DNA of 52,569 nt, taken from assembly GCA_012799645.1 (NCBI GenBank), contig JAAZKV010000018.1, positions 105,519 through 158,087 of the forward strand, written 5' to 3'. The position numbers and the translations under genes are program-made. This DNA is from Candidatus Iainarchaeum sp. (lineage in GTDB: Archaea > Iainarchaeota > Iainarchaeia > Iainarchaeales > JAAZKV01). The notes under the pieces are model-generated. The model saw nothing but the letters and a program-made list of their open reading frames with translations. It made no database searches and was not told where the DNA came from. Positions 1-52,569 of the stretch are shown piece by piece (positions within the stretch are counted from its first letter, which is position 1; the number at the start of each line of letters is the position of its first letter).

Positions 1-3000
1 ATGTTTTCGTTAATGTTCAAGTCAAATCCGAAGTGGAAAGTGTTTCCTTTTGAATCAGTGAATGAATCTTGCCATAATTCTGTTACATAAATTTTTTTCT
101 TTAGTAACTGGTTTTGGATATTAATATCTACCCAACCAACTTTGGTATTTGTTGGGATTGTGTAATCATAATAGTAAGTGTTGTAATCAGGGGTTCCGAA
201 TAGTGGGTCGCTTGATATGTTTTGCATTGTGTCTTGTATTGTGTTTCCATCAGGCAATGTTAGGTTAATTGTTGGGGGGATAGTTAGGGTTGAGTAGTAT
301 ATTAGTTTTGTTTTTTCTCCGGGTGCAAAATATGATTCTGGTGTATTTGTGTCATTGTAAGTGAATAATTGTCCATCATACCCAATTGTTACAAAAAATG
401 TGTTTGTATCAGTAGCGTTTCCTTTTGTATCAATCGCGTTTATGTCTATCCGATAATTTCCATCTCCACTAATCACGAATGGAGCGGTGTAATTTTTTAG
501 TGTTCCTGAATTGATTTTGTATTGTACTGTTTGGCACGAAACTGCATCTGTACAAATTATGGTGATTGTGGTTTTTCCTCTTTTCCACAATAATGGTGCG
601 TCCCAAGTTAGTGTTGGTGGAGAGTTATCAATCACTATTTTGTTTGTTGAGGTATTATACCAAGTGTCATAATCCCCTGAAATTCCGTCATAAAATTCTA
701 GTTTTAGGTAATAATTTCCGTCAGGGATTTGGTAGGAATTGAAATCTATTGTGCACTCTACTGGTGTTTCGTTCCAATCATTTGAAGTGCAATAACTTGT
801 GTTTCTTAAATTCAAATCTTGTATAATTGGTGTCCCTAACCCGTCAATGTTGTTTGGCGAGTATTTTAGAGTGAAATAAATATTATCATTTTGTATATCA
901 TTAACCTCGAATTTTAGTGATAAGTTTCCGTCTTGTATGTTTGAGAATATTTCATTGGAAGTGTTTATGTTTTTGTTGTTGAGTGTAATTATTTTTCCTC
1001 TCGGCACAGTGTTTGCTGGGAGTTGAGTAACTCCAATACTCTTAAACTCTATTCCTTCAAGCGCAACAGGAACAGGTTCGTTTATCATTGTTGATTTGAA
1101 ATAAACATCATAACCAAGATATTTTGAGAAAGGAAAATCTGTTGGGAATAAAATATCTTCATTACTTTTTACACGCGATACATAAAATGAACTTATTTTG
1201 TTTTCACAATCTTCATCCTCACACGCATAAACATTAATATCCATATAATAGTTATACTTTTCAAAAATCTCTTTAATCTCCAAATCCGACAAACCCCTAT
1301 CCCAAATAGCAATCTCATCAATCACTCCTGGGAACCCTTTGTTTCTTTCATAATAACCAATCCCACCCCCCATCATAAAAATTTTTGAAAGTGAATCAAA
1401 ATTAGCGTATCCTTTAGTATTTGCTTTTTGTCCATTGAAATAATATGTTGCTGTTCCTGAATCGTATTTTAAAACATGAAAATTCCATTTATCTCTTTGT
1501 GAAAGAGGAGTAGGCCCCCATGTTAAATTAGGTCTAAAAGGAGTAACAGTAGTGTAGGAAGAATTAACTGTTGGACTCATATAAATATTTCTAGAACCAT
1601 TATTAAGATTAGAAAGTGTTGTTGATAACCATAAAGAATTTGTTATTGATGGAAATCCAAATAAATAATAACGACTCCCATTATCAGTAACAGGGGGTTT
1701 TTCCCAAAACATTATTGTTCCTCTGGTTGGATTTATTTTTTCCATATAACTAAACATTTGTGTAGTTGGTGACATTTGCCAACCGTTCGAATCCAAAATT
1801 CCTGTTGTTAAACTTGGTCTTGATGAGGAGGTAGAACAACCACCCAAATAGTTTTCACCATTGAAATTAATTCTTGCATGTTTATTATTTCCGCTTGAAT
1901 CAATAAAAGAAGTGCTTGAAAAATCTTCATCAAAACGATAAATTGCGTAAATATTTTCATCAAGAGAATTATCGTATTCTGCACCTAAATTGTAAATATA
2001 ATTTACATCTTCAACTGATAGTGATCTGTCTCTCCAAATAACGAGATCGTCTAAAGCTGATCCCATCCAATAACTTGAGTGGGGTAATGATGCTATTAGA
2101 AGAGTGCCTTTTATTGGAGCAGATGAATAATCAAAACTAGCATCCAGTTCATTATTCAAATACGCTTTGTAAGTTGTTCCATCCCAAGTAAATACTACAT
2201 GGTTCCAAGAATTCATTATATAAGTTTTTGTTCCATTTAATCCTTTGTATAAAGAATAGTTGTAAACAAGTTTATTTCCATTAGTTCTAATTTCTCCCCC
2301 GTAACCGCCCGCAGAAATAATTGTTGAATTTAGGCTTGAGAAAGATGGTTTAAACCAAAATGAAATTCCGAATTTTTGTCCATAAAAAATACTTGGAGAT
2401 GGTATGGTCGCATATGATTGGGCATAAGCAGGAATAAATTGGGCTTTTGAGTTTGTCCATTTTCCTGGAACTGGAATTGATGGGAATTCGCAAAATAAAT
2501 TGTTGTTGTTTCCGCTTGAATCTGCGTTAGTTAAAATTTCTTGTTCTTGTGCATTAGTGTCAAGGTGGTATAATGCTACTAGTCCGTCAGAAAATTTATC
2601 AGGGGAACAATTCACATCATTAGCTCCGCAAATTGGGTAACCGTGAGTATAATTTTGGTCTTCGTTAATTTTGAAAGAAATCCATTTTCTTAATGTTGGA
2701 ACTTTAATTATACTATTATTTCCTGAAACAAATTTAGAATCCAGCATTTTATTATAATCTCTTTGCACTTCTTCAGCACTTAACGCTCGGTGATATAATT
2801 TAATTTCATCAAGTCCTCCGGATAAATAATTTCCAAACATTGGAGCGGCCTTTAATTCTTCTTTTGTTGGATCAAATGTTGCATTACCAACAGGATCTCC
2901 ATCAACATACAAAACTAGTGATGTTCCTTCACGAGTTAGTACCACATTGTGCCACAACCCATCACAAATCGATTTTGAGTTTGGTGTTATTGTTGTTGAT

Positions 3001-4274
3001 GAACCAGCATCCCATCTAAATATTGGATAACAATCAGCACCACCAAGATATTTACTTCGAACATATAATCTTTGATGAAGTCCAGAATTATTATTCCCAC
3101 GATAAAAAATATTATAATTAGCACTTCCAGAATAATCTACTGATGTAACTTTTATCCAAAGTGATAGTGAAAAATTTTTGTCTGATAAATACCACATCCC
3201 GCGTTGCCCAATATTAAAAGAAGTGTTAGCATATTCATTATTTGATTGAAAACTTGTTGAATTAAGAAAACCTTTTGATAAATCAGTGTCCAGTGACACA
3301 TTTCCACCAACCCCATAAACTAAATCAGGAATACTTTTTCCGGAATTATTATCAAATGTGTAATGTTGAACTAAATAAGGATCTTCTAAATCAGGAATAT
3401 CCACTTCTGCATAATAAATTCTATAAGCCCCACTGTTACCAGTATACCAAATCCTGAATTTATTTTGATCAAAAATCACTGTGGGGTTTAATACATAAGT
3501 GGAATCTCCTTTTCCCGAAGTACCTTTTGGAATTTGCCCAAATCGTGCACCAGAATCTGAAATAGGTTGAACCCCATAATAATTTATAGCAGACCATCTA
3601 ACTAAATCATAAGACACAGCTAATTTGATTATTGTGTCATTAGTTTCAGCATAAGAATATAACATAAAATATGCATTACCAAATTTTACAACACTTGATG
3701 CTCCACCCAAACGACCAAACTGGTTCCAATTTTTTGCTGAAAGAGAAAATGACCCATCACAAAATTCATGTTTACATTTGGACTGATCTTCTGTTGCACC
3801 AGTTTTTGTCCAATTGTTTCCATCAGGGGAAGTTGCAAAAAAAATTCTTGCATCGTGATAAAAAGGATATGCTGAACCAGTGTAAAACATATAGTATTGA
3901 TTATTGTCTTTTATTACAAATGGGTGGGTGGCTTGGAAAAAATCACCATAAGTGTTGGATGTTCCGTAACTTATTCTTCCATTTGTTGAAGTAGTGTCTG
4001 ATGGGGTTGGTGGGGTATTATCAACTTTATACCAAGTGAATCCCCTATCATAAGATACTGCTTGATAGATACTTCCTTTTTCATTTTTGTATCCCCCATA
4101 ATACATTCTGAAAATATTTCCGTCAATAATTACGCTTGCACGATATGCTCTTTCTGCGTCCCCCCTATCTGTTGTTCCAAGTCCTATTCTTCCATTTGTT
4201 GAAACATCATCAGAAACAGCAGGGATAGAGTTATCTACTTTTGTCCAACTATACCCATCAGGGCTTACTGCCAT
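1..4274 (-). CDS. Giant LamG-repeat surface protein, downstream part (partial, frameshifted)
   Basis: A single minus-strand frame stays open without a stop for about 1,420 codons and runs off the left edge. It opens with blades of a GH43/sialidase-like propeller, marked by repeats ending in MYYGG or MFYTG with a TNGRIG box. Three LamG/concanavalin-like domains follow (about 3375-2750, 2610-1990 and 1970-1260), each closing with the usual signature (LDEIKLYHRALS, LDDLVIWRDRSLS, IDEIAIWDRGLS). Next come Ig/cadherin-like beta domains (IDNSPPTLTWDAP near 640). Such architectures are typical of extracellular adhesion or glycan-binding proteins. The natural N-terminus is the signal-peptide fragment at 4265-4708, in a different frame, so this part is not translated as it stands unless the frame is restored. 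The ATG at 4274 is simply the first start codon in this frame. No catalytic residues were recognised. Confidence 0.85.
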   Translation of the reverse strand, partial: MAVSPDGYSWTKVDNSIPAVSDDVSTNGRIGLGTTDRGDAERAYRASVIIDGNIFRMYYGGYKNEKGSIYQAVSYDRGFTWYKVDNTPPTPSDTTSTNGRISYGTSNTYGDFFQATHPFVIKDNNQYYMFYTGSAYPFYHDARIFFATSPDGNNWTKTGATEDQSKCKHEFCDGSFSLSAKNWNQFGRLGGASSVVKFGNAYFMLYSYAETNDTIIKLAVSYDLVRWSAINYYGVQPISDSGARFGQIPKGTSGKGDSTYVLNPTVIFDQNKFRIWYTGNSGAYRIYYAEVDIPDLEDPYLVQHYTFDNNSGKSIPDLVYGVGGNVSLDTDLSKGFLNSTSFQSNNEYANTSFNIGQRGMWYLSDKNFSLSLWIKVTSVDYSGSANYNIFYRGNNNSGLHQRLYVRSKYLGGADCYPIFRWDAGSSTTITPNSKSICDGLWHNVVLTREGTSLVLYVDGDPVGNATFDPTKEELKAAPMFGNYLSGGLDEIKLYHRALSAEEVQRDYNKMLDSKFVSGNNSIIKVPTLRKWISFKINEDQNYTHGYPICGANDVNCSPDKFSDGLVALYHLDTNAQEQEILTNADSSGNNNNLFCEFPSIPVPGKWTNSKAQFIPAYAQSYATIPSPSIFYGQKFGISFWFKPSFSSLNSTIISAGGYGGEIRTNGNKLVYNYSLYKGLNGTKTYIMNSWNHVVFTWDGTTYKAYLNNELDASFDYSSAPIKGTLLIASLPHSSYWMGSALDDLVIWRDRSLSVEDVNYIYNLGAEYDNSLDENIYAIYRFDEDFSSTSFIDSSGNNKHARINFNGENYLGGCSTSSSRPSLTTGILDSNGWQMSPTTQMFSYMEKINPTRGTIMFWEKPPVTDNGSRYYLFGFPSITNSLWLSTTLSNLNNGSRNIYMSPTVNSSYTTVTPFRPNLTWGPTPLSQRDKWNFHVLKYDSGTATYYFNGQKANTKGYANFDSLSKIFMMGGGIGYYERNKGFPGVIDEIAIWDRGLSDLEIKEIFEKYNYYMDINVYACEDEDCENKISSFYVSRVKSNEDILFPTDFPFSKYLGYDVYFKSTMINEPVPVALEGIEFKSIGVTQLPANTVPRGKIITLNNKNINTSNEIFSNIQDGNLSLKFEVNDIQNDNIYFTLKYSPNNIDGLGTPIIQDLNLRNTSYCTSNDWNETPVECTIDFNSYQIPDGNYYLKLEFYDGISGDYDTWYNTSTNKIVIDNSPPTLTWDAPLLWKRGKTTITIICTDAVSCQTVQYKINSGTLKNYTAPFVISGDGNYRIDINAIDTKGNATDTNTFFVTIGYDGQLFTYNDTNTPESYFAPGEKTKLIYYSTLTIPPTINLTLPDGNTIQDTMQNISSDPLFGTPDYNTYYYDYTIPTNTKVGWVDINIQNQLLKKKIYVTELWQDSFTDSKGNTFHFGFDLNINEN

Positions 4275-4708
4275 GTATATTTTTCTTGATTGATTGATGA
4301 TTCTAATCCTGTATACCACATTTTGTATCTGTGATTTGGGTTTGGATCATCTTCATCTTTTAACACAAATGGAGAATAAACTCCAAAAGCATCTCCTGTT
4401 CCTGCGCTTCCTATTCCTATTCTTCCATCGGTTGATACTTGTCCTGTGTCAGTGTTTGGTGGAGTAGTGTTGTTGTATTTTTTTACTGTCCACATATAGT
4501 TTTTGTCTAAGGTTTGTTCAATGTTCCAATCTCGTGTAGGGTTAGTTAGCCATCCTGTTCCTGTGTTCCAAACAAATCCTGTTTCTGTGAATTTGTGGTT
4601 CAGTGTTGCACATTCTATTGATTTAAAGTATGGTGATCCGCAATCTCCTGCTAAAACTATTTGTGCAAATAGTAATATTAGAAGAGAAAATGCAAAAAAT
4701 TTCTTCAA
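4265..4708 (-). CDS. Signal-peptide N-terminal fragment of the LamG surface protein
   Basis: This 147-residue product starts at TTG (4708), preceded by the Shine-Dalgarno AGAGGGAT. It begins with a classic signal peptide (LKKFFAFSLLILLFAQIVLAG), then a Cys-containing secreted segment and one propeller-like repeat (DGRIGIGSAGTGDAFGVY ... YKMWYTG) matching repeats in the next frame downstream. It ends at TAA (4265-4267), only because the reading frame changes near 4286-4298. Earlier in-frame starts as far as 4882 are ignored because they lie upstream of the promoter and of the signal peptide. Together with 1-4274 it represents one gene. The break is either a real mutation, a phase-variable switch or a sequencing error. 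Confidence 0.8.
   Translation of the reverse strand: MKKFFAFSLLILLFAQIVLAGDCGSPYFKSIECATLNHKFTETGFVWNTGTGWLTNPTRDWNIEQTLDKNYMWTVKKYNNTTPPNTDTGQVSTDGRIGIGSAGTGDAFGVYSPFVLKDEDDPNPNHRYKMWYTGLESSINQEKYTWQ
4286..4298. repeat. TTGA tetranucleotide repeat at the frameshift
   Basis: TTGA occurs three times in tandem with a fourth partial unit, exactly where the LamG gene changes frame. Adding one 4-nt unit would join the two reading frames (giving ...SINQSRKIYMAV...). A one-base addition in the adjacent T5 run (4280-4284) would also restore the frame. Confidence 0.7.
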
Positions 4709-4747
4709 AATTATCCCTCTAAAAAAAACAATAAAATAAGAAAATCT

Positions 4748-4759
4748 GTATTTAAATAC
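4748..4759 (-). promoter_or_regulatory. TATA box of the surface-protein gene
   Basis: GTATTTAAATAC is a perfect 12-nt palindrome preceded on the minus strand by AAAAG, resembling BRE plus TATA. It lies about 46 nt upstream of the TTG start, which gives a leader of about 20 nt that carries the Shine-Dalgarno. Confidence 0.5.
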
Positions 4760-4906
4760 CTTTTGAATAAAGCAAAAAGCGACACAAACAGAGCAAATCA
4801 CAAAAATGGGAAAAAAGAAAAAATAAATCAAAAAAAAATTAAACAAATTAAAAGAAATTAAAAATAAACCAAAAAAAATCAAACAATTTAAAGTATTTGT
4901 TGGAAA

Positions 4907-7645
4907 TTATTTTGGTTTTTTTAATTGTTGTTCTAGTTTTTGTTCTAAAATTTCTAGAAATTCGTCAAGTTTTTCGTCAGGAACTTTGCACCCTGCTGCT
5001 ATTGAATTGTGGACAATTAAACCGTTTGCGAAAAAATTTTTTGTTTGGGGGAGTGATAAATCAATTAAACCTGTTTCTGAACCTAAATCAATTTTTTCTT
5101 GAATTTCAAAAAAAGTTAAATTTTTTGAATTAACTACTCCTTTTAACCAATTAATTTTTGTAAGAGTTTTTTTGTTTAATTTATTTTTATTTCTCAAAAT
5201 TGGTTCAATGAAATATTTGTTCAATGTAAAATAATTTATTCTTTTTGAATTAGGTTGATTGAACAAAAAATTTTTATTAAAAAGATTTGTTATGTTGTTT
5301 TCGTTAACAAAATCCATAATTTCTCCAAAAGTTATTGGAGAAAATAACCCCAAGTTTTTTTTGTTTTTTGATTGTTTTAGTAAATTATTTTTTAACAAAA
5401 TTGCTTTTTTTGTGTTTTTAGTAAAACCGATTTCTTTTTGAAATAATTTAAGTGAATCAAATTCAGTTATATATAATACGAATGAGGGTTTTAAGTATCC
5501 AGATTTTTCTGTAACACTCCTAAAATTTGATTTTATTCCAAATCTTAAAAGCAGTAATTGAATTGTTTTGAGAAATTCTTCATCAACCATTCTAACTGTA
5601 ATAAATCTATTATATACACTTGCTTTGGCATCAAATAATCCTTTAATGTAGTTTGACAAAATTTTGTTTTTTGATTGCATTATTTTTTTTGGAACTTTTA
5701 ATTCACTATTTAATAATTTTGATTCTGGGAAAATGTTTTCAAAAAACACGCCTAAATCAGTGGGAGGCATTTTTGTTTTTTTGAAAGTTCTCATTAAAGT
5801 GGGTTTTGGAGAAAAATTAGTGGAAATTGATTTTTGAATTTTTTCCAAAACTTTTTGTGCTCTTTTTTTACCAATATTTCCTTTTCCTTGAATGTATCCT
5901 ATTATCCACGCAATTTCTTTATTCAAATTTAAATAAATATTTTGGTTGTTGATTAAACTAATTTGTTTTCCTTCAAAATCAATTTTTTTTACTCCTAGAA
6001 TAAAATCTTTTTTGTTTAGGTTTTTTGCTTTTGTTTCAACTAAACCAAGATTTTTGTATTTGAAAAATAAGTGATCTTCTGAAGAAATTATTTGAGTGTT
6101 TTTTGTTTTTAATGAAATCATTTTTTTTCTTTTTGAATTAAAAACCTTGTTACATTTTGAGTTGGTTAAAAAATTGTTTTTTCTGCTTAGTAAATAATCA
6201 TTTTCCAAAATTTCAGAAATTTTACAAATTTCTCCGCATTTTTTTTGCACTAATGTGTTTTTGTGTAAACAATGCCCTCCTCCTTCTACTCCGCTAATTT
6301 TTTTTGAAATTTCTTTGAATGCCGCCCCTAAATTTATTCCTTTTCTTAGGAGGGCGGAGGTTGCTCTTCCTGATACTTTTATTGTTCCGTCAGTGTTTCT
6401 TGCAAGAGCAATTATTGGTTTGTCTTCTTTTATTACTGATCCGTAAAGCATTCCTGCTATTATTCCTACTAATGAATCTTGTATTTCTGTTCCTGCGTCA
6501 AAAAAGTAAAAGTTTTTTTTCTCTTCTACTCCGTGTTCGGTCACGAATTGAATTCCTTTTGCGAGAGCGGTTCGGTGTTCTTGAATTAGTCCTAATAGTT
6601 CGCCGTATGCTCCGTCCATATTTCTATCCCCTAAACATACTTTGAGTCCTATTTCTGGGCGAGCGTGTCTTCCTGAAGAATTTAGTGCGGTAGCAAATTC
6701 TTTTGCGTCACGGAGAGGGGATTTTTTTTCTTCACCTAAAATCGTGTAAACTTCTCCTATCATTTCTTTTATTTTCCATTCCGGAAAATTGTGTTTTGAT
6801 AAATGAATTATTAGTGCGGAAGAGAGTTTCTTTTTTTGCGTATCACTCAAATCTTCATAACTTAACCATTGTTCTGTTAAGGGATCTTTTAGTGGGAGCC
6901 CTAATCCTTGTAAAAAAGAAACACAATTTTCTTGCTCTGCTGTTAGTTCGGGAATTATGGGCGAGGAAGAGAAACACAAATATTGAATTAGTGGTCTTGA
7001 TATTCTTCCATACAATCTCAAATCAATTTTTTTTTCAACAAGCCCTGCACTAATTGCTTCTTCCAAAATTTTTGAGTTCAATCCAATTAGTGCTCCGCTA
7101 AATTCTTGCATATCCCCTACCGCTCCAACAATTGCTAAAGGGGATAAATCAATGTTTTTTGGGTTCATTTCTTTTGCCACCAAGTATGCGAGCCCTGCTC
7201 CTGAAATTTCTTTTCCCCCATCAATTCCAAACAATAAAGGATTCAAGTGATGTTCTAGAGGAATAATTGAATTATTCACTAGTACTGGTTGGTGGTGGTC
7301 AATTATGAAAATGTTTTCTTCACCAAGTTCTTTTACTAAATAATCCATTTGGCCTGAACCAAAATCAACGAACACAAAGTTGTTCCCAAGCGATTTTATT
7401 TGATCAATATTTTCTTTATACAATTGTTTTAAACAAAGAGAAGAAACTTTTTTTCCCTCTCTTTCCAGTGCTTTTATTAGTATTGCTCCGCTACTCAACC
7501 CATCAGCGTCATAGTGATGAATCACCACCACATTTTGGAGGGTTTTGATTTTTGTGGACATTTTTTTTATTTCAGAAAAAAAACCACTCTCGTCCCTATT
7601 AGAAGAAAATTCGCTACAAAATTCATTACAAAACTTGTTGTTCAT
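4907..7645 (-). CDS. RecJ-like DHH/DHHA1 phosphoesterase with intein
   Basis: The 912-residue precursor becomes a 490-residue protein after removal of a 422-residue intein. DHH-superfamily motifs are clear: HHYDADG (residues 43-49), DFGSGQ (94-99), DHHQP (116-120), and the DHHA1 signature GGGH (455-458), which continues after the intein as SIAAG. Family members are Mn2+-dependent single-strand exonucleases or nanoRNases. The size fits the archaeal RecJ/GAN type, which in Thermococcales associates with GINS at replication forks, but exact substrate cannot be told from sequence. The ATG at 7645 follows an AT-rich promoter with TTTAAATT, so a leaderless start is likely. The intein sits inside the active site, so the unspliced precursor should be inactive. 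The basic C-terminus (LEQQLKKPK) closes the protein. Confidence 0.9.
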   Translation of the reverse strand: MNNKFCNEFCSEFSSNRDESGFFSEIKKMSTKIKTLQNVVVIHHYDADGLSSGAILIKALEREGKKVSSLCLKQLYKENIDQIKSLGNNFVFVDFGSGQMDYLVKELGEENIFIIDHHQPVLVNNSIIPLEHHLNPLLFGIDGGKEISGAGLAYLVAKEMNPKNIDLSPLAIVGAVGDMQEFSGALIGLNSKILEEAISAGLVEKKIDLRLYGRISRPLIQYLCFSSSPIIPELTAEQENCVSFLQGLGLPLKDPLTEQWLSYEDLSDTQKKKLSSALIIHLSKHNFPEWKIKEMIGEVYTILGEEKKSPLRDAKEFATALNSSGRHARPEIGLKVCLGDRNMDGAYGELLGLIQEHRTALAKGIQFVTEHGVEEKKNFYFFDAGTEIQDSLVGIIAGMLYGSVIKEDKPIIALARNTDGTIKVSGRATSALLRKGINLGAAFKEISKKISGVEGGGHCLHKNTLVQKKCGEICKISEILENDYLLSRKNNFLTNSKCNKVFNSKRKKMISLKTKNTQIISSEDHLFFKYKNLGLVETKAKNLNKKDFILGVKKIDFEGKQISLINNQNIYLNLNKEIAWIIGYIQGKGNIGKKRAQKVLEKIQKSISTNFSPKPTLMRTFKKTKMPPTDLGVFFENIFPESKLLNSELKVPKKIMQSKNKILSNYIKGLFDAKASVYNRFITVRMVDEEFLKTIQLLLLRFGIKSNFRSVTEKSGYLKPSFVLYITEFDSLKLFQKEIGFTKNTKKAILLKNNLLKQSKNKKNLGLFSPITFGEIMDFVNENNITNLFNKNFLFNQPNSKRINYFTLNKYFIEPILRNKNKLNKKTLTKINWLKGVVNSKNLTFFEIQEKIDLGSETGLIDLSLPQTKNFFANGLIVHNSIAAGCKVPDEKLDEFLEILEQKLEQQLKKPK
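5006..6271 (-). mobile_element. Intein in DHH phosphoesterase (degenerate LAGLIDADG)
   Basis: The intein runs from Cys459 (CLHKNTLV) to Asn880 (GLIVHN) of the precursor, with Ser as the +1 extein residue. Splicing residues look intact: Cys1, a block-B SEDH, the penultimate His and the terminal Asn. The central domain is a two-motif LAGLIDADG endonuclease, but both catalytic positions are changed. Motif 1 reads GYIQGKG (Asp to Lys at intein residue 130) and motif 2 reads GLFDAKAS (Asp to Lys at 216, Gly to Ala at 217). It should therefore splice but not cut DNA. Confidence 0.9.
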
Positions 7646-8026
7646 AATTAATTTAAATTATTGAAAGAGAATTTAAAAGAGTGTTAAGTGAAATGCCGAA
7701 CAAAACAAACAAAAACTCTAACAAAAACACCTAACAAAAATACTAACAAACAATACCTCCAAAACCAAAATAAAAATAATAACAACAATAATAACCAAAA
7801 TACTAACAAACAACATAACCAAAACTCTAAAGAAAACTCCGCCAAAAATAATAACCAAAATGCTAAACAAAAAATTTACTCAAAACTCCACACCCAAAAT
7901 GCTAACAAAAAAACTAACCAAAACTCTATCCAAAAATCTGTCCAAAACTCTACCAAAATTTGCCAACAAAATTTGTTTGTTACAAAAAGGTTTAAAGTAA
8001 GGTAATGCGTAATTTTATTGATAGTA
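7646..8026. other. Low-complexity spacer with degenerate CCAAAAYTCTAA repeats
   Basis: This gap between divergent genes is dominated by near-repeats of CCAAAACTCTA and ACCAAAATACTAACAAAC. A plus-strand open frame (7688-8005) would encode only a Lys/Asn/Gln/Thr string with no motif, so I regard it as non-coding repeat. TTTAAAG at 7991 probably serves as the TATA box of the next gene. Confidence 0.5.
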
Positions 8027-9334
8027 ATGAGTTTTTTCAACAATATTTTTTCAAACATTTTTAACAAAAAAAGCAAAACTAATGTGTATTCCACTATTGA
8101 GTTAGTGAATGAACTTGATAAGGAACTTGGAAAAAAAAGAAAAAAACTTGAATTCACTAATGCAAAAAAAATGGCTGAAATAAAGTTTTTGCACTCAAAA
8201 ATAATTACTCAAATAAAGGATATACAAAAAAAGGAATTAAATAAAAAAGAAAACGAGAGATTCAACAAAGCTGCACTAACAGCAAAAAGCCATATTGAAA
8301 TACAATTAATGAGAATGCTTGAAAAAATAAATCCAACAAATGTAGGAAATAATTTAAATGATTCAAGAGCATACACTGAAGAATCAATCAATATTTTGGT
8401 AAAAGAAGTGATTCGTTTTAGAAAAAATATTGTTTACACGAGTATTTATTTAAAAGAGGAAATGAAAAATTTAGGAGAAACACTACAAGAACTCTTAAAT
8501 AATTTACAAGAACTAAAAAAAGAGTTTGACGAAAATTTAGAGTATTTTGAGTTTGAAAAAATTAAAGAAAAAATAAAAAGTGTGGAAAAATTGAACAAAG
8601 AACTAAAAAACCAAAAAAACAAAATCAAGGAATGTGAAGAAAGAATCAAGAAAAATAAATTCGATTTAGAAAAACAAGAAAAAAAAATAGAGGAATTTAA
8701 TTCAGGAAAAGAGTTCAAAAAACTAGAAGAACTAGAAAATGAGAAACAAAAAATATTGAACGAAAAACAATCACTAAAAATTGAGTTATCTTCACTTCTT
8801 TCAAGCATTGATAAACCATTACAAAGATTTAACCAACTTGTTGAAACAGGGAGATGGAAATTGCCAAGAGAAAAACAAGAATTACTCAGCGCATTTATTG
8901 CAAACCCAATTATTGCACTAAAAAGTGATCCTAAAGGAGTTGAGTTTAAAAAAATCTTGACAGAAATTATTCAAGCAATTGAAGAAGAAAAAATTGAGTT
9001 AAAAGAAAGAGAAAAAGAAAAACGACTCGCGGCGCTAAGCGAAATAATTTCTTTTAATTTTTTTGAAAAAATATTTTGGAAACTTAACGAAATTCAAGTA
9101 AAACAAATAAACATTGATAAAAAAATTAAAGAGTGCGGAGTGTTTGAAACAAAAAACAAAATGGATACAAAACTCAACGAAATAAACAAAAAAACACTTT
9201 TACTAATTGAAGAAAAAAATGGTGAAGAAAGAAAAGAAAAAGAAATTTTTGAAAAAATGGAAAAAGAAAAAACAACCATCACAAATTTTGGTTCAAAAAT
9301 ATTGAAAAAAACAATAATAATTAATAATGAGTAA
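8027..9334 (+). CDS. Coiled-coil protein of unknown function
   Basis: This 435-residue protein is highly charged and almost entirely helical. A short hydrophobic-aromatic N-terminus (MSFFNNIFSNIF) is followed by two long Lys/Glu coiled coils (roughly residues 125-260 and 315-420) separated by a less charged central segment (around PLQRFNQLVETGRWKLP). The overall pattern resembles membrane-remodelling or SMC-like coiled-coil proteins, but I see no Walker motif or other diagnostic site, so no function is assigned. ATG at 8027 is preferred over the in-frame TTG at 8018 because the TATA-like TTTAAAG (7991) places transcription start just upstream. The nearest following gene is a separate transcription unit with its own Shine-Dalgarno. 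Confidence 0.75.
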   Translation: MSFFNNIFSNIFNKKSKTNVYSTIELVNELDKELGKKRKKLEFTNAKKMAEIKFLHSKIITQIKDIQKKELNKKENERFNKAALTAKSHIEIQLMRMLEKINPTNVGNNLNDSRAYTEESINILVKEVIRFRKNIVYTSIYLKEEMKNLGETLQELLNNLQELKKEFDENLEYFEFEKIKEKIKSVEKLNKELKNQKNKIKECEERIKKNKFDLEKQEKKIEEFNSGKEFKKLEELENEKQKILNEKQSLKIELSSLLSSIDKPLQRFNQLVETGRWKLPREKQELLSAFIANPIIALKSDPKGVEFKKILTEIIQAIEEEKIELKEREKEKRLAALSEIISFNFFEKIFWKLNEIQVKQINIDKKIKECGVFETKNKMDTKLNEINKKTLLLIEEKNGEERKEKEIFEKMEKEKTTITNFGSKILKKTIIINNE

Positions 9335-9548
9335 AAATTAATAACAAAAAAACAAAAATAAAAACAAATAAAATTAGTGCCAAATAAATATCAAAACAAG
9401 GATAAGAGAAATAATAAAAGGACAAAGAGTGATTAGTAATTAACAAATATTAGTAATAAATATTAATTTTTGATGGATATGGGTTTTATAGAATATTAAT
9501 TTTGAGAAAGGATAATTTTTGGGAAATGTTAGTTGAGGGTTTTTGGAA

Positions 9549-10484
9549 ATGTTTTCAGAATTAGTTATTTTGTTTTTTGGACTTATTTTTCTTTATTGGG
9601 GAGCAGGGTTTGTTGTTGATGGAGCAACTAAATTAGCAAAAAAATTCGGGGTTTCAAAATTATTTATTGGAATGACTGTAGTAACTATTGGAACAACCAC
9701 CCCTGATCTTGTAGTAAATATTTTATCAACATTAAATGGAAACCCAGCTCTTGGAATTGGAACTATTTTAGGAACCAATTTAGTAAACATTTTAGGAATA
9801 ATTGGAGTAACAGGATTATTATTCACGGTTACCACAAAAAAGGATGTTACTAAAGAAGCTGTTTTTGCTCTTTGTGCAGTAATATTAGTGTTTGTTCTTT
9901 CAATGGTTCAAATTATTGGGCCCACGGACACTATTTCTAGTTTTGAAGGATTACTAATGCTTGTAATGTTTGGAATATACCTTTACTTGATTTACAAAGA
10001 GAGTCCGAAAACAAAAAAATTCTCTATAAAAATTTTTGAAACCAAAGCAACAAAACACTTGTTGTTAGGATTTTTTTTGTTAATGGTTGGAGGAAATTTA
10101 GCGGTTAATGGAGCAACAATGATTGCAAAGACACTCAATATTAATGATTTTATTGTAGGATTAACTATACTCGCGATAGGAACTGCGTTGCCCGAGCTTA
10201 GCACTAGTATTATTGCTGCTCTAAAAAAACAACAAGAAATAAGTGTGGGAAATTTACTTGGAAGCACTGTGTACAATACTGTTTTTATTTTAGGAATAAC
10301 TTCAATAATTAGTCCAATTGATACTAAAGGGTATCACAAATTCTTTATTTTTAACATTCTCGCAATAATAATTCTAATAGTTTTCTTATACACTGGGAGA
10401 AAGAACACTATTAGTAAAATTGAAGGAACACTAATGCTTCTTGCATACATAATTATTATGGCATCAATACTTATCGCAATTTAA
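9549..10484 (+). CDS. Na+/Ca2+ exchanger family (CaCA) antiporter
   Basis: This 311-residue integral membrane protein has the inverted-repeat layout of CaCA exchangers, with about ten hydrophobic segments. The alpha-1 repeat carries VTIGTTTPDLVVN and GTILGTNLVNILG; the alpha-2 repeat carries AIGTALPELSTSI and GNLLGSTVYNTV. These repeats line the ion pathway in NCX_Mj. Two substitutions stand out: the usual Glu of alpha-1 (TSLPEL) is Asp (TTPDL), and the alpha-2 GSN motif is GST, so ion preference may differ from the canonical exchanger. ATG at 9549 is chosen over TTG at 9543 because TTGAGGGT lies 8-9 nt before it. Role: calcium or cation extrusion driven by sodium or protons. Confidence 0.9.
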   Translation: MFSELVILFFGLIFLYWGAGFVVDGATKLAKKFGVSKLFIGMTVVTIGTTTPDLVVNILSTLNGNPALGIGTILGTNLVNILGIIGVTGLLFTVTTKKDVTKEAVFALCAVILVFVLSMVQIIGPTDTISSFEGLLMLVMFGIYLYLIYKESPKTKKFSIKIFETKATKHLLLGFFLLMVGGNLAVNGATMIAKTLNINDFIVGLTILAIGTALPELSTSIIAALKKQQEISVGNLLGSTVYNTVFILGITSIISPIDTKGYHKFFIFNILAIIILIVFLYTGRKNTISKIEGTLMLLAYIIIMASILIAI

Positions 10485-10555
10485 TAAAAAGCCCAAAACT
10501 GCCAAAATAAGCAATTTTTTAACCTTTTCCACACGCAGTTATGTATAGAGAGTGT

Positions 10556-11143
10556 ATGGTTTCTTACGAAAACGAATACAAATTGGCAAAATTCTTGCTT
10601 GAAAAGTATAGTGAAACGATTAATGAAAGAGAACAACGAACTATTGGAGAAATAAAAGAACTCGCAAGCGGGAACGATTTGAGTATTCAAGCACTTGTAG
10701 AAGAATTCAAAGAAAAACCATACAATTTTGAAGAAAATTACGAAAATGCTTTAAAAAAAGTTTTTGATTTTGTTAAAAAAGAAATAACCTTTGTTGATAG
10801 TGATCTTGGTTTAAATTATTGGATGAATGGAAAAGAAATTCTTGAAATAAAAATAGCTGATGATGAGGACCTAGCAGTGTTTTTGTGCGCGTGTATGAAA
10901 GCACTAGGGGACGAAAAAGCAGAAGTAATTATTGCTGAACTAGATAACTTACGAACACACTCTTTTGTAATAACCGAACTAAACGGAGAATTTTTGTTAC
11001 TTGACCCAACACAAGAAATGGAGTTTGAAAAATACAGAGGAACAAAAATTGAAGTAATCAAAAACTACGAATACCAAAAACAAAAAATAAAAAGATTCCT
11101 CTACCGATTCAATTCAACAAAATACGAACAATTCTTAGAATAA
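10556..11143 (+). CDS. Transglutaminase-like fold protein, catalytic Cys replaced
   Basis: The 195-residue protein has the transglutaminase-like core layout. The usual GDCxDLAxLLxALLRALG helix is present as ADDEDLAVFLCACMKALG (residues 101-118), then comes the His strand RTHSFVITELNG (His135) and the Asp strand FLLLDPTQ (Asp150). The catalytic Cys is Asp103, so it is probably a non-enzymatic binding protein unless nearby Cys111 or Cys113 substitutes. There is no signal peptide, so it is cytoplasmic. The start could also be ATG 10541; the TATA-like TTTTTTAAC (about 10515) supports transcription near 10541 and translation from 10556. It stands alone between two intergenic gaps. Confidence 0.6.
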   Translation: MVSYENEYKLAKFLLEKYSETINEREQRTIGEIKELASGNDLSIQALVEEFKEKPYNFEENYENALKKVFDFVKKEITFVDSDLGLNYWMNGKEILEIKIADDEDLAVFLCACMKALGDEKAEVIIAELDNLRTHSFVITELNGEFLLLDPTQEMEFEKYRGTKIEVIKNYEYQKQKIKRFLYRFNSTKYEQFLE

Positions 11144-11405
11144 AACAAACCAAACAAAAAAACAATTAGGAACAAAAAAACAAAAAATAAAACAAATAAA
11201 AAAAACATCACAAAAAATTATTACAAAAAAAATAAACAAAAAAAGAATTACAAAAATAAAAAACACACAAATAAAACAAAATTCTAAAAAATAACAAATT
11301 AATCAAAAATATAAACAAAAAACCAGTGGAGAAAAAATATTTTCCCTTCCAAGAACCTTTTTAAATTAAACTAACTAAAATTGATTAAAAAGCATTGGTG
11401 ATTTA

Positions 11406-11579
11406 ATGAGTGTGAAAAATAATCCAAACAAGTGTCTTTATTGCGGAGCATGCGTAGGGGTTTGCCCAACACAAGCAATCACACTAAAAGATACTAGAAT
11501 AGAAATTAATAAAGAAAAATGTGTTTCTTGCGGAGCATGTGTAAAAATTTGCCCTGTGGGAGCAATGAAACTAGAGTAA
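11406..11579 (+). CDS. 2x[4Fe-4S] ferredoxin
   Basis: This 57-residue protein contains two complete CxxCxxCxxxC motifs (CLYCGACVGVCP and CVSCGACVKICP), the classic bacterial/archaeal dicluster ferredoxin. GGTGAT lies just before the ATG. It is encoded 82 nt upstream of the geranylgeranyl reductase on the same strand, and a TATA-like TTTTTAAATT (about 11358) precedes the pair. In Methanosarcina acetivorans a ferredoxin encoded beside the reductase is needed for full lipid saturation, so the most likely job here is electron delivery to that enzyme. Confidence 0.95.
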   Translation: MSVKNNPNKCLYCGACVGVCPTQAITLKDTRIEINKEKCVSCGACVKICPVGAMKLE

Positions 11580-11661
11580 ACAAATTAGGAAAAAAAACAA
11601 AAAAATAAAAATTTTGAAAAATGTTTTAAAAAAATAAAAAAATTGATAATGGTGATGAGGT

Positions 11662-12885
11662 ATGTTTGATGCTGAAAAAAAAATTTGGGAAGTTATAATT
11701 GTTGGAGCGGGCCCTGCTGGACTTGCTGCTGCTACCGAAATGGCGAAAGCAAAAACAAGCGTGCTTGTTCTTGATAGAAAACAAGAAATTGGTTGCCCAA
11801 AAAGATGTGCTGAAGGGTTAGGGAATGGTTGGTTTAAAAGATTAAAACTTAAACCAAAAAAAGAATGGGCTGTGCAAGAAATAAAAGGAGCACAACTTTA
11901 CTCACCGAACGGAAAGAGCGTGAAAATGAAAAAAAAGAAAGTGCTAGGGTATGTGCTTGAAAGAAAAATGTTTGAAAAAGATTTAGCTATTAATGCAGTA
12001 AAATTAGGAGCAAAAATTTTGATGAAACACCAAGTAGTGAATGCTACAAGAGAAAATGGGTTAGTAAAACTTGAAGTGGAAGTAAATGACTCAAAAAAAT
12101 ATTTCCAAACAAAAATGATAATTGCTTGTGACGGAATTGATTCAAAAGTAGCAAGAATGCTAGGACTAAACACAAAAAATAATCTAAAAGACACTGATGC
12201 AGGATACCAATACGAAATGACAGGAATCACAGGGTATGATGAAAACCTACTACACTTATATTTCGGAACAGATGTTGCTCCAAGAGGATACATTTGGATA
12301 TTCCCAAAAAGAAACAAAACAGCGAATGTAGGAATAGGAATAGGAGCATACGAAGAAAAAACAGCAAAATACTACTTAGACAAGTGGATAGCAAATCAAG
12401 AAGGATTAAAGAACGGAAGCATAATTGAAGTGAATGCCGGAGGAATACCAGTAGGGGGGTTCCTTGACAAAATGACTGCGGACAATTTATTAGTTGCAGG
12501 AGATGCGGGACACATGGTTGACCCAATTCACGGAGGAGGAATTGGAATCGCTATGGAAGGAGGAAAACTCGCAGCAAAACACGCACTAACAGCAATAAAG
12601 AAAAAAGATTATAGCGACAAACAACTAAACGCCTACACAAAAGATTGGTTTAGTTCAAGAGGAAAAGAACTAATGAGAAGATTAAAAGGAAGACACTTAT
12701 TAGAACAACTAAGTAATGATGATTTCAATTACCTAGCAGAAAGTATAACAATGGACGAAGCACTAAAAATAGGAAACGGAACACTAACAGCAAAAGACAA
12801 AGTAGTGCTAGGAACAAAAAAACTAATCAAACGACCAGGATTACTAAAAATAATGATGAAATACTTTAATGACAAAACAGAGTAA
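11662..12885 (+). CDS. Geranylgeranyl reductase (digeranylgeranylglycerophospholipid reductase)
   Basis: This 407-residue FAD-dependent enzyme saturates the prenyl chains of archaeal ether lipids. It shows the Rossmann motif VGAGPAG (14-20), the GGR-specific Cys box GCPKRCAEG (44-52), the substrate motif PRGYIWIFPKRNKTANVGIG, and the second FAD motif LLVAGDAGHMVDPIHGGG. The length is normal. GATGAGG gives a strong Shine-Dalgarno for the ATG at 11662. The ferredoxin immediately upstream probably provides electrons, and GGGP synthase at 48315-49091 makes an earlier intermediate of the same pathway. The enzyme is expected at the membrane surface. Confidence 0.93.
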   Translation: MFDAEKKIWEVIIVGAGPAGLAAATEMAKAKTSVLVLDRKQEIGCPKRCAEGLGNGWFKRLKLKPKKEWAVQEIKGAQLYSPNGKSVKMKKKKVLGYVLERKMFEKDLAINAVKLGAKILMKHQVVNATRENGLVKLEVEVNDSKKYFQTKMIIACDGIDSKVARMLGLNTKNNLKDTDAGYQYEMTGITGYDENLLHLYFGTDVAPRGYIWIFPKRNKTANVGIGIGAYEEKTAKYYLDKWIANQEGLKNGSIIEVNAGGIPVGGFLDKMTADNLLVAGDAGHMVDPIHGGGIGIAMEGGKLAAKHALTAIKKKDYSDKQLNAYTKDWFSSRGKELMRRLKGRHLLEQLSNDDFNYLAESITMDEALKIGNGTLTAKDKVVLGTKKLIKRPGLLKIMMKYFNDKTE

Positions 12886-13094
12886 CAAAAAAAATACACA
12901 AACAAAAAAATACACAATTAAACAAAATAACAGAATTAAAAAAACCAAAACAATTTAACAAACACGGGACACGCGGCCCACCCCCCAACACAACTCCAAA
13001 AACTCACTAATTAAATAAACTTCTAAATAAAAAATAATTAAAAAAAATATGCAATAATTATATACAATAATCAAAAAAAAACAAAGTGAAAAAT
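12884..13094. other. Intergenic: stop-codon tandem repeat, GC patch and promoter
   Basis: AACAAAAAAAATACACA is repeated as AACAAAAAAATACACA (12884-12916), and the first copy begins inside the TAA stop of the reductase. A rare GC-rich patch (12964-12987, ...GGGACACGCGGCCCACC...) stands out from the AT background. TATATA (13059-13065) is the likely TATA box of the next gene. Confidence 0.45.
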
Positions 13095-14198
13095 ATGGAA
13101 AAAACAATTACTGAAAAAAATATTACTCTAAGTAATCTTGCGTTAAATCACTTAGTGGAAGAGTTACAAATACTAAAAAACGGGTTTGTTAATAATGTTC
13201 AAACAACTAGTGAAGGATTATTGAAAATGAAGATTCACACAAAAGAGGGTGGAAAAAATTTACTAATTTTGCCAAATTATTTATTCATTAGTGAAAAAAG
13301 TGTTCCAGCAAAACAAAACCCGGGAGGATTTTCAGCACTACTAAAAAAATACTTAAACAATCAAAGAATTATTTCCTTAACCCAAAAAGGAATTGATAGA
13401 ATAATTATTTTTGAGTTCCCTGAAAAACTTTTAATTGTTGAAGTGTTTGCTAAAGGAAATATTGTGTTGTGTGAAAAAAATTACAAAATCATTAAAGCAA
13501 TGAAAAAAGAACAATGGAAGGATAGGAAATTAGAAAAAGAAGAAATTTACAAATTCCCAAGTTCAAAAGGAACAAACCCTTTGGAAGAAAATAATGAAAA
13601 TTTTTATACAAAATTAAAAGAAAACAAAAAAACATTATTCGGAGCAACCGTTGATGAATTAAATGTTTTCCCTGCACTCCTTGAAAAAGTTTTTTTTGAA
13701 CTAAAACTAGAAAAAAAAATGAATGCAAAAGAAATAACCGAAAAAAATTCAAAAAAATTATTGGAAAAAATAAAAGAACAATACCACTCTCCTCCAATCA
13801 AACCATATCTCAACCAAAATAGTATTTACACAATTGAACTTGGATTGGAAAAAGAAAAAGAATTTGAAAATTTAAACAAAGCACTAAATGAAATAACTTT
13901 TAATAAAAAAGAAAACAAAACGCGAAACGAAATTATTACAAAAAAAGAAAACAAAAAAGAAAAAACCCAAATCATTCTTGAAACAATTGCAAAAAAAGAA
14001 ATAGAAGAAAAAGAAATGAAACAAAAAGGAGACAATATTTATTTACATTATTCAGAAATTAGTGAACTAATTGAAACAATAAAAAAAGGAAAAAAGAAAG
14101 GGCTAAGTGATAAAGAAATAATGGAAAAAATAAATTCCATCAAACCTATCATAATAGCTCTCAATATTGAAAAGAAGCAACTCAAGGTTAGGTTTTAG
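13095..14198 (+). CDS. NFACT-N domain protein (Rqc2/NEMF-like) lacking NFACT-R
   Basis: The 367-residue protein resembles the N-terminal half of archaeal Rqc2/NEMF homologues, which bind stalled 50S subunits and peptidyl-tRNA. It has the helical start (LSNLALNHLVEEL), the beta-rich NFACT-N region (LLILPNYLFISEK, GIDRIIIFEF), a helix-hairpin segment, then a Lys/Glu coiled coil and the conserved KGDNIYLHYSEISELI stretch. In the family this stretch is followed by the NFACT-R domain (DUF814); here the frame stops at LKVRF, so about 200-250 residues are missing. The next gene is convergent, so the domain is not encoded just downstream. ATG 13095 fits the TATA at 13059 better than GTG 13086. Assignment is by overall pattern rather than a single motif. 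Confidence 0.65.
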   Translation: MEKTITEKNITLSNLALNHLVEELQILKNGFVNNVQTTSEGLLKMKIHTKEGGKNLLILPNYLFISEKSVPAKQNPGGFSALLKKYLNNQRIISLTQKGIDRIIIFEFPEKLLIVEVFAKGNIVLCEKNYKIIKAMKKEQWKDRKLEKEEIYKFPSSKGTNPLEENNENFYTKLKENKKTLFGATVDELNVFPALLEKVFFELKLEKKMNAKEITEKNSKKLLEKIKEQYHSPPIKPYLNQNSIYTIELGLEKEKEFENLNKALNEITFNKKENKTRNEIITKKENKKEKTQIILETIAKKEIEEKEMKQKGDNIYLHYSEISELIETIKKGKKKGLSDKEIMEKINSIKPIIIALNIEKKQLKVRF

Positions 14199-14205
14199 AA
14201 AGAAT

Positions 14206-14481
14206 TTAATCTCTCTTAGAAACATCTTCAAGTAATTCTCTTTCATCAACAATGAAAACATCACTAACCGCAGTTACTGCTGCGTAAGGGATTTCAATTA
14301 CTTTTCCTACTTTGCCTAATTTTGATAACAATCTTGAGCTTCTGTCTACTTCAACAACTAAGAACTCTATGTCACCGCCAACTTCAGAAACGATAATGTC
14401 GGATAATTTTCCAACCTCATCCCCTCTATTGGTGATTACTCTTTTTGATGCAAGTTGTCTTGCGATTGTGTATTTGTACAT
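14206..14481 (-). CDS. PRC-barrel domain protein (short)
   Basis: This 91-residue protein is essentially one PRC-barrel: ASKRVITNRGDEVGKLSDI, then IEFLVVEVDR, then VIEIPYAAVTAVSDVFIVD. PRC-barrels mediate protein-protein contacts; small archaeal members include the CdpB cell-division proteins of Haloferax, and a similar role is possible but unproven. Start ATG 14481 is supported by AGGTGA seven nt upstream; the longer frame from 14541 would add an unlikely hydrophobic extension. The gene is convergent with the NFACT-N gene, with 7 nt between their stops. A second PRC-barrel protein is encoded at 24883-25209. Confidence 0.85.
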   Translation of the reverse strand: MYKYTIARQLASKRVITNRGDEVGKLSDIIVSEVGGDIEFLVVEVDRSSRLLSKLGKVGKVIEIPYAAVTAVSDVFIVDERELLEDVSKRD

Positions 14482-14767
14482 ATTTTTTTCACCTATAAAA
14501 ATTACTAATAGAAATAGAATTGCTTTCATATTTATAAACATTTCCTATACGGAAAATAAACAAAAATTTGTTATGTTTAATTCAAAAAAATTTTTAATTT
14601 AAAAAAAATAAAAAAATAACAAAAAAACCTGTTATGTATACAACAACTATTTTTTGTAAAAAAACCAAAAAAAACAAAATTTTGGAGAAACCCCAAATAA
14701 GTAATTTGTTTTTTCAAATAAAAGGATAGGTTTTTTAACTAGTAAAAATAAGTTGTTATTGATTGTT

Positions 14768-15067
14768 ATGTCTTTAAAAAATCCTAACGATGAATATGAT
14801 GAATTGTTTCAAGATAAACCAAAATTGTTTAATTTTAATACAAAAAAACTTCAACCATTTGTAATCATTTTAATCGTTGGAATTTTAGTAGGAATTTTTA
14901 TTACTACCCAATTCATCAACCCACTATTAAATAATACAAATAATAATTCAAATTGTTCAACACACATCAAAACTAACGAAATTTTGAACAAAGAAAACAC
15001 TTGTTTATATGAACTCTTGGATAATTCAAAAGATATTAGTAAATGTGTTGCCAATAAATCCAACTAA
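14768..15067 (+). CDS. Small single-pass membrane protein, unknown
   Basis: The 99-residue protein has a cytoplasmic acidic N-terminus (NPNDEYDELFQDKPKLF), one transmembrane segment (PFVIILIVGILVGIFI, about residues 38-55) and an Asn-rich outer domain with three Cys (NCSTH, NTCLY, SKCVA). The topology is probably N-in, C-out. TATA-like GGTTTTTTAAC at 14729 sits about 30 nt upstream, so the mRNA is nearly leaderless and ATG 14768 is preferred to TTG 14753. No family was recognised. Its 3' end merges into the AATTAAA repeat array. Confidence 0.6.
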   Translation: MSLKNPNDEYDELFQDKPKLFNFNTKKLQPFVIILIVGILVGIFITTQFINPLLNNTNNNSNCSTHIKTNEILNKENTCLYELLDNSKDISKCVANKSN

Positions 15068-15170
15068 ACCCCTCAAAATTAAACTTCAATTAAACGCAAA
15101 TTAAATTCCAATTAAACTTTCAATTAAACCCTAATTAAATTCAAATTAAACCATTAATTAAAAAACAAAA
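15065..15170. repeat. Degenerate CAATTAAAC tandem array at a stop codon
   Basis: About eight copies of NAATTAAA(C/T) recur every 10-12 nt, starting at the TAA of the preceding gene (ACTAAACCCC, AAATTAAACTT, CAATTAAACGC, AAATTAAATTC, CAATTAAAC ...). Many copies carry TAA. Confidence 0.6.
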
Positions 15171-15234
15171 AATGTTCTCGGCAATTGACTAATTCTTGTG
15201 AAGATTTTTAAATAACTCTAAAAAAAATTTTTTA

Positions 15235-18200
15235 ATGAAACATTTTTTCAAAATCAGTTTAATAATTGTTCTACTATTTTCAACAATATTTTTTTCTGGT
15301 TGTGGAGAAATGACTCGGACAGAAAAAACTCTTTGTTATAATTTAACAAGTAAAAGTTTTGCATACATCCCTAATTGTGAAACTGAAAATAGTTGTTATG
15401 AAAAAGTAAGTGAAATGTTTAACACTGATCTTGGGTATGAACAAGAAATTGAAATGTATAAATTAAAAAATAGTTTAGCGAGGAGTTGGTTTTATTATAA
15501 TAAAGCAATTAAAGAAATGAAAAAAGCTCCAGAGTATTGTTTGAATGATGAGGGAGGAAAATTAAGCAGTGCAATAAATCAAACTTCCCAATACCTTGAT
15601 TATTCCTTTATTGAACTTGATGAAGCAATAAAGAAAAGTTTTGAAATAGTGATAAATGAAGAAAAATTACTCACAGTGCAAGAAATAGATTTGGTGAAAG
15701 AAGAGGAATTATTTGATTCATTGATTGAATTAAGACAAATTAGTTCAGAAATTGATTCAGGACCAACAAATAGCGGAACTTATTATTCTTATTATTATGA
15801 AAGAGTAAAGGAATTCAACACACTTGGGATACGAAAAGGGTTTGGTCAATTAATTGAAGAGGATTCAATAACAATAAAAATAGGTAGAGAAATTGGAAAA
15901 GAAGTTTACACCGGATTTGATTTTAAAGAAATTAAAATTCCTTTCATAGGGACAAGTTCCAAAAATATACAAGAAACAATAGAAAATATTTTGTTTAATA
16001 AACAAAATTTAAGAGAACTTGAAAGATTCCCACTCCACGAATTTACTTTACTATACTCCACTGTTGGGGGAGCAAATAATTCAGCAATAAAAAGATTTAG
16101 TGATTTAGTAAAAAGAATTAGTGTTACTAAGAAAAAAACCCAAAACAATTTAACAAATACTTGGAAAAATATTGAAATTGAAAAGAAAAAACTAAACGAA
16201 CTAAAATCTAATCTAAAAATTATTCAAAAATATTCATTGATTCGAGAAGAATTATTGCCTCAAGAAATCAGTGGAGAAAAGAAAATTGATGAAATAATTA
16301 ATATCATTGAAAATGAATACATTAATTTAAAAAAAGAAAAAAATTCATCAAAACTCACTCTTGGGGCAGAACTTTCTCGCGCCAAAAATCTTTACGAAAA
16401 TTTGGTGACCACAAACAACAAACTTGATTTTGAAAATAGTTCGGAATTAAAAAAAATGGAAGAAAAGTGTGATAAAAAAGCAATAGAAATTGCTTCAACC
16501 CCGCTCGGGTTAAGTTCCCTTGAAAGCATTTATTCAGAACAAATATTTTATTCAAAAAAAGTCACTTCAACAAAGAATGAAGAAAAATTAAATTATTGTG
16601 TGGAAATGATAAAAACAAACAAAGAATATGTTTTGGGTTTAACTGATTATGAACAATTAGAAACACAAAAAACGAATGAAATTAGGGAATGTTTTGAACA
16701 TTTAGAAAACATTTTCAACCAAATCAATATTCCTCAATTAGAAAATTTGTTTGAAAATTTAAAAAAAGAAAAAGTGACAAGTGAAAACATTATTTATTTT
16801 TATGAATCTTGTAATTCAATAAAAACCCAAGCGGAGAATGAATTAAAATCAAACCCAGAAATAAAAGAACTCCTGAATGAATACAAAAAAACTAATGTAT
16901 TAAAAGAAAAAATAAGAACAATGAAAGAAAATTTCGTTGAAAATGTAGAAGAACTTGAAACCAAATCAAAAACATTTGATAATTATTTCAATAAAGAAAA
17001 TTTAATAGAATTGTATTCAATAAAAAATGAATTATTGAATAAAATTAAAAAAAACAATAATGAAATTGAAAAATTAATTGAAACAAAACTCATTAATTAT
17101 TTTAAAAATAACTACCAATTAGTGATTTTATCAAACACAATTCCTACAACAAACGAGGATATTAATTCTACAGTGCGAGTAAATATCAATAATCCTTTTT
17201 GGGAAATTAACACCCCTTTTAGTATAGAAATAAAACAACCCCTAACTTTAACTAAACCCAATTCTTGTTTAACAAATTACATTAGTGGAGAAAAAACAAC
17301 AATTTTTTTTAATTGTCTTGATTTTGGGAACAATACTTTGGATTTTTTTTCAAAATTTATAATAAACACTGTGGAGAAAGAAAAAATAATATACGCAACC
17401 ACTGATATGAGTTTGATTCAAAAAAATATTAAATTAATAACCGAAAGCACTTTTCCAAAATTATTAATTACTACAAACAAAAACGAAAAAATCAACATTA
17501 TTGTTGATGATAAAGAAATTGATTATTTTTTTGAGGACAATAAATTAAAATTTTATATTGAAAATGCATCAAACAAATCAAACATTAATGTTTATTATTA
17601 TCTAAAAAATTTGATCAGCGAACAAACTGATTTAATTTCGGAAAAAGAAATGGGGACAAGTAAAGAATTTACTTACAAATCAATTGTAAAAAATAATTAT
17701 GAAAAAGAACTAATTGGAACAATAATTTTCCCCATACACATAAATAATTTTGTGAACAATATTGAAATTTATGATGACAAAAAAATCCAGAAAAAAAATG
17801 AAGTGATTGATAAGAAACTTGTACTAAAAAACATTGATTTTTTAGCAAAAGAAGAAAAAAACTTTTTGATCAAAATAACTATTTCAAACAAATATGAATA
17901 TTATTTTGATACACTTAATTCCATAAAAAACGAATTAATTACATACGGAGAAACTAAACTTGTTGAAGAAATAAATAAAACATTAGAGAAAATTGAATTA
18001 ATTGAAGAGAAAGAAATACAAAATTTAATAAAAAAAGCAGAAAACGAATTAAATAATTTAAAAGAAAAATTTGAAGAGGAACAAAACCTAAATTTAATTA
18101 AAGAAAACCTAATTGAAGAAATAAAAAAGTATGAAGAAAAAATAAATGATTTAGAAAAATATGGGTTGATTGAAGAAAAAGAATTATTGTTAAAAAGAAT

Positions 18201-19047
18201 TGATTTGGCCAAAACTTTACTCGAATCAACAAAAAGAAATGATATTTTGAAAGGAATAAGTTTGTTACAAAATGAACCTCTTTCAATTAGTGAAGAAATA
18301 AAAAAAGAAGCGGAAAAATTATTCAAAATAGTAAAAGAAAGTGCAGGAAAAGATAATGTGTTAATTAAACTAGCACAAGCTTTTTTTAATAAAAAAGAAG
18401 AATTTGATGAGTGGAAAGAAATTGATTTAATAAAATCAAAAGAAATATTTTTAGAACTAAAAAATTTGTACACAAAATATTTTGAGGATAAAAATAAATT
18501 ATGGACAAATTTAGATCCAAACAAGAGTGAAAAAATATCAAATATGCTAAAAGAGTGCAGCGAATATTTAGATTTTCTTGAACGAGAATTATCCATTGAT
18601 GAAAGTGAATTAATCAAAGCAAAATTTATTCAACCAATCACTCTTTCTAGAATAAAAAAACTAAAATTGGAACTTGTAGAAATAGAAAATGCTCCTAACT
18701 CTATTGAAAAGGAAGAGAAAGTGTTTGAAATTAGAGGGGAACTAAAAGCAGCAGTGGATTCAATAAAAAAACAAACAATTAATTTATTCAATAAATCAAT
18801 TGATGATAAAGTTGAAGAAGGAGTGTTGAGTAGGGCAAAAAATTATATTGATTCTAACAAATTCATTTTAGCATTTTTATCTCTAAAAAACACTACGACA
18901 AAAAATAATGGATTGGCTCCTTTTATGGGCCTAATTCCTATTGGAGTTATTGTAATTTTGGCTTTAATTTTGAAAAAAATATTGAAGAAAAAAGAAAGTG
19001 AAGAAAATAATAACAAAAAAATTGTTTTACAAGAGTGGGAAAATTAA
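15235..19047 (+). CDS. 1270-residue surface protein: lipobox-like start, coiled coils, C-terminal anchor
   Basis: The N-terminus is a signal peptide ending in a lipobox-like FFSGC (Cys23), which suggests a lipid-modified or processed secreted protein. Residues about 25-110 contain four further Cys. Long Lys/Glu helical regions (about 300-680 and 900-1200) flank a beta-rich centre (about 690-890). The C-terminus has one transmembrane helix (GLIPIGVIVILALILKK) followed by a basic cytoplasmic tail. It would therefore be anchored at both ends, or at the C-terminus only if Cys23 is not lipidated. Its length and coiled coils suggest a stalk or tether outside the cell. No known domain was recognised. 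TTTTTAAATAAC at about 15206 is the likely TATA box for a nearly leaderless ATG at 15235. Confidence 0.8.
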   Translation: MKHFFKISLIIVLLFSTIFFSGCGEMTRTEKTLCYNLTSKSFAYIPNCETENSCYEKVSEMFNTDLGYEQEIEMYKLKNSLARSWFYYNKAIKEMKKAPEYCLNDEGGKLSSAINQTSQYLDYSFIELDEAIKKSFEIVINEEKLLTVQEIDLVKEEELFDSLIELRQISSEIDSGPTNSGTYYSYYYERVKEFNTLGIRKGFGQLIEEDSITIKIGREIGKEVYTGFDFKEIKIPFIGTSSKNIQETIENILFNKQNLRELERFPLHEFTLLYSTVGGANNSAIKRFSDLVKRISVTKKKTQNNLTNTWKNIEIEKKKLNELKSNLKIIQKYSLIREELLPQEISGEKKIDEIINIIENEYINLKKEKNSSKLTLGAELSRAKNLYENLVTTNNKLDFENSSELKKMEEKCDKKAIEIASTPLGLSSLESIYSEQIFYSKKVTSTKNEEKLNYCVEMIKTNKEYVLGLTDYEQLETQKTNEIRECFEHLENIFNQINIPQLENLFENLKKEKVTSENIIYFYESCNSIKTQAENELKSNPEIKELLNEYKKTNVLKEKIRTMKENFVENVEELETKSKTFDNYFNKENLIELYSIKNELLNKIKKNNNEIEKLIETKLINYFKNNYQLVILSNTIPTTNEDINSTVRVNINNPFWEINTPFSIEIKQPLTLTKPNSCLTNYISGEKTTIFFNCLDFGNNTLDFFSKFIINTVEKEKIIYATTDMSLIQKNIKLITESTFPKLLITTNKNEKINIIVDDKEIDYFFEDNKLKFYIENASNKSNINVYYYLKNLISEQTDLISEKEMGTSKEFTYKSIVKNNYEKELIGTIIFPIHINNFVNNIEIYDDKKIQKKNEVIDKKLVLKNIDFLAKEEKNFLIKITISNKYEYYFDTLNSIKNELITYGETKLVEEINKTLEKIELIEEKEIQNLIKKAENELNNLKEKFEEEQNLNLIKENLIEEIKKYEEKINDLEKYGLIEEKELLLKRIDLAKTLLESTKRNDILKGISLLQNEPLSISEEIKKEAEKLFKIVKESAGKDNVLIKLAQAFFNKKEEFDEWKEIDLIKSKEIFLELKNLYTKYFEDKNKLWTNLDPNKSEKISNMLKECSEYLDFLERELSIDESELIKAKFIQPITLSRIKKLKLELVEIENAPNSIEKEEKVFEIRGELKAAVDSIKKQTINLFNKSIDDKVEEGVLSRAKNYIDSNKFILAFLSLKNTTTKNNGLAPFMGLIPIGVIVILALILKKILKKKESEENNNKKIVLQEWEN

Positions 19048-19250
19048 TTAAAAAAAATAAATTAAAAACAAAAACAAAAAAAAATAAAAAAACTATTACA
19101 AACAAAAAATAATTAAAATTAAAAAAACAAAACAACAAAAATAATTAAAATTAAAAAATCATCAAAAAGAAAAAAATAATTAAAAAAATTATTTATTTTT
19201 TAATTTGTTCAATTTTTAATTTGATCAATTTGTTGCTCAATTTTTATTAT

Positions 19251-20405
19251 TCAATTTTTTGTATTAATTACAAAAAACACTATTGCGGCACAAATTACTC
19301 CAAATACTGCTAAGATTATTGCTAGTGACCAATCATCATTTTTTACTGAATATGAAACACTGTTTGAAAAGTAAGTATTGTTTGTATCTTTTATAGTTGC
19401 TGAAAAATTGTATTTTCCTGGAAGTAATTTATTTGTTAATAGAACTATTTCTTTAGTTGCTTTTGGGCCTAATTGAATTTCTTGGGTTGAGGAAACAATC
19501 AAATCTTTTGGATTTATTATTAATTCTCCTTCAAAAGGTTCGTCCCAATTGTTTTCCACCAAAATAACTAATTTTAGTTTATCATCCATTTCAAAAGAGG
19601 TTAGGTTTAGTTTGATTTGTTTTGGGTCAAGCACTGAAAGTTGTGGGTGTTCACTAGCTATTATTTGTTCTTCACCAAATATATTAGTAAATTTAACTAT
19701 TGATGAGGGCAAGTTGTAACCACTGATTTTTCCAGGGATTATTGAAAAATTAAATTCTTGTACCTCTCCTGCTTTTATTACTCCGCTTGCACTACTACTC
19801 CCATCAATTATGTCAAAACTTGTAATATTTAGTAATGTTCGTAAATCCTTACTAACAAATTGAACAAAATAATTTGTATCCATTGATCCTGTGTTTTTTA
19901 AAAAAATTTTCATGTGTGCTTTTTCTCCCAAAATAATTGATTTGGGCGCAGTGGTTTTTATTTCCAAAACAGGAGTATCATAAAGACCAATATAAGATGA
20001 AGTTAGTAATTCAGTTCGTTCAGAATTTCCTCCTGAAATTAAACAAATCTCTAAATCAGTTTTTTGTTTCGCAAGAGCCGGAACAAACACTCGGGCATAC
20101 CCATTATCAGAAAAATTTTCTGGCCAAATCACTATTTCTTTCATTTCGTTTATCTTTACACTCACAAAAGAACTATTTGCTTTTGCTCCTTCAAATTTAG
20201 CATTTAGTGACAAAATCCCATTTCCTGTTTCGTTGAGTTCAACAATATCAATTGAAAGAGGAACACACTCTTTTTTTGATTCACCCTCTAAAATTATTCC
20301 TTTAAAACCAAAATCTTCCAAAGGTGCTTGGTAAGCTATTACAAAATTTGCTAAAAAAAGAAACAAAAAAATTAAAGTGAAAAATTTAATTAATCTATTT
20401 GTCAT
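19251..20405 (-). CDS. Secreted Ig-like (CARDB-type) protein with C-terminal membrane anchor
   Basis: This 384-residue protein starts with a signal peptide (FFTLIFLFLFLANFVIAYQ). A beta-rich ectodomain follows with repeats of the CARDB/COG1361 kind (APKSIILGEKAHMKIFLKNTG; KLVILVENNWDEPFEGEL). It ends in a transmembrane helix (SLAIILAVFGVICAAIVFFV). It is probably displayed on the cell surface. ATG 20405 is preferred because GGGTGAAA lies five nt upstream; the longer frame to 20450 includes that site. The architecture matches the protein at 30985-32160, so the genome has a family of such proteins. Function is unknown. Confidence 0.8.
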   Translation of the reverse strand: MTNRLIKFFTLIFLFLFLANFVIAYQAPLEDFGFKGIILEGESKKECVPLSIDIVELNETGNGILSLNAKFEGAKANSSFVSVKINEMKEIVIWPENFSDNGYARVFVPALAKQKTDLEICLISGGNSERTELLTSSYIGLYDTPVLEIKTTAPKSIILGEKAHMKIFLKNTGSMDTNYFVQFVSKDLRTLLNITSFDIIDGSSSASGVIKAGEVQEFNFSIIPGKISGYNLPSSIVKFTNIFGEEQIIASEHPQLSVLDPKQIKLNLTSFEMDDKLKLVILVENNWDEPFEGELIINPKDLIVSSTQEIQLGPKATKEIVLLTNKLLPGKYNFSATIKDTNNTYFSNSVSYSVKNDDWSLAIILAVFGVICAAIVFFVINTKN

Positions 20406-20608
20406 AATTTCACCCAAAACTATTCTCTCAAAAACATAAACCAAAAACATAACTCAAAAACATAAACCAAAAATACAAATTATTTTTATTACCCTTTTTT
20501 ACAATCTTTTTTATGTTCTTTTTTATGTTCTTTTTTTATTATGCTTTTATTCTTATTATTAATAAAATATCATTTAGTGAAATAAGTTTAAAACCTTGAT
20601 TGGAGGGC

Positions 20609-21085
20609 TCATTTTTGGGAATTAACCAAAAATAGTGCTTCTGCTAGTGTTAAAGCGGGGTTATTTTTTGATTCAATTATGTGAAATTTTTTATAATTCT
20701 TTTTTAGTTTTTTGTGACAGTATTCTATTCCTTCACAAAAAACATTATCCATTATTTTAAGATCCGCGTAATTTCTTTGTTCAAGACGAAGTTGGAGTTC
20801 TTCCGGATCAATTTTTATTAAAATCACTAAATCGACAAGTAATTTCATTTCGCAAAGGGTGTGGCCTTCAATTATTATGTTTTTTTTTGTTTTTAAAAAA
20901 TTGTTCATTTTTTTTTCAAACAATTTTATTGGAATCTCTAATTCGTTTTCTTCATTAAACTCGCCAATAGAGTTTTTTAGAGCAAAATCTTTTTCATTTA
21001 TGCACTCAAATTTTAGTTTTTTTGCTAATCCTTTTGCAAGAGTGGTTTTTCCACAACCTGGAGTGCCTGTTATTAGTATTTTCAT
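20609..21085 (-). CDS. Fap7/AK6-type adenylate kinase
   Basis: The 158-residue P-loop NTPase belongs to the AK6/Fap7 family, which couples adenylate kinase-like ATP hydrolysis to small-subunit (30S/40S) maturation. It shows the P-loop GTPGCGKTT (7-15), the NMP-side IIIEGH box, and the family signature LRLEQRNYADLKIMDNVFCE (RGY..K..EN..CE in homologues). The length is close to the archaeal norm. No Shine-Dalgarno is evident before the ATG. Upstream lies an intergenic region with a candidate small gene. Confidence 0.85.
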   Translation of the reverse strand: MKILITGTPGCGKTTLAKGLAKKLKFECINEKDFALKNSIGEFNEENELEIPIKLFEKKMNNFLKTKKNIIIEGHTLCEMKLLVDLVILIKIDPEELQLRLEQRNYADLKIMDNVFCEGIEYCHKKLKKNYKKFHIIESKNNPALTLAEALFLVNSQK

Positions 21086-21194
21086 AAATAAAATATTTTG
21101 AAAAAAGAATAAAAATAGATAAAGTGTGTTAAAATATTAAAAACTTAATAAAATATTAAAACTGTGTTAAAAAAATGTGTTAAAATATATTGTT

Positions 21195-21212
21195 TTTTGC
21201 AGAAATGCAAAA
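21195..21212. terminator. TTTTGCA-GAAA-TGCAAAA hairpin
   Basis: A perfect 7-bp stem with a GAAA tetraloop lies 17 nt past the stop of the 41-residue minus-strand frame. It may stabilise or terminate that transcript. A similar TTTTGCAGAGG hairpin lies after radA. Confidence 0.35.
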
Positions 21213-21228
21213 CAATTAATTAGGATTT

Positions 21229-21354
21229 TCATAATTTTGCTTCAATAGATAATTTTTTTTGAAATGCTATGCAATCATCAGCTAAGCACTTCCCACCCTC
21301 TTCTAATAATTTTGAAAGCAAAATCACTCTATCACAAACAATATCAGAAGGCAT
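21229..21354 (-). CDS. Possible small Cys-containing protein (41 aa)
   Basis: The frame MPSDIVCDRVILLSKLL ... KCLADDCIAFQ is too short for routine callers. It has three Cys and an amphipathic helix. The TATA element at 21387-21398 is palindromic, and on the minus strand it predicts transcription start about 12 nt before this ATG. No homologue was recognised. The evidence is promoter position plus a hairpin after the stop. Confidence 0.35.
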   Translation of the reverse strand: MPSDIVCDRVILLSKLLEEGGKCLADDCIAFQKKLSIEAKL

Positions 21355-21386
21355 TTTTCAACACTAATCAATAGGATGAATTATCT

Positions 21387-21398
21387 TATATAAAAAGG
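21387..21398. promoter_or_regulatory. Bidirectional TATA element
   Basis: TATATAAAAAGG reads as a TATA box on both strands (CCTTTTTATATA on the minus). It is spaced about 25 nt from the GTG at 21415 (plus) and about 25 nt from a predicted start near 21366 (minus). Confidence 0.4.
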
Positions 21399-21414
21399 TT
21401 GTGTACAAAAATAT

Positions 21415-21609
21415 GTGAAAAAAAATTTTTGGGAAAAAATAACTAAAAAAAGTGAATATGTTTGTGAATATGTTTTATTGAGAATTATTTTTAACAAAAA
21501 TGGGTTTCTAATCTATTTTGCGTCATTATTTTGGATAATTTGTTGTATAGAACTCATTTTACGTGTAAAATGTATTCCATTAAACTTGAATATAATAGTT
21601 CAAATGTGA
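21415..21609 (+). CDS. Possible small membrane protein (64 aa)
   Basis: A GTG-initiated frame with a basic N-terminus (KKNFWEKITKKSEYVCEYV) and one hydrophobic helix (FLIYFASLFWIICCIELIL). A TATA box 25 nt upstream supports a leaderless mRNA. It overlaps the 3' end of the convergent exonuclease gene by 56 nt, which lowers confidence. No family was recognised. Confidence 0.25.
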   Translation: MKKNFWEKITKKSEYVCEYVLLRIIFNKNGFLIYFASLFWIICCIELILRVKCIPLNLNIIVQM

Positions 21610-22171
21610 ATTCTTCTTCACAGTATTTTTTGATTTTATCATAATTCTTTTTTAAATAATATTTAGAAACATCTTTTCCAGTATCCTCTTTTATTGGAAT
21701 ATCAAAGTATGAATTTATTGCTTTTTGAGAAATGCACCTAAAATCGTTCGCTTCTTTTGTTTTTTCTGACACCGTCATTCCAATTTGGGCCAAATCCACG
21801 TGTCGAGGAAGAGAGATTAGGAAATCAAAAATCTCTTTTTCTTGAGCAATTTTGTGAAAAGACATTCTTGCCATTAAATAATTCAAATCATAAGCTAAAT
21901 GATTGAACCCAATCATTTTCAAATTAGGATCTGATAAATAAATTCTTTTCAAAGTAGAAAAAAATTGTGCTAAAAGTTCTTTTTCTCCTCCCAACTCCCA
22001 CTCAAAAAGAAAAGTGGGTTTTTTTACTTGGTGGTCCAAAGGATAAGTATTTTGAGGATAATAATTATAAGAAATAACAATTACTTTGCTATTTTTGTAA
22101 AATGGGTTTAAACCTGAACGTTCTTCTTCCGGATCAACAAAGGATTCTATATCAAAAAACAAATAACCCAT
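21554..22171 (-). CDS. DEDD-type 3'-5' exonuclease (ribonuclease H-like)
   Basis: The 205-residue protein has the motif order of DEDD exonucleases related to the proofreading domain of family B polymerases: FFDIESFVD (Exo I, Asp7 and Glu9), MIGFNHLAYDLNYLMARM (Exo II, Asn and Asp), then a DVSKYY/YDKIKKYCEEEFTFELLY region equivalent to Exo III, where the usual YxxxD reads with Glu. No polymerase domain is present. It probably trims DNA or RNA 3' ends. The ATG is predicted close to the 5' end of its mRNA, and the upstream gap contains a 13-bp triple repeat. Confidence 0.7.
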   Translation of the reverse strand: MGYLFFDIESFVDPEEERSGLNPFYKNSKVIVISYNYYPQNTYPLDHQVKKPTFLFEWELGGEKELLAQFFSTLKRIYLSDPNLKMIGFNHLAYDLNYLMARMSFHKIAQEKEIFDFLISLPRHVDLAQIGMTVSEKTKEANDFRCISQKAINSYFDIPIKEDTGKDVSKYYLKKNYDKIKKYCEEEFTFELLYSSLMEYILHVK

Positions 22172-22200
22172 ACTAAATACTAAACAAAGGAAAATAATTT

Positions 22201-22239
22201 AATGGTAAGTTTTAATGGTAAGTTTTAATGGTTAGTTTT
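22201..22239. repeat. Three tandem 13-bp repeats (AATGGTAAGTTTT)
   Basis: Two identical copies and one with a single change (AATGGTTAGTTTT) stand head to tail in the divergent spacer between the exonuclease and OB-fold genes. The position suggests either regulatory binding or a slippage-derived array. Confidence 0.65.
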
Positions 22240-22361
22240 GAAGAATTATTGAAGCGGAGCAATAGAGCAAAATTGTGCAAAAATTATGAAAAAATTATGA
22301 AAAATTAAGAAAAGTGAATGTTATATTAATTGTTTGGAAAAGTATTTTTTTGAGGGATATT

Positions 22362-22652
22362 ATGTTGATTAAGGATTTGAAACCAAGAATGACTTTTGAT
22401 TCAATTGAACTAGAAATTGTTACAAAAGGAGAACCAAGAGCTTTTAGTAATGCAAGCGGACAAGGAACTGTTTGTTCTGCCGCAGCAAAAGATAGTGAAG
22501 GAAAAGAAATATCACTAACTCTTTGGGGCGAACAATACAAAGAAGTGAATGATGGAGACAAAATCGTGATCAAAAATGGTTGGACCTCTGAATACCAAGG
22601 CCAATTACAAATAAGCACAGGAAAAAACGGAACACTTGAAGTAATAAAATAA
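22362..22652 (+). CDS. Single OB-fold ssDNA/RNA-binding protein (RPA-like)
   Basis: This 96-residue protein is one OB-fold of the archaeal RPA type: MLIKDLKPRMTFDSIELEIV, then GTVCSAAAKDSEGKEISLTLWGEQ, then VNDGDKIVIKNGWTSEYQGQLQIS. The LTLWG and GQLQI strands match RPA-fold proteins, including those in the multi-OB protein at 46893-48155. It lacks a zinc finger and tail. GAGGGAT sets the start at ATG 22362 instead of the longer frame from 22314. It could act alone in single-strand protection or as a subunit. Confidence 0.85.
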   Translation: MLIKDLKPRMTFDSIELEIVTKGEPRAFSNASGQGTVCSAAAKDSEGKEISLTLWGEQYKEVNDGDKIVIKNGWTSEYQGQLQISTGKNGTLEVIK

Positions 22653-22670
22653 AAAAGCAATAAAATAAAA
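22643..22670. repeat. AATAAAATAAAA direct repeat spanning a stop codon
   Basis: The 12-mer AATAAAATAAAA occurs at 22643-22654, including the TAA stop of the OB-fold gene, and again at 22659-22670. Confidence 0.5.
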
Positions 22671-22875
22671 CTTTAAAACAAAAAATAAAAGCAAAAATAA
22701 ACAAAAAAAAGAATTACGAAAATAAAAAAATTCAATTAAAAATCAATTTAATTAAAAAAAAACAAATATGCACTAAAACCAAAAAAAAATTCAAAAATAA
22801 AAAAGAGAAATAGTTAATTTATACAAATAAACCAACTATTCCAAAACTAATTTTTAGAAACTATTTTTCAAAAAA

Positions 22876-23103
22876 CTATTTTTTTGATTTTAGTTTTCCT
22901 AAATTTGTTACATCAGTTCTTGTTGAAGTTAATCCTAGTAATTCTTCTGCTGATTTTTTTCTGTTTCTTCCAAAATTAGCGTATTTTCTAAATTTTGTTT
23001 TTGTCCAAGCTTCTGGTTGTTTCTTTCTCATCTTTTTTTCTTCAGCAAGTAATTGAAGTCTTAAAGACTCATCCACATCCATCTTTAACAAAATATTACT
23101 CAT
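22876..23103 (-). CDS. Small basic hypothetical protein (75 aa)
   Basis: A Lys/Arg-rich helical protein (LAEEKKMRKKQPEAWTKTKF, FGRNRKKSAEELLGLT) with a strong Shine-Dalgarno, AAGGTGGG, before ATG 23103. The basic composition suggests binding to nucleic acid or ribosome, but no family was recognised. It is followed, on the minus side, by an AT-rich spacer (22653-22875) with no genes. A separate promoter separates it from the 85-residue gene upstream. Confidence 0.65.
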   Translation of the reverse strand: MSNILLKMDVDESLRLQLLAEEKKMRKKQPEAWTKTKFRKYANFGRNRKKSAEELLGLTSTRTDVTNLGKLKSKK

Positions 23104-23291
23104 AGACCCACCTTTTTTAAAATAACAATTTTCTAGAATAAGCTACAAAAATTGCCTTCCTTATATATTTGTGCTTAGGTAATATATAAGCTTATTTGAA
23201 GAAAAAGTCAACTAAATACCAAAAAATACTTTGAAAAATAAGCAAAAATTACCCTAAAAAAGAACAAGCGAACCTTATTTTCCGAAATGGA

Positions 23292-23549
23292 TTATTTTTT
23301 AGCCTTCTTTTTCGGTGTTTCTTTTGGTTTTTCTTCAACCGGAGCAGAACCTAGTAACCCTTCTTCTAGGCTTTTTCCTGATCTTATTTCTTTGAATTCT
23401 TCCAAATCATCATCATCAAGTCCAAGTTCTCGCATTTTGGCCAAGTGATCCGATTCTTTCATTTTGTCAAATTCTTTTCTCCACGCAATCATATCAGGAG
23501 TTTCTTTCAATTTTGCTCCTGCCGGAGGCTTTACTGGTTTACGCATCAT
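23292..23549 (-). CDS. Small charged hypothetical protein (85 aa)
   Basis: The protein has a Pro/Lys N-terminus (MMRKPVKPPAGAK), a central amphipathic helix (MIAWRKEFDKMKESDHLAKM), a very acidic patch (LGLDDDDLEEF) and a Lys-rich tail (KPKETPKKKAKK). TTTTTAAAG about 28 nt upstream predicts a leaderless transcript, which supports the ATG at 23549 or the next codon. No family was recognised. The charge segregation suggests a chaperone-like or nucleoprotein role, but this is a guess. Confidence 0.65.
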   Translation of the reverse strand: MMRKPVKPPAGAKLKETPDMIAWRKEFDKMKESDHLAKMRELGLDDDDLEEFKEIRSGKSLEEGLLGSAPVEEKPKETPKKKAKK

Positions 23550-23631
23550 AATGGAAAATATAGAGTTACTTCTTTAAAAACCTTTATTCAAAAAACGAAA
23601 AATAGATAAATTATAAAACCATTATAGTGCT

Positions 23632-24567
23632 ATGGAAAACAAAATGCAGGATAATCAAAACAATAATTTTTTTGAAAAAAATAAAAACGAACAAGCACAT
23701 TCTTTTGAAAAAAGTTCTGAAGAAAAAGTATTGAATAGTGAATTTGAAAATGCATTAAAAGAACTTAGACAAAAATTAATTATTGAAGGGTATTCTGACC
23801 GAACAATTAAAATGTACACTTTATACAATCAAGAAATTTTGTATTCAATAAATAAACCAATCAAAGAAATTACTTCAAAAGATTTGATGGGTTATTTGGC
23901 TGATAAGAAAGAGAAAGGGTGTGAAAATAGTACTCTTGCTTTAATTCACTCTGGTGGAGAGTATTTTTTTAAAAAATATTTAAAAATGAATATTTTGGAT
24001 GAAATAAAAATTCCAAAAAAAGCAAAAACTTTGCCAAAAATTTTGACAAGAGAAGAAATTAAAGAATTATTTAAAGCGACAAAATTTGGGAGAAACAGAT
24101 TGATGTTGCAATTTATGTACGGATCAGGGTGCAGAGTTTCTGAAGTAGTGAAATTAAAAGTAAGTGATATTAATTTCAAGGAAAGAACTGCAATTATTAG
24201 AGGAGGAAAAGGAAACAAGGATCGAATGATTGTACTATCAAAGGAGTGGTTGAAGTATTTAAAAAAATATTTGGATAAAAAGAAAATAAAAACAGAAAAT
24301 GTTTTTACAAAAAAAAATGGAAAAAATATTAGCACTGATACGGTTCAAAGAATAGTTAAAAAAGCAGCGATCGCGGCAAAAATACCAAAACGAGTTACTC
24401 CGCACTGTTTAAGGCATAGTTATGCAACACACTTACTAGAATCAGGAACAAATATACGATACATACAATCATTGCTAGGACACAGCAATCTTAACACCAC
24501 TCAAATCTACACCAATGTAGCGAGTGAGCAATTAAAAAAAGTGGAAAGTCCACTTGACAAACTATAA
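23632..24567 (+). CDS. xerA: XerA-type tyrosine recombinase
   Basis: This 311-residue protein has a complete tyrosine-recombinase active site: Arg168 (GCRVSEV), Lys193 (GGKGNKDR), His258 and Arg261 (TPHCLRHSYATH), His284 (LLGHSNLNTT) and Tyr293 (QIYTNV). The core N-terminal SAM-like domain spans about 40-130. Length and lack of nearby mobile genes point to the chromosomal XerA that resolves replicon dimers, not to an integrase. The first 35 residues are Asn/Glu/Lys-rich and probably disordered. No dif-like site was recognised nearby. TTATAAAA at 23609 is the likely TATA box; ATG 23632 or 23644 are both possible starts. Confidence 0.88.
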   Translation: MENKMQDNQNNNFFEKNKNEQAHSFEKSSEEKVLNSEFENALKELRQKLIIEGYSDRTIKMYTLYNQEILYSINKPIKEITSKDLMGYLADKKEKGCENSTLALIHSGGEYFFKKYLKMNILDEIKIPKKAKTLPKILTREEIKELFKATKFGRNRLMLQFMYGSGCRVSEVVKLKVSDINFKERTAIIRGGKGNKDRMIVLSKEWLKYLKKYLDKKKIKTENVFTKKNGKNISTDTVQRIVKKAAIAAKIPKRVTPHCLRHSYATHLLESGTNIRYIQSLLGHSNLNTTQIYTNVASEQLKKVESPLDKL

Positions 24568-24882
24568 CCCCTAACAACCCCTAACAACACCCAACAACAA
24601 TACAATATTCCTCCTCCCCCCTCTGCCCCCATAGTTCCATTAAAAAAAAGAAAAAATTAACACTAATTAAATACAATTAACAAAAAAAACACAAATTTTG
24701 CACAAAAATCACTAAAAACACCATTTAATTTATTATGTTTAATTATGTATAATTTGTGATTTTTTGGCCACTAATTAGTGAATAAAATCTAAATCAATTT
24801 TAATTGATTTTTTTGCTTTTATAAACAAGAAGATTTAAATATAGGGTTGCCATTACTATGTTATTCAAAAGGAGGAAGAGTT
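24565..24882. other. Intergenic 315 bp: stop-codon repeat, C-rich tract, palindromes
   Basis: TAACCCC/TAACAACCCC/TAACAACACC repeats start at the xerA stop (24565-24600) and pass into a C-rich tract (24610-24632). Further on are a perfect 12-nt palindrome CACTAATTAGTG (24769-24780), an inverted repeat AAATCAA-TTTTAA-TTGATTT (24791-24810), and the likely TATA (ATTTAAATATA, about 24834) of the PRC-barrel gene. The palindromes may bind a regulator. Confidence 0.4.
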
Positions 24883-25209
24883 ATGAGCGTAAGAATTTCA
24901 AAATTGTTCGGCATGGATGTGTATGATTCAGAGGCAGGGTACAAGGGAAAGGTTTATGATTTAATAATTAACCTTGAAAAAGGAAAAATTGAAACTATCA
25001 CCACTGAACCTTTAAAAGTTAAAACAAAATCTGATGCTAAAAAAATTCTTATGGAGAAAAGTATTCCTTACAGAAACGTTAGATCTGCTAAAGATATTAT
25101 AATTGTTTCAAGTAGAGCAATTGATCCAGTTGAAGAAACTCCAAAAGAAGAACCTGAAGAAAGTAGATACTCTTCAGCATACAACAAATACAGATATGGA
25201 AGAAGGTAA
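24883..25209 (+). CDS. PRC-barrel domain protein with C-terminal tail
   Basis: The 108-residue protein is a PRC-barrel (SKLFGMDVYDSEAGYKGKVYD, INLEKGKIETITTEP, IPYRNVRSAKDIIIVSSRAI) followed by a Pro/Glu linker and a Tyr/Arg-rich tail (SRYSSAYNKYRYGRR). The best ribosome-binding site in the window (AAAGGAGGAAG) precedes ATG 24883, suggesting high expression. Small PRC-barrel proteins take part in archaeal cell division (CdpB) and RNA processing; the tail could be a binding motif. The start at 24847 is rejected because it lies upstream of this site. Confidence 0.85.
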   Translation: MSVRISKLFGMDVYDSEAGYKGKVYDLIINLEKGKIETITTEPLKVKTKSDAKKILMEKSIPYRNVRSAKDIIIVSSRAIDPVEETPKEEPEESRYSSAYNKYRYGRR

Positions 25210-25671
25210 AAAAAATATTTTTTATACAAATTGTTGGACATTTTTTTGCCCAACAATTTACCTAATTTTAATTAAAATTATATAAAAAATTATTTAATAA
25301 AAAAAATTATTTGATTAATTAATTAATATTTTTTAGTAATTTTCAATAACTACTTTTTACCTATTATTAAATTAATTCAATAATCATAATTTTTCAATTG
25401 TTATGATTTTTTAATTATTACAAATTTTTAATTATTACAATTTTTTTCATTTTTATTTAATAAAGTAGAAATTTTGTTTTCTATTTTGTTTTTCAATTTG
25501 ATTTAAATTCAATTAACTTAAATAAATTTTAATTTAAAATAAATTTTAGTTTAATTAATTTTATTTGAATTCAAAAATAGATTTATAAAAATATATAACT
25601 TTTATGTATATATATAATACATAAAAGAATTTTTTGAATTTTTTAAAAGCTTATTAATGGAAGTGTGGGGT
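25210..25671. other. Intergenic 460 bp, A/T-only stretches
   Basis: This gap is almost pure A/T with repeated AATTAATT, TAATTATTACAA and AATTTTAATTTAA elements. Near the end TTATAAAAATATATAAC and GTATATATATAATAC can act as promoter for the next gene. I see no gene in it. Confidence 0.4.
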
Positions 25672-26253
25672 ATGAGTGTTAGGGGTTATTTTATTCAATA
25701 CCGATTTATTTTGCCTGATTCAATTAAACACTCTTCTTACACTTATCAAAAGCTTTTCAGGGCAATTTATGGGTACACCCAAGCGGTTCATAAAGGATCA
25801 GGAAAAAATTACCAATACCACCGCCAAGGTATTCTTTCAAATTATCCCTTTATTCGTCCAGGAAAAAATTGTGTAATAATTCCCTCCGTTGCATTCCAAC
25901 CTTTACAAGAATTTTTCAAAACCGGTCACAACCCCACTCACAATTGGGAAACCAAAGGGGAATGGAAATGCACTTATTTTTTGAATGAAAAGGATCTCAC
26001 CGAAGCGGAAGTGATTAAATCATTAAATAATTTAATTTCAAGAAAGTTTATTGAAGGAGTAGAGGGCCTTGCTTTGCTTCAAAATGAAATGAAAAGAGCA
26101 TTATCAACACAATTGGATCAAAATTATGTTACAAGATTGGTTAATGAAGCTCAAAAAATAGTTGATTTAGAATGGTTCAAACAAGTATATTCCCAATCAC
26201 CAGAACTTAATGATTTTTACGAAAATTACAAAAAATTGAAAGGAATACAATAA
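25672..26253 (+). CDS. Conserved-looking hypothetical protein (193 aa)
   Basis: The protein begins MSVRGYFIQYRFILPDSI and is rich in aromatic and basic residues in the first half (YTYQKLFRAIYGYTQ, GKNYQYHRQGILSNYPFIRPGKN), while the second half is helical. It has no signal peptide, membrane segment or nucleotide-binding motif. The arrangement of basic and aromatic residues hints at nucleic-acid binding, but the family is not recognised. ATG 25672 is chosen because a MSVxGYF start looks natural; ATG 25657 is in frame. Upstream is a very strong A/T promoter region. Confidence 0.6.
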   Translation: MSVRGYFIQYRFILPDSIKHSSYTYQKLFRAIYGYTQAVHKGSGKNYQYHRQGILSNYPFIRPGKNCVIIPSVAFQPLQEFFKTGHNPTHNWETKGEWKCTYFLNEKDLTEAEVIKSLNNLISRKFIEGVEGLALLQNEMKRALSTQLDQNYVTRLVNEAQKIVDLEWFKQVYSQSPELNDFYENYKKLKGIQ

Positions 26254-26400
26254 ATTTAACCCACTAAATCCTACTTAAATTGCGCTTTTAATGCAATATT
26301 TTGTATTTTTACAAAATCCTAAATGATACAAAATAGTGTCCAAGAAATTGAGTTATTGTTGCGGTGTTGTTCATTTTCAGGATTGCTTTAAATAGTTTTT

Positions 26401-26829
26401 TTATTGATTTACGGCTTGTTTTAGCTCTATTTCTTGAGTTTCTTCCTCTTCTTCCTCTATTTTGATTAATAAGTCTTTTTTGCGCCATTTTCTCTTTCCT
26501 CCCACATTGGTGCTTTCAATTAAACCTATGTCTACAAGAGTTTTTAGATAGGGGTAAAGACTTCGTTCATTTTTGTAATCTATTTGAAATAACTCAAAAA
26601 TTCTTCTTCTTATTTCATCCATTGTCACCCATTCATCAAACCTTATTACGCTGGATAGGTGGGATGCTTGTGTGTTATCATTAAATTTTAATATGTCCCA
26701 AACTGATTTTATGCTCACTTTTTTGGGTTTTGAAGTTTCTTGTGTATATATTGGCTCTTTTGGTTTATTTTCAATTTTTTCTATTTTTTTGCCAAATATT
26801 TTTTTAAAAAAATCTATTATTTTCATCAT
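26401..26829 (-). CDS. Winged-helix regulator with operator array upstream
   Basis: The 142-residue protein has a basic amphipathic N-terminus (KIIDFFKKIFGKKIEKIE), a linker, a winged-helix domain (WVTMDEIRRRIFELFQID ... LYPYLKTLVDIGLIE, then the wing STNVGGKRKWRKKDLL) and a Glu-rich tail. It resembles archaeal ArsR/PadR-like DNA-binding proteins. TATA box GGTTTATAAG (26850-26860) predicts a leaderless mRNA at ATG 26829, and a perfect GTAATTAC palindrome sits between TATA and start. Four more lie further upstream, so autorepression is very likely. The start could also be the second ATG (26826). Confidence 0.75.
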   Translation of the reverse strand: MMKIIDFFKKIFGKKIEKIENKPKEPIYTQETSKPKKVSIKSVWDILKFNDNTQASHLSSVIRFDEWVTMDEIRRRIFELFQIDYKNERSLYPYLKTLVDIGLIESTNVGGKRKWRKKDLLIKIEEEEEETQEIELKQAVNQ

Positions 26830-26842
26830 TAATATAATGATG

Positions 26843-26942
26843 GTAATTACTTATAAACCTTACTGTAATGATGTGTATTTATTGTAATTACGCTTGTGAA
26901 TGCACGTAATTACTCATTATGAATGTAATTACTCGTAATTAC
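26843..26942. promoter_or_regulatory. Five GTAATTAC palindromic operators
   Basis: The 8-bp perfect palindrome GTAATTAC occurs at 26843-26850, 26884-26891, 26906-26913, 26925-26932 and 26935-26942, within 100 bp. The first lies between the TATA box and the start of the winged-helix gene. Spacings are 41, 22, 19 and 10 bp, the last three near whole or double helical turns. A further near-match (GTAATGAT) starts at 26865. Confidence 0.75.
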
Positions 26943-27259
26943 CAAAAAATGTTGATTTTTGTGTTTTAGATAGTTGTTTTTGATATTTTCTCAATGTGTG
27001 TCATAAATTTATTCAAAGTGATGGTTCAATTTTGGTTTAATTGTGGGGGGGGGCAAATATTCACAATTATAGTTGTAATGTGATGGTTGATTTTTGACAA
27101 TATTTTTCATTTTATTTGGTCGTGTATTTATTTGGTGATTTGGAAGTGTTCTTTTTTTCGAGATTTTTTTTCCCTCTTTATTTTTGTTGGTTTGTAACTT
27201 CAAAAAACAATTCTTATTTTTAAGTCATTTGACGAATTTTTTTAAAACAATTAGTGGAA
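26943..27259. other. Intergenic with G9 tract inside an inverted repeat
   Basis: Past the operator array no convincing gene is seen; the minus frame 27009-27203 is Lys/Asn-rich and motif-free. The notable element is a run of nine G (27045-27053) in the spacer of an inverted repeat TAATTGTG/CACAATTA (27038-27045, 27062-27069). Confidence 0.45.
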
Positions 27260-27334
27260 TAGCGGGGAGTGGATTTGAACCACCGACCTTCGGGTTATGA
27301 GCCCGACGGGCACTCCAGGCTGCCCTACCCCGCT
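27260..27334 (-). tRNA. Initiator tRNA-Met (CAT)
   Basis: The 75-nt cloverleaf has acceptor AGCGGGG/CCCCGCT with discriminator A, D-arm GGGC/GCCC, anticodon arm TCGGG-CTCATAA-CCCGA and T-arm GGTGG-TTCAAAT-CCACT. The A1:U72 cap and the three consecutive G:C pairs at the bottom of the anticodon stem are initiator hallmarks. CCA is not encoded and no intron is present. Confidence 0.95.
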
Positions 27335-27507
27335 AGGAGTATTTGGCTTAATATTGCCAAATTTGGCTTTTATTAATATTTTGTTCTTTTTTTGCACTTA
27401 TTTTTGATTTTAAAGCAATTTTATTGCTTTTTTTTAAATTTAATGCTTAATTTTTCTTTATTTAATTATCAATCTGTCCACCTATATATGTCCAGCTATT
27501 TGTGTGT

Positions 27508-28041
27508 TTATTGCACTTTTGCAAGTATCTCCATCTCTCCTTTTATTTTTTTTATTTGATTATCTAGTTCTTTTTGCTTTTTTGGATCATTTGCATTACT
27601 CATTTGACTTCCACATGAAGGGCAGGTGAAATTATATTCTGCTGCTACTTCAAATGGCATTCTTTCACTACACTTTGTACAATCAAAATGATTATAATCG
27701 GACTCTAAATTGCGCTTTTTTACTAATTTTTCCACTGTTTCTTTCTCTTTTTCAAGTATTAGGGCCGCGATTCTGTCCTTTTTTATCTCCCATGTGTAAT
27801 TATACCATCCTGTCTTTTGATTTCTGCTCTTTTGATACACTGCTATTCCTCTATAATGTAATCTATTCAATGTTGTCCGTATTTCGGTTACTTTTTTTTT
27901 CATTTTTTTTGCAATTTCTTCATCAGTGAATTGTTTTTTCTTGTTTTCACATATTTTTACTAAAGTTATTGCATCAGGCCCTCCTACAGTGTCAAGGAAG
28001 TCTTTGACCAAAACTAAATCAACTATTGATTTTTTAGCCAT
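27508..28041 (-). CDS. tfe: Transcription factor E, alpha subunit (TFE)
   Basis: The 177-residue protein is archaeal TFE, the counterpart of TFIIE-alpha, which helps RNA polymerase open promoters. It has an N-terminal winged helix (residues 5-85, FTDEEIAKKMKKKVTEIRTTLNRLHYRGIA), a linker helix, and a zinc ribbon with Cys121, Cys124, Cys140 and Cys143 (DCTKC ... TCPSCG). The C-terminal helix (LDNQIKKIKGEMEILAKVQ) is typical. It begins two nt after the aTrm56 stop on the same strand, so the two are co-transcribed. Confidence 0.95.
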   Translation of the reverse strand: MAKKSIVDLVLVKDFLDTVGGPDAITLVKICENKKKQFTDEEIAKKMKKKVTEIRTTLNRLHYRGIAVYQKSRNQKTGWYNYTWEIKKDRIAALILEKEKETVEKLVKKRNLESDYNHFDCTKCSERMPFEVAAEYNFTCPSCGSQMSNANDPKKQKELDNQIKKIKGEMEILAKVQ

Positions 28042-28043
28042 AC

Positions 28044-28700
28044 TTATCTTTTACTCCCTACTCTTTTTAAATTAACTACTTTTTTACCATTTTTTTGCCC
28101 TTTTATACAAATTTTTTTATTTTTGAATTTTTTTTCAAGTTCTTTTCCTTCTTGATATCTATCCAAGAATATTGCGAGTGCCGCGATTTCGCTGTGTGGT
28201 TGATGGGTTATTGCTATGTTGTAATCCACTTTTTCATATACTTCTCTTTCTACTTTTTGTGATCCAATTAATACTGCTATTTTTTGTTCTTTTTTTAATT
28301 TTTTTTCAATCCCAGTAATATTTTCTCCATACATTGTTAGGTGTGCGAGTTTAATTTTTTTTTTCTTTAATTTTTTGAAAACATTTTTCCAATCCTCTTC
28401 GAAACTTACTTTAAATGGTCCTCCCCATCTCTTTGTCACATCATCCACGCTTTTTTTCATTGATTCGTCTTTGTCTCCGCAAATAATTATTTCTTTTGCT
28501 CCAAGTGCTCTTGCAACAAGTGCACAGTGTGATGTTACTCGATAATCTCTAACAGTCCTGTGCCCATATCTAATTACAATAATTTCGCGAATTATTCTCA
28601 CCAGTTTTGTAAAATATTTCTTATAATTAGTCTTTTTAAGAAGTGCTTTTTGGTTTAATTTATTTTTTTTGTTTCTTTTTGTAATTTTTTTCTCTTGCAA
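28044..28700 (-). CDS. tRNA (cytidine-56 2'-O)-methyltransferase aTrm56
   Basis: Archaea-specific SPOUT enzyme that methylates the ribose of C56 in the tRNA T-loop. Family blocks are all visible: YGHRTVRDYRVTSHCALVAR, DVTKRWGGPFKV, HLTMYGENI, IAVLIGSQKVEREVYE and NIAITHQPHSEIAALAIFLDR. The conserved part normally starts at the RxGHR block, yet the frame extends about 40 residues upstream as a Lys-rich segment from TTG 28700. The true start may be internal: GGTGAGAA lies 12 nt before an ATT triplet and TTTTTAAAG (28707) would place the mRNA start near 28682. It heads the operon with tfe. Confidence 0.9.
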   Translation of the reverse strand: MQEKKITKRNKKNKLNQKALLKKTNYKKYFTKLVRIIREIIVIRYGHRTVRDYRVTSHCALVARALGAKEIIICGDKDESMKKSVDDVTKRWGGPFKVSFEEDWKNVFKKLKKKKIKLAHLTMYGENITGIEKKLKKEQKIAVLIGSQKVEREVYEKVDYNIAITHQPHSEIAALAIFLDRYQEGKELEKKFKNKKICIKGQKNGKKVVNLKRVGSKR

Positions 28701-28807
28701 ATCTTTAAAAATGCTTTTGAAGGAATTTATTTTATAATAGTATTAATGTTTTATTTAAGAATTTGAGTAAAACATTCTCTCCTAAAAGTAAGCGTGTTGT
28801 TTCTTTT

Positions 28808-28880
28808 GGGCCCGTAGCTCAGTTGGTAGAGCACTGGACTTTTAATCCAGGTGTCTGGGGTTCAATTCCCCACGGGCTCG
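28808..28880 (+). tRNA. tRNA-Lys (TTT)
   Basis: The 73-nt cloverleaf has acceptor GGGCCCG/CGGGCTC plus discriminator G, D-loop AGTTGGTA, anticodon arm CTGGA-CTTTTAA-TCCAG (TTT) and T-arm TGGGG-TTCAATT-CCCCA. TTTTATTTAAG upstream (about 28750) is a possible promoter. A T-rich tract follows as terminator. Confidence 0.96.
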
Positions 28881-29061
28881 TTTTTTGTTTTTTTTAATTT
28901 TAATTATTTTTTGTTTGTAATAGTTTTTTTATTTTTTTTAATTGTTTTTTTTCATTGCTTTAATGATTTTGTAATTTTTTTCATTTTTTGTTTTTTATTT
29001 TTTTATTAAAAAAACTTACACTTTTAAACTCTCTTTTGGATAATTTTTCTATTTGTTTGAT

Positions 29062-29134
29062 GGGCCCGTAGCTCAGTTGGTAGAGCACCAGACTCTTAAT
29101 CTGGGTGTCTGGGGTTCAATTCCCCACGGGCTCG
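29062..29134 (+). tRNA. tRNA-Lys (CTT)
   Basis: Nearly identical to the upstream tRNA-Lys except in the anticodon arm: CCAGA-CTCTTAA-TCTGG (CTT). It has its own TATA-like CTTTTAAAC at about 29022. The two genes clearly arose by duplication. Confidence 0.96.
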
Positions 29135-29167
29135 TTTTTTGTTTTTTTTTAATTTGTTTTGGGGATG

Positions 29168-29220
29168 CAACACCTTTTGTTAAAGGGGTTGCGGGTTATA
29201 TTCCCACGGGCTCGTTTTTT
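29168..29220 (+). other. tRNA-Lys 3' remnant preceded by a hairpin
   Basis: Positions 29203-29220 (CCCACGGGCTCGTTTTTT) are identical to the 3' end and trailing T-run of the tRNA-Lys genes. Just before is a strong hairpin, CAACACCTTT-TGTT-AAAGGGGTTG (29168-29191, one mismatch). No full cloverleaf can be drawn, so this is a scar, not a gene. Confidence 0.6.
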
Positions 29221-29326
29221 ATGTGGGTTAATTTATTTGTGGTGTGTAAGGTTTGTTTTTTTCAAGTTCGTTTTTTTTATTTTAGAGACTATTAAAAAGC
29301 TTTTCATTGATTTTTATTTGTGTGAT

Positions 29327-29400
29327 GGGACTGTAGCTCAGCCTGGGAGAGCACACGGCTGAAGACCGTGGTGTCGGGGGTTCAAATCTCCCCAGTCCCA
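29327..29400 (+). tRNA. tRNA-Phe (GAA)
   Basis: The 74-nt cloverleaf has acceptor GGGACTG/CAGTCCC plus discriminator A, anticodon arm CACGG-CTGAAGA-CCGTG (GAA) and T-arm GGGGG-TTCAAAT-CTCCC. ATTAAAAAGC at 29291 is a plausible TATA box. No CCA is encoded. Confidence 0.95.
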
Positions 29401-29650
29401 TTAATTTTCTTTTTTTTTATTTTTTCGATTTGCGTTTTTTTTTATTTTTTTTAATTAAATTTGGTTATTAATTATTTTTTCAAAATTATTTTTTTAATTT
29501 TATTTTCATATTAATTATTTTGGATTATTTTTTTTGACAATTTTTTTAATTGTAATTTTGTTTTTTTTATTTTGCATTTTTTTTTAAAAAATTAGTTTTT
29601 TTGTTTCTTAAAATCATTTTTTGTTTAGATTTTTTTTAGAAATAGTGTTT

Positions 29651-29672
29651 GTCCGGAGTATTTACTCCGGAC
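29651..29672 (-). terminator. GC-rich hairpin after the 27-aa gene
   Basis: GTCCGGAG-TATTTA-CTCCGGAC is an 8-bp GC-rich stem (extendable by two A:T pairs) located 13 nt beyond the stop of the small Lys/Ala gene. It stands out in near-pure A/T sequence and may stabilise or end the transcript. Confidence 0.6.
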
Positions 29673-29685
29673 TCACAAAAATTAT

Positions 29686-29769
29686 TTATTTTCTTTTTTT
29701 CTTTGCTGCTTTTTTCTTTACTGTTTTTTTCTTTGCAGGTTTCTTTGCTGCTTTTTTCTTTGCTGCCAT
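29686..29769 (-). CDS. 27-residue Lys/Ala-rich basic peptide
   Basis: The frame encodes MAAKKKAAKKPAKKKTV followed by more Lys/Ala repeats and the end KKKRK. A perfect Shine-Dalgarno (GGAGGTGAA) lies seven nt before the ATG and a GC-rich hairpin follows the stop, so this tiny frame looks like an expressed gene. The sequence is like histone H1 or bacterial HU/Hc1-type tails and shares the KKKRK terminus with the protein at 34616-34915. DNA compaction or RNA binding is likely. Confidence 0.65.
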   Translation of the reverse strand: MAAKKKAAKKPAKKKTVKKKAAKKKRK

Positions 29770-30140
29770 CTTAATTTCACCTCCGAAAAAAAACTTTTTT
29801 TTCTAAATGTATTTTAATTTTTCTCATATTTAAACATTTCTTTTTGATGAAATCATTTTTTTTTATGAGAAATAATTATTTTTTTTAAAAAAATTTATTT
29901 TTTAAATTTTATTTTTTCAAATTTTGTTTTATTATTTGTTTTTTTTTATTTTTGTATTTATTTTTTTTATTTTGGTTTTGTTAATTTTGTTTTTTTTTTA
30001 TTAATAATTTTTATTCAATTTTATTATTATTTTTTTGTTTAAATTTATTTTTTGTTTGGGTTTGTTTTTGTGGTGGAATTAGAATTATTTTTTTAATTAT
30101 TTTTCTTTAAATTGTTTTTTTGTTAGTGTTTGTTTTTTTT
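29770..30140. other. Intergenic 370 bp, T-rich
   Basis: The stretch is nearly all T and A on the plus strand. Apart from the Shine-Dalgarno of the 27-residue gene (29774-29784) and possible TATA-like sequence, I see no gene or repeat structure. Confidence 0.35.
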
Positions 30141-30872
30141 TTAGATGTCATAATCTTCTATTTTTTTTATTACTATTCCGTTTTCTGTTATTTGTAGTGG
30201 GTGCAAGTCTTCTGAGTGTTTTGTTGCTCTCATTTTTCTTATGTGTAGTGTTCTGTTTGATTGGGTTCCTAGCCCCATGTAGTGTAGGATTATTACTCCG
30301 TCAGCAACAAATTCTTCTACTCCATATTTTCCAAATTGTTTTGAATCTTCATTGATTTCTGTTGTCATTACTGTTGTTACTCCTGCTCTTGATAATAAGT
30401 ATACTAATTTTAGTATTGCTTTTCTTATGTCGTGTTCGTTTTGAAAATTTAATCCGAGTGCGGGGATTGAATCTATTACTACTCTTTTTGCTCTTATTTT
30501 TTTTATGGTTTTCATTATTTCTAATAATAATTTGTCTAGATCAAATCCTGTTGCTGGGAGTGTAAATTCTTCGTCGCTCGGTATTCCTATTTTTGAAGTT
30601 GTCCCATCTATTATTTTTATTAGTTCTTGGTCTTCATATTGTCTTAAATTCCATCCAAATCGTAACATATCTTCTCTGATTAGTTCTGGTCTTTCATCAA
30701 GTGTTACGTATATTCCTGCTTCTCCTAGTTTTGCTCCGTTTATTAAAAATTGTGTTGCGAATATTGTTTTTCCTGTTCCTGGTCCTCCGCTGATTAAGAA
30801 ACTTCTTCCTTCTGGTAATCCCCCTTCAATTAGTTCATCAAATCCGGGGATGTTTGTTTTTATTCTGTTCAT
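30141..30872 (-). CDS. KaiC-like RecA-superfamily ATPase (single domain)
   Basis: The 243-residue protein is a single KaiC domain: NIPGFDELIEGGLPEGRSFL, Walker A SGGPGTGKT, catalytic Glu segment YVTLDERPELI, Walker B KRVVIDSIPAL and the C-terminal block GTQSNRTLHIRKMRATKHS. Archaeal stand-alone KaiC-like ATPases associate with signalling and appendage regulation; no partner is encoded next to it, so its role is open. ATG 30872 (MNRIKT) is preferred over 30881. Downstream is a long T-rich gap. Confidence 0.88.
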   Translation of the reverse strand: MNRIKTNIPGFDELIEGGLPEGRSFLISGGPGTGKTIFATQFLINGAKLGEAGIYVTLDERPELIREDMLRFGWNLRQYEDQELIKIIDGTTSKIGIPSDEEFTLPATGFDLDKLLLEIMKTIKKIRAKRVVIDSIPALGLNFQNEHDIRKAILKLVYLLSRAGVTTVMTTEINEDSKQFGKYGVEEFVADGVIILHYMGLGTQSNRTLHIRKMRATKHSEDLHPLQITENGIVIKKIEDYDI

Positions 30873-30984
30873 TTTTATCAATTTTATATTGTTTTTTCTT
30901 GTTTATTAATCTTTTCTTATTATTTTTTTTGTTTGTTTTGTTCAAAAAGGTGTTTGGTTATTTTTTTTGACAATTTTTTTTTAA

Positions 30985-32160
30985 TTATTTTTTATTTTTT
31001 TTAATGAATTTTTTGTATCCTGTCCATACTATTGCGATTATTACTATTAGTATGATTAGGTTTAGGATTAGGTTTGGTTGTTCGTTTGTTTTTTCTTGGT
31101 GTGGTAGTGTTAGTTCTATTGTTTTGGTTTTTGTTTTTGCATCACTATCTTGGTAAGTTATTTTTAGTGTTATTGTTTTTGTTTCTTCGTTTGTTGTTAG
31201 TTTTGTTTTTATTGAGTCAATATCGTTTGGTTCTATGCTTCCAATGAATTGTTTTTCTTTATCTATTGTTCCGTTTCCACTTATTTCTATCATTGTGTAC
31301 TCTGCTTTTCCTTCTCCGCTGTTGAATAATTCTATTGTTATTTCAGTTTGGTTTCCTATTGTTTTTGTTTCTTTTATTGCTGCGTCAAGTTTTACTTCTC
31401 CTGATATTTTGAATCCGATGTATGATGTGTCTGTTATTCTTGTTCCTGATGGGTTTCTGTACGATATTTTTACTGGTAAGGTGTAATTTTTTAGTGTTGC
31501 GTTTCTGTTTACACTAATTTTTAGTGTGGTTGTTTTTGTTTCGCTTGGCATTATTTTTTCAATGTGTGTTGTTGCTGCTCCTAGTGGGGTTATTTCTCTT
31601 TCAATTATTGCTCCTGATGCGGTGATTGTTCTATCTTCTTGTAGTTCTGTTATTATGTCGTATGCTGTGCTTGTTCCAACATTTTGTATAGTAAAAGTTA
31701 TTTCTTTTTCTTCTCCCGGAATTAGTTTTTCTGTTGAGATATTAATTATTTTTAGTGTTGGTTCTTTTCCACTAATTATTATTGGATAGTTGCGTGTTAT
31801 TCCGTTTGGTTGATCTTTTGTGCTGGTTGTTATTGGTATTTCGTAAGTTTTGTTTTCTGCTGATGGATCAATGTATACTATGAATTGTGCTAGTGCTTTT
31901 CCGTATTTTTGTATGTCTCCAATATTTTTTGTATTTTCTTCTTTGATTGTGAATGGGTATTCATTTTTTATTTCAAGAGTCACTTCTTTTTGAATAATAT
32001 TTTCATTATTTTCTAGTTGGATTAATAGGGTGGTTGTTGTTCCTGGGATTGCTGGGCTTGGATTGTAATTTATTTGGGTGATGTCCGGCACTGCTGCGAA
32101 TGCAACTCCCATTAATAGAATTATGGTTAGTAGTATAGTTAGTAGTGTTGTTTTTTTCAT
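30985..32160 (-). CDS. COG1361-like surface protein with C-terminal anchor
   Basis: This 391-residue protein has a signal peptide (LLTILLTIILLMGVAFAAVP), three or so CARDB/Ig-like repeats with the recurring plan PGTTTTLLIQLENNEN, PGEEKEITFTIQNVGTS and IGNQTEITIELFNSGEG, and a transmembrane helix (LILNLIILIVIIAIVWTGY) with a short Lys tail. It is expected in the cell envelope, perhaps as S-layer-associated stalk. AAAGGTGGAG gives a strong ribosome-binding site. The RelA/SpoT homologue ends 42 nt upstream on the same strand, so read-through is possible. Confidence 0.85.
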   Translation of the reverse strand: MKKTTLLTILLTIILLMGVAFAAVPDITQINYNPSPAIPGTTTTLLIQLENNENIIQKEVTLEIKNEYPFTIKEENTKNIGDIQKYGKALAQFIVYIDPSAENKTYEIPITTSTKDQPNGITRNYPIIISGKEPTLKIINISTEKLIPGEEKEITFTIQNVGTSTAYDIITELQEDRTITASGAIIEREITPLGAATTHIEKIMPSETKTTTLKISVNRNATLKNYTLPVKISYRNPSGTRITDTSYIGFKISGEVKLDAAIKETKTIGNQTEITIELFNSGEGKAEYTMIEISGNGTIDKEKQFIGSIEPNDIDSIKTKLTTNEETKTITLKITYQDSDAKTKTKTIELTLPHQEKTNEQPNLILNLIILIVIIAIVWTGYKKFIKKNKK

Positions 32161-32202
32161 TTTTCTCCACCTTTTTTCTATATTTATTTTAGTGTTAAAG
32201 GT

Positions 32203-33948
32203 TTATATTCTCTCGGCTTGTTGGATTGAAGGGATTTTTTCTATTTTTTCTAAGAGTTTTTCCAGTTTTTGGTATGAAGATATTTCTATTTTTAGTATTG
32301 CTTCTAAGTATCCTGTTTTTTTTATTTTAAAGTTTGTTGATTTTAGTATTGCTCCGCTCTTTTTTATTTCTGTTAATATTTCTCCAAGTAATCCTGCTCT
32401 TTCTATTGCAGTTATTTTTATTTCTGTTGTTCCTTTTTCTTTTTCAAAAGCAATATCCACTAATTTATTTTTTGGTAGTAGTTGAATATTTTTGCAATCT
32501 TTTTTGTGTATTATTATTTTTCTTTTTGTTGTTTTTACTCCTATCACATCTTCTCCTGGTAGTGGGTGGCAACATTCAGCCATTTTTATTTTTTTAATTG
32601 ATTGTCCTTTTTGAGGGGTTGTTGTTTTTTTCGGAGAGGTTTTTATTTTAAAATAATTTTTTATTTTTGATTTAGCTTTTTCTGATACTACATAGTTTAA
32701 CCAGTTTTTTTGTATTGTTGGTTTTGCTGCAGTTATTATTTCTACTTTGTCAAGGTTTTTTAGTTTTGTTTCAATTGGCGCGATTTCCCCGTTTATTTTT
32801 GTTTTAAATATTTTTTTTCCGATTTCTGTGTGTACCGCGAATGCAAAATCTATTGGGGTTGCTTCTTGTGGTAACACAATTGCTTCATTTTTTGGAGTGA
32901 ATGCAAATATTTTTTTTCCAAGGTTTCTTTTTTTGAAAGTATCTTCTCCTGCTGATTTTTGCCATTCTATTAGTTGTCTTTCCCAGCTTATTTCTTTTTC
33001 CAGTTCTTTGAATTTTTTTACTCTTTTGTATTGCCAGTATAAACTTGATTCTATTCGTAGGTGTTGTTCCCAGGTTCTTATTTGAAATTCAATAATGTCT
33101 TTGTTTCTAATTACTGCGGTGTGTATGCTTTGGTATCCGTTACTTTTTGGTTTTGCGATGTAATCATCAAATGCTTCTTGTATTATTTCATATTTTGAAT
33201 GAACTATTCCTAGTGCTTCGTAGCATTGTTTTTCTTTTTCACAAATTATTCTTATCCCATATAGATCATACATTTGGTTAAATGACACTCTTTTTAGTTT
33301 TTCATATATTGATTTAAAGTTTTTTGGTCTTCCGTGCACTTTTATTTTTATTTTTTCTTTTTCAAATAGTTTTTCCACTTCTTTTTGTATTTGTAAAATT
33401 AGTTCTTCTCTTTCTTTTCTACTTTTTTTCACCATTTTTTTTATTTTTTGGTATGCTTGTGGGTTTTGTTGTTTGAACACATAATCTTGTATTTGCCAAT
33501 CAACTCCGCTTATCCCATATTTTATTGCGAGAGGGGAGTAAATATTTTCAGCTATTTTTATTTTTTGTTCTTTTTCTTCTTCGTTTATTTCTCTTAAATT
33601 TATTGCGCATTCTGTTACTTTGATTATTATTGGTTCAAGGGTGGTGGTGATAGTGGTTATTAGTTCGCTTAGGGTAGTGTTATCAATTTTGTTAATGTTT
33701 GTTTCAATTATTTCTTCAATATTTACACATTCTTTCGTGATTTGCGCGGTTTTTTCTCCATATTTTTCTTTTATTTCTTCGTAAGTTGTTTTGTTTTTGT
33801 ATAGTGTGTTTTGTAATATTGCTGCGAGTATTGCTTCTTCTTCTAATTGTTTTTGTTTTAGGATAGTTATTATTTTTTCTAATTTTTCAATGTTTTCGTT
33901 TTCGTTTCTTTCTTTGACAAACCTTAGTGCATTTTCTTCTCGGTTCAT
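32203..33948 (-). CDS. RelA/SpoT homologue: (p)ppGpp synthetase with decayed HD domain
   Basis: This 581-residue protein has the full long-RSH order: HD region (about 35-130), synthetase (about 200-310), TGS (about 346-407), Cys/His conserved region (AECCHPLPGED, 458-467) and ACT (about 508-581). Synthetase motifs are kept: GRPKNFKSIYEK, YDLYGIRII, DDYIAKPKSNGYQSIHT and EFQIRT. The acidic EAFDD motif before YIAKPK resembles the EFDD of RelA-type synthetases. In the HD region the metal-binding HDxxED is replaced by QNTLYKN (46-52), so hydrolysis should be lost. It thus looks like a synthetase-only enzyme, likely ribosome-associated. ATTATTAAAAAAG (about 33975) predicts leaderless ATG 33948. 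RSHs are uncommon in archaea. Confidence 0.92.
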   Translation of the reverse strand: MNREENALRFVKERNENENIEKLEKIITILKQKQLEEEAILAAILQNTLYKNKTTYEEIKEKYGEKTAQITKECVNIEEIIETNINKIDNTTLSELITTITTTLEPIIIKVTECAINLREINEEEKEQKIKIAENIYSPLAIKYGISGVDWQIQDYVFKQQNPQAYQKIKKMVKKSRKEREELILQIQKEVEKLFEKEKIKIKVHGRPKNFKSIYEKLKRVSFNQMYDLYGIRIICEKEKQCYEALGIVHSKYEIIQEAFDDYIAKPKSNGYQSIHTAVIRNKDIIEFQIRTWEQHLRIESSLYWQYKRVKKFKELEKEISWERQLIEWQKSAGEDTFKKRNLGKKIFAFTPKNEAIVLPQEATPIDFAFAVHTEIGKKIFKTKINGEIAPIETKLKNLDKVEIITAAKPTIQKNWLNYVVSEKAKSKIKNYFKIKTSPKKTTTPQKGQSIKKIKMAECCHPLPGEDVIGVKTTKRKIIIHKKDCKNIQLLPKNKLVDIAFEKEKGTTEIKITAIERAGLLGEILTEIKKSGAILKSTNFKIKKTGYLEAILKIEISSYQKLEKLLEKIEKIPSIQQAERI

Positions 33949-34160
33949 ATAAATAATTTAAAGAGTTCTTTTTTAATAATATTTTCCTTCCTTTTATTTT
34001 GTTTTTGTGTTTTTCTTCGTTTTTGGTTTTTTTCGTTTAGGTTTTTTACATAGTGTTCTTTTCTCCATTTTACTTTAAATTTTTTTTGTTTCTTTTTCTA
34101 ATTTTTTTATCCGATATGGTTTTATTATGGTTTAGTTATTTATTTGTTAGGTGGTTGTGG

Positions 34161-34466
34161 ATGGTTGTTCCAGTTTTTGAAAATGTTGAATTTATTAAAT
34201 TTCCTGATGTTGATGAATCAGATTTATCAATTCTTAATAAATCCTTGTTCCATTTTTTCAAAAGAGCCCCTAATGGCAAATTAAACTTGACTCATAAGAG
34301 TTACAATAAGGGTGGATTTAAAACTCAACACGAGATTAATGGTAGATTGTTGATTAATGGTCAAGAGTATTTTGCGAGTGTTGTTTCTTGGGAATTTTTG
34401 GATTCCGTTCAAAAAGTTTTAGATAAATTAAGTAGGAAAGTGCGTAAAGCACGTTCCCAAAAATGA
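34161..34466 (+). CDS. HPF/RaiA-like ribosome hibernation factor (candidate)
   Basis: The 101-residue protein follows the beta-alpha-beta-beta-beta-alpha plan of HPF. The end, INGQEYFASVVSWEFLD then SVQKVLDKLSRKVRKARSQK, aligns by eye with E. coli HPF (VNGGEIHASAEGQDMYAAID then a DKLARQLTKHKDK end). The first part (DESDLSILNKSLFHFFKR) fits the HPF first helix, and the basic Lys/Arg tail would contact rRNA. AGGTGGT sets ATG 34161; the longer frame from 34053 would add a hydrophobic segment upstream of that site. It is divergent from the RelA/SpoT homologue, so stringent signalling and hibernation may share a promoter region. The assignment is by pattern. Confidence 0.6.
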   Translation: MVVPVFENVEFIKFPDVDESDLSILNKSLFHFFKRAPNGKLNLTHKSYNKGGFKTQHEINGRLLINGQEYFASVVSWEFLDSVQKVLDKLSRKVRKARSQK

Positions 34467-34615
34467 TTGTTCCAATGGTTGCATTTTGAATGTGCTTTGG
34501 GGGGGTTTGTCCTTCTTGTTTTAGCGATTTTTTGTTTGTAGCGTGTTTTTAATTTTGATCTTTTTCTTTTTTTATTTGTTTCTTGTTTTGTTTTATTTTT
34601 TTAATTTTAGTGTTT

Positions 34616-34915
34616 TTATTTTCTTTTCTTTTTTGGTGCACTTTTCTTTTTTGTTGCTTTTTTTGTTGTTTTTTTAGCTGGTTTTTTTGCAGGTTTCTTT
34701 TTTGGTGCACTTTTCTTTTTTGTTGCTTTTGTTACTTTTTTTGTTGTTTTTGTTTTCACACTTTTTTTAGGTTTATTAATGGTTTTAGGTTTAGTGCTTT
34801 TTGAAGATACAGTTTCTCCTTTCTCTTCTTGAAGTTCTTTTCTCATTTGTTCAATTAGTTCTTTAACCGACATTTTCTTTTCAAATACCATTTGGATTTC
34901 CTCCAATAAACTCAT
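34616..34915 (-). CDS. Lys/Ala/Pro-rich basic protein (histone H1-like tail)
   Basis: The 99-residue protein has a short helical N-terminus (MSLLEEIQMVFEKKMSVKEL IEQMRKELQEE) and a long basic tail built from KKSAPKKKPAKK and TKKATKKKSAPKKKRK repeats. At the DNA level the tail includes a 37-bp direct repeat. Such tails bind DNA or rRNA non-specifically; the N-terminal helix may dimerise. TTTTTATATAC 21-26 nt upstream supports the leaderless ATG 34915, rejecting the longer frame to 34951. It shares its terminus with the 27-residue peptide. Confidence 0.75.
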   Translation of the reverse strand: MSLLEEIQMVFEKKMSVKELIEQMRKELQEEKGETVSSKSTKPKTINKPKKSVKTKTTKKVTKATKKKSAPKKKPAKKPAKKTTKKATKKKSAPKKKRK

Positions 34916-35094
34916 CAATTTACGCTTTAGGTATATAAAAACCTTTCCCAAAAATTAAGCTTTATACATAATATTTTTCTTTTTCGCCCTTATCCTTATT
35001 TGTTTTCATTTAAATGAAGATTTATGTAGAAGTTTGGTGTTTTTTATTTAGTGTTTTTTGAATGTTTTTTTGTTTTTTTGGACGGGGGAGAAAT

Positions 35095-36533
<1,439 letters not shown>

Positions 36534-36737
36534 AAAATTAATATGTAATGTGCAAATCAAAATTTAATTTAGTGTGAATTGATTTTGGTTCTTTGGTTTG
36601 TGTTTTTTTTTTATTTGTTCAAAAATATGTTTGATTATTTTTTTAATTATTTTTTTGATTATTTTTTTGTTGTTTTGTTTTTTATGTGGTTTTGTTAATT
36701 TTGTTTTTTGTTTTATTTTGTTTTTTGTTAAAAGTTT

Positions 36738-36766
36738 TTTTGCAGAGGTGCTTTCCCTCTGCAAAA
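36738..36766. terminator. 11-bp hairpin between tgt and radA
   Basis: TTTTGCAGAGG pairs perfectly with CCTCTGCAAAA around a 7-nt loop, with T-rich sequence on the tgt side. It lies between convergent genes and could end both transcripts. Confidence 0.6.
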
Positions 36767-36789
36767 TTTTAGTATTATTTTGTTGTTTT

Positions 36790-37740
36790 TTATTCTAGAT
36801 CTTCAATTCCATTTTCTGTAATTCTGTAGATTGCTTCTCCGTCAGGTAGTGATGGTGAGTCAACTAGTTTTGCTACTCTTTTGTCTTCTTTACTTTTTCT
36901 TAAGTATAATCTGGTTTTTGATGCGTGCCCTACTACGTTTCCTCCTACGGGTTCTGTTGGGTCTCCAAATAATATGTCAGGTCTTGACATTACTTGGTTT
37001 GTTACTAGTACTGCGATGTTGTTTATTTCTGCTGTTTTTTGCAGTGTTCTCATGTGTTTGTTTAATCTTTGTTGTCTTTCCGCTAGTGTTCCTCTTCCAA
37101 TGAACTCTGCTCTGAATTGTGCTGTTAGTGAATCAACTATTAGTAATTTTACATTTTTTTCTTTTATCATTTCAGTTGCTTTTTCTGCGAGTATCATTTG
37201 GTGTTCTGCGTTGTATGCTCTTGCTACAAAAATATTTTTTAGGGCGGCATCCACATCAAGTCCGAATCTTTTCGCTACTTGAATTACTCTTTCCGGTCTG
37301 AAAGAATTTTCTGAATCAATGTATAAGCAGGTTCCTTCTAGTCCTCCTTGTTCTAGTGGTAGTTGTACTGTTACTGCTGTTTGGAATGCCCATTGTGATT
37401 TTCCTGCAGCCATTTTTCCGTAAATTTCTGTGATTGATTGGGTTTCTATTCCTCCCCCAATTAAAGAATCAAGTTCTTTACTTCCTGTAGTGATTCTTCC
37501 TACAAGTTTTCTTTTTTCTGCGAGTACATCAGCTGATTCGAATCCCATTTCTAGCGTGTCTCTTGCTGCTTTTATTGCTTTTTCCGCAGTTCCTTCTCCT
37601 ATTCCTGCTACTTCTTTTAGTTCCATTACACTTGCAACAGCCATTGATTCTATTGTTTTAAAACCAGCATCTTCTAATTTTTTTGCTGCTGCATCCCCAA
37701 TTCCGGGCAAATCAGATACTTTTTTTATTTCCTTAGCCAT
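36790..37740 (-). CDS. radA: DNA recombinase RadA
   Basis: The 316-residue protein is the archaeal Rad51 orthologue, which forms nucleoprotein filaments for strand exchange. The N-terminal helix-hairpin-helix domain (DLPGIGDAAAKKLEDAGF ... AGIGEGTAEKAI) is followed by the polymerisation/core region, Walker A GKMAAGKS (variant of GEFGSGKT), LYIDSENSF, Walker B KLLIVDSLTAQFR, FIGRGTLAERQQRLNKHM, and L2 loop NNIAVLVTNQVMSRP. Length is normal and there is no intein. GAGGTGAAAA sets ATG 37740. It is divergent from the dCMP deaminase gene. Confidence 0.97.
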   Translation of the reverse strand: MAKEIKKVSDLPGIGDAAAKKLEDAGFKTIESMAVASVMELKEVAGIGEGTAEKAIKAARDTLEMGFESADVLAEKRKLVGRITTGSKELDSLIGGGIETQSITEIYGKMAAGKSQWAFQTAVTVQLPLEQGGLEGTCLYIDSENSFRPERVIQVAKRFGLDVDAALKNIFVARAYNAEHQMILAEKATEMIKEKNVKLLIVDSLTAQFRAEFIGRGTLAERQQRLNKHMRTLQKTAEINNIAVLVTNQVMSRPDILFGDPTEPVGGNVVGHASKTRLYLRKSKEDKRVAKLVDSPSLPDGEAIYRITENGIEDLE

Positions 37741-37929
37741 ATTTTTCACCTCTAGTTCAAGCGTTTTTTAGGCACTTACACTCTTGGCATTAGTGTTGCC
37801 TTTTACGCTAACTACAATTATTTTGTGTTCCGTTCTTTTTAAACACTTTTTGAGTGCGATGCCGGTGGTGGTTGGTTTTGTTTTTTTGTTTGGAATTGTG
37901 TTTTTATATTTTTTGTATTTGTTTTTGTT

Positions 37930-38454
37930 ATGAGTGAAGAGTTTGGGGTTTCTCGTCCTACTTGGGATGAGTATTTTATGTTATCAGCAATTATTGCTGC
38001 TTCTCGTTCTTCTTGTATTAAGTTCAAATCAGGGGCTGTGATTGTAAAAAATAAAAGAATTATTTGTTCTGGTTATAATGGAGTTGCTCCTGGGGTTCAT
38101 TCTTGTTTTGATTTGGGTTATTGTAGAAAAGAACAAGCAGGGGTGGATTGGGGGACAAAAGGATCAGGGCATTGTTTAGCTACTCACGCAGAAGCGAATG
38201 CGATTGTTCAAAATCACGAAAAAGATTTAACAGGAGCGACAATGTATTGTTTGCATTTTCCTTGCAATGAGTGCGCAAAATTAATTGCTTCAAGTGGAAT
38301 AAAAGAAGTTGTTTTTTTGAAACACTACAAAGACACTGTTCCAAAAGCCCAAGAAATATTTGCTTTTTCAGGAGTGAAGTTTAGAAAATTAGAAATGGAT
38401 TATGATAAACAATTAAAATTAATTGAAAAAGTAATGAAATCAACAAGAGAATAA
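37930..38454 (+). CDS. dCMP deaminase
   Basis: The 174-residue zinc deaminase carries the HAE motif (ATHAEANAIV) and PCxxC (FPCNECAKL), with an insertion containing extra Cys and His (HSCFDLGYCRK) typical of dCMP deaminases. It converts dCMP to dUMP, the substrate of ThyX (39163-39921). Length matches the family. ATG 37930 follows a T-rich promoter; no Shine-Dalgarno is seen. Its stop codon lies in the first unit of a 12-bp tandem array. Confidence 0.92.
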   Translation: MSEEFGVSRPTWDEYFMLSAIIAASRSSCIKFKSGAVIVKNKRIICSGYNGVAPGVHSCFDLGYCRKEQAGVDWGTKGSGHCLATHAEANAIVQNHEKDLTGATMYCLHFPCNECAKLIASSGIKEVVFLKHYKDTVPKAQEIFAFSGVKFRKLEMDYDKQLKLIEKVMKSTRE

Positions 38455-38530
38455 TTAAGAGAATAATTAAGAGAGTAATTAAGAGAGTAATTAAGAGAGT
38501 AATTGGGGGAGTAATTGAGAGAATAATTAT
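38447..38530. repeat. Seven tandem 12-bp repeats (GAGARTAATTAA) at a stop codon
   Basis: Seven head-to-tail copies: two GAGAATAATTAA, two GAGAGTAATTAA, GAGAGTAATTGG, GGGAGTAATTGA and GAGAATAATTAT. The first copy contains the last codons and TAA stop of the dCMP deaminase gene. Confidence 0.9.
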
Positions 38531-38550
38531 TTAAAAAATATTTTTGAGTT

Positions 38551-38946
38551 CTACTTTTCTTTTATTATTTTTACTATTATTTTTCTTTCTCTTGGTCCAT
38601 CAAATTCAAAAAAATAAATTCCGTCCCACGTTCCGAGAACTAATTGTTTGTTTTCAATTATTAGTGTTTTTTCTTTTCCTACTATTGTTGATTTTAAGTG
38701 TGCGTCACTATTTCCTTCCGCGTGTAAGTAATTTATTTTTGGAACAATTTTTTCAAGAGCATTAATTAGATCAGTTTCCACATTAGGATCAGCGTTTTCG
38801 TTAATAATTATTCCCGCAGTGGTGTGCGGAGTATATATTACACAAATCCCTGTTATTGTTTTTGTTTTAGAAACAATTTTTTTAATTTGATTAGTAATAT
38901 CAATTAATTCGTTTCTTTTTTTTGTTTTTATTTTAATTTCTATCAA
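38551..38946 (-). CDS. YjbQ/UPF0047 family protein
   Basis: The 131-residue protein is a complete YjbQ-family member: DITNQIKKIV, ICVIYTPHTTAGIIINEN, NYLHAEGNSDAHLKSTIVG, LGTWDGIYFFEFDGPRERK. The conserved His and Asp cluster binds metal. Some members show thiamine-phosphate synthase activity in vitro, but the physiological role is unsettled. TTG 38946 is chosen as start because AGGAGGG stands seven nt before it; the longer frame from 38973 begins upstream of that site. It is convergent with the dCMP deaminase repeats. Confidence 0.9.
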   Translation of the reverse strand: MIEIKIKTKKRNELIDITNQIKKIVSKTKTITGICVIYTPHTTAGIIINENADPNVETDLINALEKIVPKINYLHAEGNSDAHLKSTIVGKEKTLIIENKQLVLGTWDGIYFFEFDGPRERKIIVKIIKEK

Positions 38947-39162
38947 AAAATCCCTCCTAAATTTTTGCCCCAAAAAAGTTGTCCAACAAATAATGTTATT
39001 TTATTTATTTGTTTTTTTAATTGTTCATTTCCTATTTTGTTTTTTGTTTTCTTGTTGTTTGTTTTTTTTATTATTTTTTCTCTTTTTATTATTTTTTTGT
39101 TTGAATTTATTTTTTGTTCGGTTGTTTTTTTGTTTTTCATTTTATTTTTTTAAGTTGTTTTT

Positions 39163-39921
39163 TTATTTTTGTTCTTCGTTTGTTGTTGTGTATTTTTCGT
39201 AGAGGTCAATGAATATGTCCGGCGTGTATTTCATTGCTTCTTCTAGTAGCATTGCTGATAATCTTCTTATTTCCCATTCTGCATGTTTGTCTAATCTTAG
39301 TTTGAATAGGTGTCTTAGTGCTCGTGCGTTAGCAAAGAACGAACAGTGGGATGCGAAACTCACCGGCATTACTTTTCTTCCATCTTGTTTTGTTGATCCG
39401 AGTTCAAGTTTTTTGTCATATAATTCAATTGCTTTTTTGTTTATTTCTTCATCAAGTGCCAATAGTTCTTTTACTTTTGCTTCATCAGTAATATAATCAT
39501 AAGTGTTGTACACAAATTGGTTTCCTGATGCTTTCACATATCTTGTGCTTCTAAAACTCCACCCTATTCCAATTTTGTGTCGTGTCCATTGTGCTTGGAG
39601 TGCTTTGCTTACTCCATCAACATCAAAAACATAATTCACTGCTTGTAGCGGGGTGTCGTGTCCCATTTGTACAAGTTTTCGAGTTAGTTGTTTGTCAAGT
39701 TCGTTATTTGCTTTTGGATCATCAGTGTATTTTGTGGTTGATTCCCAACAATGCCTTGATGTGTAAGCAGCAAGAGTGTTTGAATCAACTCCGCTTTCTT
39801 TCATTTCTTTAGTTGGTTCAGTTATCGCAATAAGTTTAACACTCGGTTCAACATTCCTGTAAACATTTTTTCTCAATTCTTTCCAAGGATCTTTAAGTCC
39901 TATTCCTGTTCGCAAATCCAT
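39163..39921 (-). CDS. thyX: Flavin-dependent thymidylate synthase ThyX
   Basis: The 252-residue enzyme converts dUMP to dTMP using methylene-THF and FADH2. It shows the TSRHCWES region, the ThyX signature QWTRHKIGIGWSFRSTRY (114-128 for the RHK to RY part) and the C-terminal SFFANARALRHLFKLRL and AEWEIRRLS. The signature is not canonical: it reads RHK then eight residues to Ser, versus RHRx7S. GAGGGG seven to eight nt upstream gives start ATG 39921. The dCMP deaminase and SHMT genes beside it supply its substrates. Confidence 0.93.
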   Translation of the reverse strand: MDLRTGIGLKDPWKELRKNVYRNVEPSVKLIAITEPTKEMKESGVDSNTLAAYTSRHCWESTTKYTDDPKANNELDKQLTRKLVQMGHDTPLQAVNYVFDVDGVSKALQAQWTRHKIGIGWSFRSTRYVKASGNQFVYNTYDYITDEAKVKELLALDEEINKKAIELYDKKLELGSTKQDGRKVMPVSFASHCSFFANARALRHLFKLRLDKHAEWEIRRLSAMLLEEAMKYTPDIFIDLYEKYTTTNEEQK

Positions 39922-40244
39922 TTCAACAACCCCTCTTATTGAATAAATCCTATTCAATTTAAATTACTAACTAAATATTGTCCAAGAAATAATGTATTTA
40001 TTTTTTTGAAGGTTTAGTTTGATGTATTTTGGGTTGTTTTTTTTTGTTTGTGCTTATTTTTTTTGAAAAAATATTTTTGCATTAATATTGTTTTTTTGTT
40101 TTAGTTTTTATTTTAATTTTTTTAATTTTTTGTTTATTGTTTGTTTTTTTTAATTATTTTTTTATTAAAATTTTTTTTGATAATTATTTTTTTCAGATTT
40201 GTTTTTATTTTGATTAGTTCTATTGTGGTTGGAGGGGGTTGTTT
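39922..40244. other. Intergenic 320 bp, T-rich
   Basis: Very T-rich spacer between the divergent thyX and glyA. It contains the thyX Shine-Dalgarno and the glyA site GGAGGGGG (40231-40238). I see no other gene or notable repeat. Confidence 0.35.
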
Positions 40245-41483
40245 TTGTTCGCTAATTTAAAAAATTTTGATTCAGTTATTCATGATTTAATTCTTGCTGA
40301 AAAAGAGAGGCAAATGAGTGGGTTGGAATTAATTCCTAGTGAAAATTTGGTTTCTCCTGCAGTAATGGAGGCTCTTGCTTCTTACCCTGTAAATAAATAC
40401 GCGGAAGGTTATCCTGGGCATAGATATTATGGAGGAAACGAGGTTATTGATCAAATTGAACAATTAGCGATTGATAGAGCAAAAGAATTGTTTGGTGCGG
40501 AGCATGTTAATGTTCAACCAAACTCTGGTTCTCCAGCAAATATGGCAATGTATCAAGCTCTCCTAAAAGTCGGTGATAAAGCAATGGGACTAAAACTCAC
40601 CGAAGGTGGCCACTTGACTCACGGACATAAAGTAAATTTTTCAGGAAAACTATACAATTTTGTTCAATATGGGGTTGAGAAAGAAACAGAATTGCTTGAC
40701 TATGATAAAATAAGAAAACAAGTTCTTGAAGAAAAACCAAAACTATTATTATCAGGTTATACCGCGTATCCTCGTTCTATTGATTTTAAAGAGTTTAGAA
40801 ATATTTGTGACGAAGCAGGGTGTTTTTGTGTTGCGGACATTTCTCATATTGGGGGATTGTGTGCGAGCGGATTGCACGAGAACCCTGTTCCTTATTTTGA
40901 TGTAGTAACAACAACTACTCACAAAACATTGAGGGGTCCAAGATCAGCAATAATTATGTGCAAGGAAGAGTTTGCTAATAAAATAGATAAAGCAGTTTTT
41001 CCTGGTCTTCAAGGAGGGCCACACGAACACATAATTGCTGCTAAAGCAGTGGCGTTTAAAGAAGCTCTTGAATCAGATTTCAAAAAATACTCTGAACAAG
41101 TAGTAAAAAACGCCAAAGTTCTTGCAAGCGAGTTAATGAATTTTGGTTACAGGTTAGTTACTAATGGGACTGACAATCACTTAATTTTGGTTGATGTGAG
41201 AAAAAGCGGGATTAGTGGGAGTGAAGCGGAGAGTGTTCTTGAAAAAGCAGGGATTTATTGTAACAAAAACACTATTCCTTACGAAACAGGTTCTCCATGG
41301 GATCCGAGCGGAATAAGAATAGGAACACCGGTTCTAACAACAAGAGGAATGAAAGAAAACGAAATGAAAATAGTTGCAAGTTTCATTAACTCCGCACTCA
41401 ACTCAAAAAATGATGAAACAAAATTATCAAAAATAAAAAACGATGTGAAAGAATTTTGCAAAGATTATATTTTTTACAAATGA
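40245..41483 (+). CDS. glyA: Serine hydroxymethyltransferase
   Basis: The 412-residue PLP enzyme interconverts serine and glycine and makes methylene-tetrahydrofolate (or the pterin analogue), the one-carbon donor of ThyX. Conserved blocks: GLELIPSENLVSPAV, YAEGYPGHRYYGGNE, NVQPNSGSPANMA, and the PLP-lysine motif TTTTHKTLRGPRSA. The length is usual. The start is TTG 40245, with GGAGGGGG six nt upstream; TTG 40239 abuts this site. It is divergent from thyX and precedes nrdD on the same strand after a 320-nt gap. Confidence 0.95.
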   Translation: MFANLKNFDSVIHDLILAEKERQMSGLELIPSENLVSPAVMEALASYPVNKYAEGYPGHRYYGGNEVIDQIEQLAIDRAKELFGAEHVNVQPNSGSPANMAMYQALLKVGDKAMGLKLTEGGHLTHGHKVNFSGKLYNFVQYGVEKETELLDYDKIRKQVLEEKPKLLLSGYTAYPRSIDFKEFRNICDEAGCFCVADISHIGGLCASGLHENPVPYFDVVTTTTHKTLRGPRSAIIMCKEEFANKIDKAVFPGLQGGPHEHIIAAKAVAFKEALESDFKKYSEQVVKNAKVLASELMNFGYRLVTNGTDNHLILVDVRKSGISGSEAESVLEKAGIYCNKNTIPYETGSPWDPSGIRIGTPVLTTRGMKENEMKIVASFINSALNSKNDETKLSKIKNDVKEFCKDYIFYK

Positions 41484-41805
41484 ATTATGTTTTTTCACAT
41501 TTTTTATTTTATTTTTATTTTTTTTATTTTATTTTTATTTTTTTGTCCTTAATTGAATTTTTTTCCTAATTTTTTTAATTGTTTTTTTTAGTTTTTCTAA
41601 CTTTTTTTGTATTTGTTTTCCAATATTTTTTTAGTTTTTCTTTTTTTGTTTCTTTTTTGGTTTGTTTTTTGGTTTGTAGGAGTTTTTCAAGTAATCTTTA
41701 TAAACTACTTCGCGTTTGTTCTTTTTACATTTTGTTTTTTTAAATTTTTTTTTGAAAAAAGTTTTGTTTGTTTAGGATTTTGTTTTTTGCCGTAGAGTGA
41801 GTTTT
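41484..41805. other. Intergenic 320 bp before nrdD
   Basis: T-rich spacer with a 20-nt direct repeat (TTTATTTTATTTTTATTTTT-like) after the glyA stop. TTTATAAAC (41698-41706) is the clearest TATA box and predicts an nrdD leader of roughly 75-80 nt. No gene seen. Confidence 0.4.
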
Positions 41806-44800
41806 ATGTCTTTACCAGTTTTTGTTACAAAAAGAGATGGTTCTCGTGTTTCTTTTAATTCAGAAAAGATCGCGGTAGCTATTTGGAAAGCAGTTGTTGC
41901 TGTTGGGGGTTCGGATAGAGAGAAAGCAAACAATATTGCAAAAATTGTGGTGGAAAAAATTGCTGAAAGATTTCCCAACCAAGAGAGTGTTGCTGTTGAA
42001 TCAATTCAAGATATTGTAGAAGAAATTTTGATTAAAGAGGGACATGATAAAACAGCCAAGGCGTATATTTTGTATCGTAATCAAAGAGAGTTGATGAGAA
42101 GAACAGAGGATATGGTGAATAATTTTGAAGTAGTTAATCAGTATATTACTCAAGAGGATTGGAGAGTTAAAGAAAATTCTAATATGGGTTATTCTTTACA
42201 AGGAATGAATTTCAATATTGCGGGTAGAGTGGTTTCTAATTATTGGTTGGGTAGAATTTATCCAAAAGAAATTGCAGAGGCACACAAATCAGCAGCTATT
42301 CATATTCACGATTTGGATATTTTGGCAACTTATTGTGTGGGTTGGGATTTGAAACAATTATTGATTGAAGGTTTTACTGGGGTGCGTGGTAAAGTTGCGT
42401 GTAAGCCCGCTAAACATTTCAGATCAGCGCTTGGTCAAATAGTGAATTTTTTTTACACTATGCAAGGAGAAGCAGCAGGGGCTCAAGCGTTTTCAAGCTT
42501 TGACACTTACTTAGCTCCGTTCATTAGGTATGATAATTTATCAGAAAAAGAAGTGGAGCAAGCATTACAAGAGTTTGTTTTTAATTGTGCAGTTCCAACA
42601 AGAGTAGGGTTTCAGTGTCCTTTCACTAATATTACTATGGATTTAGTTGTCCCTAAACACATTGCTAATGATCCAGTGATTATTGGTGGAAAAGCAATGG
42701 AAGCAACTTATGCCGATTTTCAAAAAGAAATGGATTTGTTGAATAGAGCATTTGCAAAAGTAATGACTGAAGGGGATGCGATCGGAAGGCCTTTTACTTT
42801 TCCAATCCCTACTTACAACATCACTCCTGATTTTGATTGGGATAATCCTAATTTGGATTCAGTGTGGGAAATGACAGCAAAGTATGGGATTCCTTATTTC
42901 GCCAATTTTGTTAATTCTGATATGAGTCCTGATGATGCGAGAAGTATGTGTCTTAGTGGGAGTGAATTCATTTTAGTTAAGATTAATGGTAAAATAAAAA
43001 ACACTACTATTTTTGAATTAGTATCAACTTTTGGGAGCGAAGGTTGGTGCGAGAATAAGTTTGATGTGCAGGCCCTTTCTTTGAATGAAAATTATTTAGT
43101 TGAGTGGGTTCCTATAAAAAATTTTTTAAAAACTAGGTTAACTGGTTTGGTACAAATTAGAACCGAAGATGGGAAACTGTTCAAAGCTTCTTCAAATCAC
43201 CCTGTTTCAGTTCTCACTCCGCAAGGAATAATTGAAAAAAATGCAAAAGACATTCAGTTAGGAGATTATTTATTAAGTTTAAAATCAGGAGAGGGTGTTT
43301 TAAATAAAGAGTATCAAAAAATAGGTTCCTATTCTCTTGATGAAGATTTAGCTTTCTTTTTAGGTTATTTTACTGCTGATGGGACTTACTTAAAAAAACC
43401 CCACTCTTCTTTATTGAGTGGAATGCAATTCACTTTCAATGCATTAACTTTAACTAATTTGGATAAAATAAAATCAATTTGTTTAAACAAGTTTAATTAT
43501 TCTTTGAAAGAGAAAAAGGACTCTCGATACAATTTGAATTATGGTTATTTTTATAATTCAGAATTAGCTAATTTATTTTTTAGTAATGGGTTTGAGAAAC
43601 ACGGAAAAGTTTCTTCCCTAATTTTTAACTCTCCTAAGAGTGTAATAAATTCTTTTTTAGAAGGGTTCTTTGCAGTGGGTGGTTATGCAAAAAAACAAGA
43701 GGTTCATATTAATGATAAAGTTCTTGCAAAAGAATTAGTTTTATTATATTCTTTAATAGGAAAACCTGTTTTTTTCAAAGAGCGAGAAAATTCTCAAGTA
43801 ATTAGATTAATGCATAAGAAAGGTAATTTGAATAAGAGTGAGTTAGGTGTTAATTGTTTGGATGAGTTAGTTTTAGGATTGAACAAGAGTGGAATGGTTG
43901 GTTTGGCCTCAATTCAAAAATACTCTACTCAAACAAAATTATTCAAAAAAATACGACAAGGTGCTTTTTATCCTGTAAGAGTTTGTGAAATAATTGAATC
44001 AAATAATACTGAAGATTTTTTTGATGTTGAATTGGAAAGAAACCACAGGTTTGTTCATTCACTTGGATCAATAACCCATAATTGTTGCAGATTGCGTTTG
44101 GATAATAGAGTGTTGAATAAAAGAGGGGGTGGATTGTTTGGAGCTAATCCTTTAACAGGAAGTATTGGAGTGGTTACAATTAATTTACCAAGAATTGGTT
44201 TTTTATCAAAAACCGAAGAAGAGTATTTTAACACTCTTAGTCACTTAATGGATTTAGCAAAAGATTCTTTAGTGATTAAAAGAAAAACAATTGAAAGATT
44301 AACAAACCAAGGGTTGTATCCTTATTCTTCTTTTTATTTAAGAGGAGTAAAAGAAATTACTGGTTCTTATTGGGCAAATCATTTTTCAACAATTGGATTG
44401 CTTGGAATGAATGAATCATTAATTAATTTTTTAGGAAAAGATATTACTTCAAGAGAAGGGCATGCGTTTGCAGTTAAGGTTCTAAATTTTATGAGGGATA
44501 AAATTCAAGAGTATCAAAATGAAACAGGGGATGTTTTTAATTTAGAAGCAACTCCTGGTGAAGGAACTGCGAGAAGATTTGCTTGGTCAGATAAAAAACA
44601 ATTCCCTACTATTGTGGTAGCGAACGAGAGTGCTTTTAAGAACAAAAATGCTGCTCCATATTATACAAATTCTTCACAACTCCCAGTAAATTACACTGCT
44701 GATTTATTCAAAGCACTGGATTTACAAGATCCTCTTCAAACCCTTTACACTGGGGGAACAGTTTTTCACATTTTTTTAGGAGAAAAAGCCCCTTCAAAAG

Positions 44801-44946
44801 AAGCAGCAAAACAATTAATTAAAAAAATAACTAACAATTACAAAATGCCTTACTTTTCTCTAACCCCAAGCTTTAGTATTTGTCCAATCCACGGATATAT
44901 TAGTGGAGAACACGAGTATTGTCCAATTTGTGACAAAGAAAATTAA
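41806..44946 (+). CDS. nrdD: Class III ribonucleoside-triphosphate reductase NrdD, intein-containing, lacking glycyl-radical segment
   Basis: The 1046-residue precursor gives a 668-residue mature chain after intein removal. It has an ATP-cone (VTKRDGSRVSFNSEKIAVAI ..., first 90 residues), then the NrdD barrel (HIHDLDILATYCVGWDL, FVFNCAVPTRVGFQCPFTN, MCCRLRLDNRVLNKRGGG once spliced, GSIGVVTINLPRIG). The C-terminal zinc element is present (SICPIHGYISGEHEYCPIC), but the protein stops at DKEN. Family members continue with EVYSRVVGYxRP, which contains the essential radical Gly. That segment is a separate gene at 45286-45438. ATG 41806 is chosen; GTG 41797 is in frame. Anaerobic metabolism is implied. 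Confidence 0.95.
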   Translation: MSLPVFVTKRDGSRVSFNSEKIAVAIWKAVVAVGGSDREKANNIAKIVVEKIAERFPNQESVAVESIQDIVEEILIKEGHDKTAKAYILYRNQRELMRRTEDMVNNFEVVNQYITQEDWRVKENSNMGYSLQGMNFNIAGRVVSNYWLGRIYPKEIAEAHKSAAIHIHDLDILATYCVGWDLKQLLIEGFTGVRGKVACKPAKHFRSALGQIVNFFYTMQGEAAGAQAFSSFDTYLAPFIRYDNLSEKEVEQALQEFVFNCAVPTRVGFQCPFTNITMDLVVPKHIANDPVIIGGKAMEATYADFQKEMDLLNRAFAKVMTEGDAIGRPFTFPIPTYNITPDFDWDNPNLDSVWEMTAKYGIPYFANFVNSDMSPDDARSMCLSGSEFILVKINGKIKNTTIFELVSTFGSEGWCENKFDVQALSLNENYLVEWVPIKNFLKTRLTGLVQIRTEDGKLFKASSNHPVSVLTPQGIIEKNAKDIQLGDYLLSLKSGEGVLNKEYQKIGSYSLDEDLAFFLGYFTADGTYLKKPHSSLLSGMQFTFNALTLTNLDKIKSICLNKFNYSLKEKKDSRYNLNYGYFYNSELANLFFSNGFEKHGKVSSLIFNSPKSVINSFLEGFFAVGGYAKKQEVHINDKVLAKELVLLYSLIGKPVFFKERENSQVIRLMHKKGNLNKSELGVNCLDELVLGLNKSGMVGLASIQKYSTQTKLFKKIRQGAFYPVRVCEIIESNNTEDFFDVELERNHRFVHSLGSITHNCCRLRLDNRVLNKRGGGLFGANPLTGSIGVVTINLPRIGFLSKTEEEYFNTLSHLMDLAKDSLVIKRKTIERLTNQGLYPYSSFYLRGVKEITGSYWANHFSTIGLLGMNESLINFLGKDITSREGHAFAVKVLNFMRDKIQEYQNETGDVFNLEATPGEGTARRFAWSDKKQFPTIVVANESAFKNKNAAPYYTNSSQLPVNYTADLFKALDLQDPLQTLYTGGTVFHIFLGEKAPSKEAAKQLIKKITNNYKMPYFSLTPSFSICPIHGYISGEHEYCPICDKEN
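42949..44082 (+). mobile_element. Intein in NrdD at the active-site Cys
   Basis: The 378-residue intein spans CLSGSEFILV to SITHN, interrupting ARSM/CCRLRL. Splicing residues are intact: Cys1, block-B SSNHPV, the THN end, and Cys +1. It encodes a LAGLIDADG endonuclease: motif 1 LGYFTADGTY keeps its catalytic Asp (intein residue 144), while motif 2 LEGFFAVGGY has Gly in place of Asp (244). The site lies at the finger-loop Cys region of class III RNRs. Confidence 0.92.
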
Positions 44947-45285
44947 ATGATGGAAATTATATGGCGGAAAATGGGGGAAATTAAATATTGGAAATTAAAT
45001 ATTGGAAATTAAATGGGGGTAATTGAATAGGAGAAATTAAAGAGGATAAGTGTTTGTGGATAATTGAATGAGGATAAGTAAATGGAGATAATTAAGTTAT
45101 GAAAAAGTTTGTGTGGGAATTATTGGAAAATTAAATTATGAAAAAGTTTATGAAAAATTAATTAGTGAAAAAATTATTATGGAATTAAATTATTGAGGAA
45201 TTATTTAGTGAAAATATTTTGTGGAATAGTTTAATGTAATATTAGTGCGTGAATTTTAAATTTATTTTTAAAGGAGTGATTTAGT
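44947..45285. other. 339-nt repetitive spacer splitting nrdD from its glycyl-radical gene
   Basis: The spacer has three 14-nt tandem units (GGAAATTAAATATT, 44976-45014) resembling the nrdD stop region, degenerate GGATAATTGAATGA units and two TTATGAAAAAGTTT copies. Stops occur in all plus frames. TTTTAAATTT (about 45254) and AAGGAGTGA (45271-45279) at its end serve the next gene. Confidence 0.7.
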
Positions 45286-45438
45286 ATGGTTAAAACAAAA
45301 TGTGAAGTGTATAGTAGAGTGGTTGGTTATATTAGGCCAATTAGTAATTGGAATGACTCAAAGCAGGCCGAGTTTAGTGATCGGTTGAAATTTGATTCTT
45401 CAATGAAATCCGACAATCAATCAAAATTAAAGTGTTGA
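45286..45438 (+). CDS. Free-standing glycyl-radical peptide of class III RNR
   Basis: The 50-residue product MVKTKCEVYSRVVGYIRPIS then NWNDSKQAEFSDRLKF matches the C-terminal segment of NrdD, including the RVxGY radical Gly (residue 14) and the WNxxKxxEFxxR tail. The preceding NrdD stops just before the equivalent of EVYSR, so the two chains together make one complete enzyme. AAGGAGTGA six nt upstream and a TATA-like TTTTAAATTT show independent expression, and nrdG follows after 34 nt. Stand-alone glycyl-radical subunits are known for pyruvate formate-lyase (YfiD/GrcA), but an equivalent for RNR is unusual. It is too short for routine gene calling. Confidence 0.93.
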   Translation: MVKTKCEVYSRVVGYIRPISNWNDSKQAEFSDRLKFDSSMKSDNQSKLKC

Positions 45439-45472
45439 ATTGTTAAATTGATATTTGGTTTTGGTGGGTTTT

Positions 45473-46171
45473 GTGTTCATTGGAGGGTTGCAAGAATTAA
45501 CTCTTACAGATTTTCCTGACAAAGTGGCGTGTATTGTTTTTTTAGTTAATTGTAATTTCAAATGCAAGTTTTGTTATAATAAAGAATTAACCTCCACTAG
45601 TTTTTTTAAAAAAAGTAAAAGGAAATTGATTCCTGATAATGATTTTTTTTTGTTTCTTGATTCAAAAAAGAAAATGCTTGATGGGGTGGTGATTACTGGG
45701 GGAGAACCCACTCTTTCTCCTGGTCTAGTTGAGTTTGTAAAAAAAATTAAACAAAAAGGATTTTTAGTAAAACTTGATACTAATGGTTCAAACCCTGTTG
45801 TTTTGGAAAAATTGTTGAAAAAAAATTTGGTGGATTATGTTGCAATGGATTTGAAGTCTCCTGAAAAAAAACACAAATTTATTACTCAATCAAGTGTTCC
45901 TTTTTCAAAAATAAAAGAATCAATTTTTATTTTAAAAAACTCGGGTGTTTTGCACGAGTTTAGAACCACTTTGTATCCTAGACTATCAATTGAGGATTTA
46001 AAAGAAATGAGCGAATTAATAGTTGGTGAGAGGTGGTTTTTGCAACAATTTGTCGGAAAAAATGTTTTGGACAAAAACTCTCGTCATCTCCGCGCTTTTA
46101 ATAACAAAAAATTGGAAAAAATTTTGAAAGAATTAAATAAAATCACCAAAGTTTCAGTTAGGGGTTATTAA
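45473..46171 (+). CDS. nrdG: Anaerobic RNR-activating radical-SAM enzyme NrdG
   Basis: The 232-residue radical-SAM protein has the cluster motif CNFKCKFC, GGEPTL for SAM binding, and the usual LQELTLTDFPDKVACIVF start. It abstracts hydrogen from the radical Gly of NrdD using S-adenosylmethionine. Its position right after the glycyl-radical peptide gene supports joint function. GTG 45473 is the probable start, with GGTGGG just upstream; the frame extends to TTG 45455. The size is similar to archaeal activases. Confidence 0.92.
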   Translation: MFIGGLQELTLTDFPDKVACIVFLVNCNFKCKFCYNKELTSTSFFKKSKRKLIPDNDFFLFLDSKKKMLDGVVITGGEPTLSPGLVEFVKKIKQKGFLVKLDTNGSNPVVLEKLLKKNLVDYVAMDLKSPEKKHKFITQSSVPFSKIKESIFILKNSGVLHEFRTTLYPRLSIEDLKEMSELIVGERWFLQQFVGKNVLDKNSRHLRAFNNKKLEKILKELNKITKVSVRGY

Positions 46172-46261
46172 GGGTTATTTTTTGTTTTTTGTTTTTTTTT
46201 GTTTTTCAAATATTTTTTTATTGGTTAAGGGTTTTTAATAAGTAGTGGGGTTGTTTTTGTT

Positions 46262-46837
46262 ATGTTAATTGGTGTTGTTGGATTGAATGGGTCAGGGAAG
46301 GACACTTTCGCTTCTTATTTAGTTGAAAAATATGGTTTTCTTCATAAGGATTTTGGTCAAGAGATTAGGGATGAGCTTAAAAGTTTGGGCAAAAATTTTT
46401 TGGACAGAATTGAAATGATTAATTTGGGTAATGAGAGGAGGAAAATGTTTGGGGCTGATTATTGGGCTAAGCGTTTACTTAAAGGTTATTCAAAAAACAA
46501 AAAATTGGTTTTGTCTTCAGTGAGAAATCCTGCCGAAGCAGAAACAATTATTTCTAACGGGGGAATTATTGTAGAAGTTTTTGCGAGTATTGAAACAAGG
46601 TTTAAACGAACTGTTGCGAGAGTAAAAAAAGATCCTGCGTATAAACACGGAGATATTGTTTTTGAGGATTTTAAAAATAAAGAATTGCTTGAAATGAAAA
46701 ACCCTGATCCTACAAAACAACAAACACTAAAATGTATTTCAATGGCTAAACACAAAGTTGATAATAATGGATCAATTAAGGAATTCCAAAAAAGAATTGA
46801 CGAGTTAATGAATGAATTAATGTATTCAACAAATTAA
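46262..46837 (+). CDS. P-loop nucleotide kinase (UPF0200/dephospho-CoA kinase-like)
   Basis: The 191-residue protein carries Walker A GVVGLNGSGKDT, KDFGQEIRDELKSLG, LSSVRNPAEAETI (the xGxRxxxE block), and a basic lid VFASIETRFKRTVARVKKDP. This arrangement is found in archaeal UPF0200 and in deoxynucleoside-monophosphate kinases of the same superfamily. Placed after the RNR and near ThyX, a dNMP kinase role is attractive but not shown. ATG 46262 follows a TTTTTAATA-like promoter (about 46231). Confidence 0.75.
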   Translation: MLIGVVGLNGSGKDTFASYLVEKYGFLHKDFGQEIRDELKSLGKNFLDRIEMINLGNERRKMFGADYWAKRLLKGYSKNKKLVLSSVRNPAEAETIISNGGIIVEVFASIETRFKRTVARVKKDPAYKHGDIVFEDFKNKELLEMKNPDPTKQQTLKCISMAKHKVDNNGSIKEFQKRIDELMNELMYSTN

Positions 46838-46892
46838 CAAATTTGTTGAGTTAATGAAATTGGTGGATTTTAGTATCTCTTTTTCTTTTTGT

Positions 46893-48155
46893 TTAGTTTT
46901 TCAATATTTCTTTAACAATTATTTCATTAGCTCCTAAGAATTTGTTTTCTTTTACATATCCTTTGAGTTTTATTGTTTTGTTTATTTTATTTTTTGATAT
47001 TTGTTCAAGTATTTCTTCAGTGCTTTTGTTTTCTAGGTTTTTGTTAAATTCTTCTTCGTTGGTTTCAATAAATTCTAGTGCTTGTTCTCCAAACATAGTG
47101 ATTTGTGTTTCGTTTGTCTCATCATTGATTATTGCTGATAATACGGGGTTTTGTTTTCCGCTTATTTCTCCGCACTTGTCACAATACACTCCGTTTTCTG
47201 TTTTTGTTGCTTTTTTGTTACATTTTTCACAAACCAAGTATGCTAGTTTTCCTGTGGATATTTTTACAATTTTTCCTTCCACAACAACGTTATCTCTTTC
47301 ATTTAGTTGGTTTAGTTTTTTTTCTAAATACTGTGTAGTGTCAGTTTGGTTTATTGTGTTTATTTCTTTTTCACTTTTTTTAATTTCGGATGTGTATCCT
47401 AAGTGTAGTTCTGTTCCAAACCTTCCTTCTTTTGTGTAAGCGTTAGTTATTTCTATTATATCTCCTTCTGAAAAATTATCAATTATTGTTGCTTTATCAT
47501 TCCACGCACTTGCTTTTATTATTGCGTTCTCATCCCCTAGTTGGAATGAACACACTTTTCCTTTTCTTTCACTATTTTCAAATTCTGTGCAAGGGAATTT
47601 TCTAATTATTTTTCCAAAAATATTCACATTACTCATTCCTGCTTTTAGTTCAGTGCTTTTTTTGTATTCAGTTTCGTTTTCTTTTATTGTTTTTACTTTT
47701 CCTCCAAACCCGAGCGAAATTTGGTTTTTATCATTGTAGGTTGTAACAATTAGGTTTGTTATTACTACTTCGTTTCCTTGTTTTATTTTGTTTTCTTCTA
47801 TTTGGTCATTCCATAGTGTTCCTCTAATTTCTCCCGTGTTGTCACTTATAATAAAGTTTTGCAGTTTTCCTTTTTTTCCATTTTTTTCAAATTCTTTTAT
47901 TGGATAAATTAGCTCTATTTTTCCTTCAATTTCTATTCCTTTTTTTCCTTCGCTTAACTCACTGATTTTTAATCGTTCATTTTGTTCTTTTAGTATCCCT
48001 AGTTCTTTTTTTACTAAATCTATTGCTGCTTCTTCTGTTAATAGCCCTGCGTATTTTTCTGTATTTGCATTAACCATTTTTTTTATTTCTTCGCTAGTTT
48101 TGTTTGTTGTTTTTGCAATTTCGTTGATTTGGTTTTCAATAGTTGTTTGGTCCAT
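46893..48155 (-). CDS. Replication protein A, multi-OB with zinc finger
   Basis: The 420-residue protein has an N-terminal helical region, three OB-folds (IEGKIELIYPIKEF ... GTLWNDQIEENKI; NIFGKIIRKFPC ... ASAWNDKATII; VVEGKIVKIS) and a zinc finger in the last one (CEKCNKKATKTENGVYCDKCG). This is the large archaeal RPA that coats single-stranded DNA. ATG 48155 is preferred to 48170 because TTATAAAA (48183-48190) lies about 30 nt upstream. Unlike the single-OB protein at 22362, it is the canonical RPA. Confidence 0.92.
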   Translation of the reverse strand: MDQTTIENQINEIAKTTNKTSEEIKKMVNANTEKYAGLLTEEAAIDLVKKELGILKEQNERLKISELSEGKKGIEIEGKIELIYPIKEFEKNGKKGKLQNFIISDNTGEIRGTLWNDQIEENKIKQGNEVVITNLIVTTYNDKNQISLGFGGKVKTIKENETEYKKSTELKAGMSNVNIFGKIIRKFPCTEFENSERKGKVCSFQLGDENAIIKASAWNDKATIIDNFSEGDIIEITNAYTKEGRFGTELHLGYTSEIKKSEKEINTINQTDTTQYLEKKLNQLNERDNVVVEGKIVKISTGKLAYLVCEKCNKKATKTENGVYCDKCGEISGKQNPVLSAIINDETNETQITMFGEQALEFIETNEEEFNKNLENKSTEEILEQISKNKINKTIKLKGYVKENKFLGANEIIVKEILKN

Positions 48156-48314
48156 ATTAATTTTGTTCATACAAGGATTTTTATAATCTTTCCAAAAAAA
48201 TCTTTTTTTATTTAATTTTTTGTATTTTTTTGTTCAATTTTTTTCAATTGAAAGGGTTTTTATACACGTTTTTTCTTATAGTTGTTATTAATTTGTTGAA
48301 AATTAGTGGTTTTT

Positions 48315-49091
48315 ATGGAACAAGGGAAAGTGTATTCAAAATTATTATCTCAATTAAAAGAGGAAGCGGGTCAACTTTTTTTGATTATTGACCCTCCTAA
48401 CCAATCCCCTAAAGAAGCTGGTAAAATAGCCAAAATTGCTGAAAATGTTGGGGCTAGCGCTATTGGGGTGGGTGGTTCTTTGGGCGCTCAAGGAAAATTA
48501 CTTGATGATACTTTGATTGAAATTAAAGATAATTCAAAACTTCCCACAATTCTTTTCCCTGGCAATATTGCTACTTTATCAAAAGAAGCTGACGCGATTT
48601 ATTTTATGTCAATGTTGAATAGTAATGATCCTTACTATATTTCAGGAGCTCAAGTTGCTAGCGCTTTTCCAATAAAAAAAATGGGTATTGAAGTAATCCC
48701 AACTTCTTATCTTATTGTTGAACCAGGAAGAGCGGTTGGTTTTATGGGCAGAGCGCAATTGATTCCTAGAAATATTCCTTACTTGGCCGCCGCTAATGCT
48801 TTAGCAGGAGAGTTTTTGGGTTCAAAGATTGTTATTTTAGAATCAGGTGGAGGAGCAGATGCTCCGGCTACAAAAGAAATGATTTCTGTTACAAAAAAAT
48901 CAATTTCCATTCCTCTAGTTGTTGCTGGCGGGGTGAGAACTCCCGAATATGCTTTTGATTGTATTTCAAGCGGAGCAGATATTGTTCACGTTGGTTCTGC
49001 TATAGAAAAAGCAGGTTCAGAAAAAGAAGCACAAAACAGATTAAAAAAATTAGTTGATGCTGTAAGAAAAGGAGCAAAAGCAAAAAAATAA
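48315..49091 (+). CDS. Geranylgeranylglyceryl phosphate synthase
   Basis: The 258-residue TIM-barrel enzyme makes the first ether bond of archaeal lipids from sn-glycerol-1-phosphate and GGPP. Diagnostic blocks: LIIDPPNQSP, AIGVGGSLG, LFPGNIATLSKEADAIYFMSMLN, EVIPTSYLIVEPGRAVGFMG, YLESGGGA-type ILESGGGADAP, VAGGVRTPE and HVGSAIEK. Length fits group II. The start is ATG 48315; GTG 48306 is in frame. It supports archaeal identity. The lipid reductase is at 11662-12885. Confidence 0.95.
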   Translation: MEQGKVYSKLLSQLKEEAGQLFLIIDPPNQSPKEAGKIAKIAENVGASAIGVGGSLGAQGKLLDDTLIEIKDNSKLPTILFPGNIATLSKEADAIYFMSMLNSNDPYYISGAQVASAFPIKKMGIEVIPTSYLIVEPGRAVGFMGRAQLIPRNIPYLAAANALAGEFLGSKIVILESGGGADAPATKEMISVTKKSISIPLVVAGGVRTPEYAFDCISSGADIVHVGSAIEKAGSEKEAQNRLKKLVDAVRKGAKAKK

Positions 49092-49315
49092 TTTCTCACA
49101 ATTTTATTTGTGTGTTTTTTATTTTTGTAATTCTTTTTTTTGTTTATTTTTTTTGTTAATTATTTTTTATTATTTTTTTTATTTTTTGTTTTATTTTGTT
49201 TGTTTTTTTAATTATGTTATAATTAGTTTTTTTTATTGTTTGTTTTTTTTAATTGTTTTTTTTCATTTTATTTTTTTATTGTTTTTTTGTTTTAGTTTTT
49301 ATTTTCATTTTTTTT

Positions 49316-50191
49316 TTAATTTAATTTTAGTTCAATTATTGTTTTTTTTATGTGTTCTTCTAGTTTTTGTTTTTGTTTGTATCCTAGTTTTTGTATTTTT
49401 TTGGTGCAATAGTTTCTTTCTTTTCCTAAGTGTCTTATGTTTTCTTTTGTTAGGGTTTTTGATTTAATTATTTTTCCAAAAATTTCTCCAACCCAACTTG
49501 GCACATGTTTCATTTTTGTGTTTTTCATTCCTAAGTGTTTTTTTGAGAGTTCGCAAAATTTGTTTAAAGTAATTTTTTCTTTACACGCTACTAAGTATGT
49601 TTCTCCACATTTTCCTTTTTTGATTAGTAATTCGATCGCGTTTATTAGTTCATTTATTGGAGTTATTTGGAATGTGTTTTCTCCTTTTAGTGGGAGTGGG
49701 AATTCTTTTTTTAGCATTAAAAACATTTTTTGCCAGTAATAGTTTGATCCAAATATCATTGCACTTCTTATTATGTTTATACAAATTTTTTCTTGTTGTG
49801 CAAGGAGTATTTTTTCCGCTTCCAGTTTGCTTTTTTCGTAATTGTTTTCAGGGTTTGTTTTTGTTTTTTCACTAATTTTTCCGTTTGGACATCCGTACAC
49901 TCCGGTTGAGCTTAAAAAAATTATTTTTTTCACTTTTTGTTTTATTGCTTCTTCCACCAAATTTTTTGTTCCTTTTACATTCACTTCCCATAAATCAGGG
50001 TTTTCATTTTCAACAATTGCTGCTAAGTGTATTATTACATCAATTCCTTTTAGTGATTCAAATAGTTCTCCTTTGTCAAGAATATTTTTTCCTTCTTTTG
50101 AATCATACTTTATTATAGTGTGTTTTTTTTGAAGAACTTTCACTAGTTCAGTTCCTAAAAAACCGCTTGTTCCTGTTATTAGTATTTTCAT
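49316..50191 (-). CDS. NAD-dependent epimerase/dehydratase (extended SDR)
   Basis: The 291-residue protein has GTSGFLG (NAD-binding), DVIIHLAAIV, SSTGVYG and the catalytic YxxxK in NYEKSKLEAE. It belongs to extended short-chain dehydrogenases that act on nucleotide sugars. The C-terminal domain is divergent, so the substrate cannot be named; a role in surface glycans is plausible given the secreted proteins. It is followed by a T-rich spacer. Confidence 0.88.
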   Translation of the reverse strand: MKILITGTSGFLGTELVKVLQKKHTIIKYDSKEGKNILDKGELFESLKGIDVIIHLAAIVENENPDLWEVNVKGTKNLVEEAIKQKVKKIIFLSSTGVYGCPNGKISEKTKTNPENNYEKSKLEAEKILLAQQEKICINIIRSAMIFGSNYYWQKMFLMLKKEFPLPLKGENTFQITPINELINAIELLIKKGKCGETYLVACKEKITLNKFCELSKKHLGMKNTKMKHVPSWVGEIFGKIIKSKTLTKENIRHLGKERNYCTKKIQKLGYKQKQKLEEHIKKTIIELKLN

Positions 50192-50411
50192 ACTTATTAT
50201 TGATTTTTAGTTTTTTTAAACTTGCTTATGCAGTTTTTTTAATTCTTTTTTTGAATTTTTTTTGTTTAGGTTTGTATTTATTTTTTTTAATTTAATTTTT
50301 ATTGTTTTTTATTTTCTTGTTTTTTGTTTTATTTTGTTTGTTTTTTTAATTATTTTATAATTAGTTTTTTTCTTTTTTTTGTTTCTCATTTTCACATTTT
50401 TTTTATTAATT

Positions 50412-51206
50412 TTATATTAGTAGTGTTGTTATTAGTGTTGGGTGGGTTAGTGCTATTATTGTTCCTAAAAATATGAATGGCCCGAATTTTGGTAGGTTTC
50501 TTAACACAATTATTTCTTTGATTTTGTGTTTTTTTAGTATTGTTAGTTCTTTTTCTTCTACGAGTTCTTTTCCATTAACTAGGTTTAGTATTTTTTGCGG
50601 ATTGTTTTTTGATAATATTTCATCCTCTTCTGCGTTTTTTAGTTTTATTTTTTTTTCAAAAAAGTTTTCTTTTATTCCGTTTTGGAATGCTATAAAAATT
50701 ATTCCTAGTGTGATTGGTATTCCTAGAATTATTGTTGTTTCTATTTTTATCATTTTTAAGTTTAGTAAAATAGCGAAGTATCCGATTATTATTGTTGAAT
50801 AAATTATTGCTTTTTTTATTTCGTTTTTTTCTTTTTTTATTTTTCCTTTTTTTAAGTATTTTATAATATAGTATGTTGAGTAGAATGTCATTGATAGTAT
50901 TGACGCGGTGAATATTGTGGTAATAATGAATTCTGGATTGTTGTAGGGGTTTAGTAAACTAATTGCAGTGAATAATTTTACGTCCCCTCCCCCGATTTTT
51001 CCAAGTTTGTATCCTATTAGTAGTATTATGAATAGTGTTCCTGCGATTATTATGTTTGTTAGTTGTCCTTGGGTGATTGATAGTATTAGTCCTATTATTA
51101 TCATTGGGTAGGTTATCCAATCGTAGATGTATCCTGTTTTGGTATCAGTTATTGCTCCAATTAGTGTTCCAATTAATAGTATTCCTTGTTGTATTAGTGT
51201 TATCAT
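50412..51206 (-). CDS. A24 family prepilin/preflagellin peptidase
   Basis: The 264-residue membrane protein has both catalytic aspartates of A24 peptidases: AITDTKTGYIYD after TM1 and GKIGGGDVKLF. Six or more hydrophobic segments are present, plus a cytoplasmic loop (ENFFEKKIKLKNAEEDE). It would process class III signal peptides of pilins or archaellins. None of the window's proteins has an obvious pilin signal. It is longer than FlaK because of the extra C-terminal part. Confidence 0.85.
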   Translation of the reverse strand: MITLIQQGILLIGTLIGAITDTKTGYIYDWITYPMIIIGLILSITQGQLTNIIIAGTLFIILLIGYKLGKIGGGDVKLFTAISLLNPYNNPEFIITTIFTASILSMTFYSTYYIIKYLKKGKIKKEKNEIKKAIIYSTIIIGYFAILLNLKMIKIETTIILGIPITLGIIFIAFQNGIKENFFEKKIKLKNAEEDEILSKNNPQKILNLVNGKELVEEKELTILKKHKIKEIIVLRNLPKFGPFIFLGTIIALTHPTLITTLLI

Positions 51207-51248
51207 TGTAGTATTTTAGTGTTTTTTTGTTTTATTAATAGTTTTGTT

Positions 51249-51854
51249 TTAATATCCGCCCCGTTCGTGAATCATTTTTGCTCTTGCCAATCCTGATGTG
51301 GGTTTACTCCTCATTATTGCTAGGGTATATTCATTTATGATTTTAGTGTTTTTTTGGTTTTTCGGTACGCCCTTAAATACTTTGTTCATATTTTTTCGAA
51401 CTATTTCTTCATATTCCGCAGGAGTTACATTACTTGTTCTTCGTAGGGCTTCATATCTAGCAGATCTTTCAGCTTGTTCTAATTTAGAAAGAGGAATTCC
51501 AGTGGCCTTTATAACTCTCTTTCTATTTTTAATAACTGCTTCGCCGGATTTGATGTTTTGAAATTGATATGCATTCGCTTGATTTGCGTAGAAGTGCCTA
51601 TCCTCCGCCACTTTTAAAGCTATTTTTCTAGTTCCTTCTGGATTGGTTCCAAGTATTGGTCCCTTTTCAGGGTTAGCAATTAATCCATTCTTAAATAGCA
51701 TTCTAATTGTTTTTTTATTCAATTTTCTTTTTGGTTGTACTTTTTTGCCTTTTGTCCTCATTCTGATTAGCATTTCTTTTAGTTTAAATTTTCTTTTTGG
51801 ACTAGCGTTTTGTGGTTTTGGAGCTCTTGCTCTTGTTCTGTTTGGTATGCTCAT
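51249..51854 (-). CDS. Basic protein of unknown function (201 aa)
   Basis: The protein is strongly basic (RTRARAPKPQNASPKRKFK; GKKVQPKRKLNKKTIRM) with a central Tyr/Gln-rich region (HFYANQANAYQFQNIKSG) and C-terminal repeats of Lys/Arg. TTTATAAGC 25 nt upstream predicts a leaderless ATG. The composition suggests rRNA or DNA binding, but no ribosomal-protein family was recognised. It sits between SRP54 and the A24 peptidase on the same strand. Confidence 0.65.
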   Translation of the reverse strand: MSIPNRTRARAPKPQNASPKRKFKLKEMLIRMRTKGKKVQPKRKLNKKTIRMLFKNGLIANPEKGPILGTNPEGTRKIALKVAEDRHFYANQANAYQFQNIKSGEAVIKNRKRVIKATGIPLSKLEQAERSARYEALRRTSNVTPAEYEEIVRKNMNKVFKGVPKNQKNTKIINEYTLAIMRSKPTSGLARAKMIHERGGY

Positions 51855-51895
51855 ATAGTAATTATAATTTTCGGGGCTTATAAATGTTTTGTTCG

Positions 51896-52569
51896 TTATT
51901 TTAGTCGGAATTTTTTCATTGCTTTTTTTCCTTGTATTTGTTTGAACATGTCCCCTATTCCTTTTTGTCCAAAGTTTTTGAGTGCTTTTTCGCTTTGTAT
52001 TCCTTTGAATTTTTTAAACATTTTTTTCATTTGTTTGAATTGTTTTATTAGTTCTCTTACTTCTTCAATGTTTTTTCCGCTTCCTTTTGCTATTCTTTCT
52101 ACTCTGCTTCTGTTCATTAGGTCAGGGTTTTTTCTTTCTTGTTCTGTCATTGAATCTATTATTATTTTGAATCCGTCCATTTTTTCTTGTCCTGTTTCCA
52201 TCATTTCTTTTGGTAGTTTCATTCCTAGTCCTAGCATGTCAGCTACTTTGTTTAGTGGTCCCATTTTTTTTGTTGCTTCTAGTTGTTGGTAGAATATTTT
52301 GAAGTTTATTTCTCCTTTCATTATTGCTTCTGTGTCAAGGTTTTCTATTTCTGCTTCTTTTGCTTTTTCTAGTAGTCCTTCTAGGTCTCCGTACCCCATT
52401 ATTCTTGATAGGTATCTGTTTGCATCAAATGCTTCGAATTCGTTTTGTTTTTCTCCTGTTGATATGAAGTATACGCTTGCTCCGGTTTCGTTGCACGCTA
52501 CTAGTGCTCCTCCTCCTTTGCTTGATCCGTCCATTCTTGTAATTATTACTCCGTTCACTCCTACTGCTT
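51896..52569 (-). CDS. srp54: Signal recognition particle protein SRP54 (partial, C-terminal)
   Basis: The gene enters from the right edge, so only about 224 residues are visible. They show the G-domain end ITRMDGSSKGGGAL (TKLDGTAKGGGA in homologues), the GLGD-like segment, and the M-domain with SRVERIAKGSG and the Met-rich KQMKKMFKKF signal-binding region. A basic tail (KKAMKKFRLK) ends the protein. SRP54 binds SRP RNA helix 8, encoded at 35095-35344. Confidence 0.93.
   Translation of the reverse strand, partial: AVGVNGVIITRMDGSSKGGGALVACNETGASVYFISTGEKQNEFEAFDANRYLSRIMGYGDLEGLLEKAKEAEIENLDTEAIMKGEINFKIFYQQLEATKKMGPLNKVADMLGLGMKLPKEMMETGQEKMDGFKIIIDSMTEQERKNPDLMNRSRVERIAKGSGKNIEEVRELIKQFKQMKKMFKKFKGIQSEKALKNFGQKGIGDMFKQIQGKKAMKKFRLK

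What the first reader, a model, noticed from the sequence alone, without database searches (positions are those of the whole stretch)
32203..33948. Archaeal RelA/SpoT homologue with acidic synthetase motif and dead hydrolase
All five RSH domains are present. The HD metal motif is replaced by QNTLYKN, and the synthetase carries EAFDD before YIAKPK like the EFDD of monofunctional RelA. (p)ppGpp signalling is rare and poorly understood in archaea, and a synthetase-only RSH implies another hydrolase or a different way to turn the signal off.
Basis: partly seen in the sequence, partly recalled or inferred. Interest (0 to 1): 0.8.

Follow-up and report, generated by a model that had tools for sequence, protein, structure and literature searches.

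The report
Archaeal stringent-factor synthetase without its hydrolase
This archaeal gene encodes a RelA-like enzyme predicted to make the starvation alarm (p)ppGpp but unable to destroy it; related archaea carry a separate destroying enzyme next to a tRNA-charging gene, and this organism's family appears to have lost it, which raises a clear, testable question about how the alarm is switched off.

Summary
Window 32203-33948(-) encodes a 581-aa long RSH with HD, synthetase, TGS, zinc-finger and ACT domains. Its HD catalytic residues are gone and its synthetase residues are intact. Two corrections: the motif aligns as AFDD, not EFDD (only the second acidic position matches RelA), and a sixth domain, the ~90-aa helical domain, is missing. 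The gene sits in archaeal context and has close homologues in 8 of 9 other genomes of its family, so it is not contamination.

What comparison adds: 62 of 87 genomes of the phylum carry this type (A). 35 of those 62 also carry a second RSH (B) with the reverse pattern: perfect hydrolase residues, dead synthetase, no zinc finger, directly downstream of argS in 12 of 13 loci. A, B and bacterial Rel/RelA/SpoT are three separate clades, so the RelA-like Asp arose independently of proteobacterial RelA. B never occurs without A, but 27 genomes have A only. These include all nine A-bearing genomes of the window's family and near-complete genomes elsewhere, where argS abuts leuS or alaS directly.

Best reading: an archaeal RelA/SpoT-like division of labour, with the hydrolase lost in this lineage. 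Enzymatic activity and (p)ppGpp itself are inferred, not shown.

The parts
32203..33948 (-). Long RSH, type A (synthetase-only), 581 aa
33511..33948 (-). Pseudo-hydrolase HD domain (residues 1-146), all-helical fold kept, N-terminus shortened, catalytic residues lost
   Evidence: Pfam HD_4; site table; model pLDDT mostly 80-95
33793..33813 (-). QNTLYKN (46-52) in place of HDxxEDT metal/catalytic motif
32944..33426 (-). (p)ppGpp synthetase domain (about residues 175-335), all active-site residues checked kept
   Evidence: Pfam RelA_SpoT E 4.9e-29; R241, K243, D264, R269, Y308, H312, E323, Q325 equivalents (RelSeq numbering) in 41/41 type A proteins
33322..33333 (-). GRPK (206-209), ATP-binding G-loop
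33163..33174 (-). AFDD (259-262), position of the EXDD/RXKD motif
32731..32916 (-). TGS domain (345-406); H373 aligns to the invariant bacterial TGS His (E. coli H432)
   Evidence: Pfam TGS E 2.1e-14; H in 41/41 A
32593..32730 (-). Short linker (407-452) where bacteria have the helical domain
   Evidence: spacing 84-102 in 41/41 A vs 159-192 in 34/37 bacteria
32479..32592 (-). Zinc-finger domain (453-490), C459 C460 H481 C485, TTKRK signature
   Evidence: invariant in A
32206..32436 (-). ACT/RRM domain (505-581)
   Evidence: Pfam ACT_4 E 5e-12
30985..32160 (-). CARDB-domain secreted-type protein, same strand, 42 bp downstream of RSH
   Evidence: Pfam CARDB; near A in 11/21 loci
30141..30881 (-). 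KaiC-like ATPase, same strand; next to or within a few genes of type A RSH across the order
   Evidence: Pfam KaiC E 8.8e-78; 20/21 A loci, 0/13 B loci

Best explanation
The gene is a ribosome-coupled, synthetase-only stringent factor (type A) of an archaeal two-gene RSH system. By inference from conserved residues, deacylated tRNA on a starved ribosome is sensed by the TGS, zinc-finger and ACT regions, and the synthetase domain transfers pyrophosphate from ATP to GDP/GTP to make (p)ppGpp. In the order at large, a second RSH (type B, co-located with argS) with an intact HD site and dead synthetase would hydrolyse it. The window's family has lost type B, so it makes (p)ppGpp with no HD-type hydrolase of the RSH superfamily; removal would then rest on a general enzyme (two Nudix proteins and one HDIG-type HD protein are the candidates seen), on tight ribosome gating of synthesis, or on dilution. 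Shown here: sequence anatomy, complementary residue conservation in A and B, phylogeny, distribution, synteny. Inferred: activities, ribosome dependence, the alarmone itself.
For: Synthetase residues 41/41 in A; HD residues 23/23 in B with E323 changed to K in 21/23 and no zinc finger. Domain conservation is reciprocal: mean pairwise identity SYN 0.45 vs HD 0.27 in A (0.65 vs 0.34 in the window's family); HD 0.45 vs SYN 0.36 in B. Three clades bacteria/A/B, 100/98, 99/93, 100/100. B only where A is: 35/35, chance 1.1e-7. argS-B adjacency 12/13. Empty argS site in A-only genomes: G056 argS-alaS 41 bp apart, G051 about 610 bp with no B, G057/G036/G067 argS-leuS 19-46 bp apart. No B and no second HD_4 protein in any of 10 genomes of the family; chance of missing a universal gene in all ten through incompleteness about 1e-8. 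Fold search: ribosome-bound RelA is the best match.
Against: No biochemical data; (p)ppGpp had not been detected in any archaeon as of a 2021 study (PMC8646023). The own genome is 89% complete and its argS lies at a contig end, so the empty site is seen in relatives, not in the window's own genome. E. coli relA+ without spoT is generally lethal (PMC4154780), so a synthetase with no hydrolase is physiologically awkward. The helical domain is absent, so ribosome engagement cannot be identical to bacterial RelA. The 301-343 stretch of the model is low confidence.
Confidence: 0.66

Rival explanations
1. The window's family keeps an active synthetase and has replaced the lost hydrolase by an unrelated enzyme, most simply one of its two Nudix proteins (RppH/MutT-like) or its HDIG-type HD protein, so turnover is complete but non-homologous. 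(This refines the best explanation more than it opposes it, so the two confidences overlap.)
For: Own genome holds two Nudix proteins and one HD (PF01966) protein. Nudix ppGpp hydrolases are known in bacteria (own knowledge).
Against: None is near the RSH gene or at the empty argS site. Both families occur in all 14 control genomes, so presence says little.
Confidence: 0.35
2. The synthetase domain makes a different product or uses other substrates (for example pGpp, pppApp or a nucleotide on tRNA), so a (p)ppGpp hydrolase is not needed.
For: The motif linked to GDP/GTP preference varies widely in type A (EFDD, AFDD, KFTD, HFDD). Some RSH enzymes make pppApp (PMC6491832, title).
Against: All catalytic residues checked match (p)ppGpp synthetases. 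Type B, never found without A, keeps every residue of a (p)ppGpp hydrolase.
Confidence: 0.12
3. In this family the RSH is a decaying relic on its way to loss after type B was lost.
For: The HD domain drifts fast (0.34 identity), and one of ten family genomes lacks the gene (G055).
Against: Synthetase, TGS and zinc finger are strongly conserved in the same family (0.65, 0.66, 0.81), with no stops inside the gene in 9 genomes.
Confidence: 0.07
4. Contamination: a bacterial gene on a misbinned contig.
For: None found; long RSHs are typically bacterial.
Against: The same contig carries RadA, aTrm56, TFIIE-alpha, RPA and KaiC-type genes. The protein clusters with its own family (100/100) inside an archaea-only clade. 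Synteny is conserved in relatives.
Confidence: 0.01

Closest known systems
Monofunctional RelA of beta/gamma-proteobacteria (E. coli RelA)
   Same: Dead HD, intact synthetase, TGS His, zinc finger, ACT; Asp at the third position of the EXDD motif; best PDB match by sequence and fold
   Different: Separate clade; AFDD not EFDD; no helical domain; archaeal host; no partner SpoT in this family
Bifunctional Rel
   Same: Overall order HD-SYN-TGS-ZFD-ACT
   Different: HD catalytic residues lost, helical domain lost, RXKD replaced
Hydrolase-only SpoT with pseudo-synthetase (PDB 7qpr; I recall it as Acinetobacter SpoT)
   Same: Functional analogue of type B: active HD, dead synthetase; pairs with a RelA
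   Different: Type B lacks the zinc finger, lies beside argS and is an archaeal clade; it is not in the window genome
RelA/SpoT annotations in DPANN archaea (Li et al. 2021, PMC8407392)
   Same: Same kind of gene reported in 41.7% of Woesearchaeota, 69% of Diapherotrites and others, inferred bacterial origin
   Different: In the passages read, that paper did not separate synthetase and hydrolase types nor note loss of the hydrolase
Small RSHs of archaea (Atkinson et al. 2011, PMC3153485)
   Same: Precedent for a synthetase without hydrolase (Methanosarcina acetivorans)
   Different: Those are single-domain; that paper stated long RSHs were lacking in archaea

Membership tests
Long RSH superfamily | HD + synthetase + TGS + ACT in one chain | tested here: met
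   Pfam, all above gathering scores
Long RSH superfamily | Synthetase active-site residues | tested here: met
   all checked sites kept
Long RSH superfamily | Zinc-finger (CC) domain with CC/H/C ligands | tested here: met
   C459 C460 H481 C485
Long RSH superfamily | Helical domain between TGS and ZFD | tested here: not met
   spacing 86 vs 159-192; three sampled bacterial RSHs also have it short, so it is not strictly defining
Monofunctional RelA subgroup (beta/gamma-proteobacteria) | Inactive HD | tested here: met
   H53, H77, D78, E81, D82, D144 all replaced
Monofunctional RelA subgroup (beta/gamma-proteobacteria) | EXDD motif | tested here: not met
   AFDD in the window and all nine family members with the gene
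Monofunctional RelA subgroup (beta/gamma-proteobacteria) | Falls in the RelA clade | tested here: not met
   separate clade 99/93; AU p 0.040 against joining
Monofunctional RelA subgroup (beta/gamma-proteobacteria) | Ribosome- and deacylated-tRNA-dependent synthesis | not testable with these tools
   ligand residues conserved only
Bifunctional Rel/SpoT | HDxxED and ADRLHN hydrolase motifs | tested here: not met
(p)ppGpp synthetase by activity | Makes (p)ppGpp from ATP and GDP/GTP | not testable with these tools
   needs enzymology

The most novel reading that the evidence does not exclude
A whole archaeal family (and several other lineages of the order) runs ribosome-triggered (p)ppGpp signalling with no RSH-type hydrolase at all, after losing an argS-linked hydrolase paralogue; signal decay there uses an unrecognised mechanism.
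Probability: 0.4. Interest if true: 0.8.

Novelty: new variant of a known kind. Interest (0 to 1): 0.64.

Why it matters
(p)ppGpp had not been detected in any archaeon as of 2021. Here is a long RSH pair with a clean, residue-by-residue division into synthetase (A) and hydrolase (B), separate from the proteobacterial RelA/SpoT split, genetically tied to an aminoacyl-tRNA synthetase, in small archaeal genomes. It gives concrete proteins to test whether archaea have a stringent response on an archaeal ribosome, and natural hydrolase-loss lineages that ask how cells survive a synthetase alone, a state that is generally lethal in E. coli.

Tried and rejected
Contamination: rejected by archaeal neighbours, clade and synteny. 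'EFDD like RelA': only half holds, alignment gives AFDD. Descent from proteobacterial RelA: AU p 0.040, weak on its own, but bacteria, A and B are each one side of a strongly supported branch. A hidden hydrolase in the own genome: HD_4 and B-profile searches find only the gene itself and weak TGS/ACT-type matches. A replacement hydrolase at the empty argS site: intervening genes are LemA, DUFs, MscS or ABC transporter. Literature searches for an archaeal stringent factor found only Li 2021, Atkinson 2011 and the 2021 nucleotide survey.

Full report
WHAT IS THERE. The ORF at 32203-33948 on the minus strand is intact: 581 aa, ATG start. Pfam gives HD_4, RelA_SpoT, TGS and ACT_4, all above their gathering scores. 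The best solved relatives are E. coli RelA on the ribosome, then mycobacterial and B. subtilis Rel. A model built with 36 bacterial relatives (mean pLDDT 84, pTM 0.52) has as its best PDB match RelA bound to the 70S ribosome; the overall domain arrangement is uncertain. RSH, a CARDB-domain protein and a KaiC-like ATPase lie in a row on one strand with gaps of 42 and 103 bp, so they may be an operon.

RESIDUES. I aligned 41 type A proteins, 23 type B proteins and 37 bacterial proteins (numbering of RelSeq). In the window H53, H77, D78, E81, D82 and D144 are K, Q, N, Y, K and E, so the hydrolase is dead. Every synthetase residue checked (R241, K243, S247, D264, R269, the YIAKPK Lys, N306, Y308, Q309, S310, H312, E323, Q325, R327) is kept. 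The TGS His and the four zinc ligands are kept in 41 of 41 type A proteins. The EXDD/RXKD tetrad aligns to AFDD, constant in the nine members of the family; elsewhere in type A it varies. According to Atkinson et al. (PMC3153485) EXDD goes with GDP preference and RXKD with GTP preference; what AFDD does is unknown.

A MISSING DOMAIN. The distance from the TGS His to the zinc-finger Cys is 84-102 residues in all 41 type A proteins and 159-192 in 34 of 37 bacteria. Type A therefore lacks about 90 residues, the helical domain. Three sampled bacteria (Polynucleobacter, a gammaproteobacterial MAG, a spirochaete) are also short, so this is not unique.

A SECOND, COMPLEMENTARY RSH. Searching 87 genomes of the phylum with the window protein and then with a profile of the distant hits showed two paralogues. 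Type B keeps H53, R44, H77, D78, E81, D82, D144 and N148 in 23 of 23. It has lost the synthetase (E323 to K in 21 of 23, Q325 in 23 of 23, R241 in all), mostly lost the TGS His, and has no zinc finger. Conservation is reciprocal: in A the synthetase is better conserved than HD (0.45 vs 0.27), in B the reverse (0.36 vs 0.45). By my reading of the hit lists, 62 genomes have A and 35 have B, all 35 among the 62 (chance 1.1e-7).

PHYLOGENY. On synthetase plus TGS (330 columns, 78 rows), bacteria, A and B are each one side of a branch (100/98, 99/93, 100/100). The window sits with its own family (100/100). Proteobacterial RelA is inside the bacteria; forcing A to join it is rejected at p = 0.040. 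So a RelA-like state (dead HD, Asp at the third motif position) arose independently of proteobacterial RelA. The tree is unrooted; whether A and B come from one transfer followed by duplication, or from two transfers, is open. Li et al. inferred a bacterial source.

GENOMIC CONTEXT. Across 21 A loci a KaiC-like ATPase lies beside A or within a few genes in 20, and in none of 13 B loci. Type B lies directly downstream of arginyl-tRNA synthetase, same strand, in 12 of 13 loci, often with leuS or alaS next to it. Part of this is general synteny of the order, but the A-KaiC and argS-B pairs persist where other neighbours differ.

LOSS OF THE HYDROLASE. None of the ten genomes of the window's family has B or any HD_4 protein other than A; incompleteness alone would give this with probability about 1e-8. 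Where argS is readable in A-only genomes, its neighbours close up without B: family members G056 (41 bp to alaS), G051 (about 610 bp), G050 and G052 (other genes), G055 (ABC transporter; this genome lacks A too); other families G057, G036, G067 (19-46 bp to leuS). In the window's own genome argS ends 158 bases from a contig end, so there the absence rests on the whole-genome search. B presence changes at least seven times on the tree of A, which fits repeated loss of B but does not by itself give direction.

HOW IT MOST LIKELY WORKS. Shown: anatomy, conservation, phylogeny, distribution, synteny. Inferred: deacylated tRNA on the ribosome is sensed through TGS, zinc finger and ACT (the contacts mapped in E. 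coli: TGS with the CCA end, ZFD and RRM with the A-site finger, PMC5829649); the synthetase makes (p)ppGpp; B, where present, removes it. In the window's family removal must rest on something else. The own genome offers two Nudix proteins (RppH/MutT-like) and one HDIG protein, none linked to the RSH gene. E. coli relA+ without spoT is generally considered lethal, although suppressed relA alleles survive (PMC4154780), so either synthesis is tightly gated or another enzyme degrades the signal.

KNOWN OR NEW. RelA/SpoT in such archaea is on record from annotation (PMC8407392), so the presence of the gene is not new. I found no earlier report in the open-access library searched of the A/B division, its argS link, the missing helical domain or the hydrolase-free lineages; subscription papers and preprints were not searched. 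(p)ppGpp was stated as undetected in any archaeon in 2021 (PMC8646023). I rate it a new variant of a known kind.

LIMITS. Most are incomplete, fragmented assemblies. No activity was measured.

Noticed in passing
L033-L051, L057-L060 (type B loci); e.g. L195:4334-6046(+) argS followed by B: Hydrolase-only RSH directly downstream of arginyl-tRNA synthetase in 12 of 13 loci, often with leuS or alaS alongside: a possible coupling of alarmone breakdown to tRNA charging.
   Followed up: partly
window 30141-30881(-): KaiC-like ATPase gene near the type A RSH in 20 of 21 loci across many families; function unknown, could be a partner.
   Followed up: partly
L052, L056 (genomes G007, G008, family f4): A third RSH form of ~460 aa with an unrecognisable HD region and intact-looking synthetase motifs.
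   Followed up: no
G066:C9:326768-327067, G074:C8:55706-56038, G086:C2:3009-3446, G070:C4:148361-148795, G002:C22:4359-4613: Scattered HD_4-only proteins or fragments (possible small alarmone hydrolases) and short synthetase proteins in related genomes.
   Followed up: no
window 41797-44946(+) and 4907-7645(-): Inteins inside an anaerobic ribonucleotide reductase (NrdD) and inside a DHH/DHHA1 phosphoesterase.
   Followed up: no
window 34616-34951(-): Lysine-rich 111-aa protein with a KKSAPKKKPAKK-type tail, resembling a histone-H1-like DNA-binding tail.
   Followed up: no
window 15235-19047(+): 1270-aa protein with no Pfam match.
   Followed up: no

What the first reader, a model, noticed from the sequence alone, without database searches (positions are those of the whole stretch)
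44880..45438. Split class III RNR: a free-standing 50-residue glycyl-radical peptide
NrdD stops straight after its zinc motif (EYCPICDKEN), while a separate 50-codon gene 339 nt downstream encodes the missing EVYSRVVGYIRP/NWNDSKQAEFSDR segment with its own AAGGAGTGA site and TATA-like box, followed by nrdG. In known class III RNRs these parts are one chain. The peptide would have to dock on NrdD and receive the radical from NrdG. The spacer repeats resemble the nrdD stop region, suggesting an array that expanded inside the gene.
Basis: partly seen in the sequence, partly recalled or inferred. Interest (0 to 1): 0.93.

Follow-up and report, generated by a model that had tools for sequence, protein, structure and literature searches.

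The report
Anaerobic ribonucleotide reductase in two pieces
This archaeon makes its only enzyme for DNA building blocks as two separate proteins, a large body and a 50-residue peptide carrying the glycine that holds the radical; the same split recurs in many archaea and bacteria, and dozens of phages carry just the small piece, suggesting the oxygen-fragile part works as a replaceable cartridge.

Summary
The window's NrdD ORF covers Pfam NRDD positions 1-530; a separate 50-aa ORF 339 nt downstream covers 531-562, including the radical glycine (Gly14); nrdG follows. No other ribonucleotide reductase was found in this genome (89% complete). In the same phylum 42 of 50 classifiable NrdD-bearing genomes have this split. 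The small ORF has its own Shine-Dalgarno site, is under purifying selection, lies in all three frames relative to nrdD, and often overlaps its stop. That rules out an intron, frameshift or assembly error as the general explanation; two chains must assemble. Splits recur in Patescibacteria, Dojkabacteria, Woesearchaeota, Thermoplasmatota, Chloroflexota and others (at least 7 changes on the tree). Two further contexts suggest a replaceable radical cartridge. Some genomes with a complete RNR carry an extra free radical domain beside Fur-family, rubrerythrin or peroxiredoxin genes. Fifty viral records carry the domain with no NrdD core in the record. No report of this was found in the open papers searched; the nearest known system is YfiD/GrcA, the 'spare part' of pyruvate formate-lyase. 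All evidence is genomic: docking, radical transfer and repair are inferred.

The parts
41797..44946 (+). nrdD N-chain: ATP-cone, catalytic barrel and zinc motif; lacks the glycyl radical segment; contains an intein
   Evidence: Pfam ATP-cone E 1.6e-22, NRDD E 8.9e-176 to profile position 530; NCBIfam NF006126 1015 bits
42949..44082 (+). Intein (LAGLIDADG type, degenerate) inserted in the finger-loop active-site motif M|CCRLRL
   Evidence: Pfam Intein_splicing E 1.2e-14, TIGR01445 from residue 385; ends HN|C
44881..44931 (+). Zinc-site motif CPIHGYISGEHEYCPIC at the end of the N-chain
   Evidence: sequence; conserved in relatives
44940..45041 (+). 14-nt tandem array AAATTAAATGGGGG that begins in the last codons of nrdD and fills the first part of the spacer; specific to this genome
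   Evidence: TRF, the repeat finder; spacers of relatives shown
44947..45285 (+). Spacer, 339 nt, only 2 C on the + strand, stops in every frame
45270..45279 (+). Shine-Dalgarno-like AAAGGAGTGA ahead of the C-chain
   Evidence: such sites are enriched before the same ATG in relatives
45286..45438 (+). C-chain: 50-aa free-standing glycyl radical peptide
   Evidence: Pfam NRDD 531-562, E 1.7e-9; dN/dS 0.003-0.30 where computable within the family
45325..45327 (+). Codon of Gly14, the expected radical residue (RVVGY)
   Evidence: the RVVGY glycine of homologue L006 aligns with Gly711 of P. copri NrdD (with PMC11226230); A1 maps Gly14 to the same column, invariant in 19 of 19
45455..46171 (+). nrdG, radical SAM activase
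   Evidence: TIGR02495 NrdG2 178.8 bits, cut-off 131

Best explanation
This is a working class III ribonucleotide reductase made of two chains. The long gene gives the ATP-cone, the ten-stranded barrel with the thiyl-radical loop (restored when its intein splices out) and the zinc motif. The short gene is translated from its own start and gives the radical peptide with Gly14. The peptide is expected to dock into the barrel by the zinc motif, to receive the glycyl radical from NrdG, and to pass the radical to the finger-loop cysteine. Keeping the radical strand separate probably makes it replaceable: oxygen cuts glycyl radical enzymes at the radical glycine, and here only a 50-residue peptide, not a roughly 670-residue enzyme, has to be remade. 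Extra free copies beside oxidative-stress genes and orphan copies in phages fit the same use. Shown: two conserved, separately translated genes (from sequence evidence); sole RNR of the lineage. Inferred: docking, radical transfer and replacement.
For: Exact division of the NRDD profile, 1-530 and 531-562. The same division in 42 of 50 classifiable NrdD-bearing genomes of the phylum (my count from the listed places) and in 24 of 40 classifiable in a sample of G139's phylum (G139 is the genome of a Parcubacteria locus) (my count). NrdD and class I/II RNR exclude each other in 53 genomes (31 against 19, none with both, Fisher 1.3e-11), so the split enzyme has to work. C-chain starts carry a Shine-Dalgarno match of 5 nt or more in 48 of 59 (shuffled mean 8.7, maximum 17). 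Distance from nrdD stop to C-chain start runs from -43 to +339 nt (once 1500), with frame offsets 0, 1 and 2 all present. Purifying selection within the family. The tree needs 12 changes between split and fused, at least 7 forced by well-supported branches. A free radical domain overlaps the rubrerythrin stop by ATGA in two genera, inside Fur - rubrerythrin - domain - CDGSH or peroxiredoxin strings, and lies next to a Fur-family gene in a Parcubacteria genome that has a full-length NrdD. 50 of 50 viral records with the orphan domain have no NrdD core, among terminase, portal and primase genes.
Against: No transcript, protein or biochemical data. Most genomes are metagenome assemblies. Viral records are mostly fragments, so an NrdD core could lie outside them. 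The two-chain complex could not be modelled with these tools. The oxygen-replacement purpose rests on gene neighbourhood in three lineages and on analogy with YfiD/GrcA; most split lineages show no such neighbourhood.
Confidence: 0.8

Rival explanations
1. The spacer is an intron (bulge-helix-bulge, group I or group II) and the mature mRNA encodes one chain.
For: T4-type phage nrdD is known to carry a group I intron (PMC3653736). In this window the two frames are in register (offset 0).
Against: No Rfam intron; spacer folds no better than shuffled. In relatives the two genes overlap or lie in different frames, which splicing of the spacer cannot join, and the small gene keeps a start codon and ribosome site.
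Confidence: 0.03
2. Programmed frameshift, readthrough or translational bypassing joins the chains.
For: Some relatives have a single in-frame stop between the parts (L007, L008, L044) or overlapping frames.
Against: All three frame offsets, gaps from -43 to +339 nt, no conserved slippery site noted, and 12 in-frame stops in the window's spacer.
Confidence: 0.04
3. nrdD is decaying (pseudogene) or the stop is an assembly error.
For: Metagenome assemblies are error-prone; an AT-rich repeat fills the spacer.
Against: Same break point in dozens of genomes, dN/dS 0.003-0.30, and no other RNR in the genome.
Confidence: 0.02
4. The two chains assemble, but the split has no repair role: a neutral gene fission fixed in small-genome lineages and maintained by overlapping translation.
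For: Most split genomes keep the two genes side by side with nrdG and no stress genes were seen in the loci examined; splits are common in reduced genomes.
Against: Free extra copies beside Fur/rubrerythrin/peroxiredoxin genes, extra copies in genomes with full-length NrdD, and orphan copies in phages are hard to explain by neutral fission.
Confidence: 0.35

Closest known systems
Class III anaerobic ribonucleotide reductase NrdD (T4, T. maritima, P. copri)
   Same: ATP-cone, barrel, CCR finger loop, zinc motif, RVxGY radical motif, adjacent NrdG
   Different: Radical segment is a separate gene; in the described enzymes it is the C-terminus of one chain (PMC11226230)
YfiD/GrcA and T4 Y06I, spare parts of pyruvate formate-lyase (PMC8683613)
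   Same: Small free-standing glycyl radical domain, one of them encoded by a phage, that can replace the damaged C-terminus of a glycyl radical enzyme
   Different: Belongs to NrdD, not to PFL; in the window it is the only radical segment (obligate), not a back-up; 50 aa (about 5-6 kDa) instead of about 14 kDa. PMC8683613 states that only the two PFL spare parts have been validated and speculates about others
Split RNRs of other classes: class II NrdJa/NrdJb (PMC9669993), phage Aeh1 NrdA-a/NrdA-b and class II of phage phiYS40 (PMC3653736)
   Same: RNR catalytic subunit encoded by two genes without splicing
   Different: Other classes; none of them puts a glycyl radical segment on its own chain
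Interrupted phage nrdD genes (T4 group I intron, phage 949 intron, phiAS4 fragments; PMC3653736)
   Same: nrdD coding sequence in pieces
   Different: Introns, inteins or recent breakage in single phages; not a conserved separate radical gene

Membership tests
Class III RNR (NrdD) | NRDD profile over the curated cut-off | tested here: met
   586 bits for the N-chain, 37.4 bits for the C-chain, cut-off 26.2
Class III RNR (NrdD) | Radical glycine in an RVxGY-type motif | tested here: met
   Gly14 of the C-chain; its column is the radical glycine of P. copri NrdD
Class III RNR (NrdD) | Barrel and radical glycine on one polypeptide | tested here: not met
   Two ORFs, stops in every frame between them, separate ribosome site
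Class III RNR (NrdD) | Finger-loop cysteine motif | tested here: met
   M|CCRLRL, interrupted by an intein that ends HN|C
Class III RNR (NrdD) | Cognate radical SAM activase NrdG | tested here: met
   TIGR02495 178.8 bits, next gene
Class III RNR (NrdD) | Glycyl radical formed and NTP reduced | not testable with these tools
   needs anaerobic enzymology
GrcA/YfiD (PFL spare part) | Free-standing glycyl radical domain | tested here: met
   50-aa ORF
GrcA/YfiD (PFL spare part) | PFL-type glycyl radical sequence | tested here: not met
   only NRDD/NrdD models match
GrcA/YfiD (PFL spare part) | Restores an oxygen-cleaved enzyme | not testable with these tools
   inferred only
Intron-interrupted gene | Recognisable intron structure or in-frame joining | tested here: not met

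The most novel reading that the evidence does not exclude
Class III RNRs across archaea, bacteria and their viruses share a system of exchangeable radical peptides: an obligate subunit in split enzymes, a stress-induced spare beside intact enzymes, and a phage-encoded part that revives or takes over the host's NrdD during infection.
Probability: 0.45. Interest if true: 0.92.

Novelty: new variant of a known kind. Interest (0 to 1): 0.82.

Why it matters
Ribonucleotide reductase is the only de novo source of DNA building blocks. An anaerobic form whose radical residue comes on a separate, swappable peptide would be a new architecture for this enzyme class. It would also make an open question directly testable: do spare parts exist for glycyl radical enzymes other than pyruvate formate-lyase (raised in PMC8683613)? 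It gives a 50-residue handle for putting labelled or altered radical sites into NrdD in trans, explains many short ORFs that match only the tail of the NrdD models, and points to a possible phage metabolic gene. It also warns that annotation pipelines and RNR surveys may score these enzymes as truncated NrdD.

Tried and rejected
Intron: no Rfam hit, no fold, wrong frames in relatives. Frameshift or bypass: frame offset and gap vary freely. Repeat expansion as cause: the array is found only in this spacer. Decay: purifying selection and sole RNR. A cysteine just before EVYSR as a mark of free-standing chains: it is nearly as common in full-length enzymes. Free-standing domains in annotated phage records: the closest hits (MT835493, Lak) were full-length NrdD; the orphans come from IMG/VR contigs. 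Plasmid search: the hits looked at were ordinary NrdD tails. Second C-domain copies in G059, G001 and G008 lie at contig ends and were not counted as extra copies. No structure was predicted: the tool takes one chain and refuses joined or altered chains, so it could not test docking.

Full report
WHAT IS IN THE WINDOW. The window comes from an archaeal genome (archaeal SRP RNA) of 0.78 Mb in 34 contigs, 89% complete. nrdD runs 41797-44946, a 50-codon ORF 45286-45438, nrdG 45455-46171. The Pfam NRDD profile is divided exactly: up to position 530 in the long ORF, 531-562 in the short one. The short chain carries RVVGY; the glycine of this motif in a full-length homologue (L006) aligns with Gly711 of P. 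copri NrdD, the radical residue (PMC11226230), and the A1 alignment puts Gly14 in that column, invariant in 19 of 19 chains. The long ORF also carries a 378-residue intein in its finger-loop motif. The genome has no other NrdD and no class I or II RNR.

TWO CHAINS, NOT ONE. The spacer has 12 stops in the nrdD frame and 11-13 in the others, no Rfam intron, and folds no better than shuffled sequence. The stronger argument comes from relatives. Among 62 small ORFs, those with an nrdD stop in the same locus start between 43 nt before and 339 nt after it (1500 nt in one), with all three frame offsets. No splicing or frameshift rule covers that range. A Shine-Dalgarno match of at least 5 nt precedes the nearest ATG in 48 of 59, against a mean of 8.7 and a maximum of 17 in shuffles. 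Within the window's family dN/dS of the radical segment is 0.003 to 0.30 where it can be computed; many pairs are saturated.

IT HAS TO WORK. In 53 genomes of the order, 31 have NrdD, 19 have a class I/II RNR, none has both, and three incomplete genomes show neither (Fisher 1.3e-11). Most of the 31 are split. A lineage whose only RNR is split cannot be living on a broken enzyme.

HOW COMMON. In the window's phylum (87 genomes) I count 42 split, 8 full-length and 1 undecidable among NrdD-bearing genomes. In a sample of the phylum of G139, the genome of a Parcubacteria locus (145 genomes, 42 with a match), I count 24 split and 16 full-length. In the phylum of a Desulfobacterales genome the radical domain is mostly fused, but several genomes have it in a separate short ORF. 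Named splits include Woesearchaeota L086, Thermoplasmatota L071, Micrarchaeota L072, Altiarchaeota L117, Dojkabacteria L080 and L098, Hippea L094, Chloroflexota L109 and L120. A tree of the catalytic core, without the radical segment, needs 12 changes between split and fused, at least 7 forced by well-supported branches. The window's family sits with Patescibacteria, Dojkabacteria, Woesearchaeota and Altiarchaeota in an all-split group (SH-aLRT 95). Most other families of its order form a second split group, in which one full-length genus is nested. Splits, fusions or gene transfers have therefore happened repeatedly. The tree was a quick one with many weak forks and some very long branches.

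TWO BREAK POINTS. In the window's family the N-chain keeps C-P-x-H...C-P-x-C and the peptide starts MVKTKCEVYSR. In most other families of the order the N-chain stops after the third presumed zinc ligand (...HxxCP + variable tail) and the peptide begins M-x-K-C-(G/N). There the zinc site would be completed across the two chains. This is inference from sequence.

FREE COPIES BESIDE STRESS GENES. G025 has a full-length NrdD and also a free radical domain on another contig; G036 has a split NrdD plus an extra free copy. In both, the free domain overlaps the stop of a rubrerythrin gene by ATGA, behind a Fur-family regulator, and is followed by a CDGSH protein (G036) or a peroxiredoxin (G025). In Parcubacteria L079, whose genome has a full-length NrdD, the free domain follows a Fur-family gene. 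Desulfobacterales and Moranbacteria genomes with full-length NrdD carry free domains with an additional Cys-rich stretch. Because oxygen cuts glycyl radical enzymes at the radical glycine (PMC8683613, PMC12288474), the simplest reading is a spare part.

VIRUSES. Of 80 viral loci, most have the radical domain with no NrdD core or NrdG within 4 kb. In 50 whole records of 8-100 kb not one has a core; two carry two copies of the domain. Neighbours match terminase, portal, primase, ThyX and other phage families. The records are mostly fragments, and these 80 are the best of 530 hits chosen by similarity, so the share is not a prevalence.

LITERATURE. Full-text searches of the held open library found no report of a free-standing NrdD radical domain. 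Split class II and class I enzymes, and intron-interrupted phage nrdD, are known (PMC9669993, PMC3653736). PMC8683613 states that only the two PFL spare parts have been validated. Subscription papers and preprints were not searchable, so priority cannot be excluded.

WHAT REMAINS INFERRED. Docking, radical installation by NrdG on the peptide, transfer to the finger-loop cysteine, replacement after oxygen damage, and any phage role. The repeat-rich spacer is unexplained but not the cause of the split: the other family members are split with 24-131 nt spacers where both parts are on one contig, and other families have overlapping genes.

Noticed in passing
window 44947-45285: Spacer contains 2 C in 339 nt and a degenerate 14-nt array starting in the last codons of nrdD; other intergenic stretches nearby are also C-poor but T-rich.
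   Followed up: partly
window 42949-44082: Intein inserted exactly in the thiyl-radical finger loop (M|CCRLRL) of nrdD, so the enzyme needs protein splicing as well as two-chain assembly.
   Followed up: partly
L034:3578-5184 and L033:2925-6832: Operon-like strings Fur-family, rubrerythrin, free NrdD radical domain, then CDGSH or peroxiredoxin, with ATGA overlap between rubrerythrin and the domain in both.
   Followed up: yes
L079, L084, L100, L113, L056, L070, L132: Free NrdD radical domains with an N-terminal Cys-rich extension in Patescibacteria and Desulfobacterales; L100 lies just behind a full-length nrdD.
   Followed up: partly
L257:3007-3432 and L258:2996-3304: Second kind of short protein in Desulfobacterales-phylum genomes: about 70-residue N-terminal part plus an NrdD tail of the ITRITGY...SWNNGKRAELKDR type.
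   Followed up: no
L232 (MT835493.1): Phage NrdD, full length, with what looks like a glutaredoxin or thioredoxin domain fused at its C-terminus.
   Followed up: no
viral records G123 and G126: Two copies of the orphan radical domain in one viral record.
   Followed up: no
order of the window: Class III and class I/II RNR are mutually exclusive across genomes; several class I/II genes have very long open frames (up to 1909 aa), probably with inteins.
   Followed up: no
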